The notes under the pieces: generated by a model
Told to the model about the DNA's origin: nothing
Database searches by the model: none
Seen by the model: the letters and a program-made list of their open reading frames with translations, nothing else
Made by a program: the position numbers and the translations under genes
In this document: piece after piece, positions 1 to 64,000 of the stretch
Numbering within the stretch: position 1 is the stretch's first letter
Layout of the letters: each line of letters begins with the position of its first letter
Assembly (NCBI RefSeq): GCF_026968045.1
Contig: NZ_JAPVBQ010000001.1
Coordinates: 633,238 to 697,237 of the forward strand
Source of the DNA: Modestobacter sp. VKM Ac-2977
GTDB taxonomy: Bacteria; Actinomycetota; Actinomycetes; Mycobacteriales; Geodermatophilaceae
Reading direction: 5' to 3'
DNA: 64,000 nucleotides

Positions 1-270
1 TGGGGTCTCGACCAGCGCGCCCACGCTGCCGATCACCTGCGGGAGCCCGTCGGGCACCGGCCGGCCCAGCAGTCGCACGTCGCCGGCATCGGGCCGGATC
101 AGGCCCAGCAGCACCCGGATGGTCGTCGTCTTGCCCGAGCCGTTCGGGCCGAGGAACCCGTGCACGCCGCCGGACTCGACCACCAGCTCCAGGGAGTCCA
201 GGGCCTGCTGCGGCGGGCGGCCGCGTCGGGCGTAGCTCTTGGACACCGCGTGCATCTCCACGGCCGGCAC
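1..270 (-). CDS. ABC transporter ATP-binding protein (partial, 3' end outside window)
   Basis: This is the N-terminal 90 residues of an ABC ATPase that runs off the left edge. It starts at GTG 270, and a strong AGGAGG ribosome binding site lies just upstream (about 276-281). A Walker A motif GPNGSGKTT is followed by [15 protein letters not shown], the usual layout of ATPases that energise drug or unknown-substrate exporters of the CcmA/DrrA type. Walker B, the signature motif and any permease gene are not in the window, so the substrate cannot be named. Confidence is high for the family and low for the role. Confidence 0.85.
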
Positions 271-376
271 GGATGCCTCCTGTCGCGACGGGGCTGGGCG
301 GGAGCACCGTGGCACAGCGCGCGCCCGGGCGACACCACCTGGCGTGCGTGTCCGGAACGAGTCCGGCCGCCGGTGG

Positions 377-1372
377 TCAGCGCGCGGCGCGCGGTGCGCC
401 GAGGAGCGCTGCCAGTGCGGCGTCGGAGGCAGCGAGCGCCGTCCGGTCGTGCGTGCTGCTGGAGGCGACCAGCTCGGCGGCGCCGGTCCGGTCGAGCAGC
501 TCGGCCAGCCGGCTCGCCACCTGGGCGGGGGTGCCGGCGATCGCGGCGGCGGCGGTCTGCTCGACGTAGGACTGCTGGCGCGGGGTGGGCGTGTGGGCCC
601 GGATCCCCGCCACCGGTTCCAGGGGCGGGAAGACGCCGGTGGTGCGGGCCCTGGCCATGGCCCAGGCCTCGGGCAGCAGCAGGTCGGTGGCCTCGCCGGC
701 GGTGTCGGCGACCAGCACGTCGAGGCTGATCGCCACCCGCGGCTCCGGTGCCTCCTCGCTCGGCCGGTAGCTGCGCCGGTACCCCGCCAGTGCGGCCAGC
801 CCGGGCTCCGGGTCGCCGGCCACGCCCAGCAGCGGGCCGCCGACGATCACCGGCAGCCCCAGCTCGGCCGCGACCGTGAGTCCCGAGCCGGTGGCCAGCA
901 CGAACATCGGGACGGCGGTGGCCGGGCGGGGGTGCGCGGTGATCGCCGCCGAGCCGGCGAGGAACGCCCGCAGCTCGGCCAGGTCGTCGGCGAAGTCCGG
1001 CTCGCCGGTGGAGCGCAGCGCCCGCCGTACGGGGGCGGTGAAGCCGGGGGAGCGGCCCAGGCCCAGGTCGACCCGGCCGGGGGCGAACGCGCTCAGGGTG
1101 GCGAACTGCTCGGCGACGACCAGCGGCTGGTGGTGCGGCAGCATCACGCCGGCCGAGCCGAGCCGGATGGTCGTCGTCCGGCCGGCTATCGCGGCCAGCA
1201 GCACTGCCGGGGCGGCACCGGCGACGCCCGGCACGCCGTGGTGCTCGGCGACCCAGAACCGCGCGAAGCCCAGCCGCTCGGCGGCGACCGCCCGCTCGAC
1301 GGTGGCGGTCAGTGCGGCGGCGTCCGGCTCGTCCACCCGGGTGCGGGCGCGGTCCAGCAGGGAGAGGCGCAT
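377..1372 (-). CDS. LLM class flavin-dependent oxidoreductase (luciferase-like)
   Basis: The 331-residue product matches the bacterial luciferase-like monooxygenase family. These are TIM-barrel enzymes that use reduced flavin (FMNH2 or F420H2) to oxidise a substrate. The N-terminus [10 protein letters not shown], the segment [17 protein letters not shown] and the stretch [19 protein letters not shown] followed by [11 protein letters not shown] are typical of the MsnO8-like subgroup. I chose the ATG at 1372 because its A is the last base of the TGA of the upstream spl-like gene (TGATG), which indicates translational coupling; a longer in-frame start at 1399 would lie inside that gene. The physiological substrate is unknown. 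Confidence 0.85.
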
Positions 1373-2484
1373 CAGAACGCGTAGCGGACGTGCAGCCACG
1401 GGGCGTGCTGCCGGATGAGCTGCTGCAGCCGGTCGACCCCTGCCCGCTTCACGTCGTTGCGGTACCGGACGTTGACCTGGCCGTTCTGGCTGACCTTGGG
1501 CTGCTGGAGCTCCGGGCGCCAGAGCAGGTCCTCGGCCTGGGGGTGCCAGCCCAGGTTGACCTCGTGCAGGCCCTCGTTGTGGGTCAGCATGATCACCTCG
1601 GCGGCGGCCTGGGCCTTCGCGTCGTCGGAGAGCTCGTCGTCCAGCTGCTGCAGCAGCGCCGTCCAGTCGGCCTCCCAGCCCTCGCGCAGCACGACGGGGG
1701 AGAGGTTGAGGTGCACCTCGTAGCCGGCCGCGACGAAGTCGTCGACGGCGGCGATCCGCTCACCGACCTTGCTGGTGCGCACGTCCAGCACCGTGGCGTC
1801 GGACTGGGGCATCAGCGAGAAGCGGAGGCGGGTGCGGCCCTGCGGGTCGAGCTCGAGCAGCTGCCGGTTGACGTACTTGGTGGCGAAGGACGCCTTCGCC
1901 GTCGGCAGCGTGCGGAAGGTGGCGACCAGGTCGGCGACGTTGTCGCTGACCAGCGCGTCGACCGAGCAGTCGCTGTTCTCGCCGAGGTCGTAGACCCAGC
2001 TCTCCGGGTCGCACTGGTCGGGCTCGGTCTTCGAGCCCTGGCGGGCGACGTGCCGGCGCAGGTAGCCGGTGATCTGGTCGATGTTGGTGAACACCGTGAT
2101 CGGGTTGGCGTAGCCCTTCTGCCGCGGCACGTAGCAGTAGGCGCAGGCCATCGCGCAGCCGTTCGCGGTCGAGGGCGCGATCCAGTTGGCCGAGCGGCCG
2201 TTGGGCCGGGCCGACAGCGACTTCTTGACCCCGAGCACCAGCGTCTCGGTCTTCACCCGCACCCAGCGGTCGACGTTGCCCTCGTTGCCGTGCAGGTCGG
2301 GGATCTGCCAGTGCGAGGGCACCTCCACGAGCTCCGCACCGGGGAAGCGGGCCAGGACCTGCCGCCCGCGCGGGGAGGCGGCGGCCGCGGGCTCCGCGTA
2401 GACCGTGCGCACCTGCAGCAGCCGGTTGGCGACCGGTGTCTCGGGCGGGAGGACGTCGTCGAACAGGGTCAGGGCGTCCGTCAC
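1372..2484 (-). CDS. Spore photoproduct lyase-family radical SAM protein
   Basis: The 370-residue protein carries the radical SAM cluster motif CxxxCxxC at residues 110-117 (CAMACAYC), which binds a 4Fe-4S cluster that cleaves S-adenosylmethionine. The rest (SANWIAPSTANGC, KASFATKYVN, LRFSLMPQ) matches the spore photoproduct lyase family, which reverses the spore photoproduct thymine lesion directly. A further cysteine at residue 173 (GENSDCSVDAL) lies near where the catalytic H-donor cysteine of Bacillus Spl falls, but the local spacing differs, so equivalence is uncertain. It starts at GTG 2484 and is coupled to the downstream luciferase-like gene. The host is probably not an endospore former, so the lesion repaired may be UV damage to dry DNA. 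Confidence 0.85.
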   Translation of the reverse strand: MTDALTLFDDVLPPETPVANRLLQVRTVYAEPAAAASPRGRQVLARFPGAELVEVPSHWQIPDLHGNEGNVDRWVRVKTETLVLGVKKSLSARPNGRSANWIAPSTANGCAMACAYCYVPRQKGYANPITVFTNIDQITGYLRRHVARQGSKTEPDQCDPESWVYDLGENSDCSVDALVSDNVADLVATFRTLPTAKASFATKYVNRQLLELDPQGRTRLRFSLMPQSDATVLDVRTSKVGERIAAVDDFVAAGYEVHLNLSPVVLREGWEADWTALLQQLDDELSDDAKAQAAAEVIMLTHNEGLHEVNLGWHPQAEDLLWRPELQQPKVSQNGQVNVRYRNDVKRAGVDRLQQLIRQHAPWLHVRYAF

Positions 2485-2583
2485 ACCCGGTGCAGCGCTG
2501 CCCGGCCGACGGCTGTTCCACCGGGCGATGTGGTGATGGCCCTAGGCTCAGCGCTCCGCCGTCCCCCAACTCGGAGGTCCTCT

Positions 2584-3003
2584 GTGCTGGCCAGCATCGG
2601 CTACGCCGTCGCCTACACCGGCGTCGGCATCCTGCTGCTCGTGGTGGGCGCCCTCGCTCTCGACCTGCTCACCCCCGGCCACCTGGCCAAGCACATCTAC
2701 GAGGAGCGCTCGGTCAACGCCGGCATCGCGCTGGCGGCCGGCCTCCTCGGGCAGGGCGCGATCGCCTTCACCACCATCTGGACCAACGCGACCAGCGGGT
2801 TCGGGCGGGCGCTGCTCTACACCGTCGTCTTCGGGCTGCTCGGCGTGCTGCTGCAGGCGCTGGTGTTCCTGCTGCTCGACCTGCTCACCCCTGGGCGGCT
2901 GGGCCAGCACCTCACCGAGGTGACCTTCCACCCCGCGAGCCTGATCTCCGCCGGTGCGACGCTCGCGGTGTCGGCGATCATCGTCGCGTCCATCTGGCCT
3001 TGA
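2584..3003 (+). CDS. DUF350 family membrane protein
   Basis: The 139-residue protein has four hydrophobic helices arranged as two similar halves. Each half contains the phrase LLTPG followed by H or RLGQH (first half around residue 30, second around 100), typical of DUF350 proteins with an internal duplication. It starts at GTG 2584 behind a GGAGGTC ribosome binding site. The function of the family is unknown; DUF350 proteins sit in the inner membrane and often accompany glutathionylspermidine-type or stress genes elsewhere. Its last 187 bp are overlapped on the opposite strand by the tail of the EamA transporter gene. Confidence 0.75.
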   Translation: MLASIGYAVAYTGVGILLLVVGALALDLLTPGHLAKHIYEERSVNAGIALAAGLLGQGAIAFTTIWTNATSGFGRALLYTVVFGLLGVLLQALVFLLLDLLTPGRLGQHLTEVTFHPASLISAGATLAVSAIIVASIWP

Positions 3004-3881
3004 GCGGGCCGGCGCGTCGTCGTCGCCAGCAGCACCCCGGCGACGACGACGGCGCCGCAGCCGAGCTCCACCGCTGACGTGCGGTCGCCCAGCGCCAGCC
3101 ACGAGGCGCCGATGCCGACCACCGGTACGAGCATCGAGAAGGGCGCGACCGTGCTCGACGGGTGCCGGGCCATCAGCGCCGTCCACAGGCCCGACCCGAG
3201 CAGGGTCGCCACGACGACGGTGTAGAGCAGCCCGGCCAGTGCCAGCAGGCCCTGCCGGCTGTCCAGCGTGGTGAACGACCGGGCGATCGCGTCCGGTCCC
3301 TCGGCGACCAGGGAGACCGCGAGCATCGGCAGCGGCGGCACCACGCTCATCCAGAGGGTGAGCTTGAGCGGCTCGGACGCCCGCGCCTGCCGGGTGCAGA
3401 GGTTGCCCAGTGCCCAGCCCAGCCCGCCGCAGAGGGTGAGCAGCACGGGCAGCGCCAGCGCGGCGCCGCCGATCTCGGCCCGGTAGAGGGCGATGCCGCC
3501 CAGCCCGGCGACCGCGATGCCGATGCCGGTGAGCTGGCGGGCGGTGAGCCGCTCGTGCAGCAGCAGCCCGGCCAGCAGCACGGTGAACGGCGCCGAGGAC
3601 TGCAGCACGAGCGAGGCCAGCCCGGTCGGCATGCCGGTGTCCATCGCCAGGTAGAGGAAGAAGAACTGCAGGACGCCGAACCCGGTGCCGTAGCCGATCA
3701 GCCAGCGCAGCGGCACGTCGGGGCGCGGCACGAACAGCAGCGTCGGGACGGCGAGGAGGGCGAACCGCAGCGCGACCAGGGCGAAGGGCGGGAACTGCTC
3801 CAGCGACAGGTGGATGGCGGTGAAGTTCAGCCCCCAGAGCACGGCGACGAGGCAGGCGAGCAGGCGGTCACGGAGGGGCAC
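2817..3881 (-). CDS. EamA/DMT-family transporter with antisense-overlapping C-terminal tail
   Basis: This is an inner-membrane exporter of the drug/metabolite transporter superfamily with about ten hydrophobic helices in two EamA repeats; LVAVLWGLNFTAIHLSL opens the first and LGWALGNLCTRQA the second. The likely start is GTG 3881, giving MPLRDRLLACLVAVLWG; a TTG at 3911 is an alternative. The family core ends near ATTTRRP (about 3010), but no stop occurs until 2817. The final 60 or so residues are therefore hydrophilic, Ser/Arg-rich and read antisense through the DUF350 gene. It is transcribed divergently from a LysR regulator, a common arrangement for regulated exporters of amino acids or metabolites. 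Confidence 0.85.
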   Translation of the reverse strand: MPLRDRLLACLVAVLWGLNFTAIHLSLEQFPPFALVALRFALLAVPTLLFVPRPDVPLRWLIGYGTGFGVLQFFFLYLAMDTGMPTGLASLVLQSSAPFTVLLAGLLLHERLTARQLTGIGIAVAGLGGIALYRAEIGGAALALPVLLTLCGGLGWALGNLCTRQARASEPLKLTLWMSVVPPLPMLAVSLVAEGPDAIARSFTTLDSRQGLLALAGLLYTVVVATLLGSGLWTALMARHPSSTVAPFSMLVPVVGIGASWLALGDRTSAVELGCGAVVVAGVLLATTTRRPAQGQMDATMIADTASVAPAEIRLAGWKVTSVRCWPSRPGVSRSSSRNTSACSSTPSSPKTTV

Positions 3882-3952
3882 GGGACGAGCCTGCCGTCCG
3901 GCGTCGTCCAACTCCAGTGAAGAGTTGTTGACCGTCCGTTCAGACTGTCTAC

Positions 3953-4858
3953 ATGGACTTGAGGACCCTGGAGACCCTTCGCGCCGTCCGCAGTCAGGGC
4001 GGGGTCACCGCGGCGGCCGGCGTCCTGCACCTGACGCCCTCGGCGGTCTCGCAGCAGCTGGCCGCGCTCACCGCGGAGATGGGCGTGCCGCTCACCGAGC
4101 GGGTGGGGCGCGGACTGCGGCTCACCCCGGCGGGTGCGGCGCTGGCCGACGCCGCCGTCGACGTCGCCGTGGCGGTTGAGCGCGCCCGGGCGGCCTGCCA
4201 CGCCGATCGGGACCTGCCGGTCGGCACGGTGCGCGTCTCGGCCTTCCAGAGCGCCGCCCAGCTGATCTTCCCCCGGCTGCTCGGCGCCGTCGCCGGCTGG
4301 GACGGCGTGACGCTGGAGTGCGCCGACGAGGACGTCGCGCTCGCCGACTTCGCCGACCTCACCGACCGCTTCGACGTGGTGGTCGCCCACCGTCCGGACG
4401 GCGCCGCGGACTGGCCTCCCGGGGTGCGGGTCGTGCCGCTGTTCCGCGAGCCGCTGGACGTCGCGGTGGGCCCTGGGCACCGGCTCGCCGACCGATCGGC
4501 GATCACCCCCGACGAGCTCGCCGGCGAGGCCTGGATCACCGTGCGCGAGGGCTTCCCCGTGGCGCCGGTGCTGGCCGCGGTGGCGGCCCGGTCGGGGGCT
4601 GCACCGCGCATCGCCCACCGGATCAACGACTTCGCGGTGGCCGCGGCGATGGTCGCAGCCGGGCACGGGATCTCGCTGCTGCCGCGGTACACCACCTCCT
4701 CCCTGCCGGGGGTGCGGTTGCTGCCGCTGACCGGGGTGCCGGCGGGGCGCCGGGTGGAGGCGCTGCTGCGCCCGGACCGGGCCGAGCGGCGGGTGGTGGC
4801 GCGGGTGGTCGACGCACTGACGGGTCTGGCTGCCGAGATCGACGGCCGAGCCGGCTGA
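3953..4858 (+). CDS. LysR family transcriptional regulator
   Basis: The 301-residue protein has an N-terminal winged helix-turn-helix (residues 1-60; GGVTAAAGVLHLTPSAVSQQ is the recognition region) and a C-terminal type 2 periplasmic-binding fold that senses a small ligand. The start at ATG 3953 gives the canonical MDLRTLETLRAV. About 71 bp separate it from the divergent EamA transporter, so it most likely regulates that gene and itself from the shared spacer. The ligand is unknown. Confidence 0.9.
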   Translation: MDLRTLETLRAVRSQGGVTAAAGVLHLTPSAVSQQLAALTAEMGVPLTERVGRGLRLTPAGAALADAAVDVAVAVERARAACHADRDLPVGTVRVSAFQSAAQLIFPRLLGAVAGWDGVTLECADEDVALADFADLTDRFDVVVAHRPDGAADWPPGVRVVPLFREPLDVAVGPGHRLADRSAITPDELAGEAWITVREGFPVAPVLAAVAARSGAAPRIAHRINDFAVAAAMVAAGHGISLLPRYTTSSLPGVRLLPLTGVPAGRRVEALLRPDRAERRVVARVVDALTGLAAEIDGRAG

Positions 4859-4971
4859 TCGGCACGGCCGCCGGGTGGACGGCTCCCGTCGGACGGCAGT
4901 GCCGTTTGGCCTGGTCGGGCGAGGGCACCGGGACCAGGACGACGCAGCGTGCGTCCGACGAACGGAGCCCC

Positions 4972-6159
4972 ATGAAGGCAGTGACCTGGCACGGCAAGCA
5001 GGACGTCCGGGTGGACACCGTGGACGACCCCTTCGTCCAGGCCCCCACCGATGCGGTGATCCGGGTGACGACGACCAACATCTGCGGCTCGGACCTGCAC
5101 CTGTACGACCCGCTGGCGCCCTTCATGGGCGTGGGCGACGTGCTCGGTCACGAGGCGATGGGCCAGGTCGTCGAGGTCGGCGCGGAGGCCGGCGACCTCA
5201 AGATCGGTGACCGGGTCTCCATCCCGTTCCAGATCTCCTGCGGGCACTGCTGGATGTGCCAGCAGCACCTGTACACGCAGTGCGAGACCACCCAGGTGCG
5301 CGACCAGGGGATGGGTGCGGCGCTGTTCGGCTTCTCCAAGCTCTACGGCGAGGTGCCGGGCGGGCAGGCCGAGTACCTGCGGGTGCCGCAGGCGCAGTTC
5401 ACCCACATCAAGCTGCCCGAGGGGCCGGCCGACGACCGGTTCGCCTACCTCTCGGACATCCTGCCCACCGCCTGGCAGGGCGTGGAGTACGCCGGGGTGC
5501 CCGACGGCGGCACGCTCGTGGTCCTGGGGCTGGGCCCGATCGGTGACTTCGCCTGCCGGATCGGCCAGCACAAGGGCTACCGGGTGATCGGCGTGGACCT
5601 GGTACCCGAGCGGCTGGCCCGGGTCGCCGCCCGCGGCATCGAGGTCCTGGACCTGCGCGAGCACTCCGACGACCTGGGCGACGCGATCCGGGACATGACC
5701 GACGGGCGGGGGCCGGACTCCGTGCTCGACGCGGTCGGCATGGAGGCCCACGGTTCGCCGGCGACCGGGTTCGTGCAGAAGGCGGCCGGGTTGCTGCCGC
5801 GGGCCGTCGCCGCCCCGGTGATGAAGGAGGCCGGAGTCGACCGGCTCAACGCCCTGTACTCGGCGATCGACATCGTCCGGCGCGGCGGGACGATCTCGAT
5901 CTCCGGTGTCTACGGCGGCGCGGCCGACCCGATGCCGATGATCACGCTGTTCGACAAGCAGATCCAGCTGCGGATGGGCCAGGCGAACATCAAGCGCTGG
6001 GTCCCGGACATCATGCCGCTGCTCACCGACGCCGACCCGCTCGGCGTGGACACCTTCGCCACCCACCGGCTGCCGATGTCCCAGGCACCGGAGGCCTACA
6101 AGGCGTTTCAGGAGAAGGCCGACGGCTACGTGAAGGTCCAGCTCAAGCCCGAGCTGTGA
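4972..6159 (+). CDS. Zinc-dependent alcohol dehydrogenase (glutathione-independent formaldehyde dehydrogenase-like)
   Basis: The 395-residue protein is a medium-chain dehydrogenase. Catalytic zinc ligands are visible as NICGSDLHLY and GHEAMGQVVEVG; the structural zinc site is CGHCWMCQQHLYTQC, near residues 88-102. The Rossmann motif LGLGPIGDFACRIGQ binds NAD(P). The length, and an insertion around residues 260-290 with GLLPRAVAAPVMKEAG, resemble the long-chain subgroup that includes formaldehyde dismutase or dehydrogenase and threonine-dehydrogenase-like enzymes. The substrate is not certain. It starts at ATG 4972 after a weak GGAG element and appears monocistronic. Confidence 0.85.
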   Translation: MKAVTWHGKQDVRVDTVDDPFVQAPTDAVIRVTTTNICGSDLHLYDPLAPFMGVGDVLGHEAMGQVVEVGAEAGDLKIGDRVSIPFQISCGHCWMCQQHLYTQCETTQVRDQGMGAALFGFSKLYGEVPGGQAEYLRVPQAQFTHIKLPEGPADDRFAYLSDILPTAWQGVEYAGVPDGGTLVVLGLGPIGDFACRIGQHKGYRVIGVDLVPERLARVAARGIEVLDLREHSDDLGDAIRDMTDGRGPDSVLDAVGMEAHGSPATGFVQKAAGLLPRAVAAPVMKEAGVDRLNALYSAIDIVRRGGTISISGVYGGAADPMPMITLFDKQIQLRMGQANIKRWVPDIMPLLTDADPLGVDTFATHRLPMSQAPEAYKAFQEKADGYVKVQLKPEL

Positions 6160-6274
6160 ACCCGCCCGGTGGCCGGTCCCGCGGGGGGCCGGCCGCCGGC
6201 CGTCGGGTCACCCGTGCGGGTCGTCCCGGCCGACGAACGCGCGGTGCCCGTTCTCCCCGGACCGATGAGGTGGC

Positions 6275-7243
6275 ATGGAATGGACGCGCAGCGCGCCTGA
6301 GGTGGCGACTGCCCGCGTCATCGGACCGGTCATCGGGGCGCTGTACCTGGCCGGGGGGCTCGCCGTCCTCACGGTCGTCGCGTTCGGCGGCGGGGCGCGG
6401 CCCGTCTCGCCCGCGCTGGTGGCGATCGGCCCGGTCGCCATGCTGGCCGGCGGTGCGGTGGTCCGCTGGGGCCACCACCTGCCGCGGTCGGTGTTCCACC
6501 TGCTCGTGTTCCTGGGCACCACGCTGATCAGCGTCGTCGTCTACACCGCGCCCGACCCGGCGTCGGCCATGGCGCTGGCCAGCATCTACTCCTTCGTGGC
6601 CGTGGCGGCGTTCTTCCTCTTCGCGCTACCGGTGGCCTCGGCCTACCTGGTCCTCGCGCTCGCCGCCTGCACCGTCGTCCTGCCGATGCGCGGGGTGCCG
6701 GCCGGGCCGGTCGTCGCGCTCGCCGTCGTCATGGCCGCCATCGGGCTGGTGGTCGCCACGCTGGCCCGGCGCGCCTCCGCCGCCAGCCTGGACGGGCTCA
6801 CCGGCCTGGCCAACCGGCGCGGCTTCGACGACGCGCTCGAGGAGACGGTCCGGATCGCGGGGCGCACCGGCGCCGACCTTTCCGTGGCGCTGGTGGACAT
6901 CGACCACTTCAAGTCCATCAACGACCAGCACGGGCACGCCGCCGGCGACGAGCTGCTCCGGACGGTGGCAGACGAGTGGCTGCCCCGGGTGCCCCGCGGG
7001 TCCGTGCTCGCCCGGCACGGCGGCGACGAGTTCGCGCTGCTGCTCCCCGCCCACGCCGGCCCGGCCGCGCTCGCGGTGGTCGAGCAACTGCGGCGCGCCT
7101 CCGCGGGCGTGCCGCTGTCGATCGGCGTCGCCGAGCACGAGCCGGGCGAGCCGACCTCCCAGTTCATGCGCCGTGCCGACAGCGCGCTCTACCGGGCGAA
7201 GGCGGCCGGACGTGCGCGCAGCGTCCTCGCCGAGGACCGCTGA
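6275..7243 (+). CDS. Membrane-anchored diguanylate cyclase (GGDEF)
   Basis: The 322-residue protein begins with about six hydrophobic segments (residues 15-165). A cytoplasmic GGDEF domain follows, starting at [16 protein letters not shown]. The active-site motif is an intact GGDEF (residues 249-253, in HGGDEFALL), and metal and substrate positions ([15 protein letters not shown]) are conserved, so c-di-GMP synthesis from two GTP is expected. No inhibitory RxxD is evident just before the motif. The start ATG 6275 follows a GAGG element. The membrane part is not a recognised sensory domain. Confidence 0.9.
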
Positions 7244-7253
7244 GCAGCTCGGG

Positions 7254-8426
7254 TCAGCGGCGGCCGGCGAGCACCGACTCGTAGACCTCGGCGGTCTGCT
7301 GGGCGATCGCCGGCCAGCCGAACTCCGCCAGCACCCGCTCCCGGCCGGCCGCGCCCATCGCGGCGGCGCGGCCGGGGTCGGCGAGCAGCTCGGCCATCCG
7401 CGCCGCCAGCCCGGCGGCGAAGGCGGTCGGGTCCTCGGCGTCGTAGGGCACCAACAGACCGGTGCGGCCGTCGTCCACGACCTCCGGGATGCCGCCCACG
7501 GCGCTGGCCACGACCGCGGTGCCGCAGGCCGCGGCCTCCAGGTTCACGATGCCCAGCGGCTCGTACACCGACGGGACGACGAAGACCGTCGCCCCGGTGA
7601 TCAGCGGCACCAGCTGCTCGCGCGGCAGCATCTGCTCGATCCACACCACGCCGGTGCGGCGGGTCTGCAGCTCGGCCACGGCGTCGGCCACCTGCGCGCG
7701 CTCGGCCGGGGTGTCGGGCGCGCCGGCGCAGAGCACCAGGCCGGCCTCGGGGGGCAGCTGCTCGGCCGCGGCCAGCAGGTGCATCAGCCCCTTCTGCCGG
7801 GTGATCCGGCCGACGAACAGCGCGTACGGCCGGTCGGGGTCGACCCCCACCGAGCGGACGACGTCGGGCGCCTCGATCGGCCGGTAGGCCTGGGCGTCCA
7901 CCCCGTTGCCGACCACGACGACCTTCGCCGGGTCCAGGTCGGGGTAGACGTCGAGGACGTCGGCCCGCATGCCCCGGCTGACCGCGATCACCGCGTCGGC
8001 GGAGGCGTAGGCGGTGCGCTCCACCCAGGAGGAGAGCCGGTAGCCCCCGCCCAGCTGGTCGGCCTTCCACGGCCGGCGGGGCTCCAGGGAGTGTGCGGTC
8101 ACCACGTGCGCGGAGCCGTGCACCAGCGAGGCCAGGTGCCCGGCGTGGTTGGCGTACCAGGTGTGCGAGTGCACCAGCTCGGCGTCGGCCAGCGCGGCGG
8201 CGATCTCCACGTCGACCCCGACGGCCTGCAGCGCGCCGTTGGCGGCCTGCAGCCCGGACGGCACCCCGTGGCCGGTCGCGTCGGCGCGGGGCCCGCCGAA
8301 GCAGTGGACGTCCAGCTCCGGCCCCTGCTCGAGTCCACGCAGGGCGGCGACGAGGTGCTCGACGTGCACCCCGGCCCCTCCGTAGACGTCCGGCGGCCAT
8401 TCCCGGGTGATCACTCCGACGCGCAC
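7254..8426 (-). CDS. glgA: Glycogen synthase, actinobacterial GlgA/GlgM type
   Basis: The 390-residue GT-B glycosyltransferase opens with the donor/acceptor loop [17 protein letters not shown]. Later come [16 protein letters not shown] and the E-x7-E nucleotide-sugar motif in [19 protein letters not shown]. Enzymes of this actinobacterial group transfer glucose from ADP-glucose to glycogen or make maltose-1-phosphate for alpha-glucan synthesis. The gene is divergent from glgC, as in Mycobacterium, and only 72 bp separate the two starts. A TAGGGT box 6 nt before GTG 8426 suggests a leaderless transcript. Confidence 0.92.
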
Positions 8427-8432
8427 GGACTC

Positions 8433-8438
8433 ACCCTA
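8433..8438 (-). promoter_or_regulatory. TANNNT -10 box for leaderless glgA
   Basis: TAGGGT on the minus strand ends 6 nt before the GTG of glgA. That places the transcription start at or next to the start codon. It lies back to back with the glgC box at 8487. Confidence 0.55.
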
Positions 8439-8486
8439 GGTGGTCGGAGCGGGCGGGCAGGGGGAGCGGACGCCGCGTGCACCCGT

Positions 8487-8492
8487 TACGGT
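8487..8492 (+). promoter_or_regulatory. TANNNT -10 box for leaderless glgC
   Basis: TACGGT ends 6 nt before the ATG of glgC and no ribosome binding site is present. This fits a leaderless mRNA. Confidence 0.55.
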
Positions 8493-8498
8493 CCGTCC

Positions 8499-9719
8499 AT
8501 GCGTGGCGGCCCTCGAGTTCTCGGCATCGTGCTGGCAGGTGGTGAGGGCAAGCGCCTCGCCCCGTTGACCCAGGACCGGGCGAAGCCCGCGGTCCCCTTC
8601 GGGGGCAACTACCGGCTCATCGACTTCGTGCTGTCCAGCCTGGTCAACGCCGACATCCGGCGGATCGCGGTGCTCACCCAGTACAAGAGCCACTCGCTGG
8701 ACCGGCACATCACCACCGTGTGGCGGATGTCGACGCTGCTGGGCAGCTACATCACCCCGGTGCCGGCGCAGCAGCGGCTGGGCCCTCGCTGGTACACCGG
8801 CAGCGCCGACGCGATCTACCAGAGCCTGAACCTGATCTACGACGACCGGCCGGAGATCGTCGTCGTCTTCGGTGCCGACCACGTGTACCGGATGGACCCG
8901 TCGCAGATGATCGACCAGCACCTGGCCACCGGCGCGGGCGTGACCGTCGCGGGCCTGCGGGTGCCCCGTAAGGAGGCGACCGCCTTCGGCGTCATCGACG
9001 CCGACGAGAACGGCAAGGTGCGCCAGTTCCTGGAGAAGCCGGCCGACCCGCCGGGGATGCCGGGCAGCCCGGACGAGACGTTCGCGTCGATGGGCAACTA
9101 CGTGTTCACCACCGACGCGCTGCTCGAGGCGCTGCGGGTCGACGCCGCCGACGAGAACTCGGTGCACGACATGGGCGGGTCGATCATGCCGATGATGGCC
9201 GACGCCGGTGACGCCTACGTCTACGACTTCAGCAGCAACGTCGTGCCCGGCGAGACCGAGCGCGACCACGGCTACTGGCGGGACGTGGGGACGCTGGACG
9301 CCTACTACGACTCGCACATGGACCTGGTCTCGGTCAGCCCGATCTTCAACCTCTACAACGACCGCTGGCCCATCTACACCCTGCCGCCGATGCTGCCGCC
9401 GGCGAAGTTCGTGCTGGGCGGCCGGGCCGAGGAGTCGATGGTCAGCGCCGGGGTGATCATCGACGGCGGCTCCGTGCACGGTTCGGTGGTCGCACCGAAC
9501 GTGCGCCTGGAGCGCGGTTCGCGGGTCGAGGCCAGCGTGCTGATGGACGGCGTCCACATCGGTGAGGGCGCCGTCGTGCGCCGCGCCATCCTGGACAAGA
9601 ACGTCGTCGTCCCGCCGGGAGCGCAGATCGGGGTCGACCCCGAGCGGGACCGGGAGCGGTACCACGTGAGCGCGAGCGGCATCACCGTCCTGGGCAAGGG
9701 CTCCCGCGCCATCCTGTAG
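8499..9719 (+). CDS. glgC: Glucose-1-phosphate adenylyltransferase (ADP-glucose pyrophosphorylase)
   Basis: The 406-residue protein makes ADP-glucose from ATP and glucose-1-phosphate, the committed step of glycogen synthesis. The nucleotidyltransferase signature [19 protein letters not shown] is at residues 13-31, [12 protein letters not shown] and [10 protein letters not shown] follow, and a C-terminal left-handed beta-helix ([20 protein letters not shown]) carries allosteric and oligomer contacts. The start ATG 8499 is set by the preceding TACGGT box. With glgA it forms a divergent glycogen-synthesis pair. The gene is followed 6 nt later by a 2H phosphoesterase. Confidence 0.96.
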
Positions 9720-9725
9720 CCGACG

Positions 9726-10244
9726 GTGCCGTCACCGCTGATCGTGACGCTGCTGCTGGACGACGACGCCCAGCAGCGGTTCGACCGGCTGCGGGCGGCG
9801 CACTTCCCGCCGGAGCGCAACCACCTGCAGGCGCACGTGACGCTCTTCCACGCGCTGCCCGGCGAGCACCGGGCGGCCGTCGGTCGGGAACTGGCGGCGG
9901 TGGCTGCGCGACCGGGGTTCGAGGTCGCGGTCACCGGGGTCCGCTTCCTCGGTCGTGGCGTCGCGCTGGACCTGTCGGCGCCAGAGCTGACGACGCTGCG
10001 CGCCGTCCTGGCCGATGCCTTCGACCCGTGGCTGACCCGGCAGGACCGGCAGTGGTCCCGCCCGCACGTGACGGTGCAGAACAAGGTCGCCCCGGAGGTG
10101 GCCCGCGCGCTGCACGCCGAGCTGACCGCGTCGTTCGTGCCGGAGACGGTCACCGCCCGGGGGCTCGGCCTCTGGCGCTACCTCGGCGGGCCGTGGGCCG
10201 CGGAGGCGGAGTTCCCGTTCGGCCAGGGGGCCTCGTTCGGCTAG
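9726..10244 (+). CDS. 2'-5' RNA ligase / 2H phosphoesterase family protein
   Basis: The 172-residue protein has the two HxT motifs that define the 2H phosphoesterase fold: HVTLFH near residue 38 and HVTVQN near residue 116. Members hydrolyse or ligate 2',3'-cyclic or 2'-5' phosphodiester bonds in RNA or nucleotides. It starts at GTG 9726, 6 nt after glgC, so it is probably cotranscribed. It ends overlapping the convergent methyltransferase gene by 4 bp. The substrate is unknown. Confidence 0.8.
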
Positions 10245-10918
10245 GTGCGCTTGGTGGCGACCAGCAGGCCGGTGCCGATGGGCAGCACCGCGCAGGTCAG
10301 CGTCTCGTCCTCGCGCAGCGTCCGGGCGATCTCCCGCCACGCGACGGTCTGCGCGTCGCGGGCCGCGGGGTCGGCGATCTTGTCCTCGGCGAGCAGGCCG
10401 TGGCAGATGAGCGACCCGCTGTGCCGGATGAGCCCGAGCAGTCCGACCAGGTTGCTGGCGTACTCCAGCGGCGGGCCGGCGCAGCTGACCAGGTCGTAGG
10501 CGCCGGGGGACAGCCGCGGCAGCACCTCGCCGGGCGTCCCGAAGATCAGCCGGGTCCGGCCGCTGGGGACGCCGGCCTCGGTGAAGGCCTGCCGGGCCGC
10601 ACGCAGCTCGGCCGGGTCGGCGTCCAGGGCGGTGAGGACGCCGTCGGGGCGCATCCCCTGCAGCAGCCAGAGCCCGGCGACGCCGCCACCGCTGCCGATG
10701 GACACCACCGAGCGGGCGTCGCAGGCGGCGGCGAGGACGGAGAGGGTCGCGCCCACCGCCGGCTCGACCGGGACCTGGGTCCCGAACGCCTCGGCGGAGG
10801 TCACGGCCCGCTGGCGGGCGGCCACCTGGGCGGGGGTCTCGGCGGCGAAGCCGTCGGCATAGGCCGCCGCGCCCGTCGGGGAGCCGCCGGTGGGGGGCGG
10901 TCCGGCAACGCTGGTCAC
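10241..10918 (-). CDS. O-methyltransferase family protein (SAM-dependent)
   Basis: The 225-residue product has a class I methyltransferase fold: the SAM-binding motif [16 protein letters not shown] near residue 70, then [18 protein letters not shown] and [10 protein letters not shown]. It corresponds in position and sequence type to the methyltransferase divergent from sigE in mycobacteria. The start GTG 10918 is supported by a TACCCT box 6 nt upstream. The long upstream reading frame toward 11866 runs through sigE and rseA and is not coding. The substrate is unknown. Confidence 0.85.
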
Positions 10919-10924
10919 CGGGCG

Positions 10925-10930
10925 AGGGTA
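10925..10930 (-). promoter_or_regulatory. TANNNT -10 box for leaderless methyltransferase gene
   Basis: TACCCT on the minus strand lies 6 nt before GTG 10918. Confidence 0.5.
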
Positions 10931-11022
10931 GTGGCGAGGGCGGGGTCCCCGCCCGGCCGGGTGGGGGGAGGGGACGACGCTCGGTCGACTGCCTGGCAAC
11001 TGGCTGTGTGTCTGCGCCGCAC

Positions 11023-11050
11023 GGGAACACCGACTGCGCACCCGGCCGTT
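11023..11050 (+). promoter_or_regulatory. Candidate SigE-type (ECF) promoter upstream of sigE
   Basis: GGGAAC at 11023-11028 and CGTT at 11047-11050 are separated by 18 nt. This matches the GGAAC / CGTT promoter class of actinobacterial stress ECF sigma factors and lies about 100 bp before the sigE start. It would give an autoregulated sigE-rseA-htrA transcript. A spacer of 18 is at the long end for this class. Confidence 0.45.
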
Positions 11051-11152
11051 GGACCGGACGTGCGTCTCTCGCGTACCACCAGCCAGCGCTCCGTCGAGCG
11101 GTCCACCCCCGCTGGGGAGGTGTCGACCTCGGCCGTCTGCGATCCTGGGGCC

Positions 11153-11758
11153 GTGACCGAGCCCACCGCGACCGGGTCGGCGGCCCCCGCCGGCCTCGAG
11201 CCCGTGCCCCCCGCGGCCGAGGGTTGGGTGGCGCCCACCTGGGAACAGGTCGTCCGGGACCACTCGGCGCGTGTCTACCGGTTGGCCTACCGCCTCTCCG
11301 GCAACCAGCAGGACGCCGAGGACCTCACCCAGGAGACCTTCGTCCGGGTGTTCCGCTCGCTCGCCGACTTCTCCCCGGGCACCTTCGAGGGCTGGTTGCA
11401 CCGGATCACCACGAACCTGTTCCTGGACATGGTGCGTCGCCGGCAGCGCATCCGCTTCGACGCCCTTCCCGAGGACACCGAGCGGCTGCCCGGCTCCGCG
11501 CCGTCCCCGGAGCAGGTCTACGCCGACACCCACCTCGACCCGCAGATCCAGGCCGCCCTCGACGCGCTCTCCCCGGAGTTCCGGGTCGCGGTCGTGCTGT
11601 GCGACATCGAGGGCCTCACCTACGAGGAGATCTCGGCGACCCTCGGCATCAAGCTCGGCACCGTCCGAAGCCGCATCCACCGCGGTCGCGTGCAGCTGCG
11701 GGAGGCGCTGGCCCACCTCGCCCCCGGCCGCCCCGTCCCCGCCGTGGAGGTGTCGTGA
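11153..11758 (+). CDS. sigE: ECF RNA polymerase sigma factor SigE
   Basis: The 201-residue ECF sigma factor has region 2 at [20 protein letters not shown] (-10 recognition and core binding) and region 4 at [20 protein letters not shown] (-35 recognition). By synteny (methyltransferase, sigE, rseA, htrA, tatB) it is the envelope-stress sigma factor SigE. It starts at GTG 11153 and its TGA overlaps the GTG of rseA. The anti-sigma gene and protease gene follow directly, so the block is a self-contained stress-response circuit. Confidence 0.93.
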
Positions 11759-12333
11759 GCATCCCGGAGAGCCACCTCGCCCAGGAGGCGATCGCCGCCC
11801 TCGTCGACGGAGAGCTCTCCGGCGGCGCAGCGAACCGGGCGGCCCGGCACCTGGCCGGCTGCGCACAGTGCCGGATGGCGGTCGCCGCCCAGCGCGAGGC
11901 CAAGGACGCGCTGCGGCACGGGGTCGACGTCGTGGTCCCCGGTGACCTCATCTCCCGGCTGCAGGCCATCCCGTTCACGGCCGCCGGGCCCGGCGGCGGG
12001 CTGGGCTCGTTGAGCGCCGGTGCCGACGGGCTCGCGGCCACCGGCGCGGGTGGCTCCTGGGCGATCCCGCTCGCGCCCGCCGAGGCCCCGACCCGGCCCG
12101 ACAGCAGTGCCCGCTGGCTGCGGCGGGGGATGACCGGGGCGCTGGCCGGCCTCGGCCTGGGGGTCGCCGCACTCGCCGTCAACCTGCCCACCGCCGACCT
12201 GCCCCACCGGGAGCCGGTGGCCGACGCCGTCCGCTACACGGCGCCGACCGAGCGGACCGACATCGTCCCGCCCGTGGTGCGCACGTTCACCGTCGGTTCC
12301 GCCACCGGCCTGCCCGCCGGCGGGACGCCCTGA
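11755..12333 (+). CDS. rseA: Anti-sigma factor RseA (zf-HC2 family)
   Basis: The 192-residue protein has an N-terminal zinc-binding anti-sigma domain with the HxxxCxxC motif at HLAGCAQC (about residues 32-39), which clamps the sigma factor. A Gly/Pro-rich linker and a single hydrophobic segment [16 protein letters not shown] near residue 130 follow. It starts with GTGA overlapping the sigE stop, so the two are translationally coupled. In mycobacteria RseA is phosphorylated and degraded to release SigE, but that control cannot be read from this sequence. Confidence 0.88.
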
Positions 12334-13940
12334 GCGGGACGTCCGGCACCGAGCCGTCCGACGCCGGCTCCCGTCCCGCCGACGCCGGCCACGCGGTCGG
12401 CCGGCCCGACGAGCAGCCGACCGCGTACGCCCGACCCGCGGGGACGACGGGCGCCTTCGCGCCCACCGACGCCCGGCTGCAGCCCAGCACCCCGCCGGCC
12501 CCGGCTCCCCAGCCGGAGCAGCAGGCGGCCTTCGGTCGGCCCGCCGCGGTCGACGGGTCGTTCGGTGCCGACCGCCCGGTGCCGGCGCCCCGGCCGGTGC
12601 CCCCACCGCCCCCGGAGGCGGTGCTGCGGGCCTTCGCCCCCCGGGACGGCGCCACCGGTCTGGGTGAACCCCCGGGCGGCCGTCCTGCGCGGCGGCGCAC
12701 CGCAGTGGCCCCCTTCTGGAAGCCCGACGCGGCCGCGGACCCGTGGCGCGACCCGCACGCCCCCGCTGCGCTGGGTGCACCCGCGCAGTACCCGCAGGAG
12801 CAACCGCCGCCCGGCCCGGTGCTGCCGGAGCCGCAGCGTCGCGGCAAGGTCCGGCTGCGCGACCTCTCCGTCCGGCTGACGGTGCTGGCCCTGCTCAGCC
12901 TGCTCCTGGTCGGCATGGTCGGCGGCACGACCGCCTGGTACCTGGGCCGGACGGCCGACGAGGCGCCGTTGCTGGCGGAGGGCACCCAGCTCTCCGAGGT
13001 GTCCCCGGGGACCAGCCGGGAGCCCGGTTCGATCGCCGACATCGCCGGCCGGATCATGCCTGCCGTGGTCTCCATCGAGGTCCGGCTGGCCAGCGCCGGC
13101 GCCACCGGGTCCGGGGTCGTGGTGGACGCCGAGGGCGGCTACATCGTCACCAACAACCACGTGATCTCCGGTGCCGCCGACGTCGAGGGTGCGGAGATCC
13201 GGGCGGTCTTCAGCGACGGCAGCGGCTCGACCGCCCGCATCGTCGGCCGCGACCCGGCCAGCGACCTCGCCGTCCTCAAGGTGGAGAAGCCCGGGCTGGT
13301 CGCGGCGTCCCTCGGCGACGTGGGCGACCTCGTCGTCGGTGACCCCGTGGTGGCGATCGGCTCACCGCTGGGCCTGGCCGGCACGGTCACCAGCGGCATC
13401 GTCAGCGCGCTGGACCGCCCGGTGCGGCTGACCGGCGAGGGCAGCGACACCAACGCCGTGATCAGCGCCGTGCAGACCGACGCGCCGATCAACCCCGGCA
13501 ACTCCGGTGGCGCACTGGTCGACGCCACGGGTGCGGTCATCGGGATCAACACCGCGATCGCCTCGGTGGCGGGCGCCGGCACCACCGGCGGCTCGATCGG
13601 CCTCGGCTTCGCCATCCCGATCGACACGGTGCGGGACATCTCCGAGGAGCTGATCAGCACGGGGACGGCGGTGCACGCCTCGCTGGGGGTGAACGCCCGC
13701 ACGGTCACCGACGGCACCCGCGACGGGGCGCTGGTGCTCAACGTCGAGCCCGACAGTGGTGCCGCCGAGGCGGGGGTGCAGGAGCAGGACGTGGTCATCG
13801 CGGTCGACGGCGAGCCGGTCGTCAGCTCGGAGGAACTGGCCGTCGAGGTCGACGCCCGCGAGCCGGGTGACACGGTGACCCTCGAGCTGGTGCGCGGTGG
13901 CAGTTCCCGCGAAGTCGACGTCACCCTCGGCGTCGCCTGA
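12330..13940 (+). CDS. htrA: HtrA/DegP-type serine protease with PDZ domain; probable CTG start
   Basis: This membrane-anchored envelope protease has a Pro/Ala-rich cytoplasmic region, one transmembrane helix (about residues 183-206, LALLSLLLVGMVGGTTAWYL), a trypsin-like domain and a C-terminal PDZ domain. From the CTG at 12330 the catalytic triad is His277 (NNHVI), Asp312 (SDLAVLK) and Ser392 (NPGNSGGAL). The first ATG/GTG is only at 12579. The 250 bp before it are open in frame with G or C at nearly every third position, so the true start is upstream. CTG 12330 overlaps the rseA stop as CTGA with GGCGGGA before it, and gives 536 residues, close to mycobacterial HtrA. Confidence 0.88.
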   Translation: MSGTSGTEPSDAGSRPADAGHAVGRPDEQPTAYARPAGTTGAFAPTDARLQPSTPPAPAPQPEQQAAFGRPAAVDGSFGADRPVPAPRPVPPPPPEAVLRAFAPRDGATGLGEPPGGRPARRRTAVAPFWKPDAAADPWRDPHAPAALGAPAQYPQEQPPPGPVLPEPQRRGKVRLRDLSVRLTVLALLSLLLVGMVGGTTAWYLGRTADEAPLLAEGTQLSEVSPGTSREPGSIADIAGRIMPAVVSIEVRLASAGATGSGVVVDAEGGYIVTNNHVISGAADVEGAEIRAVFSDGSGSTARIVGRDPASDLAVLKVEKPGLVAASLGDVGDLVVGDPVVAIGSPLGLAGTVTSGIVSALDRPVRLTGEGSDTNAVISAVQTDAPINPGNSGGALVDATGAVIGINTAIASVAGAGTTGGSIGLGFAIPIDTVRDISEELISTGTAVHASLGVNARTVTDGTRDGALVLNVEPDSGAAEAGVQEQDVVIAVDGEPVVSSEELAVEVDAREPGDTVTLELVRGGSSREVDVTLGVA

Positions 13941-13986
13941 CACCTGCTGTTGGGCTGCGGGTCGTCCGTCAGCAAGCCGGCCCACC

Positions 13987-13992
13987 TACGCT
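13987..13992 (+). promoter_or_regulatory. Candidate -10 box for tatB
   Basis: TACGCT lies 40 nt before the tatB GTG, in the 92-bp spacer after htrA. It would give a short leader containing the GAGGAGGAG ribosome binding site. No clear -35 is seen. Confidence 0.35.
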
Positions 13993-14032
13993 GGACACGG
14001 ACCGCGTTCCGCGGCGGGCGCGAGGAGGAGCG

Positions 14033-14425
14033 GTGTTCGACTCGATCGGCTGGGGCGAGATCGTCGTCCTGGCACTGGCGGCGCTGTTCATCTTCGGCCC
14101 CGACCGCCTGCCCACGCTCGCCAAGGACGCCGCGAACGGGTTGAAGAAGGCGCGGGATGCGGTCACCGGGGTGCGCGGGCAGCTGCACGACACCCTGGGC
14201 GACGACTTCGACCACCTGCGCGACATCGACCTGCGGCAGTACCACCCGAAGACGTTCATCCGGTCGCAGCTGATGGGTGACGACGACGCCCCGGCCCGGA
14301 CGGGGAGCACCGCCGCGAGCGCAGCTGCTGCGGGAGCGACCGCAGCCGGCTGGTCCCCGGCGGGACAGACGACCCGCACGCGGGACGCGAGCACCCCGCC
14401 GCCGTTCGACGTCGACGCGACCTAG
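14033..14425 (+). CDS. tatB: Sec-independent protein translocase subunit TatB
   Basis: The 130-residue protein has the TatA/TatB layout: an N-terminal hydrophobic helix after MFDSIGWGEIVVLALAALFIFGPDRLP, where FGPDRLP is the conserved hinge, then an amphipathic helix (AKDAANGLKKARDAVTG) and an Ala/Pro-rich disordered tail. TatB works with TatA and TatC to export folded twin-arginine proteins. The start GTG 14033 follows GAGGAGGAG. Position after htrA matches the mycobacterial order and favours TatB over TatA. Confidence 0.92.
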   Translation: MFDSIGWGEIVVLALAALFIFGPDRLPTLAKDAANGLKKARDAVTGVRGQLHDTLGDDFDHLRDIDLRQYHPKTFIRSQLMGDDDAPARTGSTAASAAAAGATAAGWSPAGQTTRTRDASTPPPFDVDAT

Positions 14426-14470
14426 GCCGCGTCTCCGGGACTCCGCGACTCGACAGGGAGGAGCCGGTGC

Positions 14471-14809
14471 ATGGCTCACGACGCTGAGCTCGCGGACCGC
14501 GTCCGCACTGCGCTCTCGGACCGGGCCGTCCGCGAGGTGAGGATGTTCGGCGGCCTCGCGTTCATGGTCGACGAGAAGATGGTCGCCTGCGTCTCGGGCG
14601 GCGGGGGCGCCCTGCTCGTGCGCGTGTCCCGCAGCCGCGATGCCGAGTACCTGGCGGTGCGCGGCGCCCGTCGGGCAGAGATGGGGAAGGGCCGGTCGAT
14701 GGGCGAGGGGTGGATCGCCGTCGACGAGGACGCGCTCATGGAGGACGAGGACCTGCAGTTCTGGGTCGACGCCGTCCTGGACCACCACGCCGGGGCAGCG
14801 GGACGCTGA
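14471..14809 (+). CDS. TfoX/Sxy family N-terminal domain protein
   Basis: The 112-residue protein consists of one TfoX N-terminal domain: RMFGGLAFMVDEKMVACVSG is the characteristic segment and YLAVRGARRAEMGKGRSMG the second half. In gamma-proteobacteria TfoX/Sxy co-activates competence genes; stand-alone actinobacterial versions have no established role. It starts at ATG 14471 after GGGAGGAG and ends just before a strong bidirectional terminator. Confidence 0.85.
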   Translation: MAHDAELADRVRTALSDRAVREVRMFGGLAFMVDEKMVACVSGGGGALLVRVSRSRDAEYLAVRGARRAEMGKGRSMGEGWIAVDEDALMEDEDLQFWVDAVLDHHAGAAGR

Positions 14810-14832
14810 CCGCACCCGTCCACCGAAGCGCG

Positions 14833-14868
14833 AGAGGCCGGTCACCCCGCGTGGGGTGACCGGCCTCT
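14833..14868. terminator. Bidirectional hairpin terminator between tfoX-like gene and mrp
   Basis: A perfect 16-bp inverted repeat (14833-14848 and 14853-14868) with a GCGT loop sits between two convergent genes. There is no clear T run, as is usual in high-GC actinobacteria. Confidence 0.75.
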
Positions 14869-14883
14869 GTCGCGCGGGGGTGG

Positions 14884-16044
14884 CTACCGCTTGACCGGGG
14901 TCAGCCCCAACGACATGCCGGACAGCCCGCGCTGGCGGACGGCGAGGGCGTCGGCGATCGCGGACAGCGACTGGGCGGCGGGCGCGTCGGGCTGGGCGAG
15001 CACGATCGGTGCCCCGGCGTCGCCGGCCTCGCGCAGCCGGGTGTCCAGCGGGATCTGGCCCAGCAGCGGCACCCGCGCACCGAGGGTCTTGGTGAGCGCG
15101 TCGGAGACGGCCTGGCCGCCGCCGGAGCCGAACACCTCCATCCGGGAGCCGTCGGGCAGCTCCAGCCATGACATGTTCTCCACGACGCCGACGACCTGCT
15201 GGTGGGTCTGGGTGGCGATCGCGCCGGCCCGCTCGGCCACCTCGGCTGCGGCGAGCTGCGGCGTCGTCACGACCAGGATCTCGGCGTTGGGGACCAGCTG
15301 GGCCACCGAGATCGCGACGTCACCGGTGCCGGGCGGGAGGTCCATCAGCAGCACGTCCAGGTCGCCCCACCACACGTCGGCGAGGAACTGCTGGAGCGCA
15401 CGGTGCAGCATCGGCCCACGCCAGACCACCGGGGTGTTGCCCGGGGTGAACATGCCGATCGAGATGACCTTCACGCCGTAGGACTGCGGCGGCATGATCA
15501 TGTTGTCGACCTGGGTGGGCTTGTCGTCCACGCCGAGCATCCGGGGCACCGAGTGGCCGTAGATGTCGGCGTCCACGACGCCCACCGACAGGCCCTTCTT
15601 GGCCAGGGCCGCGGCCAGGTTCACCGTGACACTGGACTTGCCGACGCCGCCCTTGCCCGAGGCGACCGCGTAGACCCGGGTCAGCGAGCCCGGCTGGGCG
15701 AAGGGGATGACCGGCTCGGCCGCGTCGCTGCCGCGGACGGTCTTGCGCAGCTCGGTGCGCTGCTCGTCGCTCATGACGTCCAGGCCGACCGCCACGGAGG
15801 TGACGCCGGGGACGGCGGAGACGGCCTGGGTGACGCGGTTGGTGATGGTCTCGCGCATCGGGCAGCCGGCGACGGTCAGGTAGACCTCGATGCGCACCGC
15901 GCCCGGGTCGCCGCCGACGCCGATCTGCACGTCCTTGACCATGCCCAGCTCGGGCAGCGGACGGTTGATCTCGGGGTCCTGGACGGTCGCCAGAGCCGCG
16001 TTCACGGCGTCCAGCTCCGGCGATCCGGTCAGCGTGTCGGACAT
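14884..16044 (-). CDS. mrp: Mrp/ApbC-family P-loop ATPase (iron-sulfur carrier)
   Basis: The 386-residue protein has an N-terminal DUF59/MIP18 domain (residues 8-85, with AGCPMRETI) and a MinD-like ATPase with the deviant Walker A GKGGVGKSSVTVNLA near residue 130. Further on come VDADIYGHSVPRMLG and LLMDLPPGTGDVA. Mrp proteins bind and deliver Fe-S clusters. The CxxC pair usually found after VENMS is absent (ENMSWLELPDGSRMEVFG). The start ATG 16044 follows AAGGAG. Order with sigE-htrA-tatB is conserved in actinobacteria. Confidence 0.9.
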   Translation of the reverse strand: MSDTLTGSPELDAVNAALATVQDPEINRPLPELGMVKDVQIGVGGDPGAVRIEVYLTVAGCPMRETITNRVTQAVSAVPGVTSVAVGLDVMSDEQRTELRKTVRGSDAAEPVIPFAQPGSLTRVYAVASGKGGVGKSSVTVNLAAALAKKGLSVGVVDADIYGHSVPRMLGVDDKPTQVDNMIMPPQSYGVKVISIGMFTPGNTPVVWRGPMLHRALQQFLADVWWGDLDVLLMDLPPGTGDVAISVAQLVPNAEILVVTTPQLAAAEVAERAGAIATQTHQQVVGVVENMSWLELPDGSRMEVFGSGGGQAVSDALTKTLGARVPLLGQIPLDTRLREAGDAGAPIVLAQPDAPAAQSLSAIADALAVRQRGLSGMSLGLTPVKR

Positions 16045-16184
16045 GCGCGTTGTGTCTCCTTCGACGGGGAGCCTGCGGATTCCGGGCCCCTGCGGGGGCC
16101 CGCGCGCGGGCGACCCCCACTGTACGGCGGCTGATCACCTCGCCCCGGGTCAGCGGGTGTGAGCCAGGCCAACCCCGGGAGCCC

Positions 16185-16190
16185 TAGGGT
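16185..16190 (+). promoter_or_regulatory. TANNNT -10 box for leaderless azlC
   Basis: TAGGGT lies 6 nt before GTG 16197, with no ribosome binding site between. Confidence 0.5.
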
Positions 16191-16196
16191 CGGCGC

Positions 16197-16904
16197 GTGC
16201 CGTCCTCCGCCCGCACCGCCACGCTCCGGGACGCCGTCGGGCTCGGTGTTGCGGTGGGGCTGTACGGGGTCGCCTTCGGTGCGGCGGCGGCCGGCGCCGG
16301 GCTGGACACCTGGCAGGCGGTGGCGACGTCGGCGCTGATGTTCACCGGCGCCTCCCAGTTCGCGATGATCGGGGTGCTCGGCGCCGGCGGGGGAGCGTTC
16401 TCCGCCGTCGGCAGCGCCCTGCTGCTCGGTACCCGCAACACCGTCTATGGCGTCCGGCTGGCCCCGATGCTGGCGCTGCGGGGCTGGCTGCGCCGGGCCG
16501 GCGCGGCGCACTGGGTGATCGACGAGACGACGGCGATGGCGGTCGCCGCACCGGACCGGGAACTGGGCCGGCTGGCGTTCTGGGTCACCGGCGCGACCAT
16601 CTACCTGGGCTGGAACGCCACGACGCTGGTCGGATCGCTGGGGGCCGCGGCGCTGGGCGGGACGGCGCAGGCCGCGCTGGACGCCGTCGTGCCCGCGGCC
16701 TTCCTGGCGTTGCTGTGGCCCCGGCTGCAGCGCTCGGCGCGGGAGCCGGGCGTGCAGCGGCGGGTGGCCCTGGGCGGCGCGGTCGTCGCGCTGGCGCTCA
16801 CCCCGTTCGTGCCGGCCGGGGTGCAGGTGGTGCTGGCCGTGGTCGCGGTGGCGCTGGCCGGCCGGCCGCGGACGGCGGCGTCCCCGCGGGAGGGGGCCGC
16901 GTGA
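16197..16904 (+). CDS. azlC: AzlC family branched-chain amino acid exporter, large subunit
   Basis: The 235-residue membrane protein with about seven to eight helices matches the AzlC/YgaZ family (RDAVGLGVAVGLYGVAFGAA at the N-terminus, then TGASQFAMIGVLGAGGG and LLLGTRNTVYGVRLAP). AzlC and AzlD together export branched-chain or other hydrophobic amino acids. It starts at GTG 16197, and its stop overlaps the azlD start as GTGA. Confidence 0.88.
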   Translation: MPSSARTATLRDAVGLGVAVGLYGVAFGAAAAGAGLDTWQAVATSALMFTGASQFAMIGVLGAGGGAFSAVGSALLLGTRNTVYGVRLAPMLALRGWLRRAGAAHWVIDETTAMAVAAPDRELGRLAFWVTGATIYLGWNATTLVGSLGAAALGGTAQAALDAVVPAAFLALLWPRLQRSAREPGVQRRVALGGAVVALALTPFVPAGVQVVLAVVAVALAGRPRTAASPREGAA

Positions 16905-17218
16905 GCACCGGGACGCTGTGGGCGGTGGTGCTGGTCGGCTCGCTGGGCTGCTACCTGCTGAAGCTGGCGGGGCTCTCGGTGCCGGCGGCCTGGGTGGAGC
17001 GGCCGTGGGTGACCCGGGTGGTGGAGTTCGTGCCGGCGGCGCTGCTGGCCGCGCTGGTCGCCGTCCAGGCCGCGACGTCGGGGCCGGACCTGGTCGTCGA
17101 CGGACGGCTGGTCGGGCTCGCCGTGGCCGCGGTGGCGCTGGCGCTGCGGGCGCCGTTCATCGTCGTCCTGGTGCTCGCCGGTGCAGCCGGTGCGCTGGTG
17201 CACGTCGTCACCGGTTGA
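16901..17218 (+). CDS. azlD: AzlD family exporter, small subunit
   Basis: The 105-residue protein with four short hydrophobic helices fits the AzlD/YgaH family that pairs with AzlC. GTG 16901 overlaps the azlC stop, so the two are translationally coupled. The phrase VVEFVPAALLAALVAVQA is typical of the family. A hairpin terminator follows 9 bp after the stop. Confidence 0.87.
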   Translation: MSTGTLWAVVLVGSLGCYLLKLAGLSVPAAWVERPWVTRVVEFVPAALLAALVAVQAATSGPDLVVDGRLVGLAVAAVALALRAPFIVVLVLAGAAGALVHVVTG

Positions 17219-17226
17219 CCGGGTGT

Positions 17227-17256
17227 GGTCGCCGTCCCGCCGTGGGGACGGCGACC
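17227..17256. terminator. Bidirectional hairpin terminator between azlD and usp
   Basis: A 12-bp perfect stem (17227-17238 with 17245-17256) and a 6-nt loop lie between convergent stops. Confidence 0.7.
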
Positions 17257-17264
17257 CATCCAGG

Positions 17265-17666
17265 TCAGCCGGCCGACGGGGCCTTGACCGACAGCACCGG
17301 GCACTCGGCCTCCAGCAGGATGCGCTGGGCGTCGCTGCCGAAGACGAGCTTGCCGGTGGGCGACCGCCGGCGGATCCCGATCACGATGAGCGAGGCGCCG
17401 AGTCGCGTCGCCGTCGCCACCACCTCGTCCGCCCCGTTCTGGCCGCCGACGTGCTGCTCGAGCTCGAAGGTCAGGCCGGTCTCCTCGAGCAGGCCGCGGA
17501 CCTCGGCGAGGTCCTCGGGACTGGCGTAGGAGGGATCGACGTAGGCGTCCCCGCGCGAGGTGTTCAGCACGTGGAGCTGCTCCCCACGCAGGTCGGCCTC
17601 CTCCACCGCCGCCCGCAGGGCCGCGCGGCCCTCCGGCTTGGGCACGTAGCCCACCACGATCGTCAC
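17265..17666 (-). CDS. Universal stress protein (single UspA domain)
   Basis: The 133-residue UspA-fold protein starts [20 protein letters not shown] and ends with the nucleotide-binding region [20 protein letters not shown], which keeps the glycine pattern of ATP-binding Usp proteins. It starts at GTG 17666, overlapping the tctA stop as GTGA with a GAGGAG site. It is thus the last gene of the tctCBA operon. A Usp fused or coupled to tripartite tricarboxylate or TRAP transporters has been seen in other bacteria and may gate transport by ATP status. Confidence 0.85.
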
Positions 17667-19204
17667 GACGAACTCCTCTCGGACTCGGCAGGCGTGGCGA
17701 CCACGGCGGCCAGCTCTGCCTCGGTACGGGCCTGGCGGCGGCGGAGCCACCAGCCCAGGAACAGGAAGACCACGAGCGCCGCGTACACGACCGCCGCGAA
17801 GGGGCTGGTGACCAGGACCGTGGGGTCGCCCTGGCTGATGGCCAGGGCGCGGCGGAGCTGCTCCTCGGCGATGGGGCCCAGGATCAGCCCGACCACCGCC
17901 GGCGCGATCGGGAAGCCGAAGTTGCGCATCGCCCAGCCCAGCAGGCCGAGGAGGAACAGCAGGACCAGGTCCTCGGTCGAGGCGCCGACGGAGTAGCTGC
18001 CCAGCGCGGCGAAGGTGAGGATGCCGGCGTACAGGTAGGGCCGGGGGATCTGCAGCAGCTTCACCCAGATGCCCACCAACGGCAGGTTCAGCACCAGCAG
18101 CAGGACGTTGCCGATGTAGAGGCTGGCGATCAGCGCCCAGATCAGCGCCGACTCGTCCTGGAACAGCAGCGGCCCCGGCTGGATCCCGTAGCTCTGGAAG
18201 GCGGAGATGAGGATCGCCGCCGTTGCCGAGGTGGGGAGGCCGAGGGTGAGCAGGGGCACCAGGACCCCGGCCGCCGAGGCGTTGTTGGCCGCCTCCGGGC
18301 CGGCGACGCCCTCGATGGCGCCCTTGCCGAACTCCTCGCGGTGCTTGGAGAGCTTCCGCTCCGCCGAGTAGGACAGGAACGTCCCGACCTCCGCCCCGCC
18401 GGCGGGCAGGGTGCCGATCGGGAAGCCGATGGCGGTGCCGCGCAACCACGGCTTCCACGAGCGGCGCCAGTCGTCCTTCGTCATCCAGCCCTTGCCCGCC
18501 GGCACCAGGGGGATGGGGCCGCGGCGCATCCGCGAGGCGACGTGGAGCGCCTCCCCGACGGCGAAGACCCCGACCGCCACGACGACGACGTCGATGCCGT
18601 CGGCGAGCGCGGGCAGCCCGAGGGTGAACCGCTGCTGCCCGGTGAGCGTGTCGGTGCCGACCAGGCCGAGGAACAGCCCGATCCCGAGCGAGGCGATCCC
18701 CCGGGGCGGGCTGGAGCCCAGCACCGCGGCCACGGTAAGGAAGGCGAGCACCAGCAGGGCGACGTAGTCCGCCGGGCCGAGCTGGACCGCCAGCCGGGCG
18801 ATCGTGGGCGCCACCAGGGTCAGCGCCACGGTGGCGATCGTGCCGGCCACGAACGAGCCGATGGCCGCGGTGGCCAGCGCCGCCGAGCCCCGGCCGGCCT
18901 TGGCCATCCGGTTGCCCTCCAGGGCGGTGATGATGGAGGAGGACTCACCGGGGGCGTTGAGCAGGATGGACGTGGTCGACCCGCCGTACATGCCGCCGTA
19001 GTAGATGCCGGCGAACATGATGAAGGCCGCGGTGGGCTCCAGCGAGTAGGTCAGCGGCAGGAGCAGCGCCAAGGTCATCGCCGGGCCGATGCCGGGCAGG
19101 ACGCCGACGGCGGTGCCCAGCGTGACGCCGATCAGCGCGTAGAGCAGGTACATCGGCTGCAGGGCGGTGGCGAACCCGTCGAGCAGCGCGCCGAAGTCAC
19201 CCAA
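17663..19204 (-). CDS. tctA: Tripartite tricarboxylate transporter, large membrane subunit TctA
   Basis: The 513-residue protein with about twelve helices matches Tct[21 protein letters not shown] and [20 protein letters not shown] are the family signatures, repeated in the second half as [20 protein letters not shown]. It is the transport subunit for citrate or another organic acid delivered by TctC, driven by the proton or sodium gradient. The start is probably TTG 19204, overlapping the end of tctB by 8 bp. The gene is followed in overlap by a universal stress protein gene. Confidence 0.92.
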
Positions 19205-19739
19205 GGAAGCTCACCCTCTCCAGCGGTCCGGCCGGCAGGTAGAGGTCCAGCAGCTGGGTGAACAGGACCTGGGTGGTGAAGGCGAGCACGGCCCCGATGA
19301 GCACGGGCCGCCACCAGGGGCGGGCGCCCAGCGACCAGGCGGCACCGGCGAAGAGCACGGTCGCTGCGATGGGCCAGCCGAGGGGTTCCACCAGGACGAC
19401 GAGGGCGGCGAAGGACCCGGTCAGCTTCAGCACGGTGGGCCAGTCGGTGGTGGCCGTCGGATCGACGTCCTCCCCCTCCTCGGCGGCGCCACCGCGCCCG
19501 CGGGCCAGGTCGACGAAGAGGGCGAGGGAGGTGAGCACCAGCAGCACCCCGACCGCGTACGGGAAGGCCTGCGGGCCCACGGTGTTCACCGAGCTGGGCG
19601 CGACGATGGTGCTGGCGTCGACCAGGGTGAAGACCCCCAGCGCGAGCAGCCCCACGGGGAAGGCAGCCTCTGCCCAGGACCACGCCCGCCCCGGCGTACC
19701 GGTGCGGGCGTGGTCCTCAGCGGCTGCAGACGAGCTCAC
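19197..19739 (-). CDS. tctB: Tripartite tricarboxylate transporter, small membrane subunit TctB
   Basis: The 180-residue protein with four hydrophobic helices and a charged loop between the second and third ([14 protein letters not shown]) fits TctB. It starts at GTG 19739, overlapping the tctC stop as GTGA, and its own end overlaps the tctA start. The subunit stabilises TctA. Confidence 0.86.
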
Positions 19740-20755
19740 TCCACCAGCCCGATGTCCTGCAGGACACCGCGCACCCGCTGCTGCTCCTCCTCGAGGAAGG
19801 CGTCGAACTCGTCGCCGGACAGGTAGGTGTCCTCCCAGTCGTTGAGCTCCAGCCGCTCCTGCCAGGCGTCGGACTGCACGGCCTCGTCGACGAGGTCGAT
19901 CAGGTTCTGTCGGGCCTCGTCGGACAGGTCAGGCGGTCCGACGACCCCACGCCAGTTGCTGAGCTCGACGTCCAGCCCCGCCTCGGTCAGCGTGGGAGCG
20001 TCGATGCCCTCGACCCGCTCGGCGCCGGAGACGGCCAGCGCGCGCAGCTCGCCGGCCTCGATCTGCTCGGCGTACTCGGAAACACCGGAGATGCCGGCGG
20101 AGACCTGGCTGCCCAGCAGTGCGGCCAGGGACTCACCGCCACCGGAGTAGGCCACGTAGTTCAGGTCCTCGATCGGCACGTCTCCGGCCTGGGCGATCAG
20201 CCCGGCCAGGATGTGGTCGGTGCCGCCGGCCGAGCCGCCGGCGATCGACACCGACCGGCCGTTGGCCTTCATGTCGTCGACCAGGTCCTGGATGTCCTGG
20301 TACGGCGAGTCCGCGGGGACGACGACGATCTCGTCCTCGGCCGTGAGCCGCGCGATCGGGGTGCTGTCCTCCAGCGTGGCCTGGGACTGGTTGGTCTCGA
20401 TGGCGCCCAGCATCACCAGGCCCATCACCATCAGGAACTCCTCGCTGCGCTCGTTGGCGAGCTCGGCCAGGCCCACGGTCCCGCCGGCGCCGCCGACGTT
20501 GGTGACCTGGGTGCTCCCGGCGAGCTCGGCCTCCTCGATGGAGGCGGCCAGCGCCCGGGCGGTCGAGTCCCAGCCGCCACCGGGGTCGGCCGGGGCCATC
20601 AGCTCGAGGCGGTCGACCGCCGCCTCCGCGGTCACCTCGCCGTCACCGGAGTCGCTGCAACCGGTGAGCAGCCCCAGGAGCGCCGCGCCGGCCACGGCGG
20701 TCAGCCGCCAGGGGTGGGCGCCGGAGCGTGGTCGTGCGCTGAGGGTCAGGGACAT
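19736..20755 (-). CDS. tctC: Tripartite tricarboxylate transporter solute-binding lipoprotein TctC
   Basis: The 339-residue extracytoplasmic receptor starts at ATG 20755 behind an AGGAGG site. A signal peptide (LTAVAGAALLGLLTGC) ends in the lipobox LTGC, so the mature protein is a lipoprotein. The binding domain has the family phrases LMAPADPGGGWDSTARAL, NVGGAGGTVGL and SIAGGSAGGTDHIL. The GGGWD version at the ligand site is common in receptors for citrate-like tricarboxylates in actinobacteria, but the ligand is not certain. It is transcribed divergently from a two-component system. Confidence 0.9.
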   Translation of the reverse strand: MSLTLSARPRSGAHPWRLTAVAGAALLGLLTGCSDSGDGEVTAEAAVDRLELMAPADPGGGWDSTARALAASIEEAELAGSTQVTNVGGAGGTVGLAELANERSEEFLMVMGLVMLGAIETNQSQATLEDSTPIARLTAEDEIVVVPADSPYQDIQDLVDDMKANGRSVSIAGGSAGGTDHILAGLIAQAGDVPIEDLNYVAYSGGGESLAALLGSQVSAGISGVSEYAEQIEAGELRALAVSGAERVEGIDAPTLTEAGLDVELSNWRGVVGPPDLSDEARQNLIDLVDEAVQSDAWQERLELNDWEDTYLSGDEFDAFLEEEQQRVRGVLQDIGLVE

Positions 20756-20864
20756 CAGGTGGACCTCCTCGTCCGCCGGGCCGGGATCGGCTCGGTACAG
20801 GTCGGACGCTAGGAAGGCCGCAGGCCGGTGGGAACGTGACGGTCGTACTGGTTGTTTCGGTCTT

Positions 20865-20880
20865 TGTGGTCGGCGCCACA
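20865..20880. promoter_or_regulatory. Candidate operator between tctC and the sensor kinase gene
   Basis: An inverted repeat TGTGG-N6-CCACA lies in the 154-bp divergent spacer, 29 bp before the kinase start. The spacer also has T-rich runs unlike the GC-rich surroundings. It could bind the CitB-type response regulator; this is inference from position only. Confidence 0.3.
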
Positions 20881-20909
20881 TCCAGGGGTGGCGAGCGCAC
20901 ACTGGGCCG

Positions 20910-22505
20910 GTGCGCCGCCGGACCATGCCCCTCGGTCTCCAACTGCTGTTGTTGCAGGTGGGCATCGTGCTGGCCACCGTTCTGCTGGCAGGCGCGGTCG
21001 CCGTGCAGCACCAGCAGGAGCAGATCCGCGACGCCTACCGCCAGCAGGTGCTCACCGTCGCCAAGAGCACGGCCCGGCTGCCCAGCGTCATCGACGCGTA
21101 CGGCAGCCCCGATCCCAGCGCGACCCTGCAGCCACTGGCCGAGCTGCTCCGGGAGGCCTCCGGGGTGACCTTCGTCGTCCTCACCGACGCCGACGGGATC
21201 CGCTACTCCCATCCCGAACCCGACCGGATCGGCGAACCGGTGTCCACCGATCCGAGCCCCACGCTGGCCGGCGAGGTCTTCGTCGGCACCGAGCAGGGGA
21301 CGCTGGGCGAGTCGCTGCGCGCCAAGGTGCCGGTCCGCGACGGCTCCGGACAGGTGATCGGCGCGGCCTCGGTGGGCATCCTGGAGGCCCAGCTCGCCGC
21401 CGAGTTCCGGCAGGAGGCGCCGGTACTGGTCGCCTGGCTGGGAGGCGCCGCGCTCTTGGGGTCGCTCGCGTCGTGGTTCGTCGTCCGGCTCGTCCGCCGC
21501 CGCATCTTCGGGCTGGAGCCGGAGGAGATCGCGCGACTGCTGGAGACCCGGGAGGCGATGGTGCACGGCATCCGCGAGGGCCTGGTCGCCGTCGACGACC
21601 GGGGCCGGGTGGTCCTGGTCAACGACGAGGCCTCGCGACTGCTCGGCCTGGGTGACGACGTGGTGGGCCGCCCCGCCGCCGAGGTGCTGGACGCGGCGAT
21701 GCTGCCGCTGGTCGGCGGTGAGCGTGCGGTGACCGACGAGCTGGTGCTCGCCGGGGAGCGGCTGCTGGTCGCCAACCGGACCCCCGCGGTCGTCGGCGGC
21801 CGCCGGGTCGCCGAGGTGCTCACCCTCCGCGACCGCACCGAGCTGTCCAGCGCCCTGCGTGAACTGGACGGCCAGCGCAACCTGACCAACACCCTCCGCG
21901 CCCAGGCCCACGAGTTCAGCAACAAGCTGCACGTGATCCAGGGGCTGATCGAGCTCGGCCGGGAGTCCGACGCGGTGGCCTTCATCGACCGGGCCGGGGG
22001 TGGCCAGTTGCTGGACGGCCGGTCGCTGGCCGCGGTGGCCGACCCGGCGGTGACCGCGCTGGTGCTCGCCAAGGCGGCGGTGGCCCACGAGCGGGGCATC
22101 GCGCTGACCCTCGCGCCCGGGAGCTCCCTGGCTGCCGGGAGCGGGGACGACGTGGTGACCGTGCTCGGCAACCTGCTGGACAACGCGATGGACGCCACCG
22201 GGAACGGCGGGACGGTCATGGTCTTCCTCGGTTCGCAGCCGGACGGCGGGCTCGTCGTGCGGGTGGACGACGACGGACCGGGCGTGGCCGAGGCGGACCG
22301 GACCCGGGTCTTCGACGTCGGCGTCACGACCAAGCGGCCGGCCGACGCCGATCACGGCCGCGGCATCGGTCTGGCGCTGGTGGCGAGGATCGCGGCCCGT
22401 CGCGGCGGCTCGGCCACGGTCACCGCCGCACCCCTGGGCGGAGCCCGGGTCGAGGTGCACCTGGGCGCCCCCTCCCCGGCGATGGCCGAGGCGGCGGCGC
22501 CGTGA
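20910..22505 (+). CDS. CitA/DcuS/DctB-family sensor histidine kinase
   Basis: The 531-residue kinase has a transmembrane helix near the N-terminus, an extracytoplasmic PAS-like sensor (about residues 40-170), a second helix (ALLGSLASWFVVRLV), a cytoplasmic PAS domain, and the His box RAQAHEFSNKLHVIQGLIEL with His334. A HATPase domain (NLLDNAMDAT, DDGPG, GRGIGLAL) follows. These kinases sense extracellular citrate, C4-dicarboxylates or related acids. Divergence from tctCBA points to sensing of the transported acid. GTG 20910 gives a positively charged MRRRTMP start; ATG 20925 is an alternative. Confidence 0.9.
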   Translation: MRRRTMPLGLQLLLLQVGIVLATVLLAGAVAVQHQQEQIRDAYRQQVLTVAKSTARLPSVIDAYGSPDPSATLQPLAELLREASGVTFVVLTDADGIRYSHPEPDRIGEPVSTDPSPTLAGEVFVGTEQGTLGESLRAKVPVRDGSGQVIGAASVGILEAQLAAEFRQEAPVLVAWLGGAALLGSLASWFVVRLVRRRIFGLEPEEIARLLETREAMVHGIREGLVAVDDRGRVVLVNDEASRLLGLGDDVVGRPAAEVLDAAMLPLVGGERAVTDELVLAGERLLVANRTPAVVGGRRVAEVLTLRDRTELSSALRELDGQRNLTNTLRAQAHEFSNKLHVIQGLIELGRESDAVAFIDRAGGGQLLDGRSLAAVADPAVTALVLAKAAVAHERGIALTLAPGSSLAAGSGDDVVTVLGNLLDNAMDATGNGGTVMVFLGSQPDGGLVVRVDDDGPGVAEADRTRVFDVGVTTKRPADADHGRGIGLALVARIAARRGGSATVTAAPLGGARVEVHLGAPSPAMAEAAAP

Positions 22506-23221
22506 CCGGCGGGGGTGCGGTGCGGGTGTTGGTCGTGGACGACGACTTCGCCGTGGCGGCGGTGCACCGCGGCTACGTCGAGTCCGTGCCCGGCCTGGAG
22601 GTGGTGGGCGAGGTGCACCGGGGCGTCGAGGCGCTGCAGGCCGTCCAGGTGCTCGCCCCCGACCTGGTGCTCCTGGACATCCACCTGCCGGACCTCTCCG
22701 GCGTCGAGGTGCTGCGGCGGCTCCGGTCGCTGGCCGGCCCCCAGCCCGACGTCATCGTCATCACCGCCGCGCGGGAGGTGGAGACCGTCCGGGCGGCGAT
22801 GACCACCGGCGTCGTCGACTACCTGGTCAAGCCCTTCTCCCTGGCCGCCTTCCGGGAACGGCTGGAGGCCTACCGGGCGCACCGGGTGGAGGTCCTGCGC
22901 CGTACCGCCGAGCCAGGCCGGGGATTGCAGCAGAGCGACGTCGACCGGCTCTTCTCGACTCGGCGGCGGGTCAGCGAACCGCTCGCGGCGACCCCGCTCC
23001 CCAAGGGGCTCTCGCCCCGGACGCTGGAGTTCGTCGCCCGGACGCTCGCCAGCAGCCCCGCCGACGACCTGTCCGCCGGTGAGGTGGGGCAGCGCTGCGG
23101 CCTGGCGCGGGTCAGCGCCCGGCGGTACCTGGAACACCTGGAGCGGTCCGGGCTGGCCGCCGTCCGGCCCCGGTACGGGGCTGCGGGGCGCCCGGAGAAC
23201 GGGTACCGCTGGACCGGCTGA
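22502..23221 (+). CDS. CitB/DcuR-family response regulator
   Basis: The 239-residue protein has a receiver domain with phosphoacceptor Asp59 (LVLLDIHLPD), Thr at ITAA and Lys at YLVKPF. A C-terminal helix-turn-helix of the CitB type follows (LSAGEVGQRCGLARVSARRY). The GTG overlaps the kinase stop by 4 bp. It should activate or repress the divergent tctCBA-usp operon when the kinase senses its ligand. A long hairpin terminator follows directly. Confidence 0.9.
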   Translation: MTGGGAVRVLVVDDDFAVAAVHRGYVESVPGLEVVGEVHRGVEALQAVQVLAPDLVLLDIHLPDLSGVEVLRRLRSLAGPQPDVIVITAAREVETVRAAMTTGVVDYLVKPFSLAAFRERLEAYRAHRVEVLRRTAEPGRGLQQSDVDRLFSTRRRVSEPLAATPLPKGLSPRTLEFVARTLASSPADDLSAGEVGQRCGLARVSARRYLEHLERSGLAAVRPRYGAAGRPENGYRWTG

Positions 23222-23260
23222 CGGACGCCGTCGTCCCCGAGGGGGGACGACGGCGGTCCG
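23222..23260. terminator. Hairpin terminator between response regulator and MFS pump
   Basis: The 13-bp core stem (23226-23238 with 23243-23255, loop GAGG) is extended by 4 further pairs after a single bulge. It lies between convergent genes and probably works both ways. Confidence 0.72.
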
Positions 23261-23272
23261 GGTACCGGCGGG

Positions 23273-24871
23273 TCAGTGCGCCGCCAGCGGCAGCTGGGCC
23301 TGCTCCTCGGCCAGTCGCTCCGCGCCGCTGGTGGTCTTCAGCGGCTTCTCCTTGATGAACAGCACCACCAGCAGCGCCAGCGCGGCCAGCGGGGTGGCGA
23401 TCAGGAACAGCTCGGCGGTGGCGTTGCCGTAGGCGTCCTGCACCACGCGGGCGACCTCTGGCGGCAGGGCCGAGACGTCGGGGACGGTGGTCTCGCCGCC
23501 GCTCTCCCCGCCGCCCAGCACGGCCAGGTCACCGGCGACCCGGCTGGCGAGCACCGCGCCGAGCACGCTGACCCCGATCGTGCCGCCCAGGCTGCGGAAG
23601 AACGACAGCACCGAGGTGGCCGAGCCGAGCTCCCGGGCGGGCACGTCGTTCTGCGCGGCCAGGACCAGGTTCTGCATCAAGAGGCCGACGCCGACGCCGA
23701 GCACGACCATGAACGCGCCGAGCAGCCAGATCGAGGTCTGCGCGTCGATGGTGGCCAGCAGACCGAAGCCGAGGGTCATCAGGACGCCGCCGGCGACCAG
23801 GAACCGCTTCCAGGTGCCGGTCTTGGTGATCAGCGCACCGGCGACGGTCGAGGAGACCAGCAGGCCCCCGATCATCGGCAGCGAGAGCAGCCCGGCCTCG
23901 GTGGGGGAGTAGCCCAGCGAGATCTGGAAGTACTGGGACAGGAACACCGTGCCGCCGAACATCGCGATGCCGACCAGGGCGCTGGCCAGCGTGGTGAGGG
24001 CGACGGTGCGGTTGCGGAAGATGCCGAGTGGGATGACCGGCTCGGCCACCCGTGACTCGACGACCAGCGCCAGCGCGAGCAGCACGGCGGCGCCGCCGAC
24101 CATCAGGGCGGTCGTGCCGGAGAGCCAGTCGAAGTCGTTGCCGGCGAGGGTCACCCAGATCAGCAGGGTGCTCACCCCGGCGGTGATCAGCAGGGCGCCC
24201 AGCCAGTCGATCTGCACGTCGCGGCGGCGGACCTGGTCCAGCTTCAGCGTCTTCTGCAGCAGCACGATCGCCAGCAGCGCGAACGGCACCCCCATGAAGA
24301 AGCACCAGCGCCAGCCCAGCCACGCGGTGTCCACGATGACGCCGCCGATCAGCGGCCCGGCGACGGTGGCGACGGCGAACACGGCGCCGAAGATGCCGGC
24401 GTACCGGCCCAGCTCGCGCGGCGGGATCATCGCCGCCATCACGATCTGCACCAGCGCGGTGAGGCCACCGGCGCCGAGGCCCTGGACCACCCGGGCGACG
24501 ATCAGCGTGGTGGTGTCCTGGGAGAAGCCGGCCAGCAGCGAACCGGCGACGAAGAGGGTCAGCGAGAGCTGCACCAGCAGCTTCTGGCTGACCAGGTCGG
24601 CGAGCTTGCCCCACAGCGGCACCGAGGCCGTCATGGCGAGCAGTTCGGCGGTGACGACCCAGGTGTAGATCGACTGGCTGCCGCCCAGGTCGGCGATGAT
24701 CACCGGCAGGGCGTTGGAGACGACGGTCGCCGCCAGGATGGACACGAAGATGCCCACCATCAGGCCGGACAGCGCCTGGAGCACCTCCCGTCGGCTCATC
24801 CTGGCCTCGGTGCTGGCCGCGCCGGCAGCGTCGGCTGATCCGGCGGGGCCGGTCTCCGTGGTCGTGGACAT
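23273..24871 (-). CDS. MFS drug:H+ antiporter, DHA2 family (14 TM)
   Basis: The 532-residue transporter with about 14 helices carries the motif C region VAGPLIGGVIVDTAWLGWRW and motif A GKLADLVSQK. It is an EmrB/QacA-type proton-driven multidrug exporter. ATG 24871 was preferred over ATG 24895 because it follows CAGGAG at normal spacing. A TetR regulator lies 41 bp upstream on the same strand, so the pump and its repressor are probably one transcript. Confidence 0.92.
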   Translation of the reverse strand: MSTTTETGPAGSADAAGAASTEARMSRREVLQALSGLMVGIFVSILAATVVSNALPVIIADLGGSQSIYTWVVTAELLAMTASVPLWGKLADLVSQKLLVQLSLTLFVAGSLLAGFSQDTTTLIVARVVQGLGAGGLTALVQIVMAAMIPPRELGRYAGIFGAVFAVATVAGPLIGGVIVDTAWLGWRWCFFMGVPFALLAIVLLQKTLKLDQVRRRDVQIDWLGALLITAGVSTLLIWVTLAGNDFDWLSGTTALMVGGAAVLLALALVVESRVAEPVIPLGIFRNRTVALTTLASALVGIAMFGGTVFLSQYFQISLGYSPTEAGLLSLPMIGGLLVSSTVAGALITKTGTWKRFLVAGGVLMTLGFGLLATIDAQTSIWLLGAFMVVLGVGVGLLMQNLVLAAQNDVPARELGSATSVLSFFRSLGGTIGVSVLGAVLASRVAGDLAVLGGGESGGETTVPDVSALPPEVARVVQDAYGNATAELFLIATPLAALALLVVLFIKEKPLKTTSGAERLAEEQAQLPLAAH

Positions 24872-24912
24872 GGTGCTCCTGTCAGTGCTGTGCATCGGTG
24901 GGGACGGGGAGG

Positions 24913-25515
24913 TCAGTGACCGGGCTCGGGGAGGCCGGCGGCCAGCGCGTCGAGCGACTCGTCGAGCAGGGCGGTGAGCGGGACGGCGCCGCGCTGGACG
25001 TGCCAGCGGGAGAAGGTCACCCGGACGGCGGCGGACAGCACGGCGGCGAGCAGGCCGGGGTACAGGTCGGTGCCGGCGTCCTGGCTGGTGCGCTCGGCGA
25101 TCGCCACGGCGACCTCCCGCTCGTCGGCTGCGCCGATCTCCACCAGCCGGGGGAGCAGTGCAGGGATGCCGGCGACCACGGTGATCCAGTCGCGCAGCGC
25201 CGCGGGGTCGCTCTCCAGGACGGTGAGGTCCTCGTGCAGGGCGGCGCGGGCGGCGGCGAGCACCCCCGTGCCGGCCGGCTGGGCGCGCAGCCGGGCGGAG
25301 AGCCGTGGCCGGTCGGCGCCGGCAGGGAAGAGCAGCGCCTCCTCCTTGGCGGAGAAGTGGTTGAAGAACGTCCGGTAGGAGACGTCGGCCGCTGCTGCGA
25401 TGGCCTCGACGGTGACGTTCTCCCAGCCGAGCTCGATCGCCAGCCGGAGGGTCGCCGCGGCCAGCGCGGCCCGGGTGTCGGCCTTCTTGCGCTCGCGCAG
25501 CCCTCGCTCGGTCAT
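24913..25515 (-). CDS. TetR family transcriptional regulator
   Basis: The 200-residue protein has an N-terminal TetR helix-turn-helix (NVTVEAIAAAADVSYRTFFNHFSAKEE split over residues 33-60) and a helical ligand-binding C-terminus. I chose ATG 25515 (MTERGLRERKK); an in-frame ATG at 25551 would start inside a palindrome that looks like its operator. It lies upstream of the DHA2 pump and likely represses both genes until a drug binds. Confidence 0.88.
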   Translation of the reverse strand: MTERGLRERKKADTRAALAAATLRLAIELGWENVTVEAIAAAADVSYRTFFNHFSAKEEALLFPAGADRPRLSARLRAQPAGTGVLAAARAALHEDLTVLESDPAALRDWITVVAGIPALLPRLVEIGAADEREVAVAIAERTSQDAGTDLYPGLLAAVLSAAVRVTFSRWHVQRGAVPLTALLDESLDALAAGLPEPGH

Positions 25516-25536
25516 GCGCTCAGGATGCGCCGCTCG

Positions 25537-25551
25537 TTGCACAGTGTGCAA
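25537..25551. promoter_or_regulatory. Candidate TetR operator
   Basis: The palindrome TTGCAC-AGT-GTGCAA lies 22 bp before the TetR start. Perfect 6-bp arms around a 3-bp centre, in a promoter position, fit autoregulation by the TetR protein. Confidence 0.5.
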
Positions 25552-25631
25552 GCTTGCTCGATGTGCAGCTGATCACGGCGGTGCGGCGCGGCGGACGCGG
25601 GTGGGCGGACGGCGGCGGCACGATCGGTGCC

Positions 25632-26240
25632 GTGACGGCGACCATCGAGGCACCGGCCCGTCGGCGGGCACCCCTGGCGCTGGCCGTGCTCGCCGGGGTG
25701 CTGACCGGCGTCGCGGCGAAGGCGGGTGACGAGTCGGGCTGGCAGTGGGCCGCTGACCTGGGCAGCTACCCGGCCGCCTGGGTGCTGGTGGTCGCGCTGA
25801 TCGGCTGGTCGGCGCCCTCGCCGGTGGCGGCCGCCCTCCGCTCCGGGGTGTTCTTCGCGGCGATGACGGTGGCCTACTACGCGTGGGCCGCGCTGGTCCT
25901 GGACTTCGGCTGGTCGGTCCGGCTGCTGGTCGTCTGGCTGGTGCTGTCGGCCACCGCGGTGCCGGCCACCGCTGTGGCGGCGCACGTGGCGACCCGGGGA
26001 TCGGGGTGGCTGCCGGGAGCCCTGCTGGCGATGGCCGCCGGCATCACCCTGGGCGGTGGTGCGCTGACCGACGCCGGCGACCACCCGGTGCAGGCGGTGG
26101 TCGACGTCGTCGTCGCCCTGGTGCTCGTCGTCGTCCTGGCCCGGGACCTGCGCACCCGGCTGTGGGCCACGGCGCTGACGCTGCCGCTCACCGGGGTGGC
26201 CGCGGTGCTCCTCGGTCTGCTGCGCGACCTGCTGGGCTGA
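25632..26240 (+). CDS. Membrane protein of unknown function (about 6 TM)
   Basis: The 202-residue protein has six or so hydrophobic helices and few charged residues outside the N-terminus (PARRRAP). I do not recognise a characterised family; it resembles small actinobacterial DUF membrane proteins. GTG 25632 was chosen; TTG 25554 is an in-frame alternative that would overlap the TetR promoter. A P-loop protein gene follows 4 bp later, so the two may be cotranslated. Confidence 0.65.
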   Translation: MTATIEAPARRRAPLALAVLAGVLTGVAAKAGDESGWQWAADLGSYPAAWVLVVALIGWSAPSPVAAALRSGVFFAAMTVAYYAWAALVLDFGWSVRLLVVWLVLSATAVPATAVAAHVATRGSGWLPGALLAMAAGITLGGGALTDAGDHPVQAVVDVVVALVLVVVLARDLRTRLWATALTLPLTGVAAVLLGLLRDLLG

Positions 26241-26244
26241 GCGG

Positions 26245-26742
26245 GTGCTCATCGTGGTGGGCGGGCTGCCCGGGGTCGGCAAGACGACGGTCGCCCGGGG
26301 GGTGGCCGGCGCGCTCGGCGCGGCCCACCTGCGGGTGGACGCCTTCGAGGTCGCCCTGCTCCGGCAGGGCCTGGTGCCCGCCGCGGCTGAGGTCGGCGCG
26401 CACGGCTACGACCTGGCGCTGGCCGCCGCCGACACCTGCCTGACCGCCGGCACCGACGTGCTGGTCGACGCGGTCTTCGACGTCGCCGCCGCCCGCCGGC
26501 CGTTCCGGGACCTGGCCGCCCGGCACGAGGTCCCGGTGCACTGGGTGCGGCTGATCTGCACCGACCGGGCCGAGCACCGCCACCGGGTCGAGGGGCGTCC
26601 CGCCGACCTCCCCGGCCACGTCGTCCCGACCTGGGAGCAGGTGCGGGCACGGCGGGTCGACCAGTGGCACGAGCGGCACACCGTGGTCGACACCGCCACC
26701 GGCGACCCGGCCGCCGCCGTGTTCGCCGCGCTGCGCGGCTGA
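26245..26742 (+). CDS. P-loop kinase-like ATP-binding protein (AAA_33)
   Basis: The 165-residue protein has Walker A GLPGVGKTT at residues 7-15 and a likely Walker B-like segment DVLVDAVFDVA. A basic lid region (DRAEHRHRVEGR) is typical of small nucleoside or gluconate-kinase-like P-loop enzymes. The phosphate acceptor is unknown. It starts at GTG 26245, just after the upstream membrane protein gene, and is convergent with a DUF1003 gene 3 bp downstream. Confidence 0.75.
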   Translation: MLIVVGGLPGVGKTTVARGVAGALGAAHLRVDAFEVALLRQGLVPAAAEVGAHGYDLALAAADTCLTAGTDVLVDAVFDVAAARRPFRDLAARHEVPVHWVRLICTDRAEHRHRVEGRPADLPGHVVPTWEQVRARRVDQWHERHTVVDTATGDPAAAVFAALRG

Positions 26743-26745
26743 CGG

Positions 26746-27291
26746 TCAGCCGGTGGGCTCGCCCGCGGCCTCCCGGCGCTTCTTGTTCTTCTTCTTGCGC
26801 TCGCCGGCCTCGTCGTCGGCGCCATCGGGCACCAGCCGGTTCAGCTCGCCGCGGATGAAGTCGCGGGTGGCCAGCTCGCCGACCGACACCCGCAGCGACG
26901 CCAGCTCCCGGGCCAGGTACTCGGTGTCGGCGCGGGTCTGCGCCGCGCGGTTGCGGTCCTCCTCGGCCTGGATCCGGTCGCGGTCGGCCTGTCGGTTCTG
27001 GGCGAGCAGGATCAGCGGTGCGGCGTAGGCGGCCTGGGTGGAGAAGGCCAGGTTCAGCAGGATGAACGGGTAGGGGTCCCAGCGCAGGTCGACCGCGACG
27101 ACGTTCAGCACGATCCAGACGATCACGAGGATCGTCTGGACCGCGAGGAACCGGCCGGTGCCCAGGAACCGGGCGATCCCCTCGGCGAACCGGCCGACCG
27201 CGTCGGGGTCCAGCCGCAGGAAGCTGCCGATGCCCCGGGCGGTGCGGGGCTGGTCCAGCCGCAGGTCGGCGCGCCGCTCGGCCTCAGCCAC
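26746..27291 (-). CDS. DUF1003 family membrane protein
   Basis: The 181-residue protein has two transmembrane helices (TILVIVWIVLNVVAV and PFILLNLAFSTQAAYAAPLILL) followed by a coiled coil (NRQADRDRIQAEEDRNRAAQ) and a Lys-rich tail (RKKKNKKRR). FILLNLAFSTQAAYAAP is the DUF1003 signature. GTG 27291 overlaps the end of the MgtE_N-CBS gene by 8 bp and follows a GAGAGG site, so the two proteins are translationally coupled. The function is unknown; magnesium-related is a guess from the partner. Confidence 0.82.
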   Translation of the reverse strand: MAEAERRADLRLDQPRTARGIGSFLRLDPDAVGRFAEGIARFLGTGRFLAVQTILVIVWIVLNVVAVDLRWDPYPFILLNLAFSTQAAYAAPLILLAQNRQADRDRIQAEEDRNRAAQTRADTEYLARELASLRVSVGELATRDFIRGELNRLVPDGADDEAGERKKKNKKRREAAGEPTG

Positions 27292-28522
27292 GTCGGGACC
27301 TCTCGCGCCAGTCCTCGGGCAGCAGGTGGTCCAGGACGTCGTCGACGCTGACCGCGCCCACCAGCCGGCCCTGCGGGTCGACCACCGGCGCGGCCACCAG
27401 GTTGTAGGTGGCGAAGTAGCGGGTGACCTCGGTCAGCGGCGTCTCCGGGCGGAGCGGCTCCAGGTCGTCGAGCACCCCGCTGACCAGGCCGGACGGCGGT
27501 TCGCGCAGCAGCCGCTGGATGTGTGCCAGCCCCAGGTACCGCCCGGTCGGCGTGGCCGAGGGCGGCCGGCAGACGTACACCTGGCTGGCCAGCGCCGGGG
27601 AGAGCTCGGGGGTGCGCACTCGGGCCAGCGCCTCGGCGATCGTCGCGTCGGGAGCGAGGATCACCGGCTCGCTGGTCATCATCCCGCCGGCGGTGTCCTC
27701 GGAGTACTTCAGCAGCTGGCGGACCGGCTCGGCCTCGTCCGGCTCCATCAGCTCGAGCAGCCGGTCCCGGTCCAGCGTGGAGAGCTCGGCCAGCAGGTCG
27801 GCGGCGTCGTCGGGGTCCATCTCCTCCAGGACGTCAGCGGCCCGCCGCTCCTCGAGGGTGCCCAGGATGGTGATCTGCTCGGCCTCGGGGAGCTCACCGA
27901 GCACGTCGGCCAGCCGGGGGTCGTCCATCGCCTCGGCGACCTCGTGCCGCCGCTTGATCGGCAGCTCCTGCAGCGCGTGCGCCGCGTCGGCGGCGTTGAG
28001 CTCGCGGTAGGTGGCGATCAGCGTCTCGGCGCTCTGCCCGGTCTCGGGCAGGGCGAGCCCGCTGACCTCGTCCCAGGCCAGCTGGTGCAGCTGGCCGCGG
28101 CGGCCCAGCCGGCCCGGCTCCTGGACGGCGAGGCGGGCGACCACCCAGTCACCCGTGCGGGTCTGCTCGATGGCGGCGTCGACCACGGCGGCCGGCCGGT
28201 CGGACTCCTGGATGACCACCCGCCGGTCCAGCAGCTCACCGAGCACCAGGGTCTCCCCGGCCCGCTGCTCGAAGCGCTTGAGGTTCACCGTGCCCGAGGC
28301 GAGCCGGACCGAGGCGGAGTCCAGGCCGGTGACCCGGCCCATCGGGCAGAAGATCCGGCGCCGCGGCACCACCTCGACGATGAGGCCCAGCACGCGGGGC
28401 GCGGCGCTGCCGACCCGCAGCGCGATGAGCACGTCGCGGACCTTGCCGACCCGGTCGCCGTTGGGGTCGAAGACGGTCAGCCCGGCCACCCGGGACACGT
28501 AGGCCCTCGTCACCGTCGTCAC
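27284..28522 (-). CDS. PRC-barrel / MgtE N-terminal / CBS-pair protein, no channel domain
   Basis: The 412-residue protein starts with a PRC-barrel-like segment (VFDPNGDRVGKVRDVLIA) and has a MgtE N-domain in the middle (KRRHEVAEAMDDPRLADVL, EEMDPDDAADLLAEL). It ends with a CBS pair (YSEDTAGGMMTSEPV, APVVDPQGRLVGAVSVDDVL). These are the cytosolic magnesium-sensing parts of MgtE, but the membrane pore is missing. It matches an actinobacterial family found near mrp and sigE. GTG 28522 follows GAGGAGGG. It may signal magnesium or nucleotide status to the coupled DUF1003 membrane protein. Confidence 0.85.
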   Translation of the reverse strand: MTTVTRAYVSRVAGLTVFDPNGDRVGKVRDVLIALRVGSAAPRVLGLIVEVVPRRRIFCPMGRVTGLDSASVRLASGTVNLKRFEQRAGETLVLGELLDRRVVIQESDRPAAVVDAAIEQTRTGDWVVARLAVQEPGRLGRRGQLHQLAWDEVSGLALPETGQSAETLIATYRELNAADAAHALQELPIKRRHEVAEAMDDPRLADVLGELPEAEQITILGTLEERRAADVLEEMDPDDAADLLAELSTLDRDRLLELMEPDEAEPVRQLLKYSEDTAGGMMTSEPVILAPDATIAEALARVRTPELSPALASQVYVCRPPSATPTGRYLGLAHIQRLLREPPSGLVSGVLDDLEPLRPETPLTEVTRYFATYNLVAAPVVDPQGRLVGAVSVDDVLDHLLPEDWRERSRRG

Positions 28523-28601
28523 TGGCCCTCCTCGGTGCTGCGTCGGTCCCGTGACCAGCGGCTGCGGCGACCTCGGCAACCCGGGCACCGCAGCGGAAGG
28601 C

Positions 28602-28607
28602 TACCGT
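28602..28607 (+). promoter_or_regulatory. TANNNT -10 box for leaderless phzF
   Basis: TACCGT ends 7 nt before GTG 28615. Confidence 0.45.
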
Positions 28608-28614
28608 CGCCGTC

Positions 28615-29496
28615 GTGGCGGCCCCGGGACCCGATCGACTCAGCTACGAGGTCGTGGACGTGTTCGCGCCCCGGCCCTACGCAGGCAACCCGCTGGCGGT
28701 GGTGTTCGACGCCGACGAGCTGAGCACCGAGCAGTGCCAGGCGCTGGCCTTCGAGTTCCACCTCTCGGAGACCTCGTTCCTCTGCGCACCCACCGCCCCG
28801 GACGCCGACTACCGGGTGCGGATCTTCACGCCGTTCGCCGAGCTGCCCTTCGCCGGGCACCCGAGCGTCGGGGCTGCGCACACGCTGGTGCGCGCCGGGC
28901 GGCTGCCGGCCGGGCGGGTGCGCCAGGAGTGCGGCGTCGGCGTCCTGGACCTGACGGTGGACGACGCCGGGGCGACCCTCGGCGGCGGCCGGCCGACCCT
29001 GGACCCGGGGCCGGACCCCGCCGTCCTGGCCGCTGCGCTGGGGCTGTCCGCCGGCGACCTGGCCGACTCCCCGGTGCACGTGGCCGGGTGCGGCCTGCCC
29101 TTCGCGTACCTCGCGGTGCGGCCGGGTGCGGTCGACCGGGCGCGCCCGGACCAGGGCGCGCTGGACCGGCTCGGCGTGGGGGAGGGCGTCTCGGTGCTCA
29201 GCTGGGACGCCGGCACGGCCACCGCGTACGCCCGGGTGTTCGCCGGTGACCTGCGCTGGGGCGAGGACCCGGCCACCGGTTCGGCGGCGCTGGGCACGGG
29301 GGTCTGGCTGGCCGCGGCCGGCCTGGTGCCGGCGGACGGGACGGCGGGGTACACGGTGCGCCAGGGCGAGCAGCTCGGCCGCCCCTCGGTGCTGTCCTGC
29401 ACGGTCACCACCGCCGGCGGTGCCGCCACCGCGGCCACCGTGGCGGGCACCGTGCTGCCGGTCGCCAGCGGCACCATCCGGGTCCCGGCGCGGTGA
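28615..29496 (+). CDS. PhzF family isomerase/epimerase-like protein
   Basis: The 293-residue protein has the two-domain PhzF (diaminopimelate epimerase-like) fold. VDVFAPRPYAGNPLAVVFDA is the N-terminal signature, LSETSF holds the catalytic Glu of PhzF, and FAGHPSVGAAHTL and EDPATGSAALG follow. PhzF isomerises a dihydro-hydroxyanthranilate in phenazine synthesis, but isolated homologues like this usually have unknown substrates. The start is GTG 28615 and the stop overlaps the downstream EamA gene by 4 bp. Confidence 0.88.
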   Translation: MAAPGPDRLSYEVVDVFAPRPYAGNPLAVVFDADELSTEQCQALAFEFHLSETSFLCAPTAPDADYRVRIFTPFAELPFAGHPSVGAAHTLVRAGRLPAGRVRQECGVGVLDLTVDDAGATLGGGRPTLDPGPDPAVLAAALGLSAGDLADSPVHVAGCGLPFAYLAVRPGAVDRARPDQGALDRLGVGEGVSVLSWDAGTATAYARVFAGDLRWGEDPATGSAALGTGVWLAAAGLVPADGTAGYTVRQGEQLGRPSVLSCTVTTAGGAATAATVAGTVLPVASGTIRVPAR

Positions 29497-30461
29497 CCGA
29501 TCCCGCCTCCCCGCCCCGGTCACCGGCGCGCGGGGTGGGCGCCGCCGCCCCGTCGGTGTCGCCCTGGGCGGTGCACCGGCCGGGTGGCCGGGACGTCGCG
29601 CTGATGGCGGTGGCCGTCGTCGGGGTGTCCTTCTCCGGGCCGCTCACCGCGCTCGTGACCACGTCGTTCCTGGCCATCGCCTTCTGGCGCAACGCCGCCG
29701 GTGCGGTGCTGCTGCTGCCGGTCCTGCTGCTGCGCGAACGCGCCACGCTGACCGGGCTGCGGGCCCGGCAGCTGGTCAGCTCCGTCGTCGCCGGGCTGTT
29801 CCTGGCCGCCCACTTCGCCGCCTGGCTGCCCAGCCTGTCGATGACGACGGTCGCCGCCTCCACCGCGCTGGTGACGACGACGCCGATCTGGACGGCGCTG
29901 GCCGCCCGGGTCTCCGGCGTCCGCCTGCCCCGGCAGGTGTGGTGGGGGCTGGCCCTGGCGGTGCTCGGCGCCGCGCTGATCGCCGGCGTCGACGTCACCG
30001 TGTCCTGGACGGCGCTGGCCGGTGACGGGCTCGCGCTGCTGGGGGCGATCTGCGCCGCCGGCTACATGCTCGCCGGAGCCCGGGCGCGGGAGCGGCTGAC
30101 CACCTCGGCGTACGCCGTCGTCTGCTACTCGACCTGCGCGGCCGTCCTCGCCCTCGCCGCCCTGGTCGTCGGGGTGCCGCTGGCCGGGTTCAGCGCGCGC
30201 GACTGGTGGCTGATCGCGGCGATCACCGTCTGCGCGCAGCTGCTCGGGCACACGCTGCTCAACCTGGTGCTCTCCTCGGTGGGCCCGACGGTGGTCGGGC
30301 TGGCGGTGCTGCTGGAGGTGCCGGGTGCGCTGCTGGTCGCGCTGGTGCTGCTGCAGCAGGCCCCGCCGCTGCTGGCGGTGCCGGGGATGGTCGCCGTCGT
30401 GATCGGGGTGGCGCTGGTGATCCGGGCCGGGCGCCCGACACCGGAGGCCGACCCGGTGTAG
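29493..30461 (+). CDS. EamA/DMT-family transporter
   Basis: The 322-residue protein with ten hydrophobic helices in two EamA repeats (VAVVGVSFSGPLTALV, LGAICAAGYMLAGARARERL) is a drug/metabolite transporter. It starts at GTG 29493, overlapping the phzF stop. The coupling suggests export or uptake of a compound handled by the PhzF-like enzyme, but no substrate can be named. Confidence 0.87.
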   Translation: MTDPASPPRSPARGVGAAAPSVSPWAVHRPGGRDVALMAVAVVGVSFSGPLTALVTTSFLAIAFWRNAAGAVLLLPVLLLRERATLTGLRARQLVSSVVAGLFLAAHFAAWLPSLSMTTVAASTALVTTTPIWTALAARVSGVRLPRQVWWGLALAVLGAALIAGVDVTVSWTALAGDGLALLGAICAAGYMLAGARARERLTTSAYAVVCYSTCAAVLALAALVVGVPLAGFSARDWWLIAAITVCAQLLGHTLLNLVLSSVGPTVVGLAVLLEVPGALLVALVLLQQAPPLLAVPGMVAVVIGVALVIRAGRPTPEADPV

Positions 30462-30519
30462 CGCCGGGACGTCGCTACTCTCCGGTAACAACGTCGACCC
30501 GACCAGCAGCGGAGGCACC

Positions 30520-31473
30520 GTGGCCCAGCTCCGATCCCGTCGTTCCAACCTCGCCGTCCCGGGCAGCAACCCCCGGTTCCTGGAGAAGGCCAAGAGCCTC
30601 CCCGCCGACCAGGTCTTCCTGGACCTCGAGGACGCCTGCGCCCCGCTGGCCAAGCCGGGCGCGCGGAAGAACATCGTCGCGGCGCTGAACGAGGGCGGCT
30701 GGGGCGAGAAGATCCGCACCGTCCGGGTCAACGACTGGACGACGGAGTGGACCTACCGCGACGTGGTCGAGGTCGTGGAGGGCGCCGGCGCCGAGCTCGA
30801 CTGCATCATGCTGCCCAAGGTCGCCGACGCGGCCCAGGTGAAGGCACTGGACCTGCTGCTCACGCAGATCGAGAAGAGCAACGGGCTCGAGGTCGGCCGG
30901 ATCGGCATCGAGGCGCAGATCGAGACGGCGCAGGGCCTGATCAACGTCAACGACATCGCCTTCGCCAGCGACCGGATCGAGACGATCATCTTCGGCCCGG
31001 CCGACTTCATGGCCAGCATCAACATGAAGTCGCTCGTCGTGGGCGCCCTGCACCCCGACTACCCGGGCGACCCCTTCCACCACATCCTGATGACGATCCT
31101 GATGGCCGCCCGCGCACGCGGCGTGCAGGCCATCGACGGCCCCTTCCTGCAGGTGCGCGACGTGCCGGCGTTCGAGGAGGTGGCCAAGCGCTCGGCGGTG
31201 CTCGGCTTCGACGGCAAGTGGGTGTTGCACCCGGGGCAGATCGACGCGGCGAACGAGATCTACGCGCCGTCCCAGGAGGACTTCGACCACGCCGAGCTCA
31301 TCCTGGACGCCTACGAGTGGGCGACGTCGGAGGCCGGCGGCAAGAAGGGCTCGGCGATGCTCGGCGACGAGATGATCGACGAGGCCAGCCGGAAGATGGC
31401 GCTGGTGATCGCCGGCAAGGGCCGCGCGGCCGGGATGTCCCGCACCTCGACCTTCACCCCGCCGGAGAGCTGA
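30520..31473 (+). CDS. HpcH/HpaI aldolase / citrate lyase family CoA ester lyase (malyl-CoA lyase-like)
   Basis: The 317-residue TIM-barrel lyase has SNLAVPGSNPRFLEKA near the N-terminus, the Mg-binding DLEDACAP, EAQIETAQGLIN and FGPADFMAS. The C-terminal KWVLHPGQIDAANEIYAP supplies the catalytic region seen in malyl-CoA / beta-methylmalyl-CoA lyases. The likely reaction is cleavage or formation of a 3-hydroxyacyl-CoA such as malyl-CoA to glyoxylate and acetyl-CoA. GTG 30520 follows CGGAGG, and a TACTCT box about 45 nt upstream may be the promoter. No thioesterase or other glyoxylate-pathway gene is adjacent. Confidence 0.87.
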   Translation: MAQLRSRRSNLAVPGSNPRFLEKAKSLPADQVFLDLEDACAPLAKPGARKNIVAALNEGGWGEKIRTVRVNDWTTEWTYRDVVEVVEGAGAELDCIMLPKVADAAQVKALDLLLTQIEKSNGLEVGRIGIEAQIETAQGLINVNDIAFASDRIETIIFGPADFMASINMKSLVVGALHPDYPGDPFHHILMTILMAARARGVQAIDGPFLQVRDVPAFEEVAKRSAVLGFDGKWVLHPGQIDAANEIYAPSQEDFDHAELILDAYEWATSEAGGKKGSAMLGDEMIDEASRKMALVIAGKGRAAGMSRTSTFTPPES

Positions 31474-31488
31474 CCGGCGGGTCGCCGC

Positions 31489-31890
31489 TCAGGGGGCGAA
31501 CGCGCCGTCGCTGATCGAGGCGAGCACCCAGATGTAGGCCACCAGCCCGATGACCATGAAGGTCGTGACGATGCCGCCGACGATCACGGCGACCACCGCC
31601 AGGCCGCCGCCCCTCTCGCCGGTCCGCCGGACCTGCCGGCCGGCCACCAGGCCGAGCACCAGGCCGACCGGGGCGAACACGAAGGCGGTGAACAGGGCGA
31701 CGATCGCGAGCTGGTTGGTCGGCCGTTGCCAGCCGGGGCCGTAGGCAGACCGGCCGTACCTGGGAGGTCCGTACGCGGGAGTCCCGTACCCGGGAGGCCC
31801 GTACCCCGGAGGCCCGTACCCCGGAGGTCCGTACCCCGGCGGCGCGCCGTACGGCGGTGGGTCCCCGCGGTAGAAGTCGTCCTGGCTCAC
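31489..31890 (-). CDS. DUF4190-type small membrane protein with Pro-Gly-Tyr repeats
   Basis: The 133-residue protein has a Gly/Pro/Tyr-rich N-terminus made of repeats of the form PGYGP (about residues 12-50). Two hydrophobic helices separated by a short basic loop (GRQVRRTGERGGG) follow, as in DUF4190 proteins. It starts at GTG 31890. The function is unknown; such Pro-rich small membrane proteins are common in actinobacteria. Confidence 0.75.
   Translation of the reverse strand: MSQDDFYRGDPPPYGAPPGYGPPGYGPPGYGPPGYGTPAYGPPRYGRSAYGPGWQRPTNQLAIVALFTAFVFAPVGLVLGLVAGRQVRRTGERGGGLAVVAVIVGGIVTTFMVIGLVAYIWVLASISDGAFAP
31754..31843 (-). repeat. 15-bp tandem repeats encoding the PGYGP units
   Basis: Six 15-bp units begin with CCGTAC on the plus strand and diverge slightly between copies. 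They encode the repeated Pro-Gly-Tyr motif of the DUF4190 protein and may vary in copy number between strains. Confidence 0.7.
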
Positions 31891-31906
31891 GGCGTCAGTG
31901 TGCCGG

Positions 31907-32602
31907 TCAGGCGCCGATCGCCGCGGCAGGCAACGCGGCGATGCGGGTGGCGATGGACCGGCCGGCGGCGGCGGTCACCTCCGGGTCCTCACCGACCAGC
32001 ACCGAGAGCACCTGCCCCCGCGCCTGGGCGAGGGTGACCTGGGTCGTGCCGTCGGCGAGGCGGTACTGGAAGACTACGCTGTTGGCGGCCAGGCCCTCGG
32101 CGCTCGGGCCCGGCTCGAACGTGTACTCCTCTGCTGGGCAGCCGCCGAACGCCTGGACCAGCTCCTGCACGGCGGTCGTCGCCGCGGCCGGGGTCGCGTA
32201 GGCGATCGCCTCCGACGACAGCTGCGCGGTGCCGGCGGGGTCCAGGCCCACCACCGGCTGCTTCGCCGTCCGCTGCGACTCGGAGGTGAACGGGTAGCCG
32301 CAGATGCCGTCGAGGCTCGGGTTCCCCGCCAGGTCGGCTTCCGTGGGGACCGGGTTGGCCTGCACCGACCAGCCCTCCGGCAGGTCGGCGGCCCGCAGCG
32401 CGGTGGCCACGATCGCCTCGGCCGGGTCCTGCGCGGCGGCCGGGTCGGCCGTCGCCGCCGCTGCGGCAGCTGCGTCGGCCGGGGCGGGTTCGGCGGCGCC
32501 CGGGGCGGCCGCACCGTCGTCGGCGTCCTCGGCCGCCCCGCACCCGGCCAGCGTCAGGAGGGCCACGGCGGCGGGGACGAGGAGGAGGCGACGGTGCTTC
32601 AC
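31907..32602 (-). CDS. Secreted lipoprotein of unknown function
   Basis: The 231-residue protein has a signal peptide (RRLLLVPAAVALLTLAGC) with lipobox LAGC, so it is probably anchored to the outer face of the membrane. A low-complexity Ala/Pro/Asp linker (residues 25-55) leads to a soluble domain with two further cysteines (GICGYPF, FGGCPAEEY). These could form a disulfide, similar to mycobacterial sensor-like lipoproteins of the PknH-extracellular type. GTG 32602 is the only usable start near the signal peptide. The function is unknown. Confidence 0.75.
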   Translation of the reverse strand: MKHRRLLLVPAAVALLTLAGCGAAEDADDGAAAPGAAEPAPADAAAAAAATADPAAAQDPAEAIVATALRAADLPEGWSVQANPVPTEADLAGNPSLDGICGYPFTSESQRTAKQPVVGLDPAGTAQLSSEAIAYATPAAATTAVQELVQAFGGCPAEEYTFEPGPSAEGLAANSVVFQYRLADGTTQVTLAQARGQVLSVLVGEDPEVTAAAGRSIATRIAALPAAAIGA

Positions 32603-32660
32603 CGCCGCGACGGTAACCGCCCCAGCTGTGCGGCCGGGACGCCGGAGGACCGGGCCGGGC

Positions 32661-32726
32661 GTGTTCCATTCCTCCCGCATCCACGGCGGCCACGGTTGCT
32701 CCGAGGAGTACGCCACCAAGCGCTGA
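32661..32726 (+). CDS. Possible 21-codon peptide
   Basis: GTG 32661 opens a short frame ending at TGA 32726 with G or C at almost every third position and residues VFHSSRIHGGHGCSEEYATK then R. GGAGG lies 12 nt upstream, farther than usual. It may be a small peptide, a gene remnant or chance. Confidence 0.25.
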   Translation: MFHSSRIHGGHGCSEEYATKR

Positions 32727-32741
32727 CCCGTCCCCCCGATC

Positions 32742-32767
32742 CCACCAGAATGGCCATTTTGGTGGGG
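32742..32767. repeat. 26-bp near-perfect palindrome with AT-rich centre
   Basis: CCCACCAGAATGG joined to CCATTTTGGTGGG forms a palindrome with one G-T mismatch pair and no loop. The TGGCCA centre stands out in the GC-rich DNA. It lies between the divergent lipoprotein and oxidoreductase genes, 48 bp before the latter, where an operator would be expected. Confidence 0.5.
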
Positions 32768-32814
32768 CCCGGGGCTGGTGGAACAGCGGGGCGGGCGGGT
32801 GCCTTGCACCGGGC

Positions 32815-33753
32815 ATGAGAGCTGCAGGAGTGACGGAGTTCGGTGGTCCCGAGGCCCTGCGCCTGGTCGACGTCCCCCGGGAGCCGCTGGGCCCGGGTCA
32901 GGTGCGCGTGCGGGTGACGGCGGCGGCGGTCAACCCGACCGACACCTACGCCCGCAACGGCACCTACGCCCAGCGCGACCCGGTCAAGGAGCCCCCCTAC
33001 GTGCCGGGGATGGACGTCGCCGGCACGCTGTCCGAGATCGGCGACGGCGCGGACACCGACATCCACGCCGGCGAGCACGTGATGGGCATCGTCGTCCCGT
33101 CCGGTGCGCACGGCGGCTACCGCGAGGACGTCGTGCTGCCCGCCGGCTCGATCGCCCGCGTCCCCGAGGGCGTCGGCGACGCCGCGGCGGCCACGCTGCC
33201 GATGAACGGGCTCACCGCCCGGCTCGCGCTGGACCGGATGGCGCTGCAGCCGGGCCAGGTGCTCGCGGTGACCGGCGCGGCCGGGGCGTTCGGCGGTTAC
33301 GTCGTCCAGCTGGCCAAGACCGAGGGGCTGACCGTGGTGGCCGACGCCAAGGCCGAGGACGAGCAGCTGGTGCGCGACCTGGGTGCCGACGTCGTCGTCC
33401 GGCGGGGGGACGACGTCGCCGACCGGATCCGCGAGCAGTTCCCCGACGGCGTCGACGGGCTGGCCGACGGCTCGGTGCAGGATGCCGCCGTGCTGCCCGC
33501 GGTCAAGGACGGCGGGGCCGTCGCGACCGTGCGCGGCTACCGCGGCGACGGGCAGCGCGACCTGCGGGTGTTCCCGGTGATGGTGCGCGACTACGCGGAG
33601 GAGCACGCCAAGCTGGACCGGCTGCGCGAGCAGGTGGAGAAGGGCGAGATCACCCTCCGGGTGGCGCAGACCTTCCCGGCGGCGAAGGCCGCGGAGGCGC
33701 ACCGGCGGCTCGAGGCCGGCGGCGTGCGGGGACGCCTGGTCCTCACCTTCTGA
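32815..33753 (+). CDS. NADP-dependent quinone oxidoreductase-like protein (MDR, zinc-free)
   Basis: The 312-residue medium-chain reductase has the quinone oxidoreductase N-terminus (MRAAGVTEFGGPEALRLVDV), AAAVNPTDTYARNG, and a Rossmann motif AVTGAAGAFGGYVVQLA. No catalytic zinc cysteines are present, so it is a zeta-crystallin/QOR-type NADPH reductase. It starts at ATG 32815. The next gene, encoding the Ser-x-x repeat protein, begins 20 bp after the stop with its own ribosome binding site, so they may share a transcript. Confidence 0.87.
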   Translation: MRAAGVTEFGGPEALRLVDVPREPLGPGQVRVRVTAAAVNPTDTYARNGTYAQRDPVKEPPYVPGMDVAGTLSEIGDGADTDIHAGEHVMGIVVPSGAHGGYREDVVLPAGSIARVPEGVGDAAAATLPMNGLTARLALDRMALQPGQVLAVTGAAGAFGGYVVQLAKTEGLTVVADAKAEDEQLVRDLGADVVVRRGDDVADRIREQFPDGVDGLADGSVQDAAVLPAVKDGGAVATVRGYRGDGQRDLRVFPVMVRDYAEEHAKLDRLREQVEKGEITLRVAQTFPAAKAAEAHRRLEAGGVRGRLVLTF

Positions 33754-33772
33754 CCGCGATAGGAAGGCCCGC

Positions 33773-34081
33773 ATGAGACGCAGGCGCTCGTGGGGCTCGC
33801 TCTGGTCGAAGGGCTCGGTGCTGTCGATCGGCTCCACCGGGTCGGTGCTGTCCATCGGCAGCGTCGGCTCGGTGCTGTCGATCGGCAGCATCGGCTCGTC
33901 CTGCTCGCTGTTCAGCATCGGGTCGAGCACGTCGATCGGGTCGGCGGCGTCCTGGCTGTCGATCGGGTCGGTGCTGTCGGCGGAGTCCCGGCGGTCGGTG
34001 CTGTCCTGGCGGTCGGTGAGGTCCTGGCGGTCGTCGGGGGAGTGCGCCGGGGAGTGTGACTGCTGCGGGTCGGCCGGCTGA
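33773..34081 (+). CDS. Ser-x-x triplet-repeat protein, unknown function
   Basis: The 102-residue protein opens with MRRRR and then keeps a serine at every third position for about 28 successive triplets (for example GSVLSIGSTGSVLSIGSV). A 9-residue super-period G-S-V-L-S-I-G-S-x is clear in the first half and decays later. Hydrophobic Val/Leu/Ile alternates with Gly between the serines. The C-terminus is Cys-rich (GECAGECDCCG). The start ATG 33773 follows AGGAAGG at good spacing, which supports real translation. Three-residue periodicity suggests a beta-solenoid or polyproline-type bundle with a serine ladder. No function is known to me. Confidence 0.75.
   Translation: MRRRRSWGSLWSKGSVLSIGSTGSVLSIGSVGSVLSIGSIGSSCSLFSIGSSTSIGSAASWLSIGSVLSAESRRSVLSWRSVRSWRSSGECAGECDCCGSAG
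33812..34027 (+). repeat. 27-bp tandem repeats within the Ser-x-x gene
   Basis: Eight 27-bp units encode the 9-residue period. The first three are nearly identical and later units diverge, as expected from stepwise duplication. TCG is the dominant serine codon. Confidence 0.7.
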
Positions 34082-34741
34082 TCAGCCCAGGTGCTTGGCC
34101 GCCTCCCGCCGGGAGAGCGGGCTGAGCTCGTGCTCGGCCAGGAACCGGCGCACCCAGTCGGGGTCGGTCTTGGTGTGCTCGCGCAGCGCCCAGCCGATCG
34201 CCTTGCGGACGAAGAACTCCGGGTCGGCGGCGTTGACCTCGATCACCTCGGCCAGCAGCGCGGTGTCGGTGCGCTCCTTGGCGCCGAGCTGGGCGATCAC
34301 CGCGCTGCGCCGCAGCCACCGGTCCGGGTCCCGCGCCCAGCTCTGCAGCACCGGTCGCAGTTGCGCGGGGTGGGCGAGCAGCAGGTCGCGGACCCGAGGC
34401 TGGACCCCGTCGACCAGGTCCCACCACGCGCCGGTGGTGATCATCTCCTCGTACAGCGGCAGCAGCTCCAGGGCATCGCGGGCGACGGGCAGCCCGGTCA
34501 GCGCGATGGCGGCGTGGCGCTCCTCCCGCACGGTCGCCTCCCGCCACAGCGCACCGGCGGCCCGTTCGACGTCCGGTGGGTGCGCGGCCGCGGCGGCCCG
34601 GACGATCCGGCGGACGTCGGGCAGCCGCACCCCGAGGCAGGGCTCCTCCGTCTTCAGGTAGGCCTGCATGCCGCGGCCCCGCTCGGGGTCGGCTGCCGCC
34701 CGCAGCGCGGCGCGCACCTCCGGGACCAGGTCAGCGGCCAT
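34082..34741 (-). CDS. DNA alkylation repair protein (AlkD-like HEAT-repeat)
   Basis: The 219-residue all-helical protein matches the AlkD family of HEAT-repeat DNA glycosylases: EPCLGVRLPDVRRIVR, REERHAAIALTG, WWDLVDGVQPRVRDLLL and EFFVRKAIGWALREHTKTDP. The WD and RK positions lie where AlkD contacts damaged DNA. It would excise alkylated purines. The start is ATG 34741; its stop is shared in a TGATCA with the end of the convergent Ser-x-x gene. Confidence 0.88.
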   Translation of the reverse strand: MAADLVPEVRAALRAAADPERGRGMQAYLKTEEPCLGVRLPDVRRIVRAAAAAHPPDVERAAGALWREATVREERHAAIALTGLPVARDALELLPLYEEMITTGAWWDLVDGVQPRVRDLLLAHPAQLRPVLQSWARDPDRWLRRSAVIAQLGAKERTDTALLAEVIEVNAADPEFFVRKAIGWALREHTKTDPDWVRRFLAEHELSPLSRREAAKHLG

Positions 34742-34841
34742 GCCGGCGATCCTGCCGCAGTCGGATCGCCTGGCGGGAGCCCTCGTGCGAGGCTGCCCGG
34801 GGAGGTCGCCCGCCGGTGCGCGGCCCTGGTCGGGAGGTCCC

Positions 34842-36380
34842 GTGAACGGCGCGCAGGCAGTCATCCGCACCCTGGTCGACGGCGGGGTGGACGTCTGCTT
34901 CGCCAACCCCGGCACCTCGGAGATGCACTTCGTCGCGGCCCTGGACGACGTCCCGGAGATGCGTGCCGTGCTCACCCTGTTCGAGGGGGTCGCCACCGGC
35001 GCCGCCGACGGGTACGCGCGGATGACCGGGTCGCCGGCGGCCACGCTGCTGCACCTGGGGCCGGGGCTGGGCAACGGGATCGCCAACCTGCACAACGCCC
35101 GCCGGGCACGGACGCCGCTGGTCAACGTCATCGGCGACCACGCGCTGACCCACAAGCGGCTGGATGCGCCGCTGGAGTCCGACATCGACGCGCTGGCCGG
35201 CACGGTGTCCGGGTGGGTGCGCCGGTCGCTGGCCACCAGCGAGGTCGGTGCGGACACCGCCGACGCGATCGCCGCGGCGACCCGCGGTCAGGTGGCCAGC
35301 CTGGTGCTGCCGGCCGACGTCTCCTGGAGCGACGGCGCCGCGGTGGCCGCCGTCCCGGCCCGGCGCCCGACCCCGCAGGTGCCGGCCTCCGTGGTGGCGG
35401 AGGTGGCCGGCGTGCTCGGCGGTTCGACGGTGCTCTTCCTCGGCGGCGACGCGGTGCTCGAGCCCGGGCTGCGGGCCGCTGCCCAGGTCGCCGCGGGCAC
35501 CGGTACCCGGCTGCTGTCCCAGCGGTCCCCCGCGCGGATGCAGCGCGGGGCCGGGCTGCCCGACGTGCTCAAGCTGCCCTATCCGCCCGAGGGCGCCCGC
35601 AAGCAGCTGGCCGGCGTGCAGCACCTGGTGCTGGTCGGGGCCGCTGAGCCGGTGGCGTTCTTCGGCTACCCCGGCATGGACGGCCGGCTGCTGCCCGAGG
35701 GCTGCACGGTGCACGTGCTCGCCGAGCCGGGGGAGGACGCCGTCGCGGCGCTGCAGGCCCTGGCTGAGTCGACTGCACCGGACGCCGTCCCGGAGCTGGC
35801 CGAGGCCCGCCGTCCGGACCTGCCCACCGGGGAGCTGGACATCAAGGCCCTGGCCGAGGTGGTCGGCGCGTTGCTGCCCGAGCGGGCGATCGTCGTCGAC
35901 GAGGCGCTGACCAGCGGCTACTTCCTCCCCATGGCGACCGTCGGGGCGCCGGCGCACGACTGGCTGACCCTCACCGGCGGGGCGATCGGGCAGGGGATGC
36001 CGGTGGCCACCGGCGCCGCGGTGGCCTGCCCGGACCGGCCGGTGGTCTCGCTGCAGGCCGATGGCAGCGCGATGTACACGATCCAGGCGCTGTGGACCCA
36101 GGCCCGCGAGGAGCTCGACGTCACCACGGTCATCTGCGACAACAGCGCCTACGCGATCCTGGCCAGCGAGCTGGAGAGCGTCGGGGCGGCCGGCGGGGGA
36201 GAACGCGCCGGGAAGCTGCTGGACCTGGGCGGGCCGGCGCTGGACTTCGTCGCGCTGGCCACCGGGATGGGCGTGCCGGCCACCCGGGCCACCACCGCCG
36301 AGGAGCTGGCCGAGCAGTTCCGCGCCGCGCTGGCCGAGCCCGGGCCGCACCTGATCGACGCCGTCCTGCCGCGCGGCTGA
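34842..36380 (+). CDS. Thiamine diphosphate-dependent enzyme, acetolactate synthase large-subunit type
   Basis: The 512-residue ThDP enzyme has the three-domain layout. The catalytic Glu is in LFEGVATGAADGYAR near residue 50, the central domain is degenerate, and the C-terminal ThDP-Mg motif is GSAMYTIQALWTQAREELDV with NSAY. The N-terminal FANPGTSEMHFVAAL resembles IlvB-like and benzoylformate decarboxylase-like proteins of unassigned substrate rather than biosynthetic IlvB, and no ilvN or ilvC lies nearby. GTG 34842 follows GGAGGT. Annotators usually call this family acetolactate synthase; the true 2-keto acid is unknown. Confidence 0.82.
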   Translation: MNGAQAVIRTLVDGGVDVCFANPGTSEMHFVAALDDVPEMRAVLTLFEGVATGAADGYARMTGSPAATLLHLGPGLGNGIANLHNARRARTPLVNVIGDHALTHKRLDAPLESDIDALAGTVSGWVRRSLATSEVGADTADAIAAATRGQVASLVLPADVSWSDGAAVAAVPARRPTPQVPASVVAEVAGVLGGSTVLFLGGDAVLEPGLRAAAQVAAGTGTRLLSQRSPARMQRGAGLPDVLKLPYPPEGARKQLAGVQHLVLVGAAEPVAFFGYPGMDGRLLPEGCTVHVLAEPGEDAVAALQALAESTAPDAVPELAEARRPDLPTGELDIKALAEVVGALLPERAIVVDEALTSGYFLPMATVGAPAHDWLTLTGGAIGQGMPVATGAAVACPDRPVVSLQADGSAMYTIQALWTQAREELDVTTVICDNSAYAILASELESVGAAGGGERAGKLLDLGGPALDFVALATGMGVPATRATTAEELAEQFRAALAEPGPHLIDAVLPRG

Positions 36381-37820
36381 TCAGGTGTCCGCGACCCGGG
36401 CCTCCTCCTCGGCCGGGGAGCGACGGCCGAAGTAGAAGATGCCGATCCCCAGCGACACGACGAGCAGCACGGCCATGAAGACGAGCAGCGGCACCGCGCC
36501 GAACTGGGCGATCAGTGGCAGCGACGCCGCGGTGACCAGGCCGCCGCCGAAGAAGGGCTCGAAGGCCAGCTGTTTGTAGCCGAACGCCTCCATCGCCGGG
36601 GTCGCGGCGTTGGGGTCGGCGACCCGGATCAGGATCAGCCCGGTGGCCGTGACGCCGAGGGACTGCCCGAGGTCGCCGATGCCGCGTTCGAACCAGAACC
36701 GCGGGATCATCCGGCGGGCCAGGAAGACGAAGACCCCGACGTTCCAGGCGAGCCCGGCGACGGCCAGGAGCAGGAACGTCACCCAGTTGTTGGCGATCGC
36801 CTGGATGGACAGCGTGGCCAGCGCGCTGATGATCAGCAGGTCCAGCGCGATGCCCTGGATCCGCAGCATCATCTGCCGGTCGACGATGCCGGTGCGGTCG
36901 AACCGGTCGACCAGCTTCTGCACCGCGACGCCGCCGATCATGGCCAGCGGGAACAGCGGCACGTACTCGAAGAGCTCGACGGTGTCGGCCCACAGCAGCC
37001 GCTCCAGCGCCTGCAGCGCCTCCAGGAGGGCGAGCCCGAGCAGGATCGCCACGGCGACGACGGCGAAGTGGATCGCGAGCGGCTCGACCGAGGCGGTGCG
37101 CACCGTCAGCATCGCGGCCGGCTTCTGCTCCTCCCGCTCGTACAGCCCGCGCTGCTCGGCCAGCGAGGTCTTGGCGTCGCTCTCCAGCACCTCGGCGCGG
37201 CCGGTGTGCACCCCCCAGTTGATCAGCGCGATGCCGACGACGACGCCGGCGACGACGCCGACCGTGGCCAGCCCGAGCGCCAGGTCCTGCCCCTCGGGGA
37301 AGCCGAGCTCGGCGAAGGTGTCGCCCAGCCCCGCGGCGGTGCCGTGCCCGCCCTCGAAGCCGACCTCGATCAGCGCGCCGACCATCGGGTCCTGGTCGAG
37401 GAAGGGCACCAGCAGGAGGACGGCGAGCAGCAGCCCGACCACGTACTGGCCGGACGCCATGGTGACGCCGAGCGCCAGCTGCGGGCCGGCCAGCTCGGCG
37501 GCCTCCTTCACCTTCGGGATGCGCTCGCCGAGGAACAACGTCGCGAAGACCACCGAGATGAGCAGGCCGGGCAGCGACGCCCAGACGTCGAGGAACTCCT
37601 CCGGCCACAGCCCGCCGGTCAGCGGGGCGTCCGGCCCGCCGATCGCCTCGGCGATCGACCCGACCACCTCCGGGCCGATCAGCAGCGCCAGGAAACCGCC
37701 GATGATCGAGCTGGGGAGGAAGAGCTTCTGCGCGATCCGCGACCGGATCCGGATGAGCTTGGCGACCAGGAGCAGGACGCCCAGCACGAGCAGGCTGAGT
37801 CCGATGACGTCGGCGGACAC
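36381..37820 (-). CDS. gltS: Sodium/glutamate symporter GltS family
   Basis: The 479-residue protein has about twelve helices in two inverted halves. KLFLPSSIIGGFLALLIGPEV opens the first, and GGHGTAAGLGDTFAELGF is the GltS signature loop. It takes up glutamate with sodium. Compared with Escherichia coli GltS it is longer, with a charged insert around residues 240-260 (SLAEQRGLYEREEQK). GTG 37820 follows GGGAGGC. The gene is convergent with the ThDP enzyme gene and their stops abut in TGATCA. Confidence 0.87.
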   Translation of the reverse strand: MSADVIGLSLLVLGVLLLVAKLIRIRSRIAQKLFLPSSIIGGFLALLIGPEVVGSIAEAIGGPDAPLTGGLWPEEFLDVWASLPGLLISVVFATLFLGERIPKVKEAAELAGPQLALGVTMASGQYVVGLLLAVLLLVPFLDQDPMVGALIEVGFEGGHGTAAGLGDTFAELGFPEGQDLALGLATVGVVAGVVVGIALINWGVHTGRAEVLESDAKTSLAEQRGLYEREEQKPAAMLTVRTASVEPLAIHFAVVAVAILLGLALLEALQALERLLWADTVELFEYVPLFPLAMIGGVAVQKLVDRFDRTGIVDRQMMLRIQGIALDLLIISALATLSIQAIANNWVTFLLLAVAGLAWNVGVFVFLARRMIPRFWFERGIGDLGQSLGVTATGLILIRVADPNAATPAMEAFGYKQLAFEPFFGGGLVTAASLPLIAQFGAVPLLVFMAVLLVVSLGIGIFYFGRRSPAEEEARVADT

Positions 37821-38098
37821 GGTGCCTCCCTCGGGGAGATCCGGGTCGGGACCGGTCACGCAGGGTGGTCCCTGACGGGTCTCACACCCTGGCGGCTCAG
37901 AGGTCCGCCGACAACCCCCCGGTCGACCGGAACCCGCCCGACCCGCCCGTGGGCTCGGTGCAGTCGCTGTAACCACTCCGGCTGCGGCAACTGGACATTC
38001 GCCTCGCTCGGTGCTCCGGCGCTGGTCACGCCGCCGTCGGCCGGGTTTCCCAGTGATCGACGCAGGGCATCTGTGGGCCACCACCCGAGGAGGATCCC

Positions 38099-38596
38099 GT
38101 GGACATCTGGCTGATCGTCGTCATCGTCATCGCCGTGCTGATCGTGCTGGCGCTCGTCGCGGTGGCGATCACCAAGCGCGGCGGGGCGAGCAAGGAGCGC
38201 AGGCGCGAGCAGGCCCTCGAGCACCTGCGGGAGGCGGAGGTGCTGTCCGCGCGCGCGGACGAGGAGCAGGCCCTCGCCGATGAGCAGGCCGCCCGGGCCC
38301 GGCGGGAACGGGCCGAGGTCGAGGAGCGCACCACGCTGGCGGAGGAGGAAGCGCACGAGCGCACGGTCCACGCCCAGCAGGAACGGTCGAGGGCCGCGGA
38401 GCTCAAGGCGAAGGCAGAGAAGCTCGCCCCGGGGCTGACTCAGTCCGACGGCTTGCCCCACGAGGAGGGCGACGACCGACGCGACCTCGCGGTGGGGCAG
38501 GACGTACCCCACGCCGAGACCGCGCGGCAGGGCGACCTGGTGCGCGGGGAGGCGTCCGCGCAGCAGGAGGGGCCACACGGCGCCACCCGCGCCTGA
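38099..38596 (+). CDS. Small membrane-anchored coiled-coil protein
   Basis: The 165-residue protein has one N-terminal transmembrane helix (WLIVVIVIAVLIVLALVAVA), a short basic stop-transfer region and a long acidic/basic coiled coil (about residues 35-110, rich in EEQALADEQAARARRERAEV-type heptads). A hydrophilic tail follows. GTG 38099 follows GAGGAGGA. I do not recognise a functional family; similar proteins occur in actinobacteria without assigned roles. About 280 bp of non-coding DNA precede it. Confidence 0.72.
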   Translation: MDIWLIVVIVIAVLIVLALVAVAITKRGGASKERRREQALEHLREAEVLSARADEEQALADEQAARARRERAEVEERTTLAEEEAHERTVHAQQERSRAAELKAKAEKLAPGLTQSDGLPHEEGDDRRDLAVGQDVPHAETARQGDLVRGEASAQQEGPHGATRA

Positions 38597-38675
38597 TCAC
38601 ACCTCATTCCGCTCATGGGACGGACCGGGTCTCGTTACAGGCACTGGAACGAGGCGCCGACCCGCTGCTCCGAGG

Positions 38676-40265
38676 TCAGCTCGGCGAGGCGTCGTCGACC
38701 GCGGTGGGTGACGGTGGGGCGCTGCCGCCGTGCGGTGCCTCGCCGGTCATCAGCTGGACGATCTGTCGGCGGTCGACCGCCGAGGGGAGGCCCCAGGCCG
38801 GCTCGTACTCGTAGACCTCGGCGAGCGGGCGTGAGGCGGTCCGGCCGGTGAGGATCTCCACCGCTGAGGTGTCGATGAGCCCGGGGTGCTCCACGCCGCA
38901 GGCCTCCGCGACCTTGAGCAGGTCGCGCCGGAGCGTCTGGATGTAGGTGGCCGCCCGCACCGCCTTCAGGGCGGGGTCCAGGCCGTGCGCGAGCCAGGCG
39001 TTCTGGGTGGCGACACCGGTGGGGCAGGTGTCGGTGTGGCACTTCTGCGCCTGGATGCAGCCGATCGCCAGCATCGCCTCGCGGGCGACGTTGACCAGGT
39101 CGCAGCCGAGTGCGAAGGCGATGATCGCGTTGTCGGGCAGGCCGAGCTTGCCGCCGCCGATGAAGGTGACCTGCTCGTGCAGCCCGGCCCGGGCGAAGGT
39201 GGAGTAGACCCGGGCGAAGCCCAGCTGGAAGGGCAGCGAGACCGAGTCGGTGAAGATCAGCGGCGCGGCGCCGGTACCGCCCTCGCCGCCGTCGATGGTC
39301 ACGAAGTCCACGCCCCGTCCGGTGGTCGCCATCAGCTCGGTGAGCTCGTGCCAGAACCCCATGTCCCCGACGGCGGACTTGATGCCGACCGGCAGCCCGG
39401 TCTCGGCGGCCAGCAGCTCGACCCAGTCGAGCAGGCTGTCGGTGTCGGAGAACTCGGCGTGCCGGGACGGGCTGATGCAGTCGAGGCCCTCCGGGACCCC
39501 GCGGGTGGCGGCGATCTCGGCGGAGACCTTGGCTGCGGGAAGCACGCCGCCGAGGCCGGGCTTGGCACCCTGGCTGAGCTTGATCTCCAGGGCGCGGACG
39601 GGGGCGGAGGCGACCAGGTCCGTGAGCCGGGCCAGGTCGAAGCGGCCGTGCTCGTCGCGGCAGCCGAAGTACGCCGTCCCGAGCTGGAACACCAGCTCAC
39701 CGCCGTGCCGGTGGTGCGGGGACACCCCGCCTTCGCCGCTGTTGTGCAGACAGCCGGCCAGCGCGGCGCCGCGGTTGAGCGCCTCGACCGCCTGGCCGGA
39801 CAGCGACCCGAAGCTCATCGCGGAGATGTTCACGACCGACTGCGGTCGGAACGCGTGCGCCCGGCCGCGGGCGGCGCCGAGCACCTTGGCGCTGGGCAGC
39901 GGCGTCTCCTGGCCGGCCTGCGCGGTGGTGGCCGGGACGGCGTGGCCGAAGGTGCGGTGGTTGATGACCGGGTAGCCGGCGGTGAACTCGAGGTCGTTGT
40001 CGGTGCCGAAGCCGAAGTAGTTGTTCTGCTTCTTCGCCGAGGCGTACACCCAGCGCCGCTGGTCGCGGGTGAACGGCCGCTCCTCGTTGTTGCCGGCCAC
40101 CAGGTACTGCCGCATCTCCGGTCCGATGGACTCCAGCAGGTATCGGGCCCGGCCGAGCACCGGGAAGTTGCGCAGCAGGGTGTGCTCGCGTTGCAGCAGG
40201 TCGCGGACGGCGACCCCGGCGAGGGCGGAGAGTCCGGCGGTCGCGACGCGGGTTGCCCAGGTCAT
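38676..40265 (-). CDS. GltB2-type FMN-binding glutamate synthase-related protein
   Basis: The 529-residue protein has an N-terminal helix and then the glutamate synthase alpha-subunit-like FMN barrel: FRPQSVVNISAMSFGSLSGQ, NSGEGGVSPHH, IKLSQGAKPGLGGVLP, TIDGGEGGTGAAP. A 3Fe-4S-type cysteine set CIQAQKCHTDTCPTG is present. The amidotransferase domain is absent, so it is not a full glutamate synthase. Stand-alone versions are implicated in archaeal-type glutamate or methylamine metabolism, but actinobacterial members are uncharacterised. ATG 40265 begins the frame. Confidence 0.88.
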   Translation of the reverse strand: MTWATRVATAGLSALAGVAVRDLLQREHTLLRNFPVLGRARYLLESIGPEMRQYLVAGNNEERPFTRDQRRWVYASAKKQNNYFGFGTDNDLEFTAGYPVINHRTFGHAVPATTAQAGQETPLPSAKVLGAARGRAHAFRPQSVVNISAMSFGSLSGQAVEALNRGAALAGCLHNSGEGGVSPHHRHGGELVFQLGTAYFGCRDEHGRFDLARLTDLVASAPVRALEIKLSQGAKPGLGGVLPAAKVSAEIAATRGVPEGLDCISPSRHAEFSDTDSLLDWVELLAAETGLPVGIKSAVGDMGFWHELTELMATTGRGVDFVTIDGGEGGTGAAPLIFTDSVSLPFQLGFARVYSTFARAGLHEQVTFIGGGKLGLPDNAIIAFALGCDLVNVAREAMLAIGCIQAQKCHTDTCPTGVATQNAWLAHGLDPALKAVRAATYIQTLRRDLLKVAEACGVEHPGLIDTSAVEILTGRTASRPLAEVYEYEPAWGLPSAVDRRQIVQLMTGEAPHGGSAPPSPTAVDDASPS

Positions 40266-40481
40266 GTCCCACTATGACGCGCGCCCGCTCCGATCGTGTC
40301 CGGTTCCGCGCCGGGACCTCGTTGTGCGCGGCCGGGGCGCCTCGCAGTCGGCGTGTCCCCTGACCGGGTGAACCAGCCGGGTGAGCGGTCACTCCTTGTC
40401 CACAGGGCGTCCCGCGAGACCGGATCGTCCCCTTACAGTCACGGCACTCATCTGACCAAGTGGCTGCTCAACGGGGGTGTC

Positions 40482-41735
40482 GTGCCGGTGGCGAGCTCTG
40501 CCGTCGATCTCGTCGACGGCGAGGTCCGGGAGCTGATCCGGCGCCGGGGGCTCGACCCGTTCGGCGATCCCGGGCCGGTGCGGATGCTGGTGCGGGACGT
40601 GGTCGCCGACTACTCCGAGCGTTCGCTGTCCTCCACGCTGCCGCCGGTCGGTGACCCGGAGGGCGTCGTCCGGGACGTGCTGGACCGGGTGGCCGGCTAC
40701 GGGCCGCTGCAGCGGTGGCTGGACGACCCCGAGGTCGAGGAGATCTGGGTCAACGAGCCGGGCCGGGTGTTCGTCGCCCGCCGTGGGCGCAGTGAGCTGA
40801 CGACGACGATCCTGGGGGCCGGGCAGCTGGCGGACCTGGTCGAGCGGATGCTGCGCAGCTCCGGTCGGCGGATCGACATGTCCACCCCCTTCGTCGACGC
40901 GATGCTGCCCGACGGGTCCCGGCTCCATGTGGTGATCCCGGACGTCACGCGCCGGCACATGGCGGTCAACATCAGGAAGTTCGTGCTGCAGGCGCACTCG
41001 CTCGACGAGCTGGTGGCGCTGGGCACGCTGACCTCGCAGGTGGCCCGCTTCCTGGAGGCCTCGGTCGCCGCCGGGCTCAACATCCTGGTCTCCGGCGGCA
41101 CGCAGGCTGGCAAGACCACGATGCTCAACTGCCTGTGCGCGGCCGTGCCGGCCCGCGAGCGGGTGGTCACCTGCGAAGAGGTCTTCGAGCTCCGGGTGCC
41201 GCTGCCCGACGTCGTCGCGATGCAGACCCGGCAGGCCAACCTCGAGGGCGCCGGGGAGATCCCGCTGCGCCGGCTGGTGAAGGAAGCGCTGCGGATGCGG
41301 CCCTCCCGGCTGGTCGTCGGGGAGGTGCGCCAGGAGGAGTGCCTGGACCTGTTGATCGCGTTGAACAGCGGACTGCCCGGCATGTGCACGCTGCACGCCA
41401 ACAGCGCCCGCGAGGCCGTGGTCAAGATGTGCACCCTGCCGCTGCTGGCCGGGGAGAACATCGGGCACGCCTTCGTCGTCCCGACCGTGGCCTCCAGCGT
41501 CGACCTCGTCGTGCACGTGGGCACCGAGCCCAGCGGTGCGCGGCGGCTGCGCGAGGTCGTGGCGCTGCCCGGCCGCACCGAGGGCAGCGTCGTCGAGACC
41601 GCCGACGTCTTCACCACCCGTGACGGCCGGCTGGTGCGCGCCGACGGCTACCCGCCGCACGCCGACCGCTACGCCGCCCACGGCTTCGACCTGGCCGCAC
41701 TGCTGGGTGACCCGGCCGAACGGCGGACTGCGTGA
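40482..41735 (+). CDS. tadA: Tad pilus/secretion ATPase TadA (CpaF)
   Basis: The 417-residue secretion ATPase has the N-terminal CpaF domain (VLDRVAGYGPLQRWLDDPEV) and Walker A GGTQAGKTT with Lys211. An Asp-box-like CEEVFELR, Walker B LVVGEVRQEECLDLL and a His box (GMCTLHANS) follow. It powers assembly of Flp pili or a related secretion structure. GTG 40482 is the likely start, with GTG 40488 as alternative. The usual upstream tadZ/ssd gene is missing; a GltB2 gene lies divergently instead. The stop overlaps tadB by 4 bp. Confidence 0.93.
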   Translation: MPVASSAVDLVDGEVRELIRRRGLDPFGDPGPVRMLVRDVVADYSERSLSSTLPPVGDPEGVVRDVLDRVAGYGPLQRWLDDPEVEEIWVNEPGRVFVARRGRSELTTTILGAGQLADLVERMLRSSGRRIDMSTPFVDAMLPDGSRLHVVIPDVTRRHMAVNIRKFVLQAHSLDELVALGTLTSQVARFLEASVAAGLNILVSGGTQAGKTTMLNCLCAAVPARERVVTCEEVFELRVPLPDVVAMQTRQANLEGAGEIPLRRLVKEALRMRPSRLVVGEVRQEECLDLLIALNSGLPGMCTLHANSAREAVVKMCTLPLLAGENIGHAFVVPTVASSVDLVVHVGTEPSGARRLREVVALPGRTEGSVVETADVFTTRDGRLVRADGYPPHADRYAAHGFDLAALLGDPAERRTA

Positions 41736-42595
41736 GCGTGCCCGGCGGCCTGCTCGGGCTGGCTCTCGGCGTCGGCCTGCTGCTGATCTGGCGCAGCGGC
41801 GCTCGGGCGCCGGTACGGCGGGCGGGCACCTCCCGGCCGGGACGGCGTCAGCAGCTGCTGGCCGCCGCCGGGCTGACCGGGATCAACTCCGCCCAGCTGC
41901 TCGCGCTCCAGGTCGCCCTGGGCATCGCCTGTCTCCTGCTGGTGCTGCTGACCACGCAGACGGTGACGATCAGCCTGGCGTTCGGTGTCTTCGGCTCGGC
42001 GGTGCCGTACCTGCTGGTGCGTCGGCTGGCCGCCAAGCGCCGGGCCGACCTGCGCGAGGTGTGGCCGGAGGTCGTGGACAACCTGGCGTCGGCGGTGCGG
42101 GCCGGGCTCTCGCTGCCCGAGGCGCTGTCGGCGCTCGCCGTCCGGGGCCCGGAGGTGCTGCGCGGCTCCTTCGCCCGCTTCGCCGTCGATCACCGCTCCA
42201 GCGGCCGGTTCAGCGACGCCCTCGACCGGTTGAAGGACGACCTTGCCGACCCGGTGGGCGACCGGATCGTCGAGACGCTGCGGGTGGCGCGCGAGGTGGG
42301 CGGCAGCGACCTCGGCCGGGTGTTGCGCACGCTGGCCGCGTTCCTCCGCGAGGACGCCCGGGCCCGCGCGGAGCTGGAGACCCGGCAGGGGTGGGTCATC
42401 CAGGCCGCCCGGCTGGCCGTGGCCGCGCCGTGGGTGGTGCTGCTCCTGCTCGCCACGCAGCAGCAGACCCTCACCGCCTACGACAGCCCGCTCGGGACGG
42501 CGCTGCTGCTCATCGGCGGCGGGGTGTGCCTGCTCGCCTACCGGCTGATGCTGAAGATCGGGCGGTTGCCCGAGGACGTGCGGGTGCTCCAGTGA
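41732..42595 (+). CDS. tadB: Tad inner-membrane platform protein TadB (T2SSF domain)
   Basis: The 287-residue protein has N-terminal helices and a type II secretion F domain (DLREVWPEVVDNLASAVRAG, LSLPEALSAL, LRVAREVGGSDLGRVLRTL), then C-terminal helices. GTG 41732 overlaps tadA. With TadC it forms the membrane platform on which TadA acts. Confidence 0.92.
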   Translation: MSVPGGLLGLALGVGLLLIWRSGARAPVRRAGTSRPGRRQQLLAAAGLTGINSAQLLALQVALGIACLLLVLLTTQTVTISLAFGVFGSAVPYLLVRRLAAKRRADLREVWPEVVDNLASAVRAGLSLPEALSALAVRGPEVLRGSFARFAVDHRSSGRFSDALDRLKDDLADPVGDRIVETLRVAREVGGSDLGRVLRTLAAFLREDARARAELETRQGWVIQAARLAVAAPWVVLLLLATQQQTLTAYDSPLGTALLLIGGGVCLLAYRLMLKIGRLPEDVRVLQ

Positions 42596-42665
42596 GTGAG
42601 CATCGCAGCGAGCGCCAGCGAGCGAGGAGCGGAGCGAACGGGCCGCGGAGCGGCGCGGTGTCGTC
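42596..42665 (+). repeat. Low-complexity GCGAGCG repeat in the tadB-tadC spacer
   Basis: The 70-bp spacer holds overlapping copies of AGCGAGCG/GAGCGGAGCG in an otherwise tightly packed operon. It could encode a Ser-Glu-Arg-rich stretch if read, but no start is evident. Similar motifs recur at gene ends in several actinobacteria. Confidence 0.45.
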
Positions 42666-43607
42666 GTGAGCGCCGGACTGACGGGCATGCTGCTCGGTCT
42701 GGTCGCGGCCACCGGCGTGCTGCTGGCGGTGAGCTTCGCGCCGCCGTTCCGGCAGGTGCGCCTGGTCGACCGGCTCGCGCCCTACGTGCACGACAGCCCG
42801 GCGCCGTCCCGGCTGCTGGGCACCGCCACCCAGCCGGGGGTGCTCAGCGCCGCCCGGCGGGTGTTCGGCCCGGTGCTGGCCGACGGCGCGCGACACGTCG
42901 ACCGGCTGCTCGGTGGGCGGGTGGCGGTGCGGCGGCGGCTGGATGCGCTGAACTCCGACATGACGGTCGAGGACTTCCGGATCGAGCAGGTCGTGTGGGG
43001 TGGGCTCGGGCTGCTGGGCGCCGCCGTCCTCTCGGTCGTGGGGTCGGCGCTGGCGGGGACGGTGAACCTGCTGTCGGTCGTGCTCTTGTGCGTGGCCGGC
43101 CTGGTCGGCGGGGTGCTCGGCCGGGATTGGTGGCTGACCCAGCAGGTGCAGCGGCGCGAGGAGCTGCTGCTGGCCGAGTTCCCGGTGGTCGCCGAGCTGC
43201 TGGCGCTGGCCGTGACGGCAGGGGAGAGCCCGACCGCGGCGATCGCCCGGGTCACCCGGCTCTCCGGCGGTGAGCTGGCCCGGGAGCTGGGCGCCACGCT
43301 GGCCCGCGCCCGCGCCGGGGTGCCGCTGGTCGACGCGCTGCAGCAGCTGGCCGACCGCACCTCACTCGACCCGCTGGCCCGTTTCGTCGACGGCCTGATC
43401 GTGGCCATCGAGCGCGGCACCCCGCTGGCCGAGGTGCTGCGGGCCCAGGCCGCCGACGTGCGGGAGGCCGGCAAGCGACGGCTGCTCGAAGCAGGCGGGC
43501 GCAAGGAGATCGCGATGATGGTCCCGGTCGTGTTCCTGGTGCTGCCCGTCACCGTCCTGTTCGCCCTGTACCCGGGGCTGATCAGCATCGTCTCGCTGGC
43601 GCAGTGA
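42666..43607 (+). CDS. tadC: Tad inner-membrane platform protein TadC (T2SSF domain)
   Basis: The 313-residue protein has an N-terminal helix, an F domain (EFPVVAELLALAVTAGESPT, LARELGATLARARAGVPLVD) and a C-terminal hydrophobic hairpin (MMVPVVFLVLPVTVLFALYP). It is the TadB partner. It starts at GTG 42666 and is followed 28 bp later by the pilin gene. Confidence 0.92.
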   Translation: MSAGLTGMLLGLVAATGVLLAVSFAPPFRQVRLVDRLAPYVHDSPAPSRLLGTATQPGVLSAARRVFGPVLADGARHVDRLLGGRVAVRRRLDALNSDMTVEDFRIEQVVWGGLGLLGAAVLSVVGSALAGTVNLLSVVLLCVAGLVGGVLGRDWWLTQQVQRREELLLAEFPVVAELLALAVTAGESPTAAIARVTRLSGGELARELGATLARARAGVPLVDALQQLADRTSLDPLARFVDGLIVAIERGTPLAEVLRAQAADVREAGKRRLLEAGGRKEIAMMVPVVFLVLPVTVLFALYPGLISIVSLAQ

Positions 43608-43635
43608 CGCCGGTGACCGACAGAGAGGACCACGG

Positions 43636-43842
43636 ATGCGTGCCTACGCGTTCCTGTTGACCGCGCTGGCTGTGCTGGCGGCCCGGCTGCGGGAGGACGA
43701 TCCCGAGCGGGGCGACGTCCCGGGCTGGGTGATGATCACGGTGATGACCGCTGCGCTGGTGCTGGCGATCCTCGTGCCGTTCCGCGCGGCGATCGTGGAG
43801 GCGGTGTCGAACGCGCTGGAGTCCGTGACGAGTGCGCCATGA
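43636..43842 (+). CDS. Flp-like small pilin
   Basis: The 68-residue protein has one hydrophobic helix (GWVMITVMTAALVLAILVPF) after a charged leader (RLREDDPERGDVP), as in actinobacterial Flp-type pilins. A prepilin-peptidase cleavage near the glycine of RGD or PGW is plausible. The conserved glutamate at mature position 5 is not obvious, so it is atypical. ATG 43636 follows GAGAGG. Position after tadC supports the assignment. No prepilin peptidase gene is in the window. Confidence 0.75.
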   Translation: MRAYAFLLTALAVLAARLREDDPERGDVPGWVMITVMTAALVLAILVPFRAAIVEAVSNALESVTSAP

Positions 43843-44242
43843 ACAGCTGACTCGGGACGATGGCGAGCGGGGGAGCGCGGTCGTCGACTTCGTGCTGGTC
43901 GGCGTGCTGGTCGTGGCGCTGCTGCTGGCGGTGCTGCAGGTGGCGGTCTACGTGCACCTGCGCAACGTGGTGGTGGCCAGCGCGCAGCAGGGTGCCCGGT
44001 ACGCGGCCAACGCCGACGTGCCCGCCGAGGCCGGGGCGGCCCGGACGTTGGAGATCGTCGGTCAGGCGACCTCGACGGGGACGGCGGCCGGGTTGGCGTG
44101 CGAGTCGGTGCAGGAGGTCGACGAGAGCGGGCTGACGCTGGTCGTCGTCCGGTGCGTCGGGGCGGTGCCGAGCCTGTTCGCGCCGCTGGGGGACCTGCTG
44201 CCGCTGTCGGCGACGGGGCGTTCGGTGGCGGAGACGCCGTGA
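43832..44242 (+). CDS. TadE-like pseudopilin
   Basis: The 136-residue protein opens with the TadE motif ERGSAVVDFVLVGVLVVALL, a membrane helix, and an extracytoplasmic domain with two cysteines (LACESVQ, VRCVGAV) that may form a disulfide. Asp replaces the usual Glu of the motif. GTG 43832 overlaps the pilin gene by 11 bp and its own end overlaps the next TadE-like gene. It is a minor pilin or assembly factor. Confidence 0.85.
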   Translation: MRHEQLTRDDGERGSAVVDFVLVGVLVVALLLAVLQVAVYVHLRNVVVASAQQGARYAANADVPAEAGAARTLEIVGQATSTGTAAGLACESVQEVDESGLTLVVVRCVGAVPSLFAPLGDLLPLSATGRSVAETP

Positions 44243-44706
44243 ACTGGATCCGTGCGCGGCTGGGTGTCGGCGGCTCCGAGCAGGGGTCGGCGATCGTGGA
44301 GTTCGTGTTCATCGCGCTGGTGGTGTTCCTGCCGCTGGTCTACATCGTGGCCGGGTTCTCGGCGGTGCAGCGCGGGGTGTTCGCGGCCAACGCTGCGGCC
44401 CGGGAGGCGGGGCGGGCGATTGCCACCGCGCCGGACGTGTCGACCGGGCAGGCGCGGGCGGAGGCGGCGGTGGCGGTCGCGGTGGCCGACCAGTCGGTGG
44501 AGGCGACGGACGTCGTCCTGGCGTATGCGCCGGCCGGCGCCGGGTGCGAGGCGGCGGGCGGCTATGCGCCGTCGCTGGTGCCGGGGGAGGAGTTCTCGGT
44601 GTGCGTGACGGTGACGGTGCGGATCCCGCTGCTACCGGAGTTCATCGACGCCAACACCGCCACCGGCCAGTTCCTCGTCGAACGCGACCGCTACGTCGAC
44701 GGCTGA
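44239..44706 (+). CDS. Second TadE/TadG-like pseudopilin
   Basis: The 155-residue protein has the TadE motif EQGSAIVEFVFIALVVFLPL with the conserved Glu, a single membrane helix, and an extracytoplasmic domain with cysteines (GAGCEAAGG, FSVCVTV). GTG 44239 overlaps the previous gene by 4 bp. It ends the Tad operon and is followed 10 bp later by a long hairpin. Confidence 0.86.
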   Translation: MNWIRARLGVGGSEQGSAIVEFVFIALVVFLPLVYIVAGFSAVQRGVFAANAAAREAGRAIATAPDVSTGQARAEAAVAVAVADQSVEATDVVLAYAPAGAGCEAAGGYAPSLVPGEEFSVCVTVTVRIPLLPEFIDANTATGQFLVERDRYVDG

Positions 44707-44716
44707 CCGCTCCGCC

Positions 44717-44769
44717 GTTGTGCGCCCATCGTCGGTCCCGACCCGGTGAACCGACGATCGGCGCACAAC
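44717..44769. repeat. Hairpin repeat copy 1 (20-bp stem, 13-nt loop)
   Basis: The inverted repeat 44717-44736 with 44750-44769 pairs at 19 of 20 positions, with one central C-C mismatch. It follows the tad operon and may act as a terminator. It is homologous to the hairpin at 45261, with compensatory base changes and the same loop length. Confidence 0.7.
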
Positions 44770-44834
44770 CCCGCGGACACGCGCGAGGGCGGCCCCGGCG
44801 AACCGGGACCGCCCCTTGGCGAGGTGCTGCTACC

Positions 44835-45245
44835 TCAGTACGTCACGGAGGTGAGGGAGTCGAGGCCCGCCTGCGCGGCCTCGAAGGGGTCGAACGTCGG
44901 GTCGCCGAAGCGCGGGTCGTGCTCGACGACGAACTAGCGGGTTGAGGTCCTCGACGTGGAACAGCTTGATCCGCTTGCCGTACGCCTCGATGACGTCGAC
45001 CGGGTCGAGACCGGCGTAGGCGATCCAGTCGGCCTCGGTCGCGAGCTCTCCGATCCACGGGGCGCCCGCGGTGGTGCCGGAGCCGAAGTACGTGATGCCG
45101 AGGGTGCGGTCGTCCGCGAGGATCTGCTCGATGTCCGCGGGGTTGGCGGGGGAGCCCACGTCCACGTGCCGGGCTGACGCCGTGAAACCGTACCCGTCCA
45201 GGAGGGCCGCGTACTCGTCGGCGGTCCAGCCCCGGGCCCACCGCA
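44835..45245 (-). pseudogene. Sugar phosphate isomerase/epimerase remnant (truncated and frameshifted)
   Basis: The minus strand encodes the C-terminal half of a xylose-isomerase-like TIM-barrel protein (WTADEYAALLDGYGF, IEQILADDRTLGITYFGSG, YGKRIKLFHVEDLNP). A frameshift then occurs near 44938. The other frame continues with FVVEHDPRFGDPTFDPFEAA up to a stop at 44835, which is the normal family ending. The N-terminal half is missing; the break lies beside hairpin copy 2. The flanking frame does not restore an intact protein. Confidence 0.75.
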
Positions 45246-45260
45246 GCCAGCGTCCCCCGA

Positions 45261-45309
45261 TGTGCGCTCGTCGTCGGTCCGCGCTCGACGAACCGACGAC
45301 CAGCGCACA
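45261..45309. repeat. Hairpin repeat copy 2 (18-bp stem, 13-nt loop)
   Basis: The inverted repeat 45261-45278 with 45292-45309 has 17 of 18 pairs and a C-C mismatch at the same place as copy 1. Relative to copy 1, one C-G pair became T-A and one A-T pair became G-C. Both changes keep the stem. Confidence 0.7.
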
Positions 45310-45355
45310 ACGCCGGTCGTCGGGAAATCGGTCGCGTGGTGCCCTGCGCCGCGCG

Positions 45356-45361
45356 TACGGT
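45356..45361 (+). promoter_or_regulatory. Candidate -10 box for the ABC-F leader
   Basis: TACGGT would start a transcript near 45368, giving about 160 nt of leader before the ABC-F gene, including the short reading frame at 45398. No clear -35 is seen. Confidence 0.3.
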
Positions 45362-45397
45362 CCGCCGCGACCGGACAGGCGAGCAGGGAGCAGCGAC

Positions 45398-45427
45398 ATG
45401 GGTGGCAGCGGCGACATCTCCGGGTGA
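45398..45427 (+). CDS. Possible 9-residue leader peptide upstream of the ABC-F gene
   Basis: ATG 45398 opens MGGSGDISG with AGGGAG 7-8 nt upstream. Its stop is about 100 nt before the ABC-F start, and a small CCGGG/CCCGG hairpin lies just after. ABC-F resistance genes are often controlled by such leaders, so the arrangement is suggestive only. Confidence 0.3.
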   Translation: MGGSGDISG

Positions 45428-45529
45428 ACCCCGGGATGTGCCCGGCAGGCGAGCAGCCGCCGGAGCCTCCGTCGTCCTCGTCCACCGCCGGGCTGCCACG
45501 GGCGCCCGCATCCCCGCAGAGGTCCCGCC

Positions 45530-47152
45530 GTGCCCGATGCCTCCGTCGTCTGCTCCGCCGTGTCCTTCACCTGGCCCGACGGCACCCCCGTCTTCGCCGA
45601 CCTCTCCTTCACCGTCGGCCCTGGCCACACCGGCCTGATCGCGCCCAACGGCGCGGGCAAGAGCACCCTGCTGAAGCTCATCGCCGGCGAGCTCCGGCCC
45701 GCCGCAGGCACTGCCACCGTCGACGGCGTCCTCGGGTACCTGCCCCAGTCGCTGCCGCTGGCCGGTGATCTCACCGTCGCCGAGGTGCTCGGCGTCGCGC
45801 CAGTGCTCGCCGCACTGGCCGCCATCGAGTCCGGCGACCCGGCCGACGAGCACTTCGCCGCCATCGACACCGACTGGGACGTCGAGGACCGCACCCGCGC
45901 CCAGCTCGACCGGCTGGGCCTGCGTTACGTCACCCTCGACCGCCGGCTCGACACGCTCAGCGGGGGACAGGTCGTCACGCTCGGCCTGGCCGCACAGCTG
46001 CTCACGCGCCCCGACGTCCTGCTGCTCGACGAGCCGACCAACGACCTGGACGGCGACGCGCGCCGCACCCTGTACGCGGCGCTCGACGACTTCCCCGGCT
46101 GCCTGCTGGTGGTCAGCCACGACCGGGCGCTGCTCGACCGGATGGACCGCATCGCCGAGCTCGACCGGGGCGAGTTGCGCACCTACGGCGGGGGCTTCAC
46201 CGACTGGGAGGCCGCCGTCCGCGCCGAGCAGGAGGCGGTGGAGCGCGACGTCCGCACCGCCGAGCAGCAGGTCAAACGGGAGAAGCGGGAGCGGCAGCTG
46301 GCTCGGGAGCGGGCGCAGAAGAAGTCCGGCAACGCCGCCCGCACCGTCAAGGACGCCGGGCTGCCCAAGATCCTGATCGGCAAGATGAAGCGGACCGCCC
46401 AGGAGTCGGCGGGCAAGGCCGACGACGTGCACGCCGCCCGGCTCGACGGTGCCCGCACCCGGCTGGAGGAGGCCGAGCGCGCGCTGCGGGACGACCAGGC
46501 GATCGTGCTGGAACTGCCCGCCACCGCGGTGCCGGCCGGGCGCACCGTGTTCGCCGGCGAGGGACTGCAGCTGCGGCTGGGGGAGCGGACGCTGTTCGCC
46601 GAGGACGGCGTCGACCTCACCGTCCGCGGGCCGGAGCGGATCGCGCTGACCGGGGCGAACGGCGCCGGGAAGTCGTCACTGCTGCGGCTGATGACCGGCG
46701 ACCTGCACCCTGACGCGGGGGAGATCCGGCGGGCCGACGGCCGGGTCGCCCACCTCTCCCAGCGGCTGGACCTGCTCGACCTCGACCGCACCGTCGCCGA
46801 GGCGCTGGCCGATGCGGCACCCGCGATGCCGACGGCGGAGCGGATGACCCTGCTGGCCCGCTACATGTTCCGCGGCAGCCGGGTGCACCTGCCGGTGCGG
46901 GCGCTCTCCGGCGGTGAACGGCTGCGGGCGACGTTGGCCTGCGTGCTGCACGCCGAGCCGGCACCGCAGCTGCTGCTGCTCGACGAGCCGACGAACAACC
47001 TCGACCTGGTCAGCGTCGCCCAGCTCGTCGCGGCGCTCACCGCCTACCGGGGTGGCTTCGTGGTGGTGAGCCACGACGAGCGGTTCCTCGCCGAGCTCGG
47101 CATCACCCGCTGGCTGCACCTGACCGACGGTGGCCTGCACGAGGTGCACTGA
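45530..47152 (+). CDS. ABC-F family ATP-binding protein (ribosome-associated)
   Basis: The 540-residue soluble protein has two ABC ATPase domains and no membrane segments. The first has APNGAGKSTLLKLIAGEL, LSGGQ and LLLDEPTNDLDG; the second has GANGAGKSSLLRLMTGDL, LSGGE and LLLDEPTNNLD. The basic inter-domain linker (about residues 225-310, KREKRERQLARERAQKKSG) inserts toward the ribosomal P-site region in ABC-F proteins. Some members protect ribosomes from antibiotics, others act as translation factors; the sequence does not decide which. It starts at GTG 45530, with a possible leader peptide upstream. Confidence 0.9.
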   Translation: MPDASVVCSAVSFTWPDGTPVFADLSFTVGPGHTGLIAPNGAGKSTLLKLIAGELRPAAGTATVDGVLGYLPQSLPLAGDLTVAEVLGVAPVLAALAAIESGDPADEHFAAIDTDWDVEDRTRAQLDRLGLRYVTLDRRLDTLSGGQVVTLGLAAQLLTRPDVLLLDEPTNDLDGDARRTLYAALDDFPGCLLVVSHDRALLDRMDRIAELDRGELRTYGGGFTDWEAAVRAEQEAVERDVRTAEQQVKREKRERQLARERAQKKSGNAARTVKDAGLPKILIGKMKRTAQESAGKADDVHAARLDGARTRLEEAERALRDDQAIVLELPATAVPAGRTVFAGEGLQLRLGERTLFAEDGVDLTVRGPERIALTGANGAGKSSLLRLMTGDLHPDAGEIRRADGRVAHLSQRLDLLDLDRTVAEALADAAPAMPTAERMTLLARYMFRGSRVHLPVRALSGGERLRATLACVLHAEPAPQLLLLDEPTNNLDLVSVAQLVAALTAYRGGFVVVSHDERFLAELGITRWLHLTDGGLHEVH

Positions 47153-47355
47153 TCTCCCCGGTGATCAAAGCGAAGTCCCCGAACACGTGAGCCCCGACTG
47201 GACGTGGCCCAGGCGTTCGACTGGGCGGAGGGAAACCACTTCCGGTGACCAGGCAGGAGCCTCACACTGGCGGATCTACAGGAACGATCCCGCTTCACCG
47301 CAGGGCCATGCGCTGCGGCTACTCAGCCTCGTGTCTCCTGACCGGAGGTCGTTGG

Positions 47356-47853
47356 GTGATCATTCTGGGAGCAATCGGCAAGGGTGTGGCCGGACTGCTG
47401 AAGCACGGGATCGCGCCAGCGCTCATCGCAGTCGGCGGTGCCGTGGTCGGGGGAGTCCTGGCCCCCCTGTGGACAGGAAGCAGTGTCGACAGGCCCGCAG
47501 CTGAAGAGTTCATCAACAGCTATTACCGGGAGGTCACGAACCCGGAAACTGTCGAAAGGGCCTGGAGCGCCCGACTGACCGTTGAGCAGCAGGACCGTCA
47601 GCCCATCACCGGCTTTGCTGACTGGTGGTCCGACTGGAGCGGCGTGGTGGTCAACGAGGTCGAGCAGCCGCCTGGTACCCGCAACACTTATGTGGCTCAT
47701 GTCGCCTACGTCGACAAGAACGGCAAACAGCATTCTTATCGACCGATAGTCTTCGTGGTGACATGCACGAGTCCACTCGTTGGACGCGTCCCTGGACTGA
47801 GCTGCGATTCAGGGGATGTGCGGCTTAGTGACTCCTGGCGGGTCGTCGATTGA
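47356..47853 (+). CDS. Membrane-anchored NTF2-like orphan protein, lower GC
   Basis: The 165-residue protein has one N-terminal hydrophobic helix (APALIAVGGAVVGGVLAPLW) and a soluble domain starting AAEEFINSYYREVTNPETVE. That pattern fits small NTF2/SnoaL-like domains found on extracytoplasmic proteins. Two cysteines (VTCTS, LSCDS) may pair. GTG 47356 follows GGAGGT. Codons ending in A or T are far more common than in neighbouring genes, for example around 47540-47760, which suggests recent acquisition or weak selection. No known function. Confidence 0.65.
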   Translation: MIILGAIGKGVAGLLKHGIAPALIAVGGAVVGGVLAPLWTGSSVDRPAAEEFINSYYREVTNPETVERAWSARLTVEQQDRQPITGFADWWSDWSGVVVNEVEQPPGTRNTYVAHVAYVDKNGKQHSYRPIVFVVTCTSPLVGRVPGLSCDSGDVRLSDSWRVVD

Positions 47854-48190
47854 CACCACCAGGTCCACCGAGCCAACCCCACAGAAGTGAAGTCACTACT
47901 GGTCGCTCACCCTTGGGTCGTGACAACGCGTGAACGTCGGCCACGCCTCGCCTGCGAGGTTGCCGGCTGTGGCGGCGGGTGCATCTCAGCGGGACCAGCG
48001 CGATGCCGGGTTCGGCCAGTTCGCGCCCTGTTGCGTCCCGCGAACAGGTGGTGACGCGCGGTCCTTGCGCTGCTCCCTCACCTGGCCGACGTCGGCGCGA
48101 TGTGGCCGGGCAGATCCGTCCGGAGAGCAGGGGGGTCGCGCGGCGCAGCCTGGCCCAGGAGGTGCTCTCACCGGGCGCGGGGGGATGTGC
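47854..48190. other. Intergenic stretch without a recognisable gene
   Basis: These 337 bp lie between the lower-GC orphan and a small minus-strand gene. Several short overlapping frames cross it, but none has a ribosome binding site plus consistent codon bias. The first 80 bp are less GC-rich than the rest. I see no RNA gene or strong hairpin. Confidence 0.4.
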
Positions 48191-48421
48191 TCAGCCGGCG
48201 ATGCGGGTGCACTCGGGGCAGCGGTCGGTGCCCGGGAAGGTGAGCCAGTCCTGGGCGGCGACGGCGGAGACCAGGACGCCGCACACCGACTGGTCCAGGC
48301 CGTCGACGACCGGGCGGGCGACGGCATGGGTGACCTGGTCGCTGCTGCGCGGGTCGTGCGCCGTGGAGGCCACGTGGGTGGCGGTGCGGTCGGTGCCGAT
48401 CGTGGAGATGGTCGCCGTCAT
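48191..48421 (-). CDS. Small cysteine-motif protein (76 aa)
   Basis: The 76-residue protein starts at ATG 48421 (MTATISTIGTDR) and ends with DWLTFPGTDRCPECTRIAG. CPEC could bind metal or act as a redox pair; a further cysteine is at VCGVL. Codon bias is good. It resembles small uncharacterised actinobacterial proteins ending in a CPxC motif. No partner gene is obvious. Confidence 0.55.
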   Translation of the reverse strand: MTATISTIGTDRTATHVASTAHDPRSSDQVTHAVARPVVDGLDQSVCGVLVSAVAAQDWLTFPGTDRCPECTRIAG

Positions 48422-48615
48422 GGGCAGCAGCCTGCCGGACGAACATGACGATCTGACTGCGATGGGACGTTGATCGTGCGATGGCTCGTCACACACGTGC
48501 CGAGCCGGCCGCGGGTACAGCCTGCTGCACCGCAAGAGGCCAGGTCAGGGGATCGGAGACGCGGTCCGCCCCGACCAGCATCGGGAGGGACACCAACCCG
48601 ACCGAGGAGCCCCCC

Positions 48616-48861
48616 GTGCCCGATCCGTACCGCCTGGAGCCCACCGCACAGCCCGTCGACCTCCGTCCCGCACCCGAGCCGGCCCGCAGCACCCCGGACC
48701 GGCCGCTGCGCACGCTGCTGTGGGTGGTCCTGGTGCTGAGCATCGCCGGGAACAGCGTCACCTCGTTCAGCGCCGTCCCGCTCGCGGTCAGCATCGGCTT
48801 CGGCCTGCTGACCGCCGTCAGCGCCATCACGCTGATCAGCCTGCACGTGCGCAACCGATGA
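48616..48861 (+). CDS. Small two-helix membrane protein upstream of ABC exporter
   Basis: The 81-residue protein has a Pro-rich cytoplasmic N-terminus and two hydrophobic helices ([18 protein letters not shown] and [18 protein letters not shown]). GTG 48616 follows GAGGAG. Its stop overlaps the start of the ABC ATPase gene as ATGA, so it is translationally coupled to the exporter and may be an accessory subunit. Confidence 0.65.
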
Positions 48862-49601
48862 GCACCGCCCTCGCGCCGACGGCCACCGCCGCCGTCGCGC
48901 TCACCCACGTGACCAAGACCCACCCCAACGGCGTCCGCGCCCTGGACGACGTCACGGTCGAGGTGCCCCGCGGCAGCTTCCTCGCCGTCATGGGCCCCTC
49001 CGGCTCGGGCAAGAGCACCCTGCTGCAGGTCGCCGCCGGGCTGGACACCCCGACCAGCGGCGAGGTCCTCCTCGACGGCACCGGGATCGGCGGGCTGGAC
49101 GAGACCCGTCGCACCGAGCTGCGCCGCGACCGGATCGGCTTCGTCTTCCAGGCCTACAACCTGCTGCCCGCGCTCACCGTGGGGGAGAACATCACCCTGC
49201 CGCTGCGGCTGGCCGGCAAGCCGCTGGACCGGGAGTGGGTGCAGTACCTGGTCGACCGGGTGGGCCTGGGCGACCGGCTGGACCACCGGCCGACCGAGCT
49301 CTCCGGCGGCCAGCAGCAGCGGGCCGCGATCGCCCGCGCCCTGGTCGCCCGGCCCGCCGTCGTCTTCGCCGACGAACCCACCGGCGCCCTGGACCTGCAC
49401 AGCGCCGCCGAGGTGCTCGGCCTGCTCCGCGCCCTGGTCGACGACCTGGGGCAGACCGTCGTGCTGGTCACCCACGACCCGGCCGCCGCCGCCCGCGCCG
49501 ACCGCGCGCTGGTGATGGCCGACGGCCGGGTCGTCGACACCCTCGTGCACCCGGCCGCCGCCGACCTGGCCGGGCGCCTCGTCGCGCTGCGCGAGGGCTG
49601 A
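48858..49601 (+). CDS. ABC transporter ATP-binding protein (LolD/MacB type)
   Basis: The 247-residue ATPase has Walker [19 protein letters not shown], a Q-loop in [18 protein letters not shown], signature LSGGQQQR, Walker [13 protein letters not shown] and a switch His in VTHDP. This matches the type VII (MacB/LolD/FtsE) exporter ATPases that work with FtsX-like permeases, one of which follows 3 bp later. The likely role is export of antibiotics, peptides or lipids. Confidence 0.92.
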
Positions 49602-49604
49602 GCC

Positions 49605-52112
49605 GTGCTCGCACTCGCCCTGCGGCTGGCCCGCACCCGGCTCACCGCCTCCCTCGCCGTCCTCGTCGCGGTGCTCGGCGGGGCGGCCATCGTCACCGGC
49701 ACCGGCGTGCTCGCCGAGTCCGGCCTGCGCTCGCACCTGCCCGTCGACCGGCTGGCCGGCGCGGAGGTGGTCGTCTCCGCCGACCAGACGGTGCAGCCCA
49801 GCGCCGACCTCGCCGTCGCCCTGCCCGAGCGAGGGAGCGTGCCCGCCGCGCTGGCCGACGAGCTGGGGGAGCTGCCCGGGGTGGCGGCCGCCGTCGCCGA
49901 CGTCGGCTTCCCGGCCGCCGTCCTCGACACCGACGGGGACGTCGTCGCGGCCGCCGATCCGACGACCGCCGGGCACGGCTGGTCGTCGGTCGGCCTGCTC
50001 GACGACCCCGAGGTCACCGGCACCCCGCCGACCGGCCCGCAGGAGGTCGCCCTCGACTCGGCGATCGCGGCCGCGGCCGGCGTGGCCCCCGGCGATCCCG
50101 TGCGGGTCGTGCTGGCAGGCCGCGCCGTCGACGCCCGGCTCACCGCCGTGGTCCCGGCCGGTACGGGTGTGCTCGTCGCGGACGACCGGGCGGCGCAGCT
50201 GGCCGGGCAGACCGACACCGTCGACCTCATCGGCCTCCAGGTGACCGGGGACGTCGAGGCGGTCGCCGACGCCGTCCGCCCGCTGCTGCCCGCCGGCACG
50301 ATCGTCAGCACCGGCGACGCCCGCGGCGACGTCGCCCTCCCCGAGGCGGCCGCGGCCCGGTCGCTGCTGGTCGTGCTCGCGTCCTCCCTGATGGGCGTGC
50401 CGTTGCTGATCGTCGGGTTCGTCGTCGCCGGGGCGCTGGCCGTGTCGATCGGCGGTCAGCGCCGCGAGCTGGCCCTGCTCCGCGCGGTCGGCACCACCCC
50501 GCGGCAGCTGCGCCGGCTGGTCGCCGGTCAGGCGAGCGTGGTCGCGGCGGTCGCGCTCGTCCCGGGCATCGCCCTCGGCTACCTGCTGGCCGGGCAGTTC
50601 CGTCGGCTGCTGGTGCACGTCGGGGTGCTCCCCGACGCGCTGCCGCTGGCCGTCGGCCCGCTGCCGGCGCTGGCCGCTGCGGCGCTGCTGCTCCTCGTCG
50701 TCCAGGTCGCCGCCCGCTGCGCCGCCTGGCGCACCAGCCGCGAGCCGGTGACCCAGCTGCTCGCCGACTCCCGGACCGGCCCGCGCACCCCGTCACCCGG
50801 CCGGCACCGCACCGGGCTGCTGCTCATCGCCGCTGCCGTGCCGCTCTCGGTGCCGCCGCTGCTGGTGCAGTCGCCGATCGGGGCGGCGTCCACCTCGCTG
50901 GCCGGCATCGTCGCCGCCATCGGCCTCGCGCTGGCCGGTCCGCTCCTGCTCCGCCGGGTCACCGGCGGCCTCGCCCGCCGGCTGCCGGCCGGCACCTCGG
51001 CGCCCGCCTGGCTGGCGGTGGCCAACCTGCACGGCTACGCGCTGCGCTCGGCGGGTGCGGTCACCACGCTGGCGATGGCGGTCGTCGTCGCGCTCACCTA
51101 CACGTTCGCCCAGACCACTGTGATCGACGCGACGGCGGAGGAGACCCGGGCGGGCACCGTCGCCGATGCGACGGTCACCGCCCCCGCCCTGGGCGGCATC
51201 CCCGCCGGGCTCCTCGGCGCGGTGCAGGCCGTCCCCGGGGTGGAGGCGGTCGCGCCGGTCAGCTCCACGGCCGTGCTCTGGCCGATGCGCGTGCTGGGGG
51301 AGGAAGAGCTGTCCGGCGGGCCGGCGCTGGTGCTGCCCCCGGCCGGGGCCGGCGTGCTCGACCTCGACGTGCGGGACGGCGACCTGGCCGACCTGACCGG
51401 CGCCACCGTGGCCGTCGGCAGCGACGCCGCCGCCGCCCGGGACGTCGGGATCGGCGACCAGGTGCAGCTCACCCTCGGGGACGGCGCCGAGGTCGAGGCC
51501 CGGGTGGTCGCCGTCTACGACCGGGAACTGGGCTTCGGCTCCGTCGTCCTCTCCGCCGACCTGGCCGCGGGGCACACCACCGGCGGGCTGGCCGACAGCC
51601 TGCTGGTGCGCACCGACGGCGACCCGGCGACCGACCGGGCGCTGGCGCACCTGACCGACCGGCCCGGCGTGACCGTGTCCGACGGCGGGGTCGCCGGCGA
51701 CCGCCCGGCCGCCCCGCCGGAGGTGTGGATCAACCTGGCGGTCATCGGCGTGCTGCTGGGCTACCTCCTGCTGGGCATCGCCAACGCCCTGGTCGCGGCC
51801 ACTGCCCAGCGGCGCGGGGAGATCGCCGCCCTGCGGCTGACCGGGACCACGCCGCGTCAGGTGCGCGCGATGATGCGGCGCGAGGCGGCACTGGTCTCCG
51901 GTGCAGCGGTCGCGGCCGGGGTGCTGGTCTCCGTGCTGCCCCTGGCGGTGCTCGGCCTGGGCTTCCTCGACCGGCCCTGGCCGTCCGGGCCCGGCTGGCT
52001 GCTGCCGGTGACGGCGCTGGTCGTCACCGGCATCGCGTTCCTGGCCATCGAGGTGCCGACCCGGGCCGCGCTGCGCGTCCCGCCGGCCGATGCGCTCGCC
52101 ACCCAGGGGTGA
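49605..52112 (+). CDS. FtsX-like ABC transporter permease (large, duplicated)
   Basis: The 835-residue permease has an N-terminal helix with an extracytoplasmic domain and a three-helix FtsX core ([38 protein letters not shown]). A second helix bundle with another extracytoplasmic domain and a second FtsX core follow ([18 protein letters not shown]). The repeated RxxGTTPRQ phrase marks the internal duplication typical of actinobacterial antimicrobial-peptide-type exporters. It starts at GTG 49605 and pairs with the upstream ATPase. Confidence 0.9.
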
Positions 52113-52127
52113 ACCGGCCGTGCCGAC

Positions 52128-52328
52128 TCAGCTCGGGAAGCCGTCCCCGCCGGCCAGTGCGGTGATCGCGATCATCGCGGCGAAGACCAGGACGGTGGCG
52201 ACGAGGACGCCGACGCACAGCACCCAGTTGCGGTCGCCCAACCCGGGCTTCTCCGTGGGGGCCGGGGTGGGGGTGGGCTGCTGCTCGGCAGCGGGACGGG
52301 TACGGCGCTGCTCGACGGACACGCTCAT
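52128..52328 (-). CDS. Small single-helix membrane protein (66 aa)
   Basis: The 66-residue protein has a Pro/Thr-rich N-terminus (QQPTPTPAPTEKPG), then one helix (WVLCVGVLVATVLVFAAMIA). It is convergent with the FtsX-like permease. The function is unknown. Confidence 0.6.
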   Translation of the reverse strand: MSVSVEQRRTRPAAEQQPTPTPAPTEKPGLGDRNWVLCVGVLVATVLVFAAMIAITALAGGDGFPS

Positions 52329-52473
52329 GCGGACTCCCGGAGACGTCGGCCGGACCGGCCGGTGGCCTGGACGCCGTGGTCAGCGCCCGATCCGGACGTT
52401 AGGGAGCGCCGCAGCGCAGCACCCGGGGTCGGAGGTCCCTGGTCGAGGGACTCTCGGCCTCAACCGGGCAGCC

Positions 52474-52710
52474 TCACTGCAGGGTGTCGCGGTTCTGGGC
52501 GTGCTCGCTGACCTGCGGCAACTCCTCGCCGCCGGAGCCCACCCGCACCGGCTCGCCGGCCGTGGTGCGGGCCCAGCACAGCCGGCACAGGTGGGTGGGC
52601 TCCTCCGGCAGCAGCGGGTGCGCGCCGAGCGGCTGCACCTGCACCCAGCCGACGGCGGCGGGGGCGTCAGCCACCTCGGCGCACCGGTCGCAGCGGTACT
52701 GGACGGACAT
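52474..52710 (-). CDS. Small zinc-ribbon-like protein (78 aa)
   Basis: The 78-residue protein has two CxxC pairs, YRCDRCAE near residue 7 and HLCRLCWA near residue 42, spaced as in small zinc ribbons. It starts at ATG 52710. A zinc structural role is likely. No partner is evident, although it lies in a group of short minus-strand genes. Confidence 0.65.
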   Translation of the reverse strand: MSVQYRCDRCAEVADAPAAVGWVQVQPLGAHPLLPEEPTHLCRLCWARTTAGEPVRVGSGGEELPQVSEHAQNRDTLQ

Positions 52711-52815
52711 GCGGATCAGCCTCCTGGCCCGGGGGACGACGGTGGCCCTCAGGACACCAGCGTCCCCCTCGGCCGCCGAGATCGCAGCCCGGATCCGGTC
52801 AGCAGCGCAACGTGA

Positions 52816-52929
52816 TCAGGCGAGCGGCAGCTGTTCCTGCAGATCGGCCTCGAACCAGTCGCTGCCCAGGTCCTCGACCTCGCGCAGTTCGAGTTCGGCG
52901 AGCAGGGCGTAGGCGGTCTCGATGTCCAT
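52816..52929 (-). CDS. Possible acidic micro-protein (37 aa)
   Basis: ATG 52929 opens MDIETAYALLAELELREVED and ends with LQEQLPLA. The composition is strongly acidic and helical and codon bias is coding-like, but no good ribosome binding site is seen. It may be a small regulatory protein. Confidence 0.4.
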   Translation of the reverse strand: MDIETAYALLAELELREVEDLGSDWFEADLQEQLPLA

Positions 52930-52991
52930 GCCCCCGAGCCAACGGCGGGTTCCGCACGCCCGGCTGGAGAGATCCGCAAGAGAACCGCAGA

Positions 52992-53228
52992 TCAGCCGCC
53001 GCGGTTGACCTCGGCCTGGACGACGCCGAGCAGTGCGGTCTGCAGCGTCTGGTCGTCGTGGTCGCCGCGGTCGAGGGCCTCCTGGGCCGGGCCGGGGAGC
53101 TGGCGCACGTCGAGGTCGTCGAGCCAGGTCGTCTCCCCGCCGACCTGGCGCCCCAGCGTCAGGGCGTCCCCCTCCCGCCGCACCAGGTACTCCTCGCCAC
53201 CGAGCTCGATCGTCGTTGAGTCGCTCAT
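52992..53228 (-). CDS. Small acidic protein of unknown function (78 aa)
   Basis: The 78-residue protein (MSDSTTIELGGEEYLVRREG) is acidic with two predicted helices (WLDDLDVRQLPGPAQEALDR). The start ATG 53228 is clear. It has no recognised domain and sits between the micro-protein and the PAS-GGDEF-EAL gene, pointing away from the latter. Confidence 0.55.
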   Translation of the reverse strand: MSDSTTIELGGEEYLVRREGDALTLGRQVGGETTWLDDLDVRQLPGPAQEALDRGDHDDQTLQTALLGVVQAEVNRGG

Positions 53229-53459
53229 GGCGTCGCCGTACCCGAGGCCCCTGCAGGTCTACACCCGCCCGACACGGGCACCCCCGGTGATCGGGCGGCC
53301 GGGACACGCCGCCCTGAGCTGCCGGTGTTCACTCTTTCCGGGCTGACCGGCGTGGCGGGTGTCCAGCTGTGTCCACTGTTGCCGATGGTCTCAGGGAGAC
53401 AGAAGAGGCCCGGGAGATGCCCGGACGGACCCTGGTACAGACCGGAGGAGGAGGTGGAC

Positions 53460-55241
53460 GTGCCGCGAGCGAGGAGTGGAGCGCAGCTGCCGATGGACGT
53501 CCGGCACCGGGACGGCGGCGAGCAGGCACAGGCCGGGCTGGTCGCCGGCGTGCTGGACGCCCTGCCCTCGCCGACGGTGCTGATCGACGCCGACGGCACG
53601 ATGCTGCTGGTCAACTCCGCCTGGCAGGCCGCCGGCGACCTGCTCGACGACGACCGGCTGCGGGTCGGCGTGGGGGGCAACTACTTCGCGGTGATGCTGA
53701 GCCTGTCCGACGACGCGGCGAACCGGGCGCGCATCGACCAGCTGCGGGAGCTCTCGGCGGGGCGCCGGACCACGGTGTCGGCCGACTACGCGCTGGCCAC
53801 GGTGACCGGGGTGCGCTGGTACCACCTGCAGGCCTCCCGCGCCGACCGTTCCGGGCGGGTGGTGGTCACCCACACCGACGTGACCTCGCGGGTGGAGGCG
53901 GAGCGGGCGTCGTCCTGGCAGGCCCGGCACGACCACCTCACCGACCTGCCCAACCGGGCGCACCTGCACGACCTGATCTCCGCCGAGCTGCGCCGCGTCG
54001 ACCGTGGCCCGGTCACCGTGCTGTTCCTGGACGTCGACGGCTTCAAGGACGTCAACGACACGCTCGGCCACGAGATCGGCGACCACCTGCTGCGTGAGCT
54101 GGCCACCCGGCTGACCAGTCGCACCCGGACGCAGGACACCGTCGGCCGCCTCGGCGGCGACGAGTTCGTCGTGCTGTGCCGTGACTGCGACGTCGACGGC
54201 GCCCTCGCGCTGGCCGAGCGCTTCCAGAGCACCTTCGACGAGCCGTTCGACCTCGGTGAGCGGGTCACCCGGCTCACCGTGAGCATCGGCGTGGCCACCG
54301 CGCCCGGCGACGACCCGGACCTGCGCTCCACCGACCTGGTCCGGGACGCGGACCTGGCGATGTACGCGGCGAAGGCGGCCGGCCGCAACCGGGTGCGGGT
54401 GTTCAGCCCCGACCTGCGTAGCGCCGTCGAGCAGAAGGTGCTCGTCGCCGCCGAGCTGCGGGAGGCGATCGAGGCCGGCCAGCTGGTGCTGCACTACCAG
54501 CCGGTGCTGCACCTGCCCAGCGGCGAGGTGTCCGGGGTGGAGGCGCTGGTCCGCTGGCAGCACCCCGAGCGGGGCCTGCTGATGCCGTGTGACTTCATCC
54601 CGCTGGCCGAGCAGACCGGGGTCGTCGTCCAGCTCACCCGGTGGGTGCTCGCCGAGGCGACCCGGCAGGCCGCAGCCTGGGAACGGGCCGGCCTCGCGCT
54701 GGTCACCGGGGTCAACATCAGCGCCGCGCACTTCGCCACCGGCACCCTCGTCGCCGACGTCCACGACGCGCTGGACGCCGCCGGGCTCGCCCCCGAGCGC
54801 CTGGTGCTGGAGCTCACCGAGACCAGCGTCGCGGAGGACCCGCTCCGGGCCGCGGCCCAGTTCGCCCAGCTCCGCGTCACCGGTGTCGAGGTGTCCATCG
54901 ACGACTTCGGCAGCGGCTTCTCCTCGCTGAGCCAGCTGGTGTCCATCCCGGCCGGCGTCCTCAAGCTGGACCGCAGCCTGGTCGCCGGCATCGAGGTGCG
55001 GCGGAGCGAGTCCGCGGCGGCGATCGCCGCCGTGGTCGGGCTGGCCGCCGCCTGCGGCATGCGCAGCCTCGCCGAGGGGGTGGAGACCACCGGTCAGCTC
55101 GAGCTCGTCACCGAGCTGGGCTGCACCCACGCGCAGGGCTTCCACATCGCCCGCCCCATGCCGGCCGCCGAGGTGGCCGACTGGCTGGCCATCCGGCGCG
55201 CCGCCCGGCGCGCCCGGCGCACGCGCCTGCAGTCCGCCTGA
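53460..55241 (+). CDS. PAS-GGDEF-EAL protein (c-di-GMP synthase/phosphodiesterase)
   Basis: The 593-residue protein has an N-terminal PAS-like domain (VLDALPSPTVLIDADGTMLL) and a GGDEF domain with intact GGDEF at residues 232-236. The EAL domain keeps EALVRW at residues 361-366 and DDFGSGFSSL, which carries metal-binding aspartates. Both activities could be retained. No membrane helices are present, so it senses a cytoplasmic signal. GTG 53460 follows GGAGGAGG. It is the second c-di-GMP protein in the window. Confidence 0.92.
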   Translation: MPRARSGAQLPMDVRHRDGGEQAQAGLVAGVLDALPSPTVLIDADGTMLLVNSAWQAAGDLLDDDRLRVGVGGNYFAVMLSLSDDAANRARIDQLRELSAGRRTTVSADYALATVTGVRWYHLQASRADRSGRVVVTHTDVTSRVEAERASSWQARHDHLTDLPNRAHLHDLISAELRRVDRGPVTVLFLDVDGFKDVNDTLGHEIGDHLLRELATRLTSRTRTQDTVGRLGGDEFVVLCRDCDVDGALALAERFQSTFDEPFDLGERVTRLTVSIGVATAPGDDPDLRSTDLVRDADLAMYAAKAAGRNRVRVFSPDLRSAVEQKVLVAAELREAIEAGQLVLHYQPVLHLPSGEVSGVEALVRWQHPERGLLMPCDFIPLAEQTGVVVQLTRWVLAEATRQAAAWERAGLALVTGVNISAAHFATGTLVADVHDALDAAGLAPERLVLELTETSVAEDPLRAAAQFAQLRVTGVEVSIDDFGSGFSSLSQLVSIPAGVLKLDRSLVAGIEVRRSESAAAIAAVVGLAAACGMRSLAEGVETTGQLELVTELGCTHAQGFHIARPMPAAEVADWLAIRRAARRARRTRLQSA

Positions 55242-55274
55242 CCCCCCGGCGGCCGGTGCGGGCGCCGGGGGTCA
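55239..55274. terminator. Bidirectional hairpin terminator using both stop codons
   Basis: A 12-bp stem with one bulge (55239-55251 with 55263-55274) includes the stop codons of both convergent genes. Confidence 0.6.
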
Positions 55275-55586
55275 GCCCGGTTCGCCGCGCAGTTTGCGGC
55301 GGGCCACGACCATCAGGTCGACCAGCGCGATCACCGCCAGCACGGCCAGCACGATCGGGAAGACCAGTGGGACCTCGGCGAGGAACGCCAGCACCGCGAA
55401 CACCGCGCAGATCACCAGACCGAAGGTCGCCAGCACCAGCCGCAGGGTCAGCGCACTGCGGGCTGTGTCGGCGCCGCCTTCCGGGTACCTGGGTTGGGAC
55501 TCGGGGATCCCGCGGGGGAACTGGTCGCGTTCGTACTCGGTCAGGTCGTCGGGGGTGCGCCGGTCGTCCGACGGTGACGTGCTCAT
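55272..55586 (-). CDS. Small two-helix membrane protein (104 aa)
   Basis: The 104-residue protein has a charged N-terminus ([20 protein letters not shown]) and two hydrophobic helices ([39 protein letters not shown]). A short basic tail (RRKLRG) follows. It starts at ATG 55586 and is divergent from prfB. The function is unknown. Confidence 0.7.
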
Positions 55587-55617
55587 GCCGCCGGAGGTAC
55601 CCGGTGGCGCGGCGCAC

Positions 55618-55623
55618 TACCCT
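55618..55623 (+). promoter_or_regulatory. TANNNT -10 box for leaderless prfB
   Basis: TACCCT ends 8 nt before GTG 55632. Confidence 0.5.
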
Positions 55624-55631
55624 GGATCGAC

Positions 55632-56744
55632 GTGGCCGCTGACTTCTCCGTCGTCCTGGACGAACTCGACACGACCTTGAAGTCCATCGAGGCCGTGATG
55701 CGGGTCGATGACCTGCGTCGGGAGGTGGCCGAGCTCGAACAGAAGGCCTCCGCACCCGACCTCTGGAACGACGTCGAGGCGGCGCAGGCGGTGACCTCAC
55801 GGCTGTCCTACCTGCAGGGCGACCTGCGCCGGGTGGAGGAGCTGCGCAGCCGGCTCGACGACGTCGGCCTGCTCCACGAGATGGCGGCCGAGGAGGGCGA
55901 CGAGGCCACCACCGCCGAGACCGAGCGTGAGCTGACCAGCATCCGCGCCGTGCTCGACGAGCTCGAGGTGCGCACGCTGCTGTCCGGGGAGTACGACTCC
56001 CGCGAGGCGCTGGTCACCATCCGCTCCGAGGCCGGGGGAGTGGACGCCGCCGACTTCGCCGAGATGCTGATGCGGATGTACCTGCGCTGGGCCGAGCGGC
56101 ACAAGTACCCCACCGAGGTCTACGACGTCTCCTACGCCGAGGAGGCCGGGATCAAGTCGGCCACCTTCGCCGTCAAGCAGCCCTACGCCTACGGCACCCT
56201 CTCCGTCGAGCAGGGCACCCACCGGCTGGTGCGCATCTCGCCGTTCGACAACCAGGGCCGCCGGCAGACCTCCTTCGCCGGCGTCGAGGTGCTGCCGGTC
56301 GTCGAGCAGACCGACCACGTCGACATCCCGGAGAACGAGATCCGGGTCGACGTCTTCCGTTCCTCCGGCCCGGGTGGGCAGAGCGTGAACACCACCGACT
56401 CCGCCGTCCGGATGACCCACATCCCCACCGGCATCGTCGTCTCGTGCCAGAACGAGAAGTCCCAGATCCAGAACCGGGCCGCCGCGCTGCGCGTGCTCCA
56501 GGCCCGGTTGCTCGTGGTCCGGAAGGCCGAGGAGCGGGCCGAGATGGACGCCCTCAAGGGCGAGGGCAGCAGTTGGGGCAACCAGATGCGCTCCTACGTG
56601 CTGCACCCGTACCAGATGGTCAAGGACCTGCGCACCGAGGTCGAGACCGGCAACCCCGGCAACGTGCTCGACGGTGACATCGACGGCTTCATCGAGGCCG
56701 GGATCCGCTGGCGGCGTCAGCAGGAGTCGGCGCCGCTCGCCTAG
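55632..56744 (+). CDS. prfB: Peptide chain release factor 2
   Basis: The 370-residue RF2 reads UGA and UAA stop codons and hydrolyses peptidyl-tRNA. The anticodon-like tripeptide SPF is at residues 203-205 and the catalytic GGQ at 248-250 in [10 protein letters not shown]. The frame is continuous from GTG 55632, so the programmed frameshift found in many bacterial prfB genes is absent. Gene order prfB-ftsE-ftsX-smpB is conserved in actinobacteria. Confidence 0.96.
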
Positions 56745-56894
56745 CGGCCCGGGGGAGAGACCGGCCACAGCCGGCCCCGCCCGGGGGCACGCTGGGTGAC
56801 CACGGCCCACCGGAGGGGCTGTTCTCGCTCACCGTCTGCACACAACGTCGCGGGGCGCGCCGGGCGAACGTGTCATCGTCCGGCGCGGGGCAGG

Positions 56895-56900
56895 TAGCGT
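56895..56900 (+). promoter_or_regulatory. TANNNT -10 box for leaderless ftsE
   Basis: TAGCGT ends 8 nt before GTG 56909. The spacer is mostly C, with no ribosome binding site. Confidence 0.5.
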
Positions 56901-56908
56901 GGCCCCCC

Positions 56909-57598
56909 GTGATCGAATTGCAACACGTCACCAAGATGTACCCGACCAGTCCCCGGCCGGCGCTGGATGACGTCTCGATGCACATCGACAAGGGTGAGTT
57001 CGTCTTCCTCATCGGTTCGTCGGGTTCGGGCAAGTCGACCTTCCTGCGGCTGCTGCTGAAGGAGGACAGCCCCACCAAGGGCGTCATCACGGTCAACGAC
57101 AAGAACCTGAACACGATGAGCAAGTGGCAGGTGCCCAAGCTCCGCCGCACGATGGGCTGCGTCTTCCAGGACTTCCGGCTGCTGCGCAACAAGACGGTCG
57201 CCGAGAACGTCGCCTTCGCCCTCGAGGTGATCAACAAGCCCCAGCGCACCATCAAGCGGGTCGTGCCCGAGGTGCTGGAGATGGTCGGCTTGGACGGCAA
57301 GGAGAACCGGCTGCCCAGTGAGCTCTCCGGTGGTGAGCAGCAGCGGGTGGCGATCGCCCGGGCGTTCGTGAACCGGCCGCTGGTGCTGCTGGCCGACGAG
57401 CCCACCGGCAACCTGGACCCGGAGACCAGCCAGGACATCATGCTGCTGCTGGAGCGGATCAACCGCACCGGCACCACCGTGGTCATGGCCACGCACGACT
57501 ACCACATCGTCGACTCGATGCGGCGGCGCGTGATCGAGCTCAACGACGGCGTCGTCAGCCGTGACCAGAGCCGCGGCGTCTACGGCGTGGGCCGCTGA
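56909..57598 (+). CDS. ftsE: Cell division ATP-binding protein FtsE
   Basis: The 229-residue ABC ATPase has [11 protein letters not shown] at the start, Walker [17 protein letters not shown]-loop [20 protein letters not shown], signature LSGGEQQR, Walker [14 protein letters not shown] and switch His in ATHDY. FtsE drives FtsX to activate peptidoglycan hydrolases at division. The start GTG 56909 gives the family N-terminus. Confidence 0.95.
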
Positions 57599-57617
57599 GG
57601 TGGCGGCCGCCTCCGCG

Positions 57618-57656
57618 CGACCGCTGAACGCCCGACCGCTGGACGCCCGACCGCTG
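57618..57656 (+). repeat. Three 15-bp direct repeats in the ftsE-ftsX spacer
   Basis: CGACCGCTG occurs at 57618, 57633 and 57648 with the intervening bases also alike. It fills much of the 92-bp gap between two genes that usually abut. Confidence 0.6.
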
Positions 57657-57690
57657 ACACCGGGCCACTGAACGACATGACAGGGAACTG

Positions 57691-58575
57691 ATGCGCGTCA
57701 ACTTCGTCCTCTCCGAGGTGGCTGCCGGGCTGCGTCGGAACCTGACCATGACGGTCGCGATGATCCTGACCACCGGGATCTCGCTGGGCCTCATGGGCAC
57801 CGGCCTGCTGATCGCCAACATGATCGGCGACATGCGCGAGATCTACTACGACAAGATCCAGGTCTCGATCTACCTCGCCGACGACGTCACCGACGAGCAA
57901 CGGGACTCGATCGCCGCGCAGCTGGACGCCTCGCCCGAGGTGCAGGAGTACATCTACGAGACCCGCGCCGAGGCCTACCAGCGCTTCACCCAGCAGTTCC
58001 AGGAGCAGCCGGCGCTGATCGCCAACACCCCCGAGGACGCGCTGCCGGAGAGCTTCCGGGTCGAGCTGGTCAACCCCGAGCGGTACCCGGTCATCGCCGA
58101 GCAGTTCCCCAACGGGGAGGCCGGCGTCGACGAGGTCCGCGACGAGGGCGACTTCCTGGACCGGCTGTTCAGCCTGCTCAACGGCGCCCGCAACGGGACC
58201 CTCGCGGTGGCCCTCGTGCAAGCGCTGGCCGCGTTGCTGCTGATCTCCAACACGATCCAGCTCGCGGCCTTCAACAGACGCAACGAGACCAACATCATGC
58301 GACTGGTCGGCGCCTCCCGCTGGTACACCCAGCTGCCGTTCATCCTGGAGGCGGCGCTCGCCGGCCTGATCGGTGCGCTGCTGGCCATCGGCGGTCTGGT
58401 GCTGACCAAGATCCTGTTCGTCGACAAGACGCTCGCCGGGCCGATCAAGGCGGGCATCATCCCGCCGGTCGACTGGTCGGCGATCATCGCGATCTCGCCG
58501 ATCATCGCCGCCGCCGGGGTGGGCTTGGCCGCCGTCGCCGCCTACGTGACGCTGCGGCTCTACGTCCGGCTCTGA
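57691..58575 (+). CDS. ftsX: Cell division protein FtsX
   Basis: The 294-residue permease-like protein has an N-terminal helix (NLTMTVAMILTTGISLGLMG) and an extracytoplasmic domain (about residues 50-165) that contacts peptidoglycan hydrolases. Three C-terminal helices carry RRNETNIMRLVGASRWYTQL. It starts at ATG 57691 after CAGGGA. With FtsE it couples ATP hydrolysis to cell-wall cleavage at the septum. Confidence 0.94.
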   Translation: MRVNFVLSEVAAGLRRNLTMTVAMILTTGISLGLMGTGLLIANMIGDMREIYYDKIQVSIYLADDVTDEQRDSIAAQLDASPEVQEYIYETRAEAYQRFTQQFQEQPALIANTPEDALPESFRVELVNPERYPVIAEQFPNGEAGVDEVRDEGDFLDRLFSLLNGARNGTLAVALVQALAALLLISNTIQLAAFNRRNETNIMRLVGASRWYTQLPFILEAALAGLIGALLAIGGLVLTKILFVDKTLAGPIKAGIIPPVDWSAIIAISPIIAAAGVGLAAVAAYVTLRLYVRL

Positions 58576-58645
58576 CGCTCGCCGTCCGCTGATCATGGCG
58601 CCTGCCCTCCGGGGTCGGGCGCCGTGATCGGTTGCGGGCCCTGGG

Positions 58646-58651
58646 TAACCT
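58646..58651 (+). promoter_or_regulatory. TANNNT -10 box for leaderless smpB
   Basis: TAACCT ends 6 nt before ATG 58658. Confidence 0.5.
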
Positions 58652-58657
58652 GGCGAC

Positions 58658-59134
58658 ATGCCGCGGGAACAGGGGCGCAAGTTCATCGCCCAGAACAAGA
58701 AGGCGCGGCACGACTACTCGATCCTGGACACCTACGAGGTGGGCCTGGTGCTCACCGGCACCGAGGTGAAGAGCCTGCGTGCCGGCCGTGCCTCGCTCGT
58801 CGACGGCTTCGCCAGCGTCGACGACGGCGAGGTGTGGCTGCAGCACGTGCACATCCCCGAGTACACCGAGGGCACGTGGACCAACCACGCCCCGCGCCGC
58901 AAGCGCAAGATCCTCATGCACCGCGCCGAGATCGAGAAGCTGATCGGCAAGACCAAGGAGGGCGGGCTCACGCTCGTCCCGCTCGACCTGTACTTCAAGG
59001 ACGGCAAGGTCAAGGCCACCCTCGCGCTGGCCAAGGGCAAGAAGAGCTACGACAAGCGCCAGGACCTGGCCGAGCGTGACTCCCGCCGGGAGATGGAACG
59101 CGCCTTCGGCCGCTACGTGAAGGGACGGCGCTGA
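58658..59134 (+). CDS. smpB: SsrA-binding protein SmpB
   Basis: The 158-residue tmRNA-binding protein has [38 protein letters not shown] and the C-terminal [20 protein letters not shown]. With tmRNA it rescues stalled ribosomes. No tmRNA gene follows within the window; an oxidoreductase gene begins 4 nt after the stop. Confidence 0.95.
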
Positions 59135-59138
59135 CCTC

Positions 59139-60062
59139 ATGCGCGGCATCGCCTACGACCGGTTCGGTGACGAGTCGGTCCTGCAGTTGCGCGACGACCT
59201 GCCCGAGCCCCCGGTGGGGCCGGACACGGTGCTGGTCCGCACCCGCGCGGCCGGGGTCAACCCGGTGGACATGGGCATCCGGGCCGGCGGCCTGGCCGGC
59301 TTCTTCCCGCACCACTTCCCGATCGTGCCGGGCTGGGACCTGGCCGGTGTCGTGGAGCGGGTCGGGCCGGCGGTGGTCGACTTCGCCCCCGGTGACGAGG
59401 TCTTCGGCTACCTGCGCCGGGACGACGTCCAGTGGGGGACGACGGCCGAGCTCGTGCCCGCCCCGCAGCGGTGCATCGCGCACAAGCCCGACTCGCTCGG
59501 GTTCACCGAGGCCGCCGCGTTGCCGCTGGCCGGGCTGACCGCCTACCAGGCGCTCACCGAGGCGCTCGACGTCGGCGAGGGCGACCGGGTGCTGGTGCAC
59601 CGGGCCGCCGGCGGGGTCGGCTTCTTCGCCGTGCAGATCGCCGCCGCGCTCGGCGCGCACGTCATCGGCACCGCCAGCCCGCGCAACCACGGCTTCCTGA
59701 CCGACGCCGGCGCCGCCGAGGTGCTCGACTACAACGCCGGCCCGATCTCCGGGCAGCTGTCCGAGCCGGTCGACGCCGTCCTGGACCTGGTCGGTGGGCC
59801 GGCGCTGGGTGACGCCCCCGACCAGGTGCGCGACCCGAGTCGGATCGCCAGCGTCGTCGACCCGGCGGTGCTCGACCTCGGCGGCCGGTACGTCTTCGTG
59901 CGCCCTGAGCGGCACGACCTGGAGGAGCTCGGCCGGATGGCCGACGCCGGGCAGCTGCGGGTGGCGATCGCCAAGGCGTTCCCGCTGGCGCAGACCGCCG
60001 ACGCCCAGCGGCTGGTGGCCGAGGGGCACGTGCGCGGCAAGGTCGTCGTCACCCTCCCCTGA
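59139..60062 (+). CDS. NADP-dependent oxidoreductase (QOR-type MDR)
   Basis: The 307-residue medium-chain reductase (MRGIAYDRFGDESVLQL, AAGVNPVDMGIRAGG) has the Rossmann segment VLVHRAAGGVGFFAVQIAAA and no zinc ligands. It resembles quinone oxidoreductases. ATG 59139 lies 4 nt after the smpB stop, so it is probably cotranscribed. It is a paralogue of the oxidoreductase at 32815. Confidence 0.87.
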   Translation: MRGIAYDRFGDESVLQLRDDLPEPPVGPDTVLVRTRAAGVNPVDMGIRAGGLAGFFPHHFPIVPGWDLAGVVERVGPAVVDFAPGDEVFGYLRRDDVQWGTTAELVPAPQRCIAHKPDSLGFTEAAALPLAGLTAYQALTEALDVGEGDRVLVHRAAGGVGFFAVQIAAALGAHVIGTASPRNHGFLTDAGAAEVLDYNAGPISGQLSEPVDAVLDLVGGPALGDAPDQVRDPSRIASVVDPAVLDLGGRYVFVRPERHDLEELGRMADAGQLRVAIAKAFPLAQTADAQRLVAEGHVRGKVVVTLP

Positions 60063-60069
60063 TCCCGCC

Positions 60070-60396
60070 TCACACGGTCGGGCCGCTCCCGTTGGCGGCC
60101 CGACCGCCGCGCGGGGCGACGCGCAACGCGACCGTCACCGTGTCGCCGTCGTCGAACCGCTCCGCCGCGCGGACGTGCTGCTTCACCGGGAGCACGTAGC
60201 CGCCGGCGCGCGGCAGCAGCGAGGTCTCCCACTCGGTGGTGCCGATCCGCACGCGCACCGGGACCGCGCCCCAGCCGTAGCTGGTCACGGTGGCCTCGGC
60301 CCGAATGCGGTCGCACACGTCCGCGGGCAGGGGCAGCCAGTGGAACGGCGCCGGGCCACGCCACTCGAACAGCTCTGCGCTGAAGGTCGCGTCCAC
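60070..60396 (-). CDS. DUF1905 domain protein
   Basis: The 108-residue protein (ATFSAELFEWRGPAPFHWLP, SYGWGAVPVRVRIGTTEWET) fits DUF1905, a small beta-barrel family. GTG 60396 is set by a TAGCCT box 8 nt upstream. It is convergent with the oxidoreductase and divergent from the amidohydrolase gene. The function is unknown. Confidence 0.8.
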   Translation of the reverse strand: MDATFSAELFEWRGPAPFHWLPLPADVCDRIRAEATVTSYGWGAVPVRVRIGTTEWETSLLPRAGGYVLPVKQHVRAAERFDDGDTVTVALRVAPRGGRAANGSGPTV

Positions 60397-60404
60397 GCCG
60401 CCGG

Positions 60405-60410
60405 AGGCTA
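60405..60410 (-). promoter_or_regulatory. TANNNT -10 box for leaderless DUF1905 gene
   Basis: TAGCCT on the minus strand lies 8 nt before GTG 60396. Confidence 0.45.
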
Positions 60411-60477
60411 GTGGCGATCAGCGGACGGCGGTGCTCGTCCTGGCCGGCACGGTGGGCGCCCAGCGATGGGGCGGACC

Positions 60478-60483
60478 TAGGGT
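60478..60483 (+). promoter_or_regulatory. TANNNT -10 box for leaderless amidohydrolase gene
   Basis: TAGGGT ends 7 nt before GTG 60491. It makes the in-frame GTG 60482 unlikely as a start, because that codon overlaps the box. Confidence 0.5.
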
Positions 60484-60490
60484 GGCCCTC

Positions 60491-61381
60491 GTGGTCGCGC
60501 CGCCCGTCGACGATGCCGACGTCCCGAGGTACTGGCGGGAGCTGGGGCTGCCCGGGCTGGTCGACGTGCACGTGCACTTCCTGCCGGAGCGGGTGCAGGC
60601 GAAGGTGTGGCAGTACTTCGCCGAGGCGGAGACGCACTACGGGGCGCCGTGGCCGGTCACGTACGCACTGCCGGTCGAGGAGCGGCTCGCCGTCCTGGAC
60701 CGACTCGGCGTCCGGGCCTTCCCGACGCTGCCCTATCCGCACCGGCCGGGGATGGCCGCCTGGCTGAACGCCGAAGCGGCCACGTTCGCGGCCGAGCACC
60801 CGCAGGTGCTGCACTCGGCGACGTTCTACCCGGAGCCGGACGTGCAGTGGTACGTGGAGGAGGCGTTGTACGCCGGCGCGCGGGTGTTCAAGGTGCACGT
60901 GCAGGTCGGCGCCTTCGACCCGCGGGACCGGCTGCTGGAGCCGGTGTGGGCCCGGTTGGCCGAGACCGGCACGCCGGTGGTCATCCACTGCGGCTCGGGG
61001 CCGCTACGCGGGGAGCACACCGGCCCGGCCCCGATGGCCGGCCTGCTGGAGGTCTTCCCCCGGCTCCAGTTGGTGATCGCGCACCTCGGCATGCCGGAGT
61101 ACGCGGCGTTCCTGGACCTCGCCGAGCGGTACGAGCGGGTGCACCTGGACACCACGATGTTCGCCACCGACTTCACCGAGCGGCTGATGCCCTTCGACCG
61201 GGCGCTGCTGCCCCGGCTGGCCGCGCTGCGGGACAAGGTGGTGCTCGGCAGCGACTTCCCGGCCATCCCGTACCCCTACGCCCACCAGCTGGCGGCGCTG
61301 CACCGGCTGGACCTGGGGGAGGAGTGGCTGCGGGCCGTCCTCTGGCACAACGGTGCACGGCTGTTCGGGGTGACCCCCTAA
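60491..61381 (+). CDS. Amidohydrolase family protein (ACMSD-like metal-dependent hydrolase)
   Basis: The 296-residue TIM-barrel hydrolase has HxH metal ligands at VDVHVHFLPE near residue 24. His is in VVIHCGSG and in IAHLGMPEY, and Asp in LGSDFPAIPY. This is the layout of the amidohydrolase 2 (aminocarboxymuconate-semialdehyde decarboxylase-like) group. The substrate is unknown. The start GTG 60491 follows the promoter box. The stop TAA doubles as part of the next gene's -10 box. Confidence 0.85.
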   Translation: MVAPPVDDADVPRYWRELGLPGLVDVHVHFLPERVQAKVWQYFAEAETHYGAPWPVTYALPVEERLAVLDRLGVRAFPTLPYPHRPGMAAWLNAEAATFAAEHPQVLHSATFYPEPDVQWYVEEALYAGARVFKVHVQVGAFDPRDRLLEPVWARLAETGTPVVIHCGSGPLRGEHTGPAPMAGLLEVFPRLQLVIAHLGMPEYAAFLDLAERYERVHLDTTMFATDFTERLMPFDRALLPRLAALRDKVVLGSDFPAIPYPYAHQLAALHRLDLGEEWLRAVLWHNGARLFGVTP

Positions 61382-61384
61382 CCT
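61379..61384 (+). promoter_or_regulatory. TANNNT -10 box overlapping an upstream stop codon
   Basis: TAACCT begins with the TAA stop of the amidohydrolase gene and ends 8 nt before GTG 61393. Confidence 0.45.
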
Positions 61385-61392
61385 CGATCACC

Positions 61393-62388
61393 GTGAACCC
61401 TGCACCGCTCTCCCTGCCCGACGGCTTCTCCGCCCGCCCGATCCGCCCCGACGACGCCGTCGCCGTGGCCGAGCTGCTCGCCGTGGCCGAGGCGGTCGAC
61501 GACACCGGGCTGCACGAGTCCCCCGAGGACCTCACCGGGCTGTGGGTCAGCGAGCTGGTCGACCTGGAGCGGGACACCCGGCTGGTGAGCACCGCCGACG
61601 GCACCGTCGTCGGCTACGCCACCACGATCGCCCCGCCCACGTTCCGGGACGCCTACGGCGTGCACCTGCAGGGTCGGGTGCTGCCGGAGTGGCGGGGCCG
61701 TGGCATCGGCCGGGCGCTGCTCGCCTGGCAGCTTGCGCGGGGCGAGGAGCTGCACGCCGAGCGGCACCCCGGGTCACCAGCCCGGCTGACCGCCACCGTG
61801 TACACGACGATGCCCTCGCTGGAGGCGCTGGTGCGCCGGGCCGGGCTGGAGGCGGTCCGCTGGTTCTTCCACATGGAGCGCCCGCTCACCGACCTGCCGC
61901 CGCGTCGCCGGCTCGACGGCATCGACCTGGTGCCGTTCACCTGGGACCGCGACGAGGAGGTGCGGCTGGCGCACAACGCCGCCTTCACCGAGCACTACGG
62001 CTCCAGCGAGCGCGACGTCGCCTCCTGGCAGGTCATGTTCACCGGCATGCGGACCTTCCGCCCGGACCTGTCGGTGCTTGCCGTCGAGGACGGCGAGGTG
62101 CTCGGCTACGCGCTGGCCTACGTCTCCGAGGCGACCGCCGCGGCCAGCGGCTCCCGGGAGAGCTACTTCGGCCAGATCGGCGTCCTCCCGGCCGCCCGGG
62201 GCCGGGGGGTCTCCAAGGCCGTGATCATCGAGGCGATGCACGCCGCCGCGGCACAGGACTGCCAGACCTCCGGGCTGGAGGTCGACAGCGAGAACGTCAC
62301 CGGCGCGCTGGGGCTGTACGAGAGCCTCGGCTTCACCACCGCCCGGACCCAGGTCTCCTGGTCCCGGCGGCTGGCCCCGCTCAGCTGA
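61393..62388 (+). CDS. Tandem-GNAT N-acetyltransferase
   Basis: The 331-residue protein has two GNAT domains. The first has the acetyl-CoA loop VLPEWRGRGIGRALLAWQLA near residue 97, and the second has IGVLPAARGRGVSKAVIIEA near residue 260. This resembles the double-GNAT layout of mycothiol synthase (MshD), but the acceptor is not determined. The gene starts at GTG 61393 just after the amidohydrolase gene and ends at a hairpin terminator. Confidence 0.85.
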   Translation: MNPAPLSLPDGFSARPIRPDDAVAVAELLAVAEAVDDTGLHESPEDLTGLWVSELVDLERDTRLVSTADGTVVGYATTIAPPTFRDAYGVHLQGRVLPEWRGRGIGRALLAWQLARGEELHAERHPGSPARLTATVYTTMPSLEALVRRAGLEAVRWFFHMERPLTDLPPRRRLDGIDLVPFTWDRDEEVRLAHNAAFTEHYGSSERDVASWQVMFTGMRTFRPDLSVLAVEDGEVLGYALAYVSEATAAASGSRESYFGQIGVLPAARGRGVSKAVIIEAMHAAAAQDCQTSGLEVDSENVTGALGLYESLGFTTARTQVSWSRRLAPLS

Positions 62389-62393
62389 CGCAC

Positions 62394-62427
62394 CGGAGGG
62401 GCCGACGCCGCGACGTCGGCCCCTCCG
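62394..62427. terminator. Bidirectional hairpin terminator between GNAT and MFS genes
   Basis: A perfect 14-bp stem (62394-62407 with 62414-62427) and a 6-nt loop separate two convergent genes. Confidence 0.72.
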
Positions 62428-62433
62428 TGGGGG

Positions 62434-63945
62434 TCAGGCCGCCAGGGCCACCTCGGCGGGCAGGTCGTCCTTCTTCGCCCGGATCAGCACGATGCTGAGG
62501 ACCAGGGCGACCGCCAGGAACACCGCGGCCCAGATGAAGGCCACGTGGTACCCGTGCACGAAGGCGGCTCCCGGGGCGGAGCCCGGGTTGTCGACGAGGT
62601 ACCCGGTGACCGCCGAGGCGTAGAAGGTGTTCAGCAGGGCCAGGCCCAGCGAGCCACCGACCTGCTGGCTGGTGTTGAGCACGGCCGAGGCGATCCCCGT
62701 GTCGTGGCTCGCCACCCCGACCAGCGCCGTGCTGGACGCCGGCACGAACACCGCCGCCATGCCGAGGCTGATCGCCAGCAGGGCGGGGAGCACCTCGGCG
62801 ACGTAGGAGCTGGTCTCGCCGATCCGGGTCAGCCACAGCATGCCCAGCGCAGCCACGAGCAGACCACCGATGATCAGCGGCCGCGGCCCGACCCGGGGGA
62901 GGACCTGGGAGACGACCCCGGCGCCGAGGATGATCCCGCCGCTGAAGGGCAGGAACGCGAAGCCGGACTCCAGCGGGCTGTAGCCGAGGGTCTGCTGGAA
63001 GTAGAAGGTCAGGAACAGGAAGATGGCGAAGATCCCTGCACCCACCAGCAGGAAGACCAGGTAGGAACCGCCCCGATTGCGGTCCAGGACCACGCGCAGC
63101 GGCAGCAGCGGGTGGCTGGCCCGCTGCTCGTAGAGCACGAACGACACCAACAGGACGGTGGCCGCGGCCAGCAGGGTCAGTGTGACCGGGTCGGTCCAGC
63201 CCACGCCCTCCTCGGCGGCCTTGCTGAAGCCGTAGACCAGGCTGACCAGGCCGGCGGCCGACAGCAGCACGCCCGGCACGTCGTAGCGACGATCGCCGTC
63301 GGCGCGGCTCTCCTTCACCAGGCCGATCGCGAAGACGGCGGTGGCCAGCGCGATCGGCACGTTGACGCCCAGCGTCCAGCGCCACGAGGCGTACTCGGTG
63401 AGCACCCCACCGAGGATCAGGCCGATCGCGGCGCCACCACCGGAGATGGCACCGAAGACGCCGAAGGCGCGGGCCCGCTCCTTGGGGTCGGTGAAGGTGA
63501 CCGCCAGCAGCGACAGCGCGGCCGGCGCGAGCAGCGCCGCGAACGCACCCTGCAGGCCACGGGCGGCGAACAGCAGCTCCTGGTTGGGAGCCAGGCCGCC
63601 CAGTGCGGAGGCACCGGCGAAGCCGATCAGGCCGATCAGGAAGGCGCGCTTGCGGCCGGTGAAGTCGGCGATCCGCCCGCCGAGCAGCAACAGCCCGCCG
63701 AAGGCGAGCGTGTAGGCGGTGACCACCCACTGGATGTTCGCGGCGCTGATGCCCAGGTCGAGGCCGGCGTCGGGGAGGGCGATGTTCACGATCGAGGCGT
63801 CCAGCACGACCATCAGCTGGGCGACGGCGATGACGGCGAGGGCCAGCCAGCGGCGGGGGTCCGGGCCCTCGGTGTCCGGCGTAGGCGGTGGTGGCGCATC
63901 GGGGACGGTGGTCCCCGGCGGGGTGATCAGGCTGTCTGCGGGCAT
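62434..63945 (-). CDS. MFS drug:H+ antiporter, DHA2 family (second copy)
   Basis: The 503-residue transporter with 14 helices has motif A GGRIADFTGRKRAFLIGL and motif D1-like VVLDASIVNIALPDAGLDLG, plus motif C GGGAAIGLILGGVL. It is an EmrB/QacA-type proton antiporter, different in sequence from the pump at 23273. ATG 63945 opens a Pro-rich cytoplasmic N-terminus (PPPPTPDTEGPDPRR). No regulator is visible before the window ends. Confidence 0.92.
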   Translation of the reverse strand: MPADSLITPPGTTVPDAPPPPTPDTEGPDPRRWLALAVIAVAQLMVVLDASIVNIALPDAGLDLGISAANIQWVVTAYTLAFGGLLLLGGRIADFTGRKRAFLIGLIGFAGASALGGLAPNQELLFAARGLQGAFAALLAPAALSLLAVTFTDPKERARAFGVFGAISGGGAAIGLILGGVLTEYASWRWTLGVNVPIALATAVFAIGLVKESRADGDRRYDVPGVLLSAAGLVSLVYGFSKAAEEGVGWTDPVTLTLLAAATVLLVSFVLYEQRASHPLLPLRVVLDRNRGGSYLVFLLVGAGIFAIFLFLTFYFQQTLGYSPLESGFAFLPFSGGIILGAGVVSQVLPRVGPRPLIIGGLLVAALGMLWLTRIGETSSYVAEVLPALLAISLGMAAVFVPASSTALVGVASHDTGIASAVLNTSQQVGGSLGLALLNTFYASAVTGYLVDNPGSAPGAAFVHGYHVAFIWAAVFLAVALVLSIVLIRAKKDDLPAEVALAA

Positions 63946-64000
63946 GACGGAGCCGTCCTTCTCGCGCGGTGCGCGGTGACGAGGGGGATGAGAGCAGGGG

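Follow-up and report, generated by a model that had tools for sequence, protein, structure and literature searches.

The open reading frame at positions 33773–34081 of the window, the 64-kb stretch of Modestobacter DNA that was analysed here, encodes a 102-residue protein with serine at every third position, and this protein belongs to what is almost certainly a real protein family. The family is an uncharacterised and unnamed one of small accessory bacterial proteins, mainly from the Actinomycetota, which is the phylum that was searched most. It occurs in roughly one in four of the Streptomyces-like genomes sampled (at least 54 of 199), and we tentatively suggest that its members could be tail-anchored, self-associating membrane proteins. 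Its serine period, which runs through a median of 58 uncharged residues, was not modelled by AlphaFold2 from shallow alignments. If the core is ordered, the repeat architecture is possibly without a counterpart in the PDB, and if the protein acts at the membrane, it would represent a one-gene, apparently leaderless-expressed system that is testable in Streptomyces.

The coding sequence lies on the forward strand, as do all features described within it, with an ATG start and a TGA stop. The protein begins with the basic sequence MRRRR (33773–33787), as the initial annotation had reported, followed by a core of 28 consecutive Ser-x-x triplets (residues 6–89; 33788–34039) in which the third positions (residues 6, 9 … 87) are serine in 28 of 28 cases. 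The annotated run of about 28 triplets is therefore confirmed, and it stands far above the rest of the window: the runner-up among 1,001 six-frame segments of 20 or more residues has a triplet-serine score of 6, compared with 28 here, and 0 of 20,000 shuffles of the protein's own residues reached that score (shuffle maximum 12). A nine-residue super-period built on 27-bp DNA repeats had also been described, and in its exact form it covers only about the first third. TRF locates a 27-bp tandem repeat of 3.2 copies with 85% matches at 33812–33898, coding for GSVLSIGSx, whereas the later part is only loosely periodic (18 and 27 bp, 70–72% matches), so that the exact super-period is limited to that first part. 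Residues 14–70 (33812–33982) form a stretch of 57 residues without Asp, Glu, Lys or Arg and with a mean Kyte–Doolittle hydropathy of 1.1. A C-terminal repeat cap, SWLSIGSVLSAESRRSVLSWRS (33950–34015), was delimited by alignment and by the Streptomyces-like consensus, and the core is followed by a cysteine tail, ECAGECDCC (34040–34066). The serine codons of the protein are TCG (21), TCC (7) and AGC (4), and the GC content of the frame by codon position is 0.44/0.72/0.97 in a genome of 4.3 Mb.

The initial annotation had proposed looking for homologues that keep the triplet pattern outside the strain, and these were found in other genera and on Streptomyces plasmids. The window protein itself matches 12 of the 23 genomes of its genus, its own counted, at E 1e-7 or better, and the close relatives of this locus that carry a name come from Modestobacter, Modestobacter caceresii among them. 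A pattern scan gave 21 loci, among which L045–L049 were taken as generic repeats, and added Streptomyces, Kitasatospora, Terrabacter, Terracoccus, Hoyosella and a few MAGs. With a 15-member profile, matches at E 1e-6 came from at least 19 of the 96 genomes in the taxonomic family, of which 17 were counted as real (G068 and G076 were counted as generic or doubtful repeats), and at least 30 of 396 genomes were matched in the phylum, where 21 of 29 new loci pass the composition rule, L081 doubtfully. The Streptomyces-like genus, so called because near-identical proteins sit on named Streptomyces plasmids, was matched at E 1e-10, with one match in 52 genomes and two matches in each of two others. 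All of these profile counts are lower bounds, with at most 49, 12 or 23 first-look candidates scored per genome. The six genomes behind six of the pattern-scan loci have one match apiece.

A plasmid search with a Streptomyces-like member returned 8 records within an E limit of 10, two of which lay below E 1e-4, and one weak match (L153) proved to be a clear family member once translated. Of the three plasmid copies, two carry the annotation hypothetical protein, and in the third record no genes are listed at that place. The window protein gave no match as a query against plasmids and phages, probably because the low-complexity filter masks its core. Generic GSVGS-type frames (for example L045–L049, L067–L069, L087, L090, L091 and L096–L098) were excluded from the family. 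Two of the MAGs from the pattern scan are labelled Anaerolineae and Ktedonobacteraceae, and their serine-triplet frames (L042 and L044) could be members outside the Actinomycetota or else lie on mis-binned contigs.

The Streptomyces-like proteins inspected and most of the others inspected share a common plan, consisting of a variable N-terminus, a SLWSxxS-type start, a nonapeptide core of ∼57 uncharged residues and a non-repetitive, Trp/Arg-rich cap (SWLSxGSxLSAQSxWSVLSWRS). The consensus of 16 Streptomyces-like proteins reads SGSVLSLWSQDSVLSIGSVGSVLSxGSVGSALSVGSIGSALSVGSIGSALSLISAGSWLSTGSLLSAQSRWSVLSWRSS and then continues into a hydrophobic helix. Across the family the longest run without Asp, Glu, Lys or Arg spans 14–82 residues (median 58), with a mean hydropathy of ∼1.1. 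Distant members, such as L082–L095, are without the SLWS start and several are without the tail. No obvious signal sequence was seen at the N-termini inspected by eye. In one Modestobacter copy (L132/L004, genome G021) the triplet pattern is extended by a basic Arg-Ser insertion at the N-terminus, made up of about four six-residue repeats of the RGSSRS type.

The tails differ among lineages. By a rule of mean hydropathy of at least 1.4 over 17 residues downstream of the repeat, the 76 distinct proteins divide into 48 with a hydrophobic helix, 8 with a CxC-type tail (including L081, an artefact scored as Cys only through a frame running on) and 20 with neither; L005 and L010 just miss the threshold at 1.38. 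Most Streptomyces-like members are probably attached to the membrane via this tail. The window protein does not pass the hydrophobic-tail rule. The CxxxCxCC tail noted for it at the outset is there as described, although it is a lineage-specific trait rather than a feature of the family, the ECAGECDCCG tail being that of the window clade (L001–L004 and L012), in which a cysteine cluster appears to have replaced the hydrophobic tail. A second lineage without a hydrophobic tail, L074 and L079, ends in CHCQT, and Cys-ended tails may thus have arisen twice. The window protein is a poor representative of the family because it belongs to an unusual helix-less branch in which some relatives have lost or shortened the core.

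Codon comparisons between relatives show selection acting on the gene as a protein. Omega was 0.15–0.33 in 36 pairs of nine Streptomyces-like proteins, 0.03–0.62 in a second set of Modestobacter copies (L005 and L007–L011), 0.27–0.38 in the window clade and 0.28–0.77 in Terrabacter pairs. Tests of neutrality gave p values of 2e-7, 1e-9 and 3e-6 for three Streptomyces-like pairs and moderate values of 0.001–0.005 for four pairs of the second Modestobacter set, with the pair L117/L125 kept outside these tests on account of unequal lengths. The closest pair of the window protein (L001/L002) differs by three synonymous and three non-synonymous changes (p 0.22) and is uninformative. Identity at non-serine positions is 83% between cognate units of 16 proteins versus 47% between units within one protein, and since cognate units are more alike than units of the same protein, the repeat units are not being homogenised. 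Codon switching adds little support, as TCN and AGY codons are both used in just 1 of 25 conserved serine columns.

The segment shortly upstream of the ATG, TAGGAAGG (33760–33767), contains a candidate Shine–Dalgarno-like AGGAAGG (33761–33767) that overlaps a weak, candidate −10-like TAGGAA at −13. The AGGAAGG site that had been put forward as the ribosome-binding site is therefore present, but it is not family-wide, and even among the six genomes with the gene at this site, that of the window included, it occurs in three (L126, L127 and L128, but not L129, L131 and L132). A TAnnnA-like box at −13 is found in five of these six copies (L126–L129 and L132, but not L131). In the wider family, a [CT]ANNAT box begins within −14 to −11 in 27 of 29 upstream regions (28 Streptomyces-like regions and L076), and exactly at −12 in 24 of them. 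These 29 were drawn from 34 regions, and the omission of L072, L102, L103, L106 and L125, which had a doubtful start or no motif visible at the chosen start, favours the count, which would be 27 of 34 at worst. The three plasmid copies have a box of the same type. TA-like signals ∼12 bp upstream mark leaderless bacterial genes (PMC3160421), and because the position of the −10-type box matches this signal, the family gene apparently has its own promoter and leaderless expression. A consensus promoter and terminator scan of 33600–34200 found nothing.

In the window, the repeat gene is preceded by a gene of the zinc-type alcohol dehydrogenase/quinone oxidoreductase family (32815–33753, forward strand; Pfam) that ends 19 bp before the ATG, and is followed by a convergent gene for a DNA alkylation repair enzyme (34082–34741, reverse strand; Pfam). 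The stop codons of the repeat and alkylation-repair genes abut as TGATCA (34079–34084), where the scan gave no terminator-like site. The dehydrogenase gene lies near the alkylation-repair gene in all 17 Modestobacter loci read, and the repeat gene lies between the two in six of them. It is long in G000, G002, G018 and G021. The G019 copy encodes 54 residues with an in-frame contracted core and both ends kept, and the G017 copy (L128, 1408–1497) encodes only 29 residues, MRRRRRRRSWGSLWSCGCTGECDCCGSAG, from which the core has gone in frame while the Arg-rich start and Cys tail are kept; this short form could be either a relic of the gene or a miniature that still functions. The other 11 loci have no Ser-triplet run (best score 5), and they include that of G006, which is without the gene though its repair protein is 90% identical, as close as those of the carriers themselves. 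The core is thus dispensable in the window clade, being contracted in G019 and gone in G017, with the whole gene absent from G006.

Seven other Modestobacter genomes (G001, G003, G004, G009, G010, G016 and G022) have no copy between these two genes and a copy elsewhere, and five of these seven copies adjoin a shared neighbour, which is an MFS transporter in L005. In a weakly resolved tree of 62 of the 76 proteins, built from few columns and with 28 of its 59 inner branches open, the two Modestobacter sets occupy separate regions. This fits, but does not prove, separate acquisition of the two sets. Among Streptomyces-like loci, mostly with flanks of 1.5 kb and surveyed without frames overlying the repeat gene itself, 10 of 37 share a neighbour with another locus and the largest such group numbers six. 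As the remaining 27 share no neighbour and none is common to more than six, no conserved partner was seen in these loci, and by both the site comparison and this survey the upstream dehydrogenase is no conserved companion of the family. These comparisons show the repeat gene to be a loner whose neighbours change between lineages, and it occurs on plasmids as well.

Database searches gave no established family to which the proteins could be assigned. The 15 profile members matched no Pfam family at E 0.01, the window protein matched none even at E 1, and an Rfam scan of 33000–35000 found nothing. A weak match of one member to the NCBIfam family YdhT (E 0.0028) was taken as chance. Against solved structures the profile returned six matches within E 1, the best at 1e-4; those at the top are kinesin light chain fusions and were tentatively read as engineered linkers rather than relatives. 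The open-access literature, which does not extend to most subscription journals, held nothing on the family by repeat string or by description, and no text on a 'TIGSVS' peptide was found there. Two papers matched by repeat string were set aside, one a chance match that lies within a signal peptide in the text available (PMC2275737) and the other apparently an optics paper (PMC6685464).

We propose, at rather less than even confidence, that the family comprises tail-anchored, self-associating membrane proteins that form an assembly on the membrane side. After synthesis in the cytoplasm, the protein would be tethered post-translationally to the inner membrane through its C-terminal hydrophobic tail. 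The uncharged Ser-ladder core would then self-associate along its serine face, which may engage the bilayer too, yielding a repetitive membrane-associated assembly for which a scaffold, membrane stress and interference with invaders are candidate cellular roles. Trp/Arg-containing segments flank the nearly uncharged core at both ends. Against the model, 28 of the 76 proteins, including that of the window, do not pass the tail rule. Self-association of the core is a guess, because AlphaFold2 gave no confident core structure. Bacterial tail-anchored membrane proteins, which have been described in Streptomyces (PMC3087755), are small, have a single hydrophobic helix at the C-terminus and carry no signal at the N-terminus, and many family members may resemble them in this. 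However, among the tails consulted there none resembles those of the family, the text consulted describes nothing like the Ser-triplet core, and the window member is without the helix. A bolder and more doubtful version is that the Ser-x-x nonapeptide core would constitute a new structural repeat class, a serine-ladder assembly at the cytoplasmic membrane, with the gene as a one-gene scaffold or membrane-active system, mobile between actinobacterial genomes, and the tail, be it a Cys cluster or a transmembrane helix, as an interchangeable part.

Other explanations appear less probable. That the frame is no protein at all, but a DNA tandem repeat left open by accident in high-GC DNA, is barely credible: such DNA does hold many long spurious frames, and 27-bp repeats are present here, but the in-frame purifying selection, the conserved start and promoter box, the unique end segments and the conservation across genera largely refute it, and the real protein product asserted by the initial annotation is upheld by the same selection and by homologues beyond the strain that keep the triplet pattern. 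That annotation had further envisaged a folded beta-solenoid or polyproline-II-type structure, a rod whose serine face would bind ice, water or polysaccharide, which we regard as unlikely. Small beta-solenoids and antifreeze proteins likewise have tandem short repeats and a face of hydroxyl residues, and the strict three-residue period and the conserved segments at both repeat ends, as in capped solenoids, would suit such a fold. However, the known examples have longer coils and are secreted, whereas the N-termini seen here have no obvious secretion signal, 48 of the 76 members have a C-terminal hydrophobic helix and, to our knowledge, solenoid coils exceed the nine residues that a coil would have here. 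Neither of two AlphaFold2 runs, for which the alignments had 15 and 13 rows, gave a confident fold or any strands. The mean pLDDT was 43 for the window protein and 55 for a longer relative (L035, repeat block means 34–60), the later core was drawn in both as a low-confidence helix (58–87 and 63–108) and a C-terminal helix of L035 (128–150) was modelled at pLDDT ∼90. The fold is thus not predicted, although models of such low confidence neither show nor exclude a solenoid. The hydropathy peak at 120° per residue carries no independent weight because the serine period alone imposes it. The suggested link to desiccation tolerance is likewise unsupported, since the family occurs in Streptomyces-like genomes, Terrabacter and Hoyosella.

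About as improbable as the solenoid is a loner accessory gene whose small product would act on the membrane of its own cell, as a toxin-like or abortive effector. The scattered distribution, the plasmid copies, the Trp/Arg-flanked uncharged core with its hydrophobic helix and the contraction and absence of the gene among relatives are all in keeping with it, but no conserved partner was seen in the Streptomyces-like loci and selection acts on each repeat position. A repetitive RiPP precursor is more improbable still. Like the family, the His-Xaa-Ser precursor HxsA (NCBIfam NF038313) has a three-residue period containing serine, and the HxsA4 profile matched 10 of the 15 members with E values of 0.01 or lower, down to 8e-5. 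However, the family has no His period, and HxsA4, the only NCBIfam match of the window protein, scores it at 16.7 bits against a cut-off of 55, likely a low-complexity match. HxsB (TIGR03978) exceeded its cut-off in 0 of 12 carrier genomes and also in 0 of 14 controls, so that this comparison has no positive control; weaker radical-SAM matches occurred in 4 of the 12 carriers and 9 of the 14 controls. Repetitive radical-SAM substrates rich in Thr, Val and Gly are known, and the TVGG precursor TvgA resembles the family in its short repeats rich in Val, Gly and a hydroxyl residue, but has a four-residue unit and a five-gene cluster (PMC9062424). No such cluster was seen around the family gene, no radical-SAM domain was found in the ten neighbours scanned and no neighbour is conserved.

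Elsewhere in the window, a 133-aa frame on the reverse strand (31489–31890) has YGPPGYGPPGYG repeats followed by hydrophobic stretches, and contains a DNA tandem repeat with a 15/30-bp unit (31754–31843).
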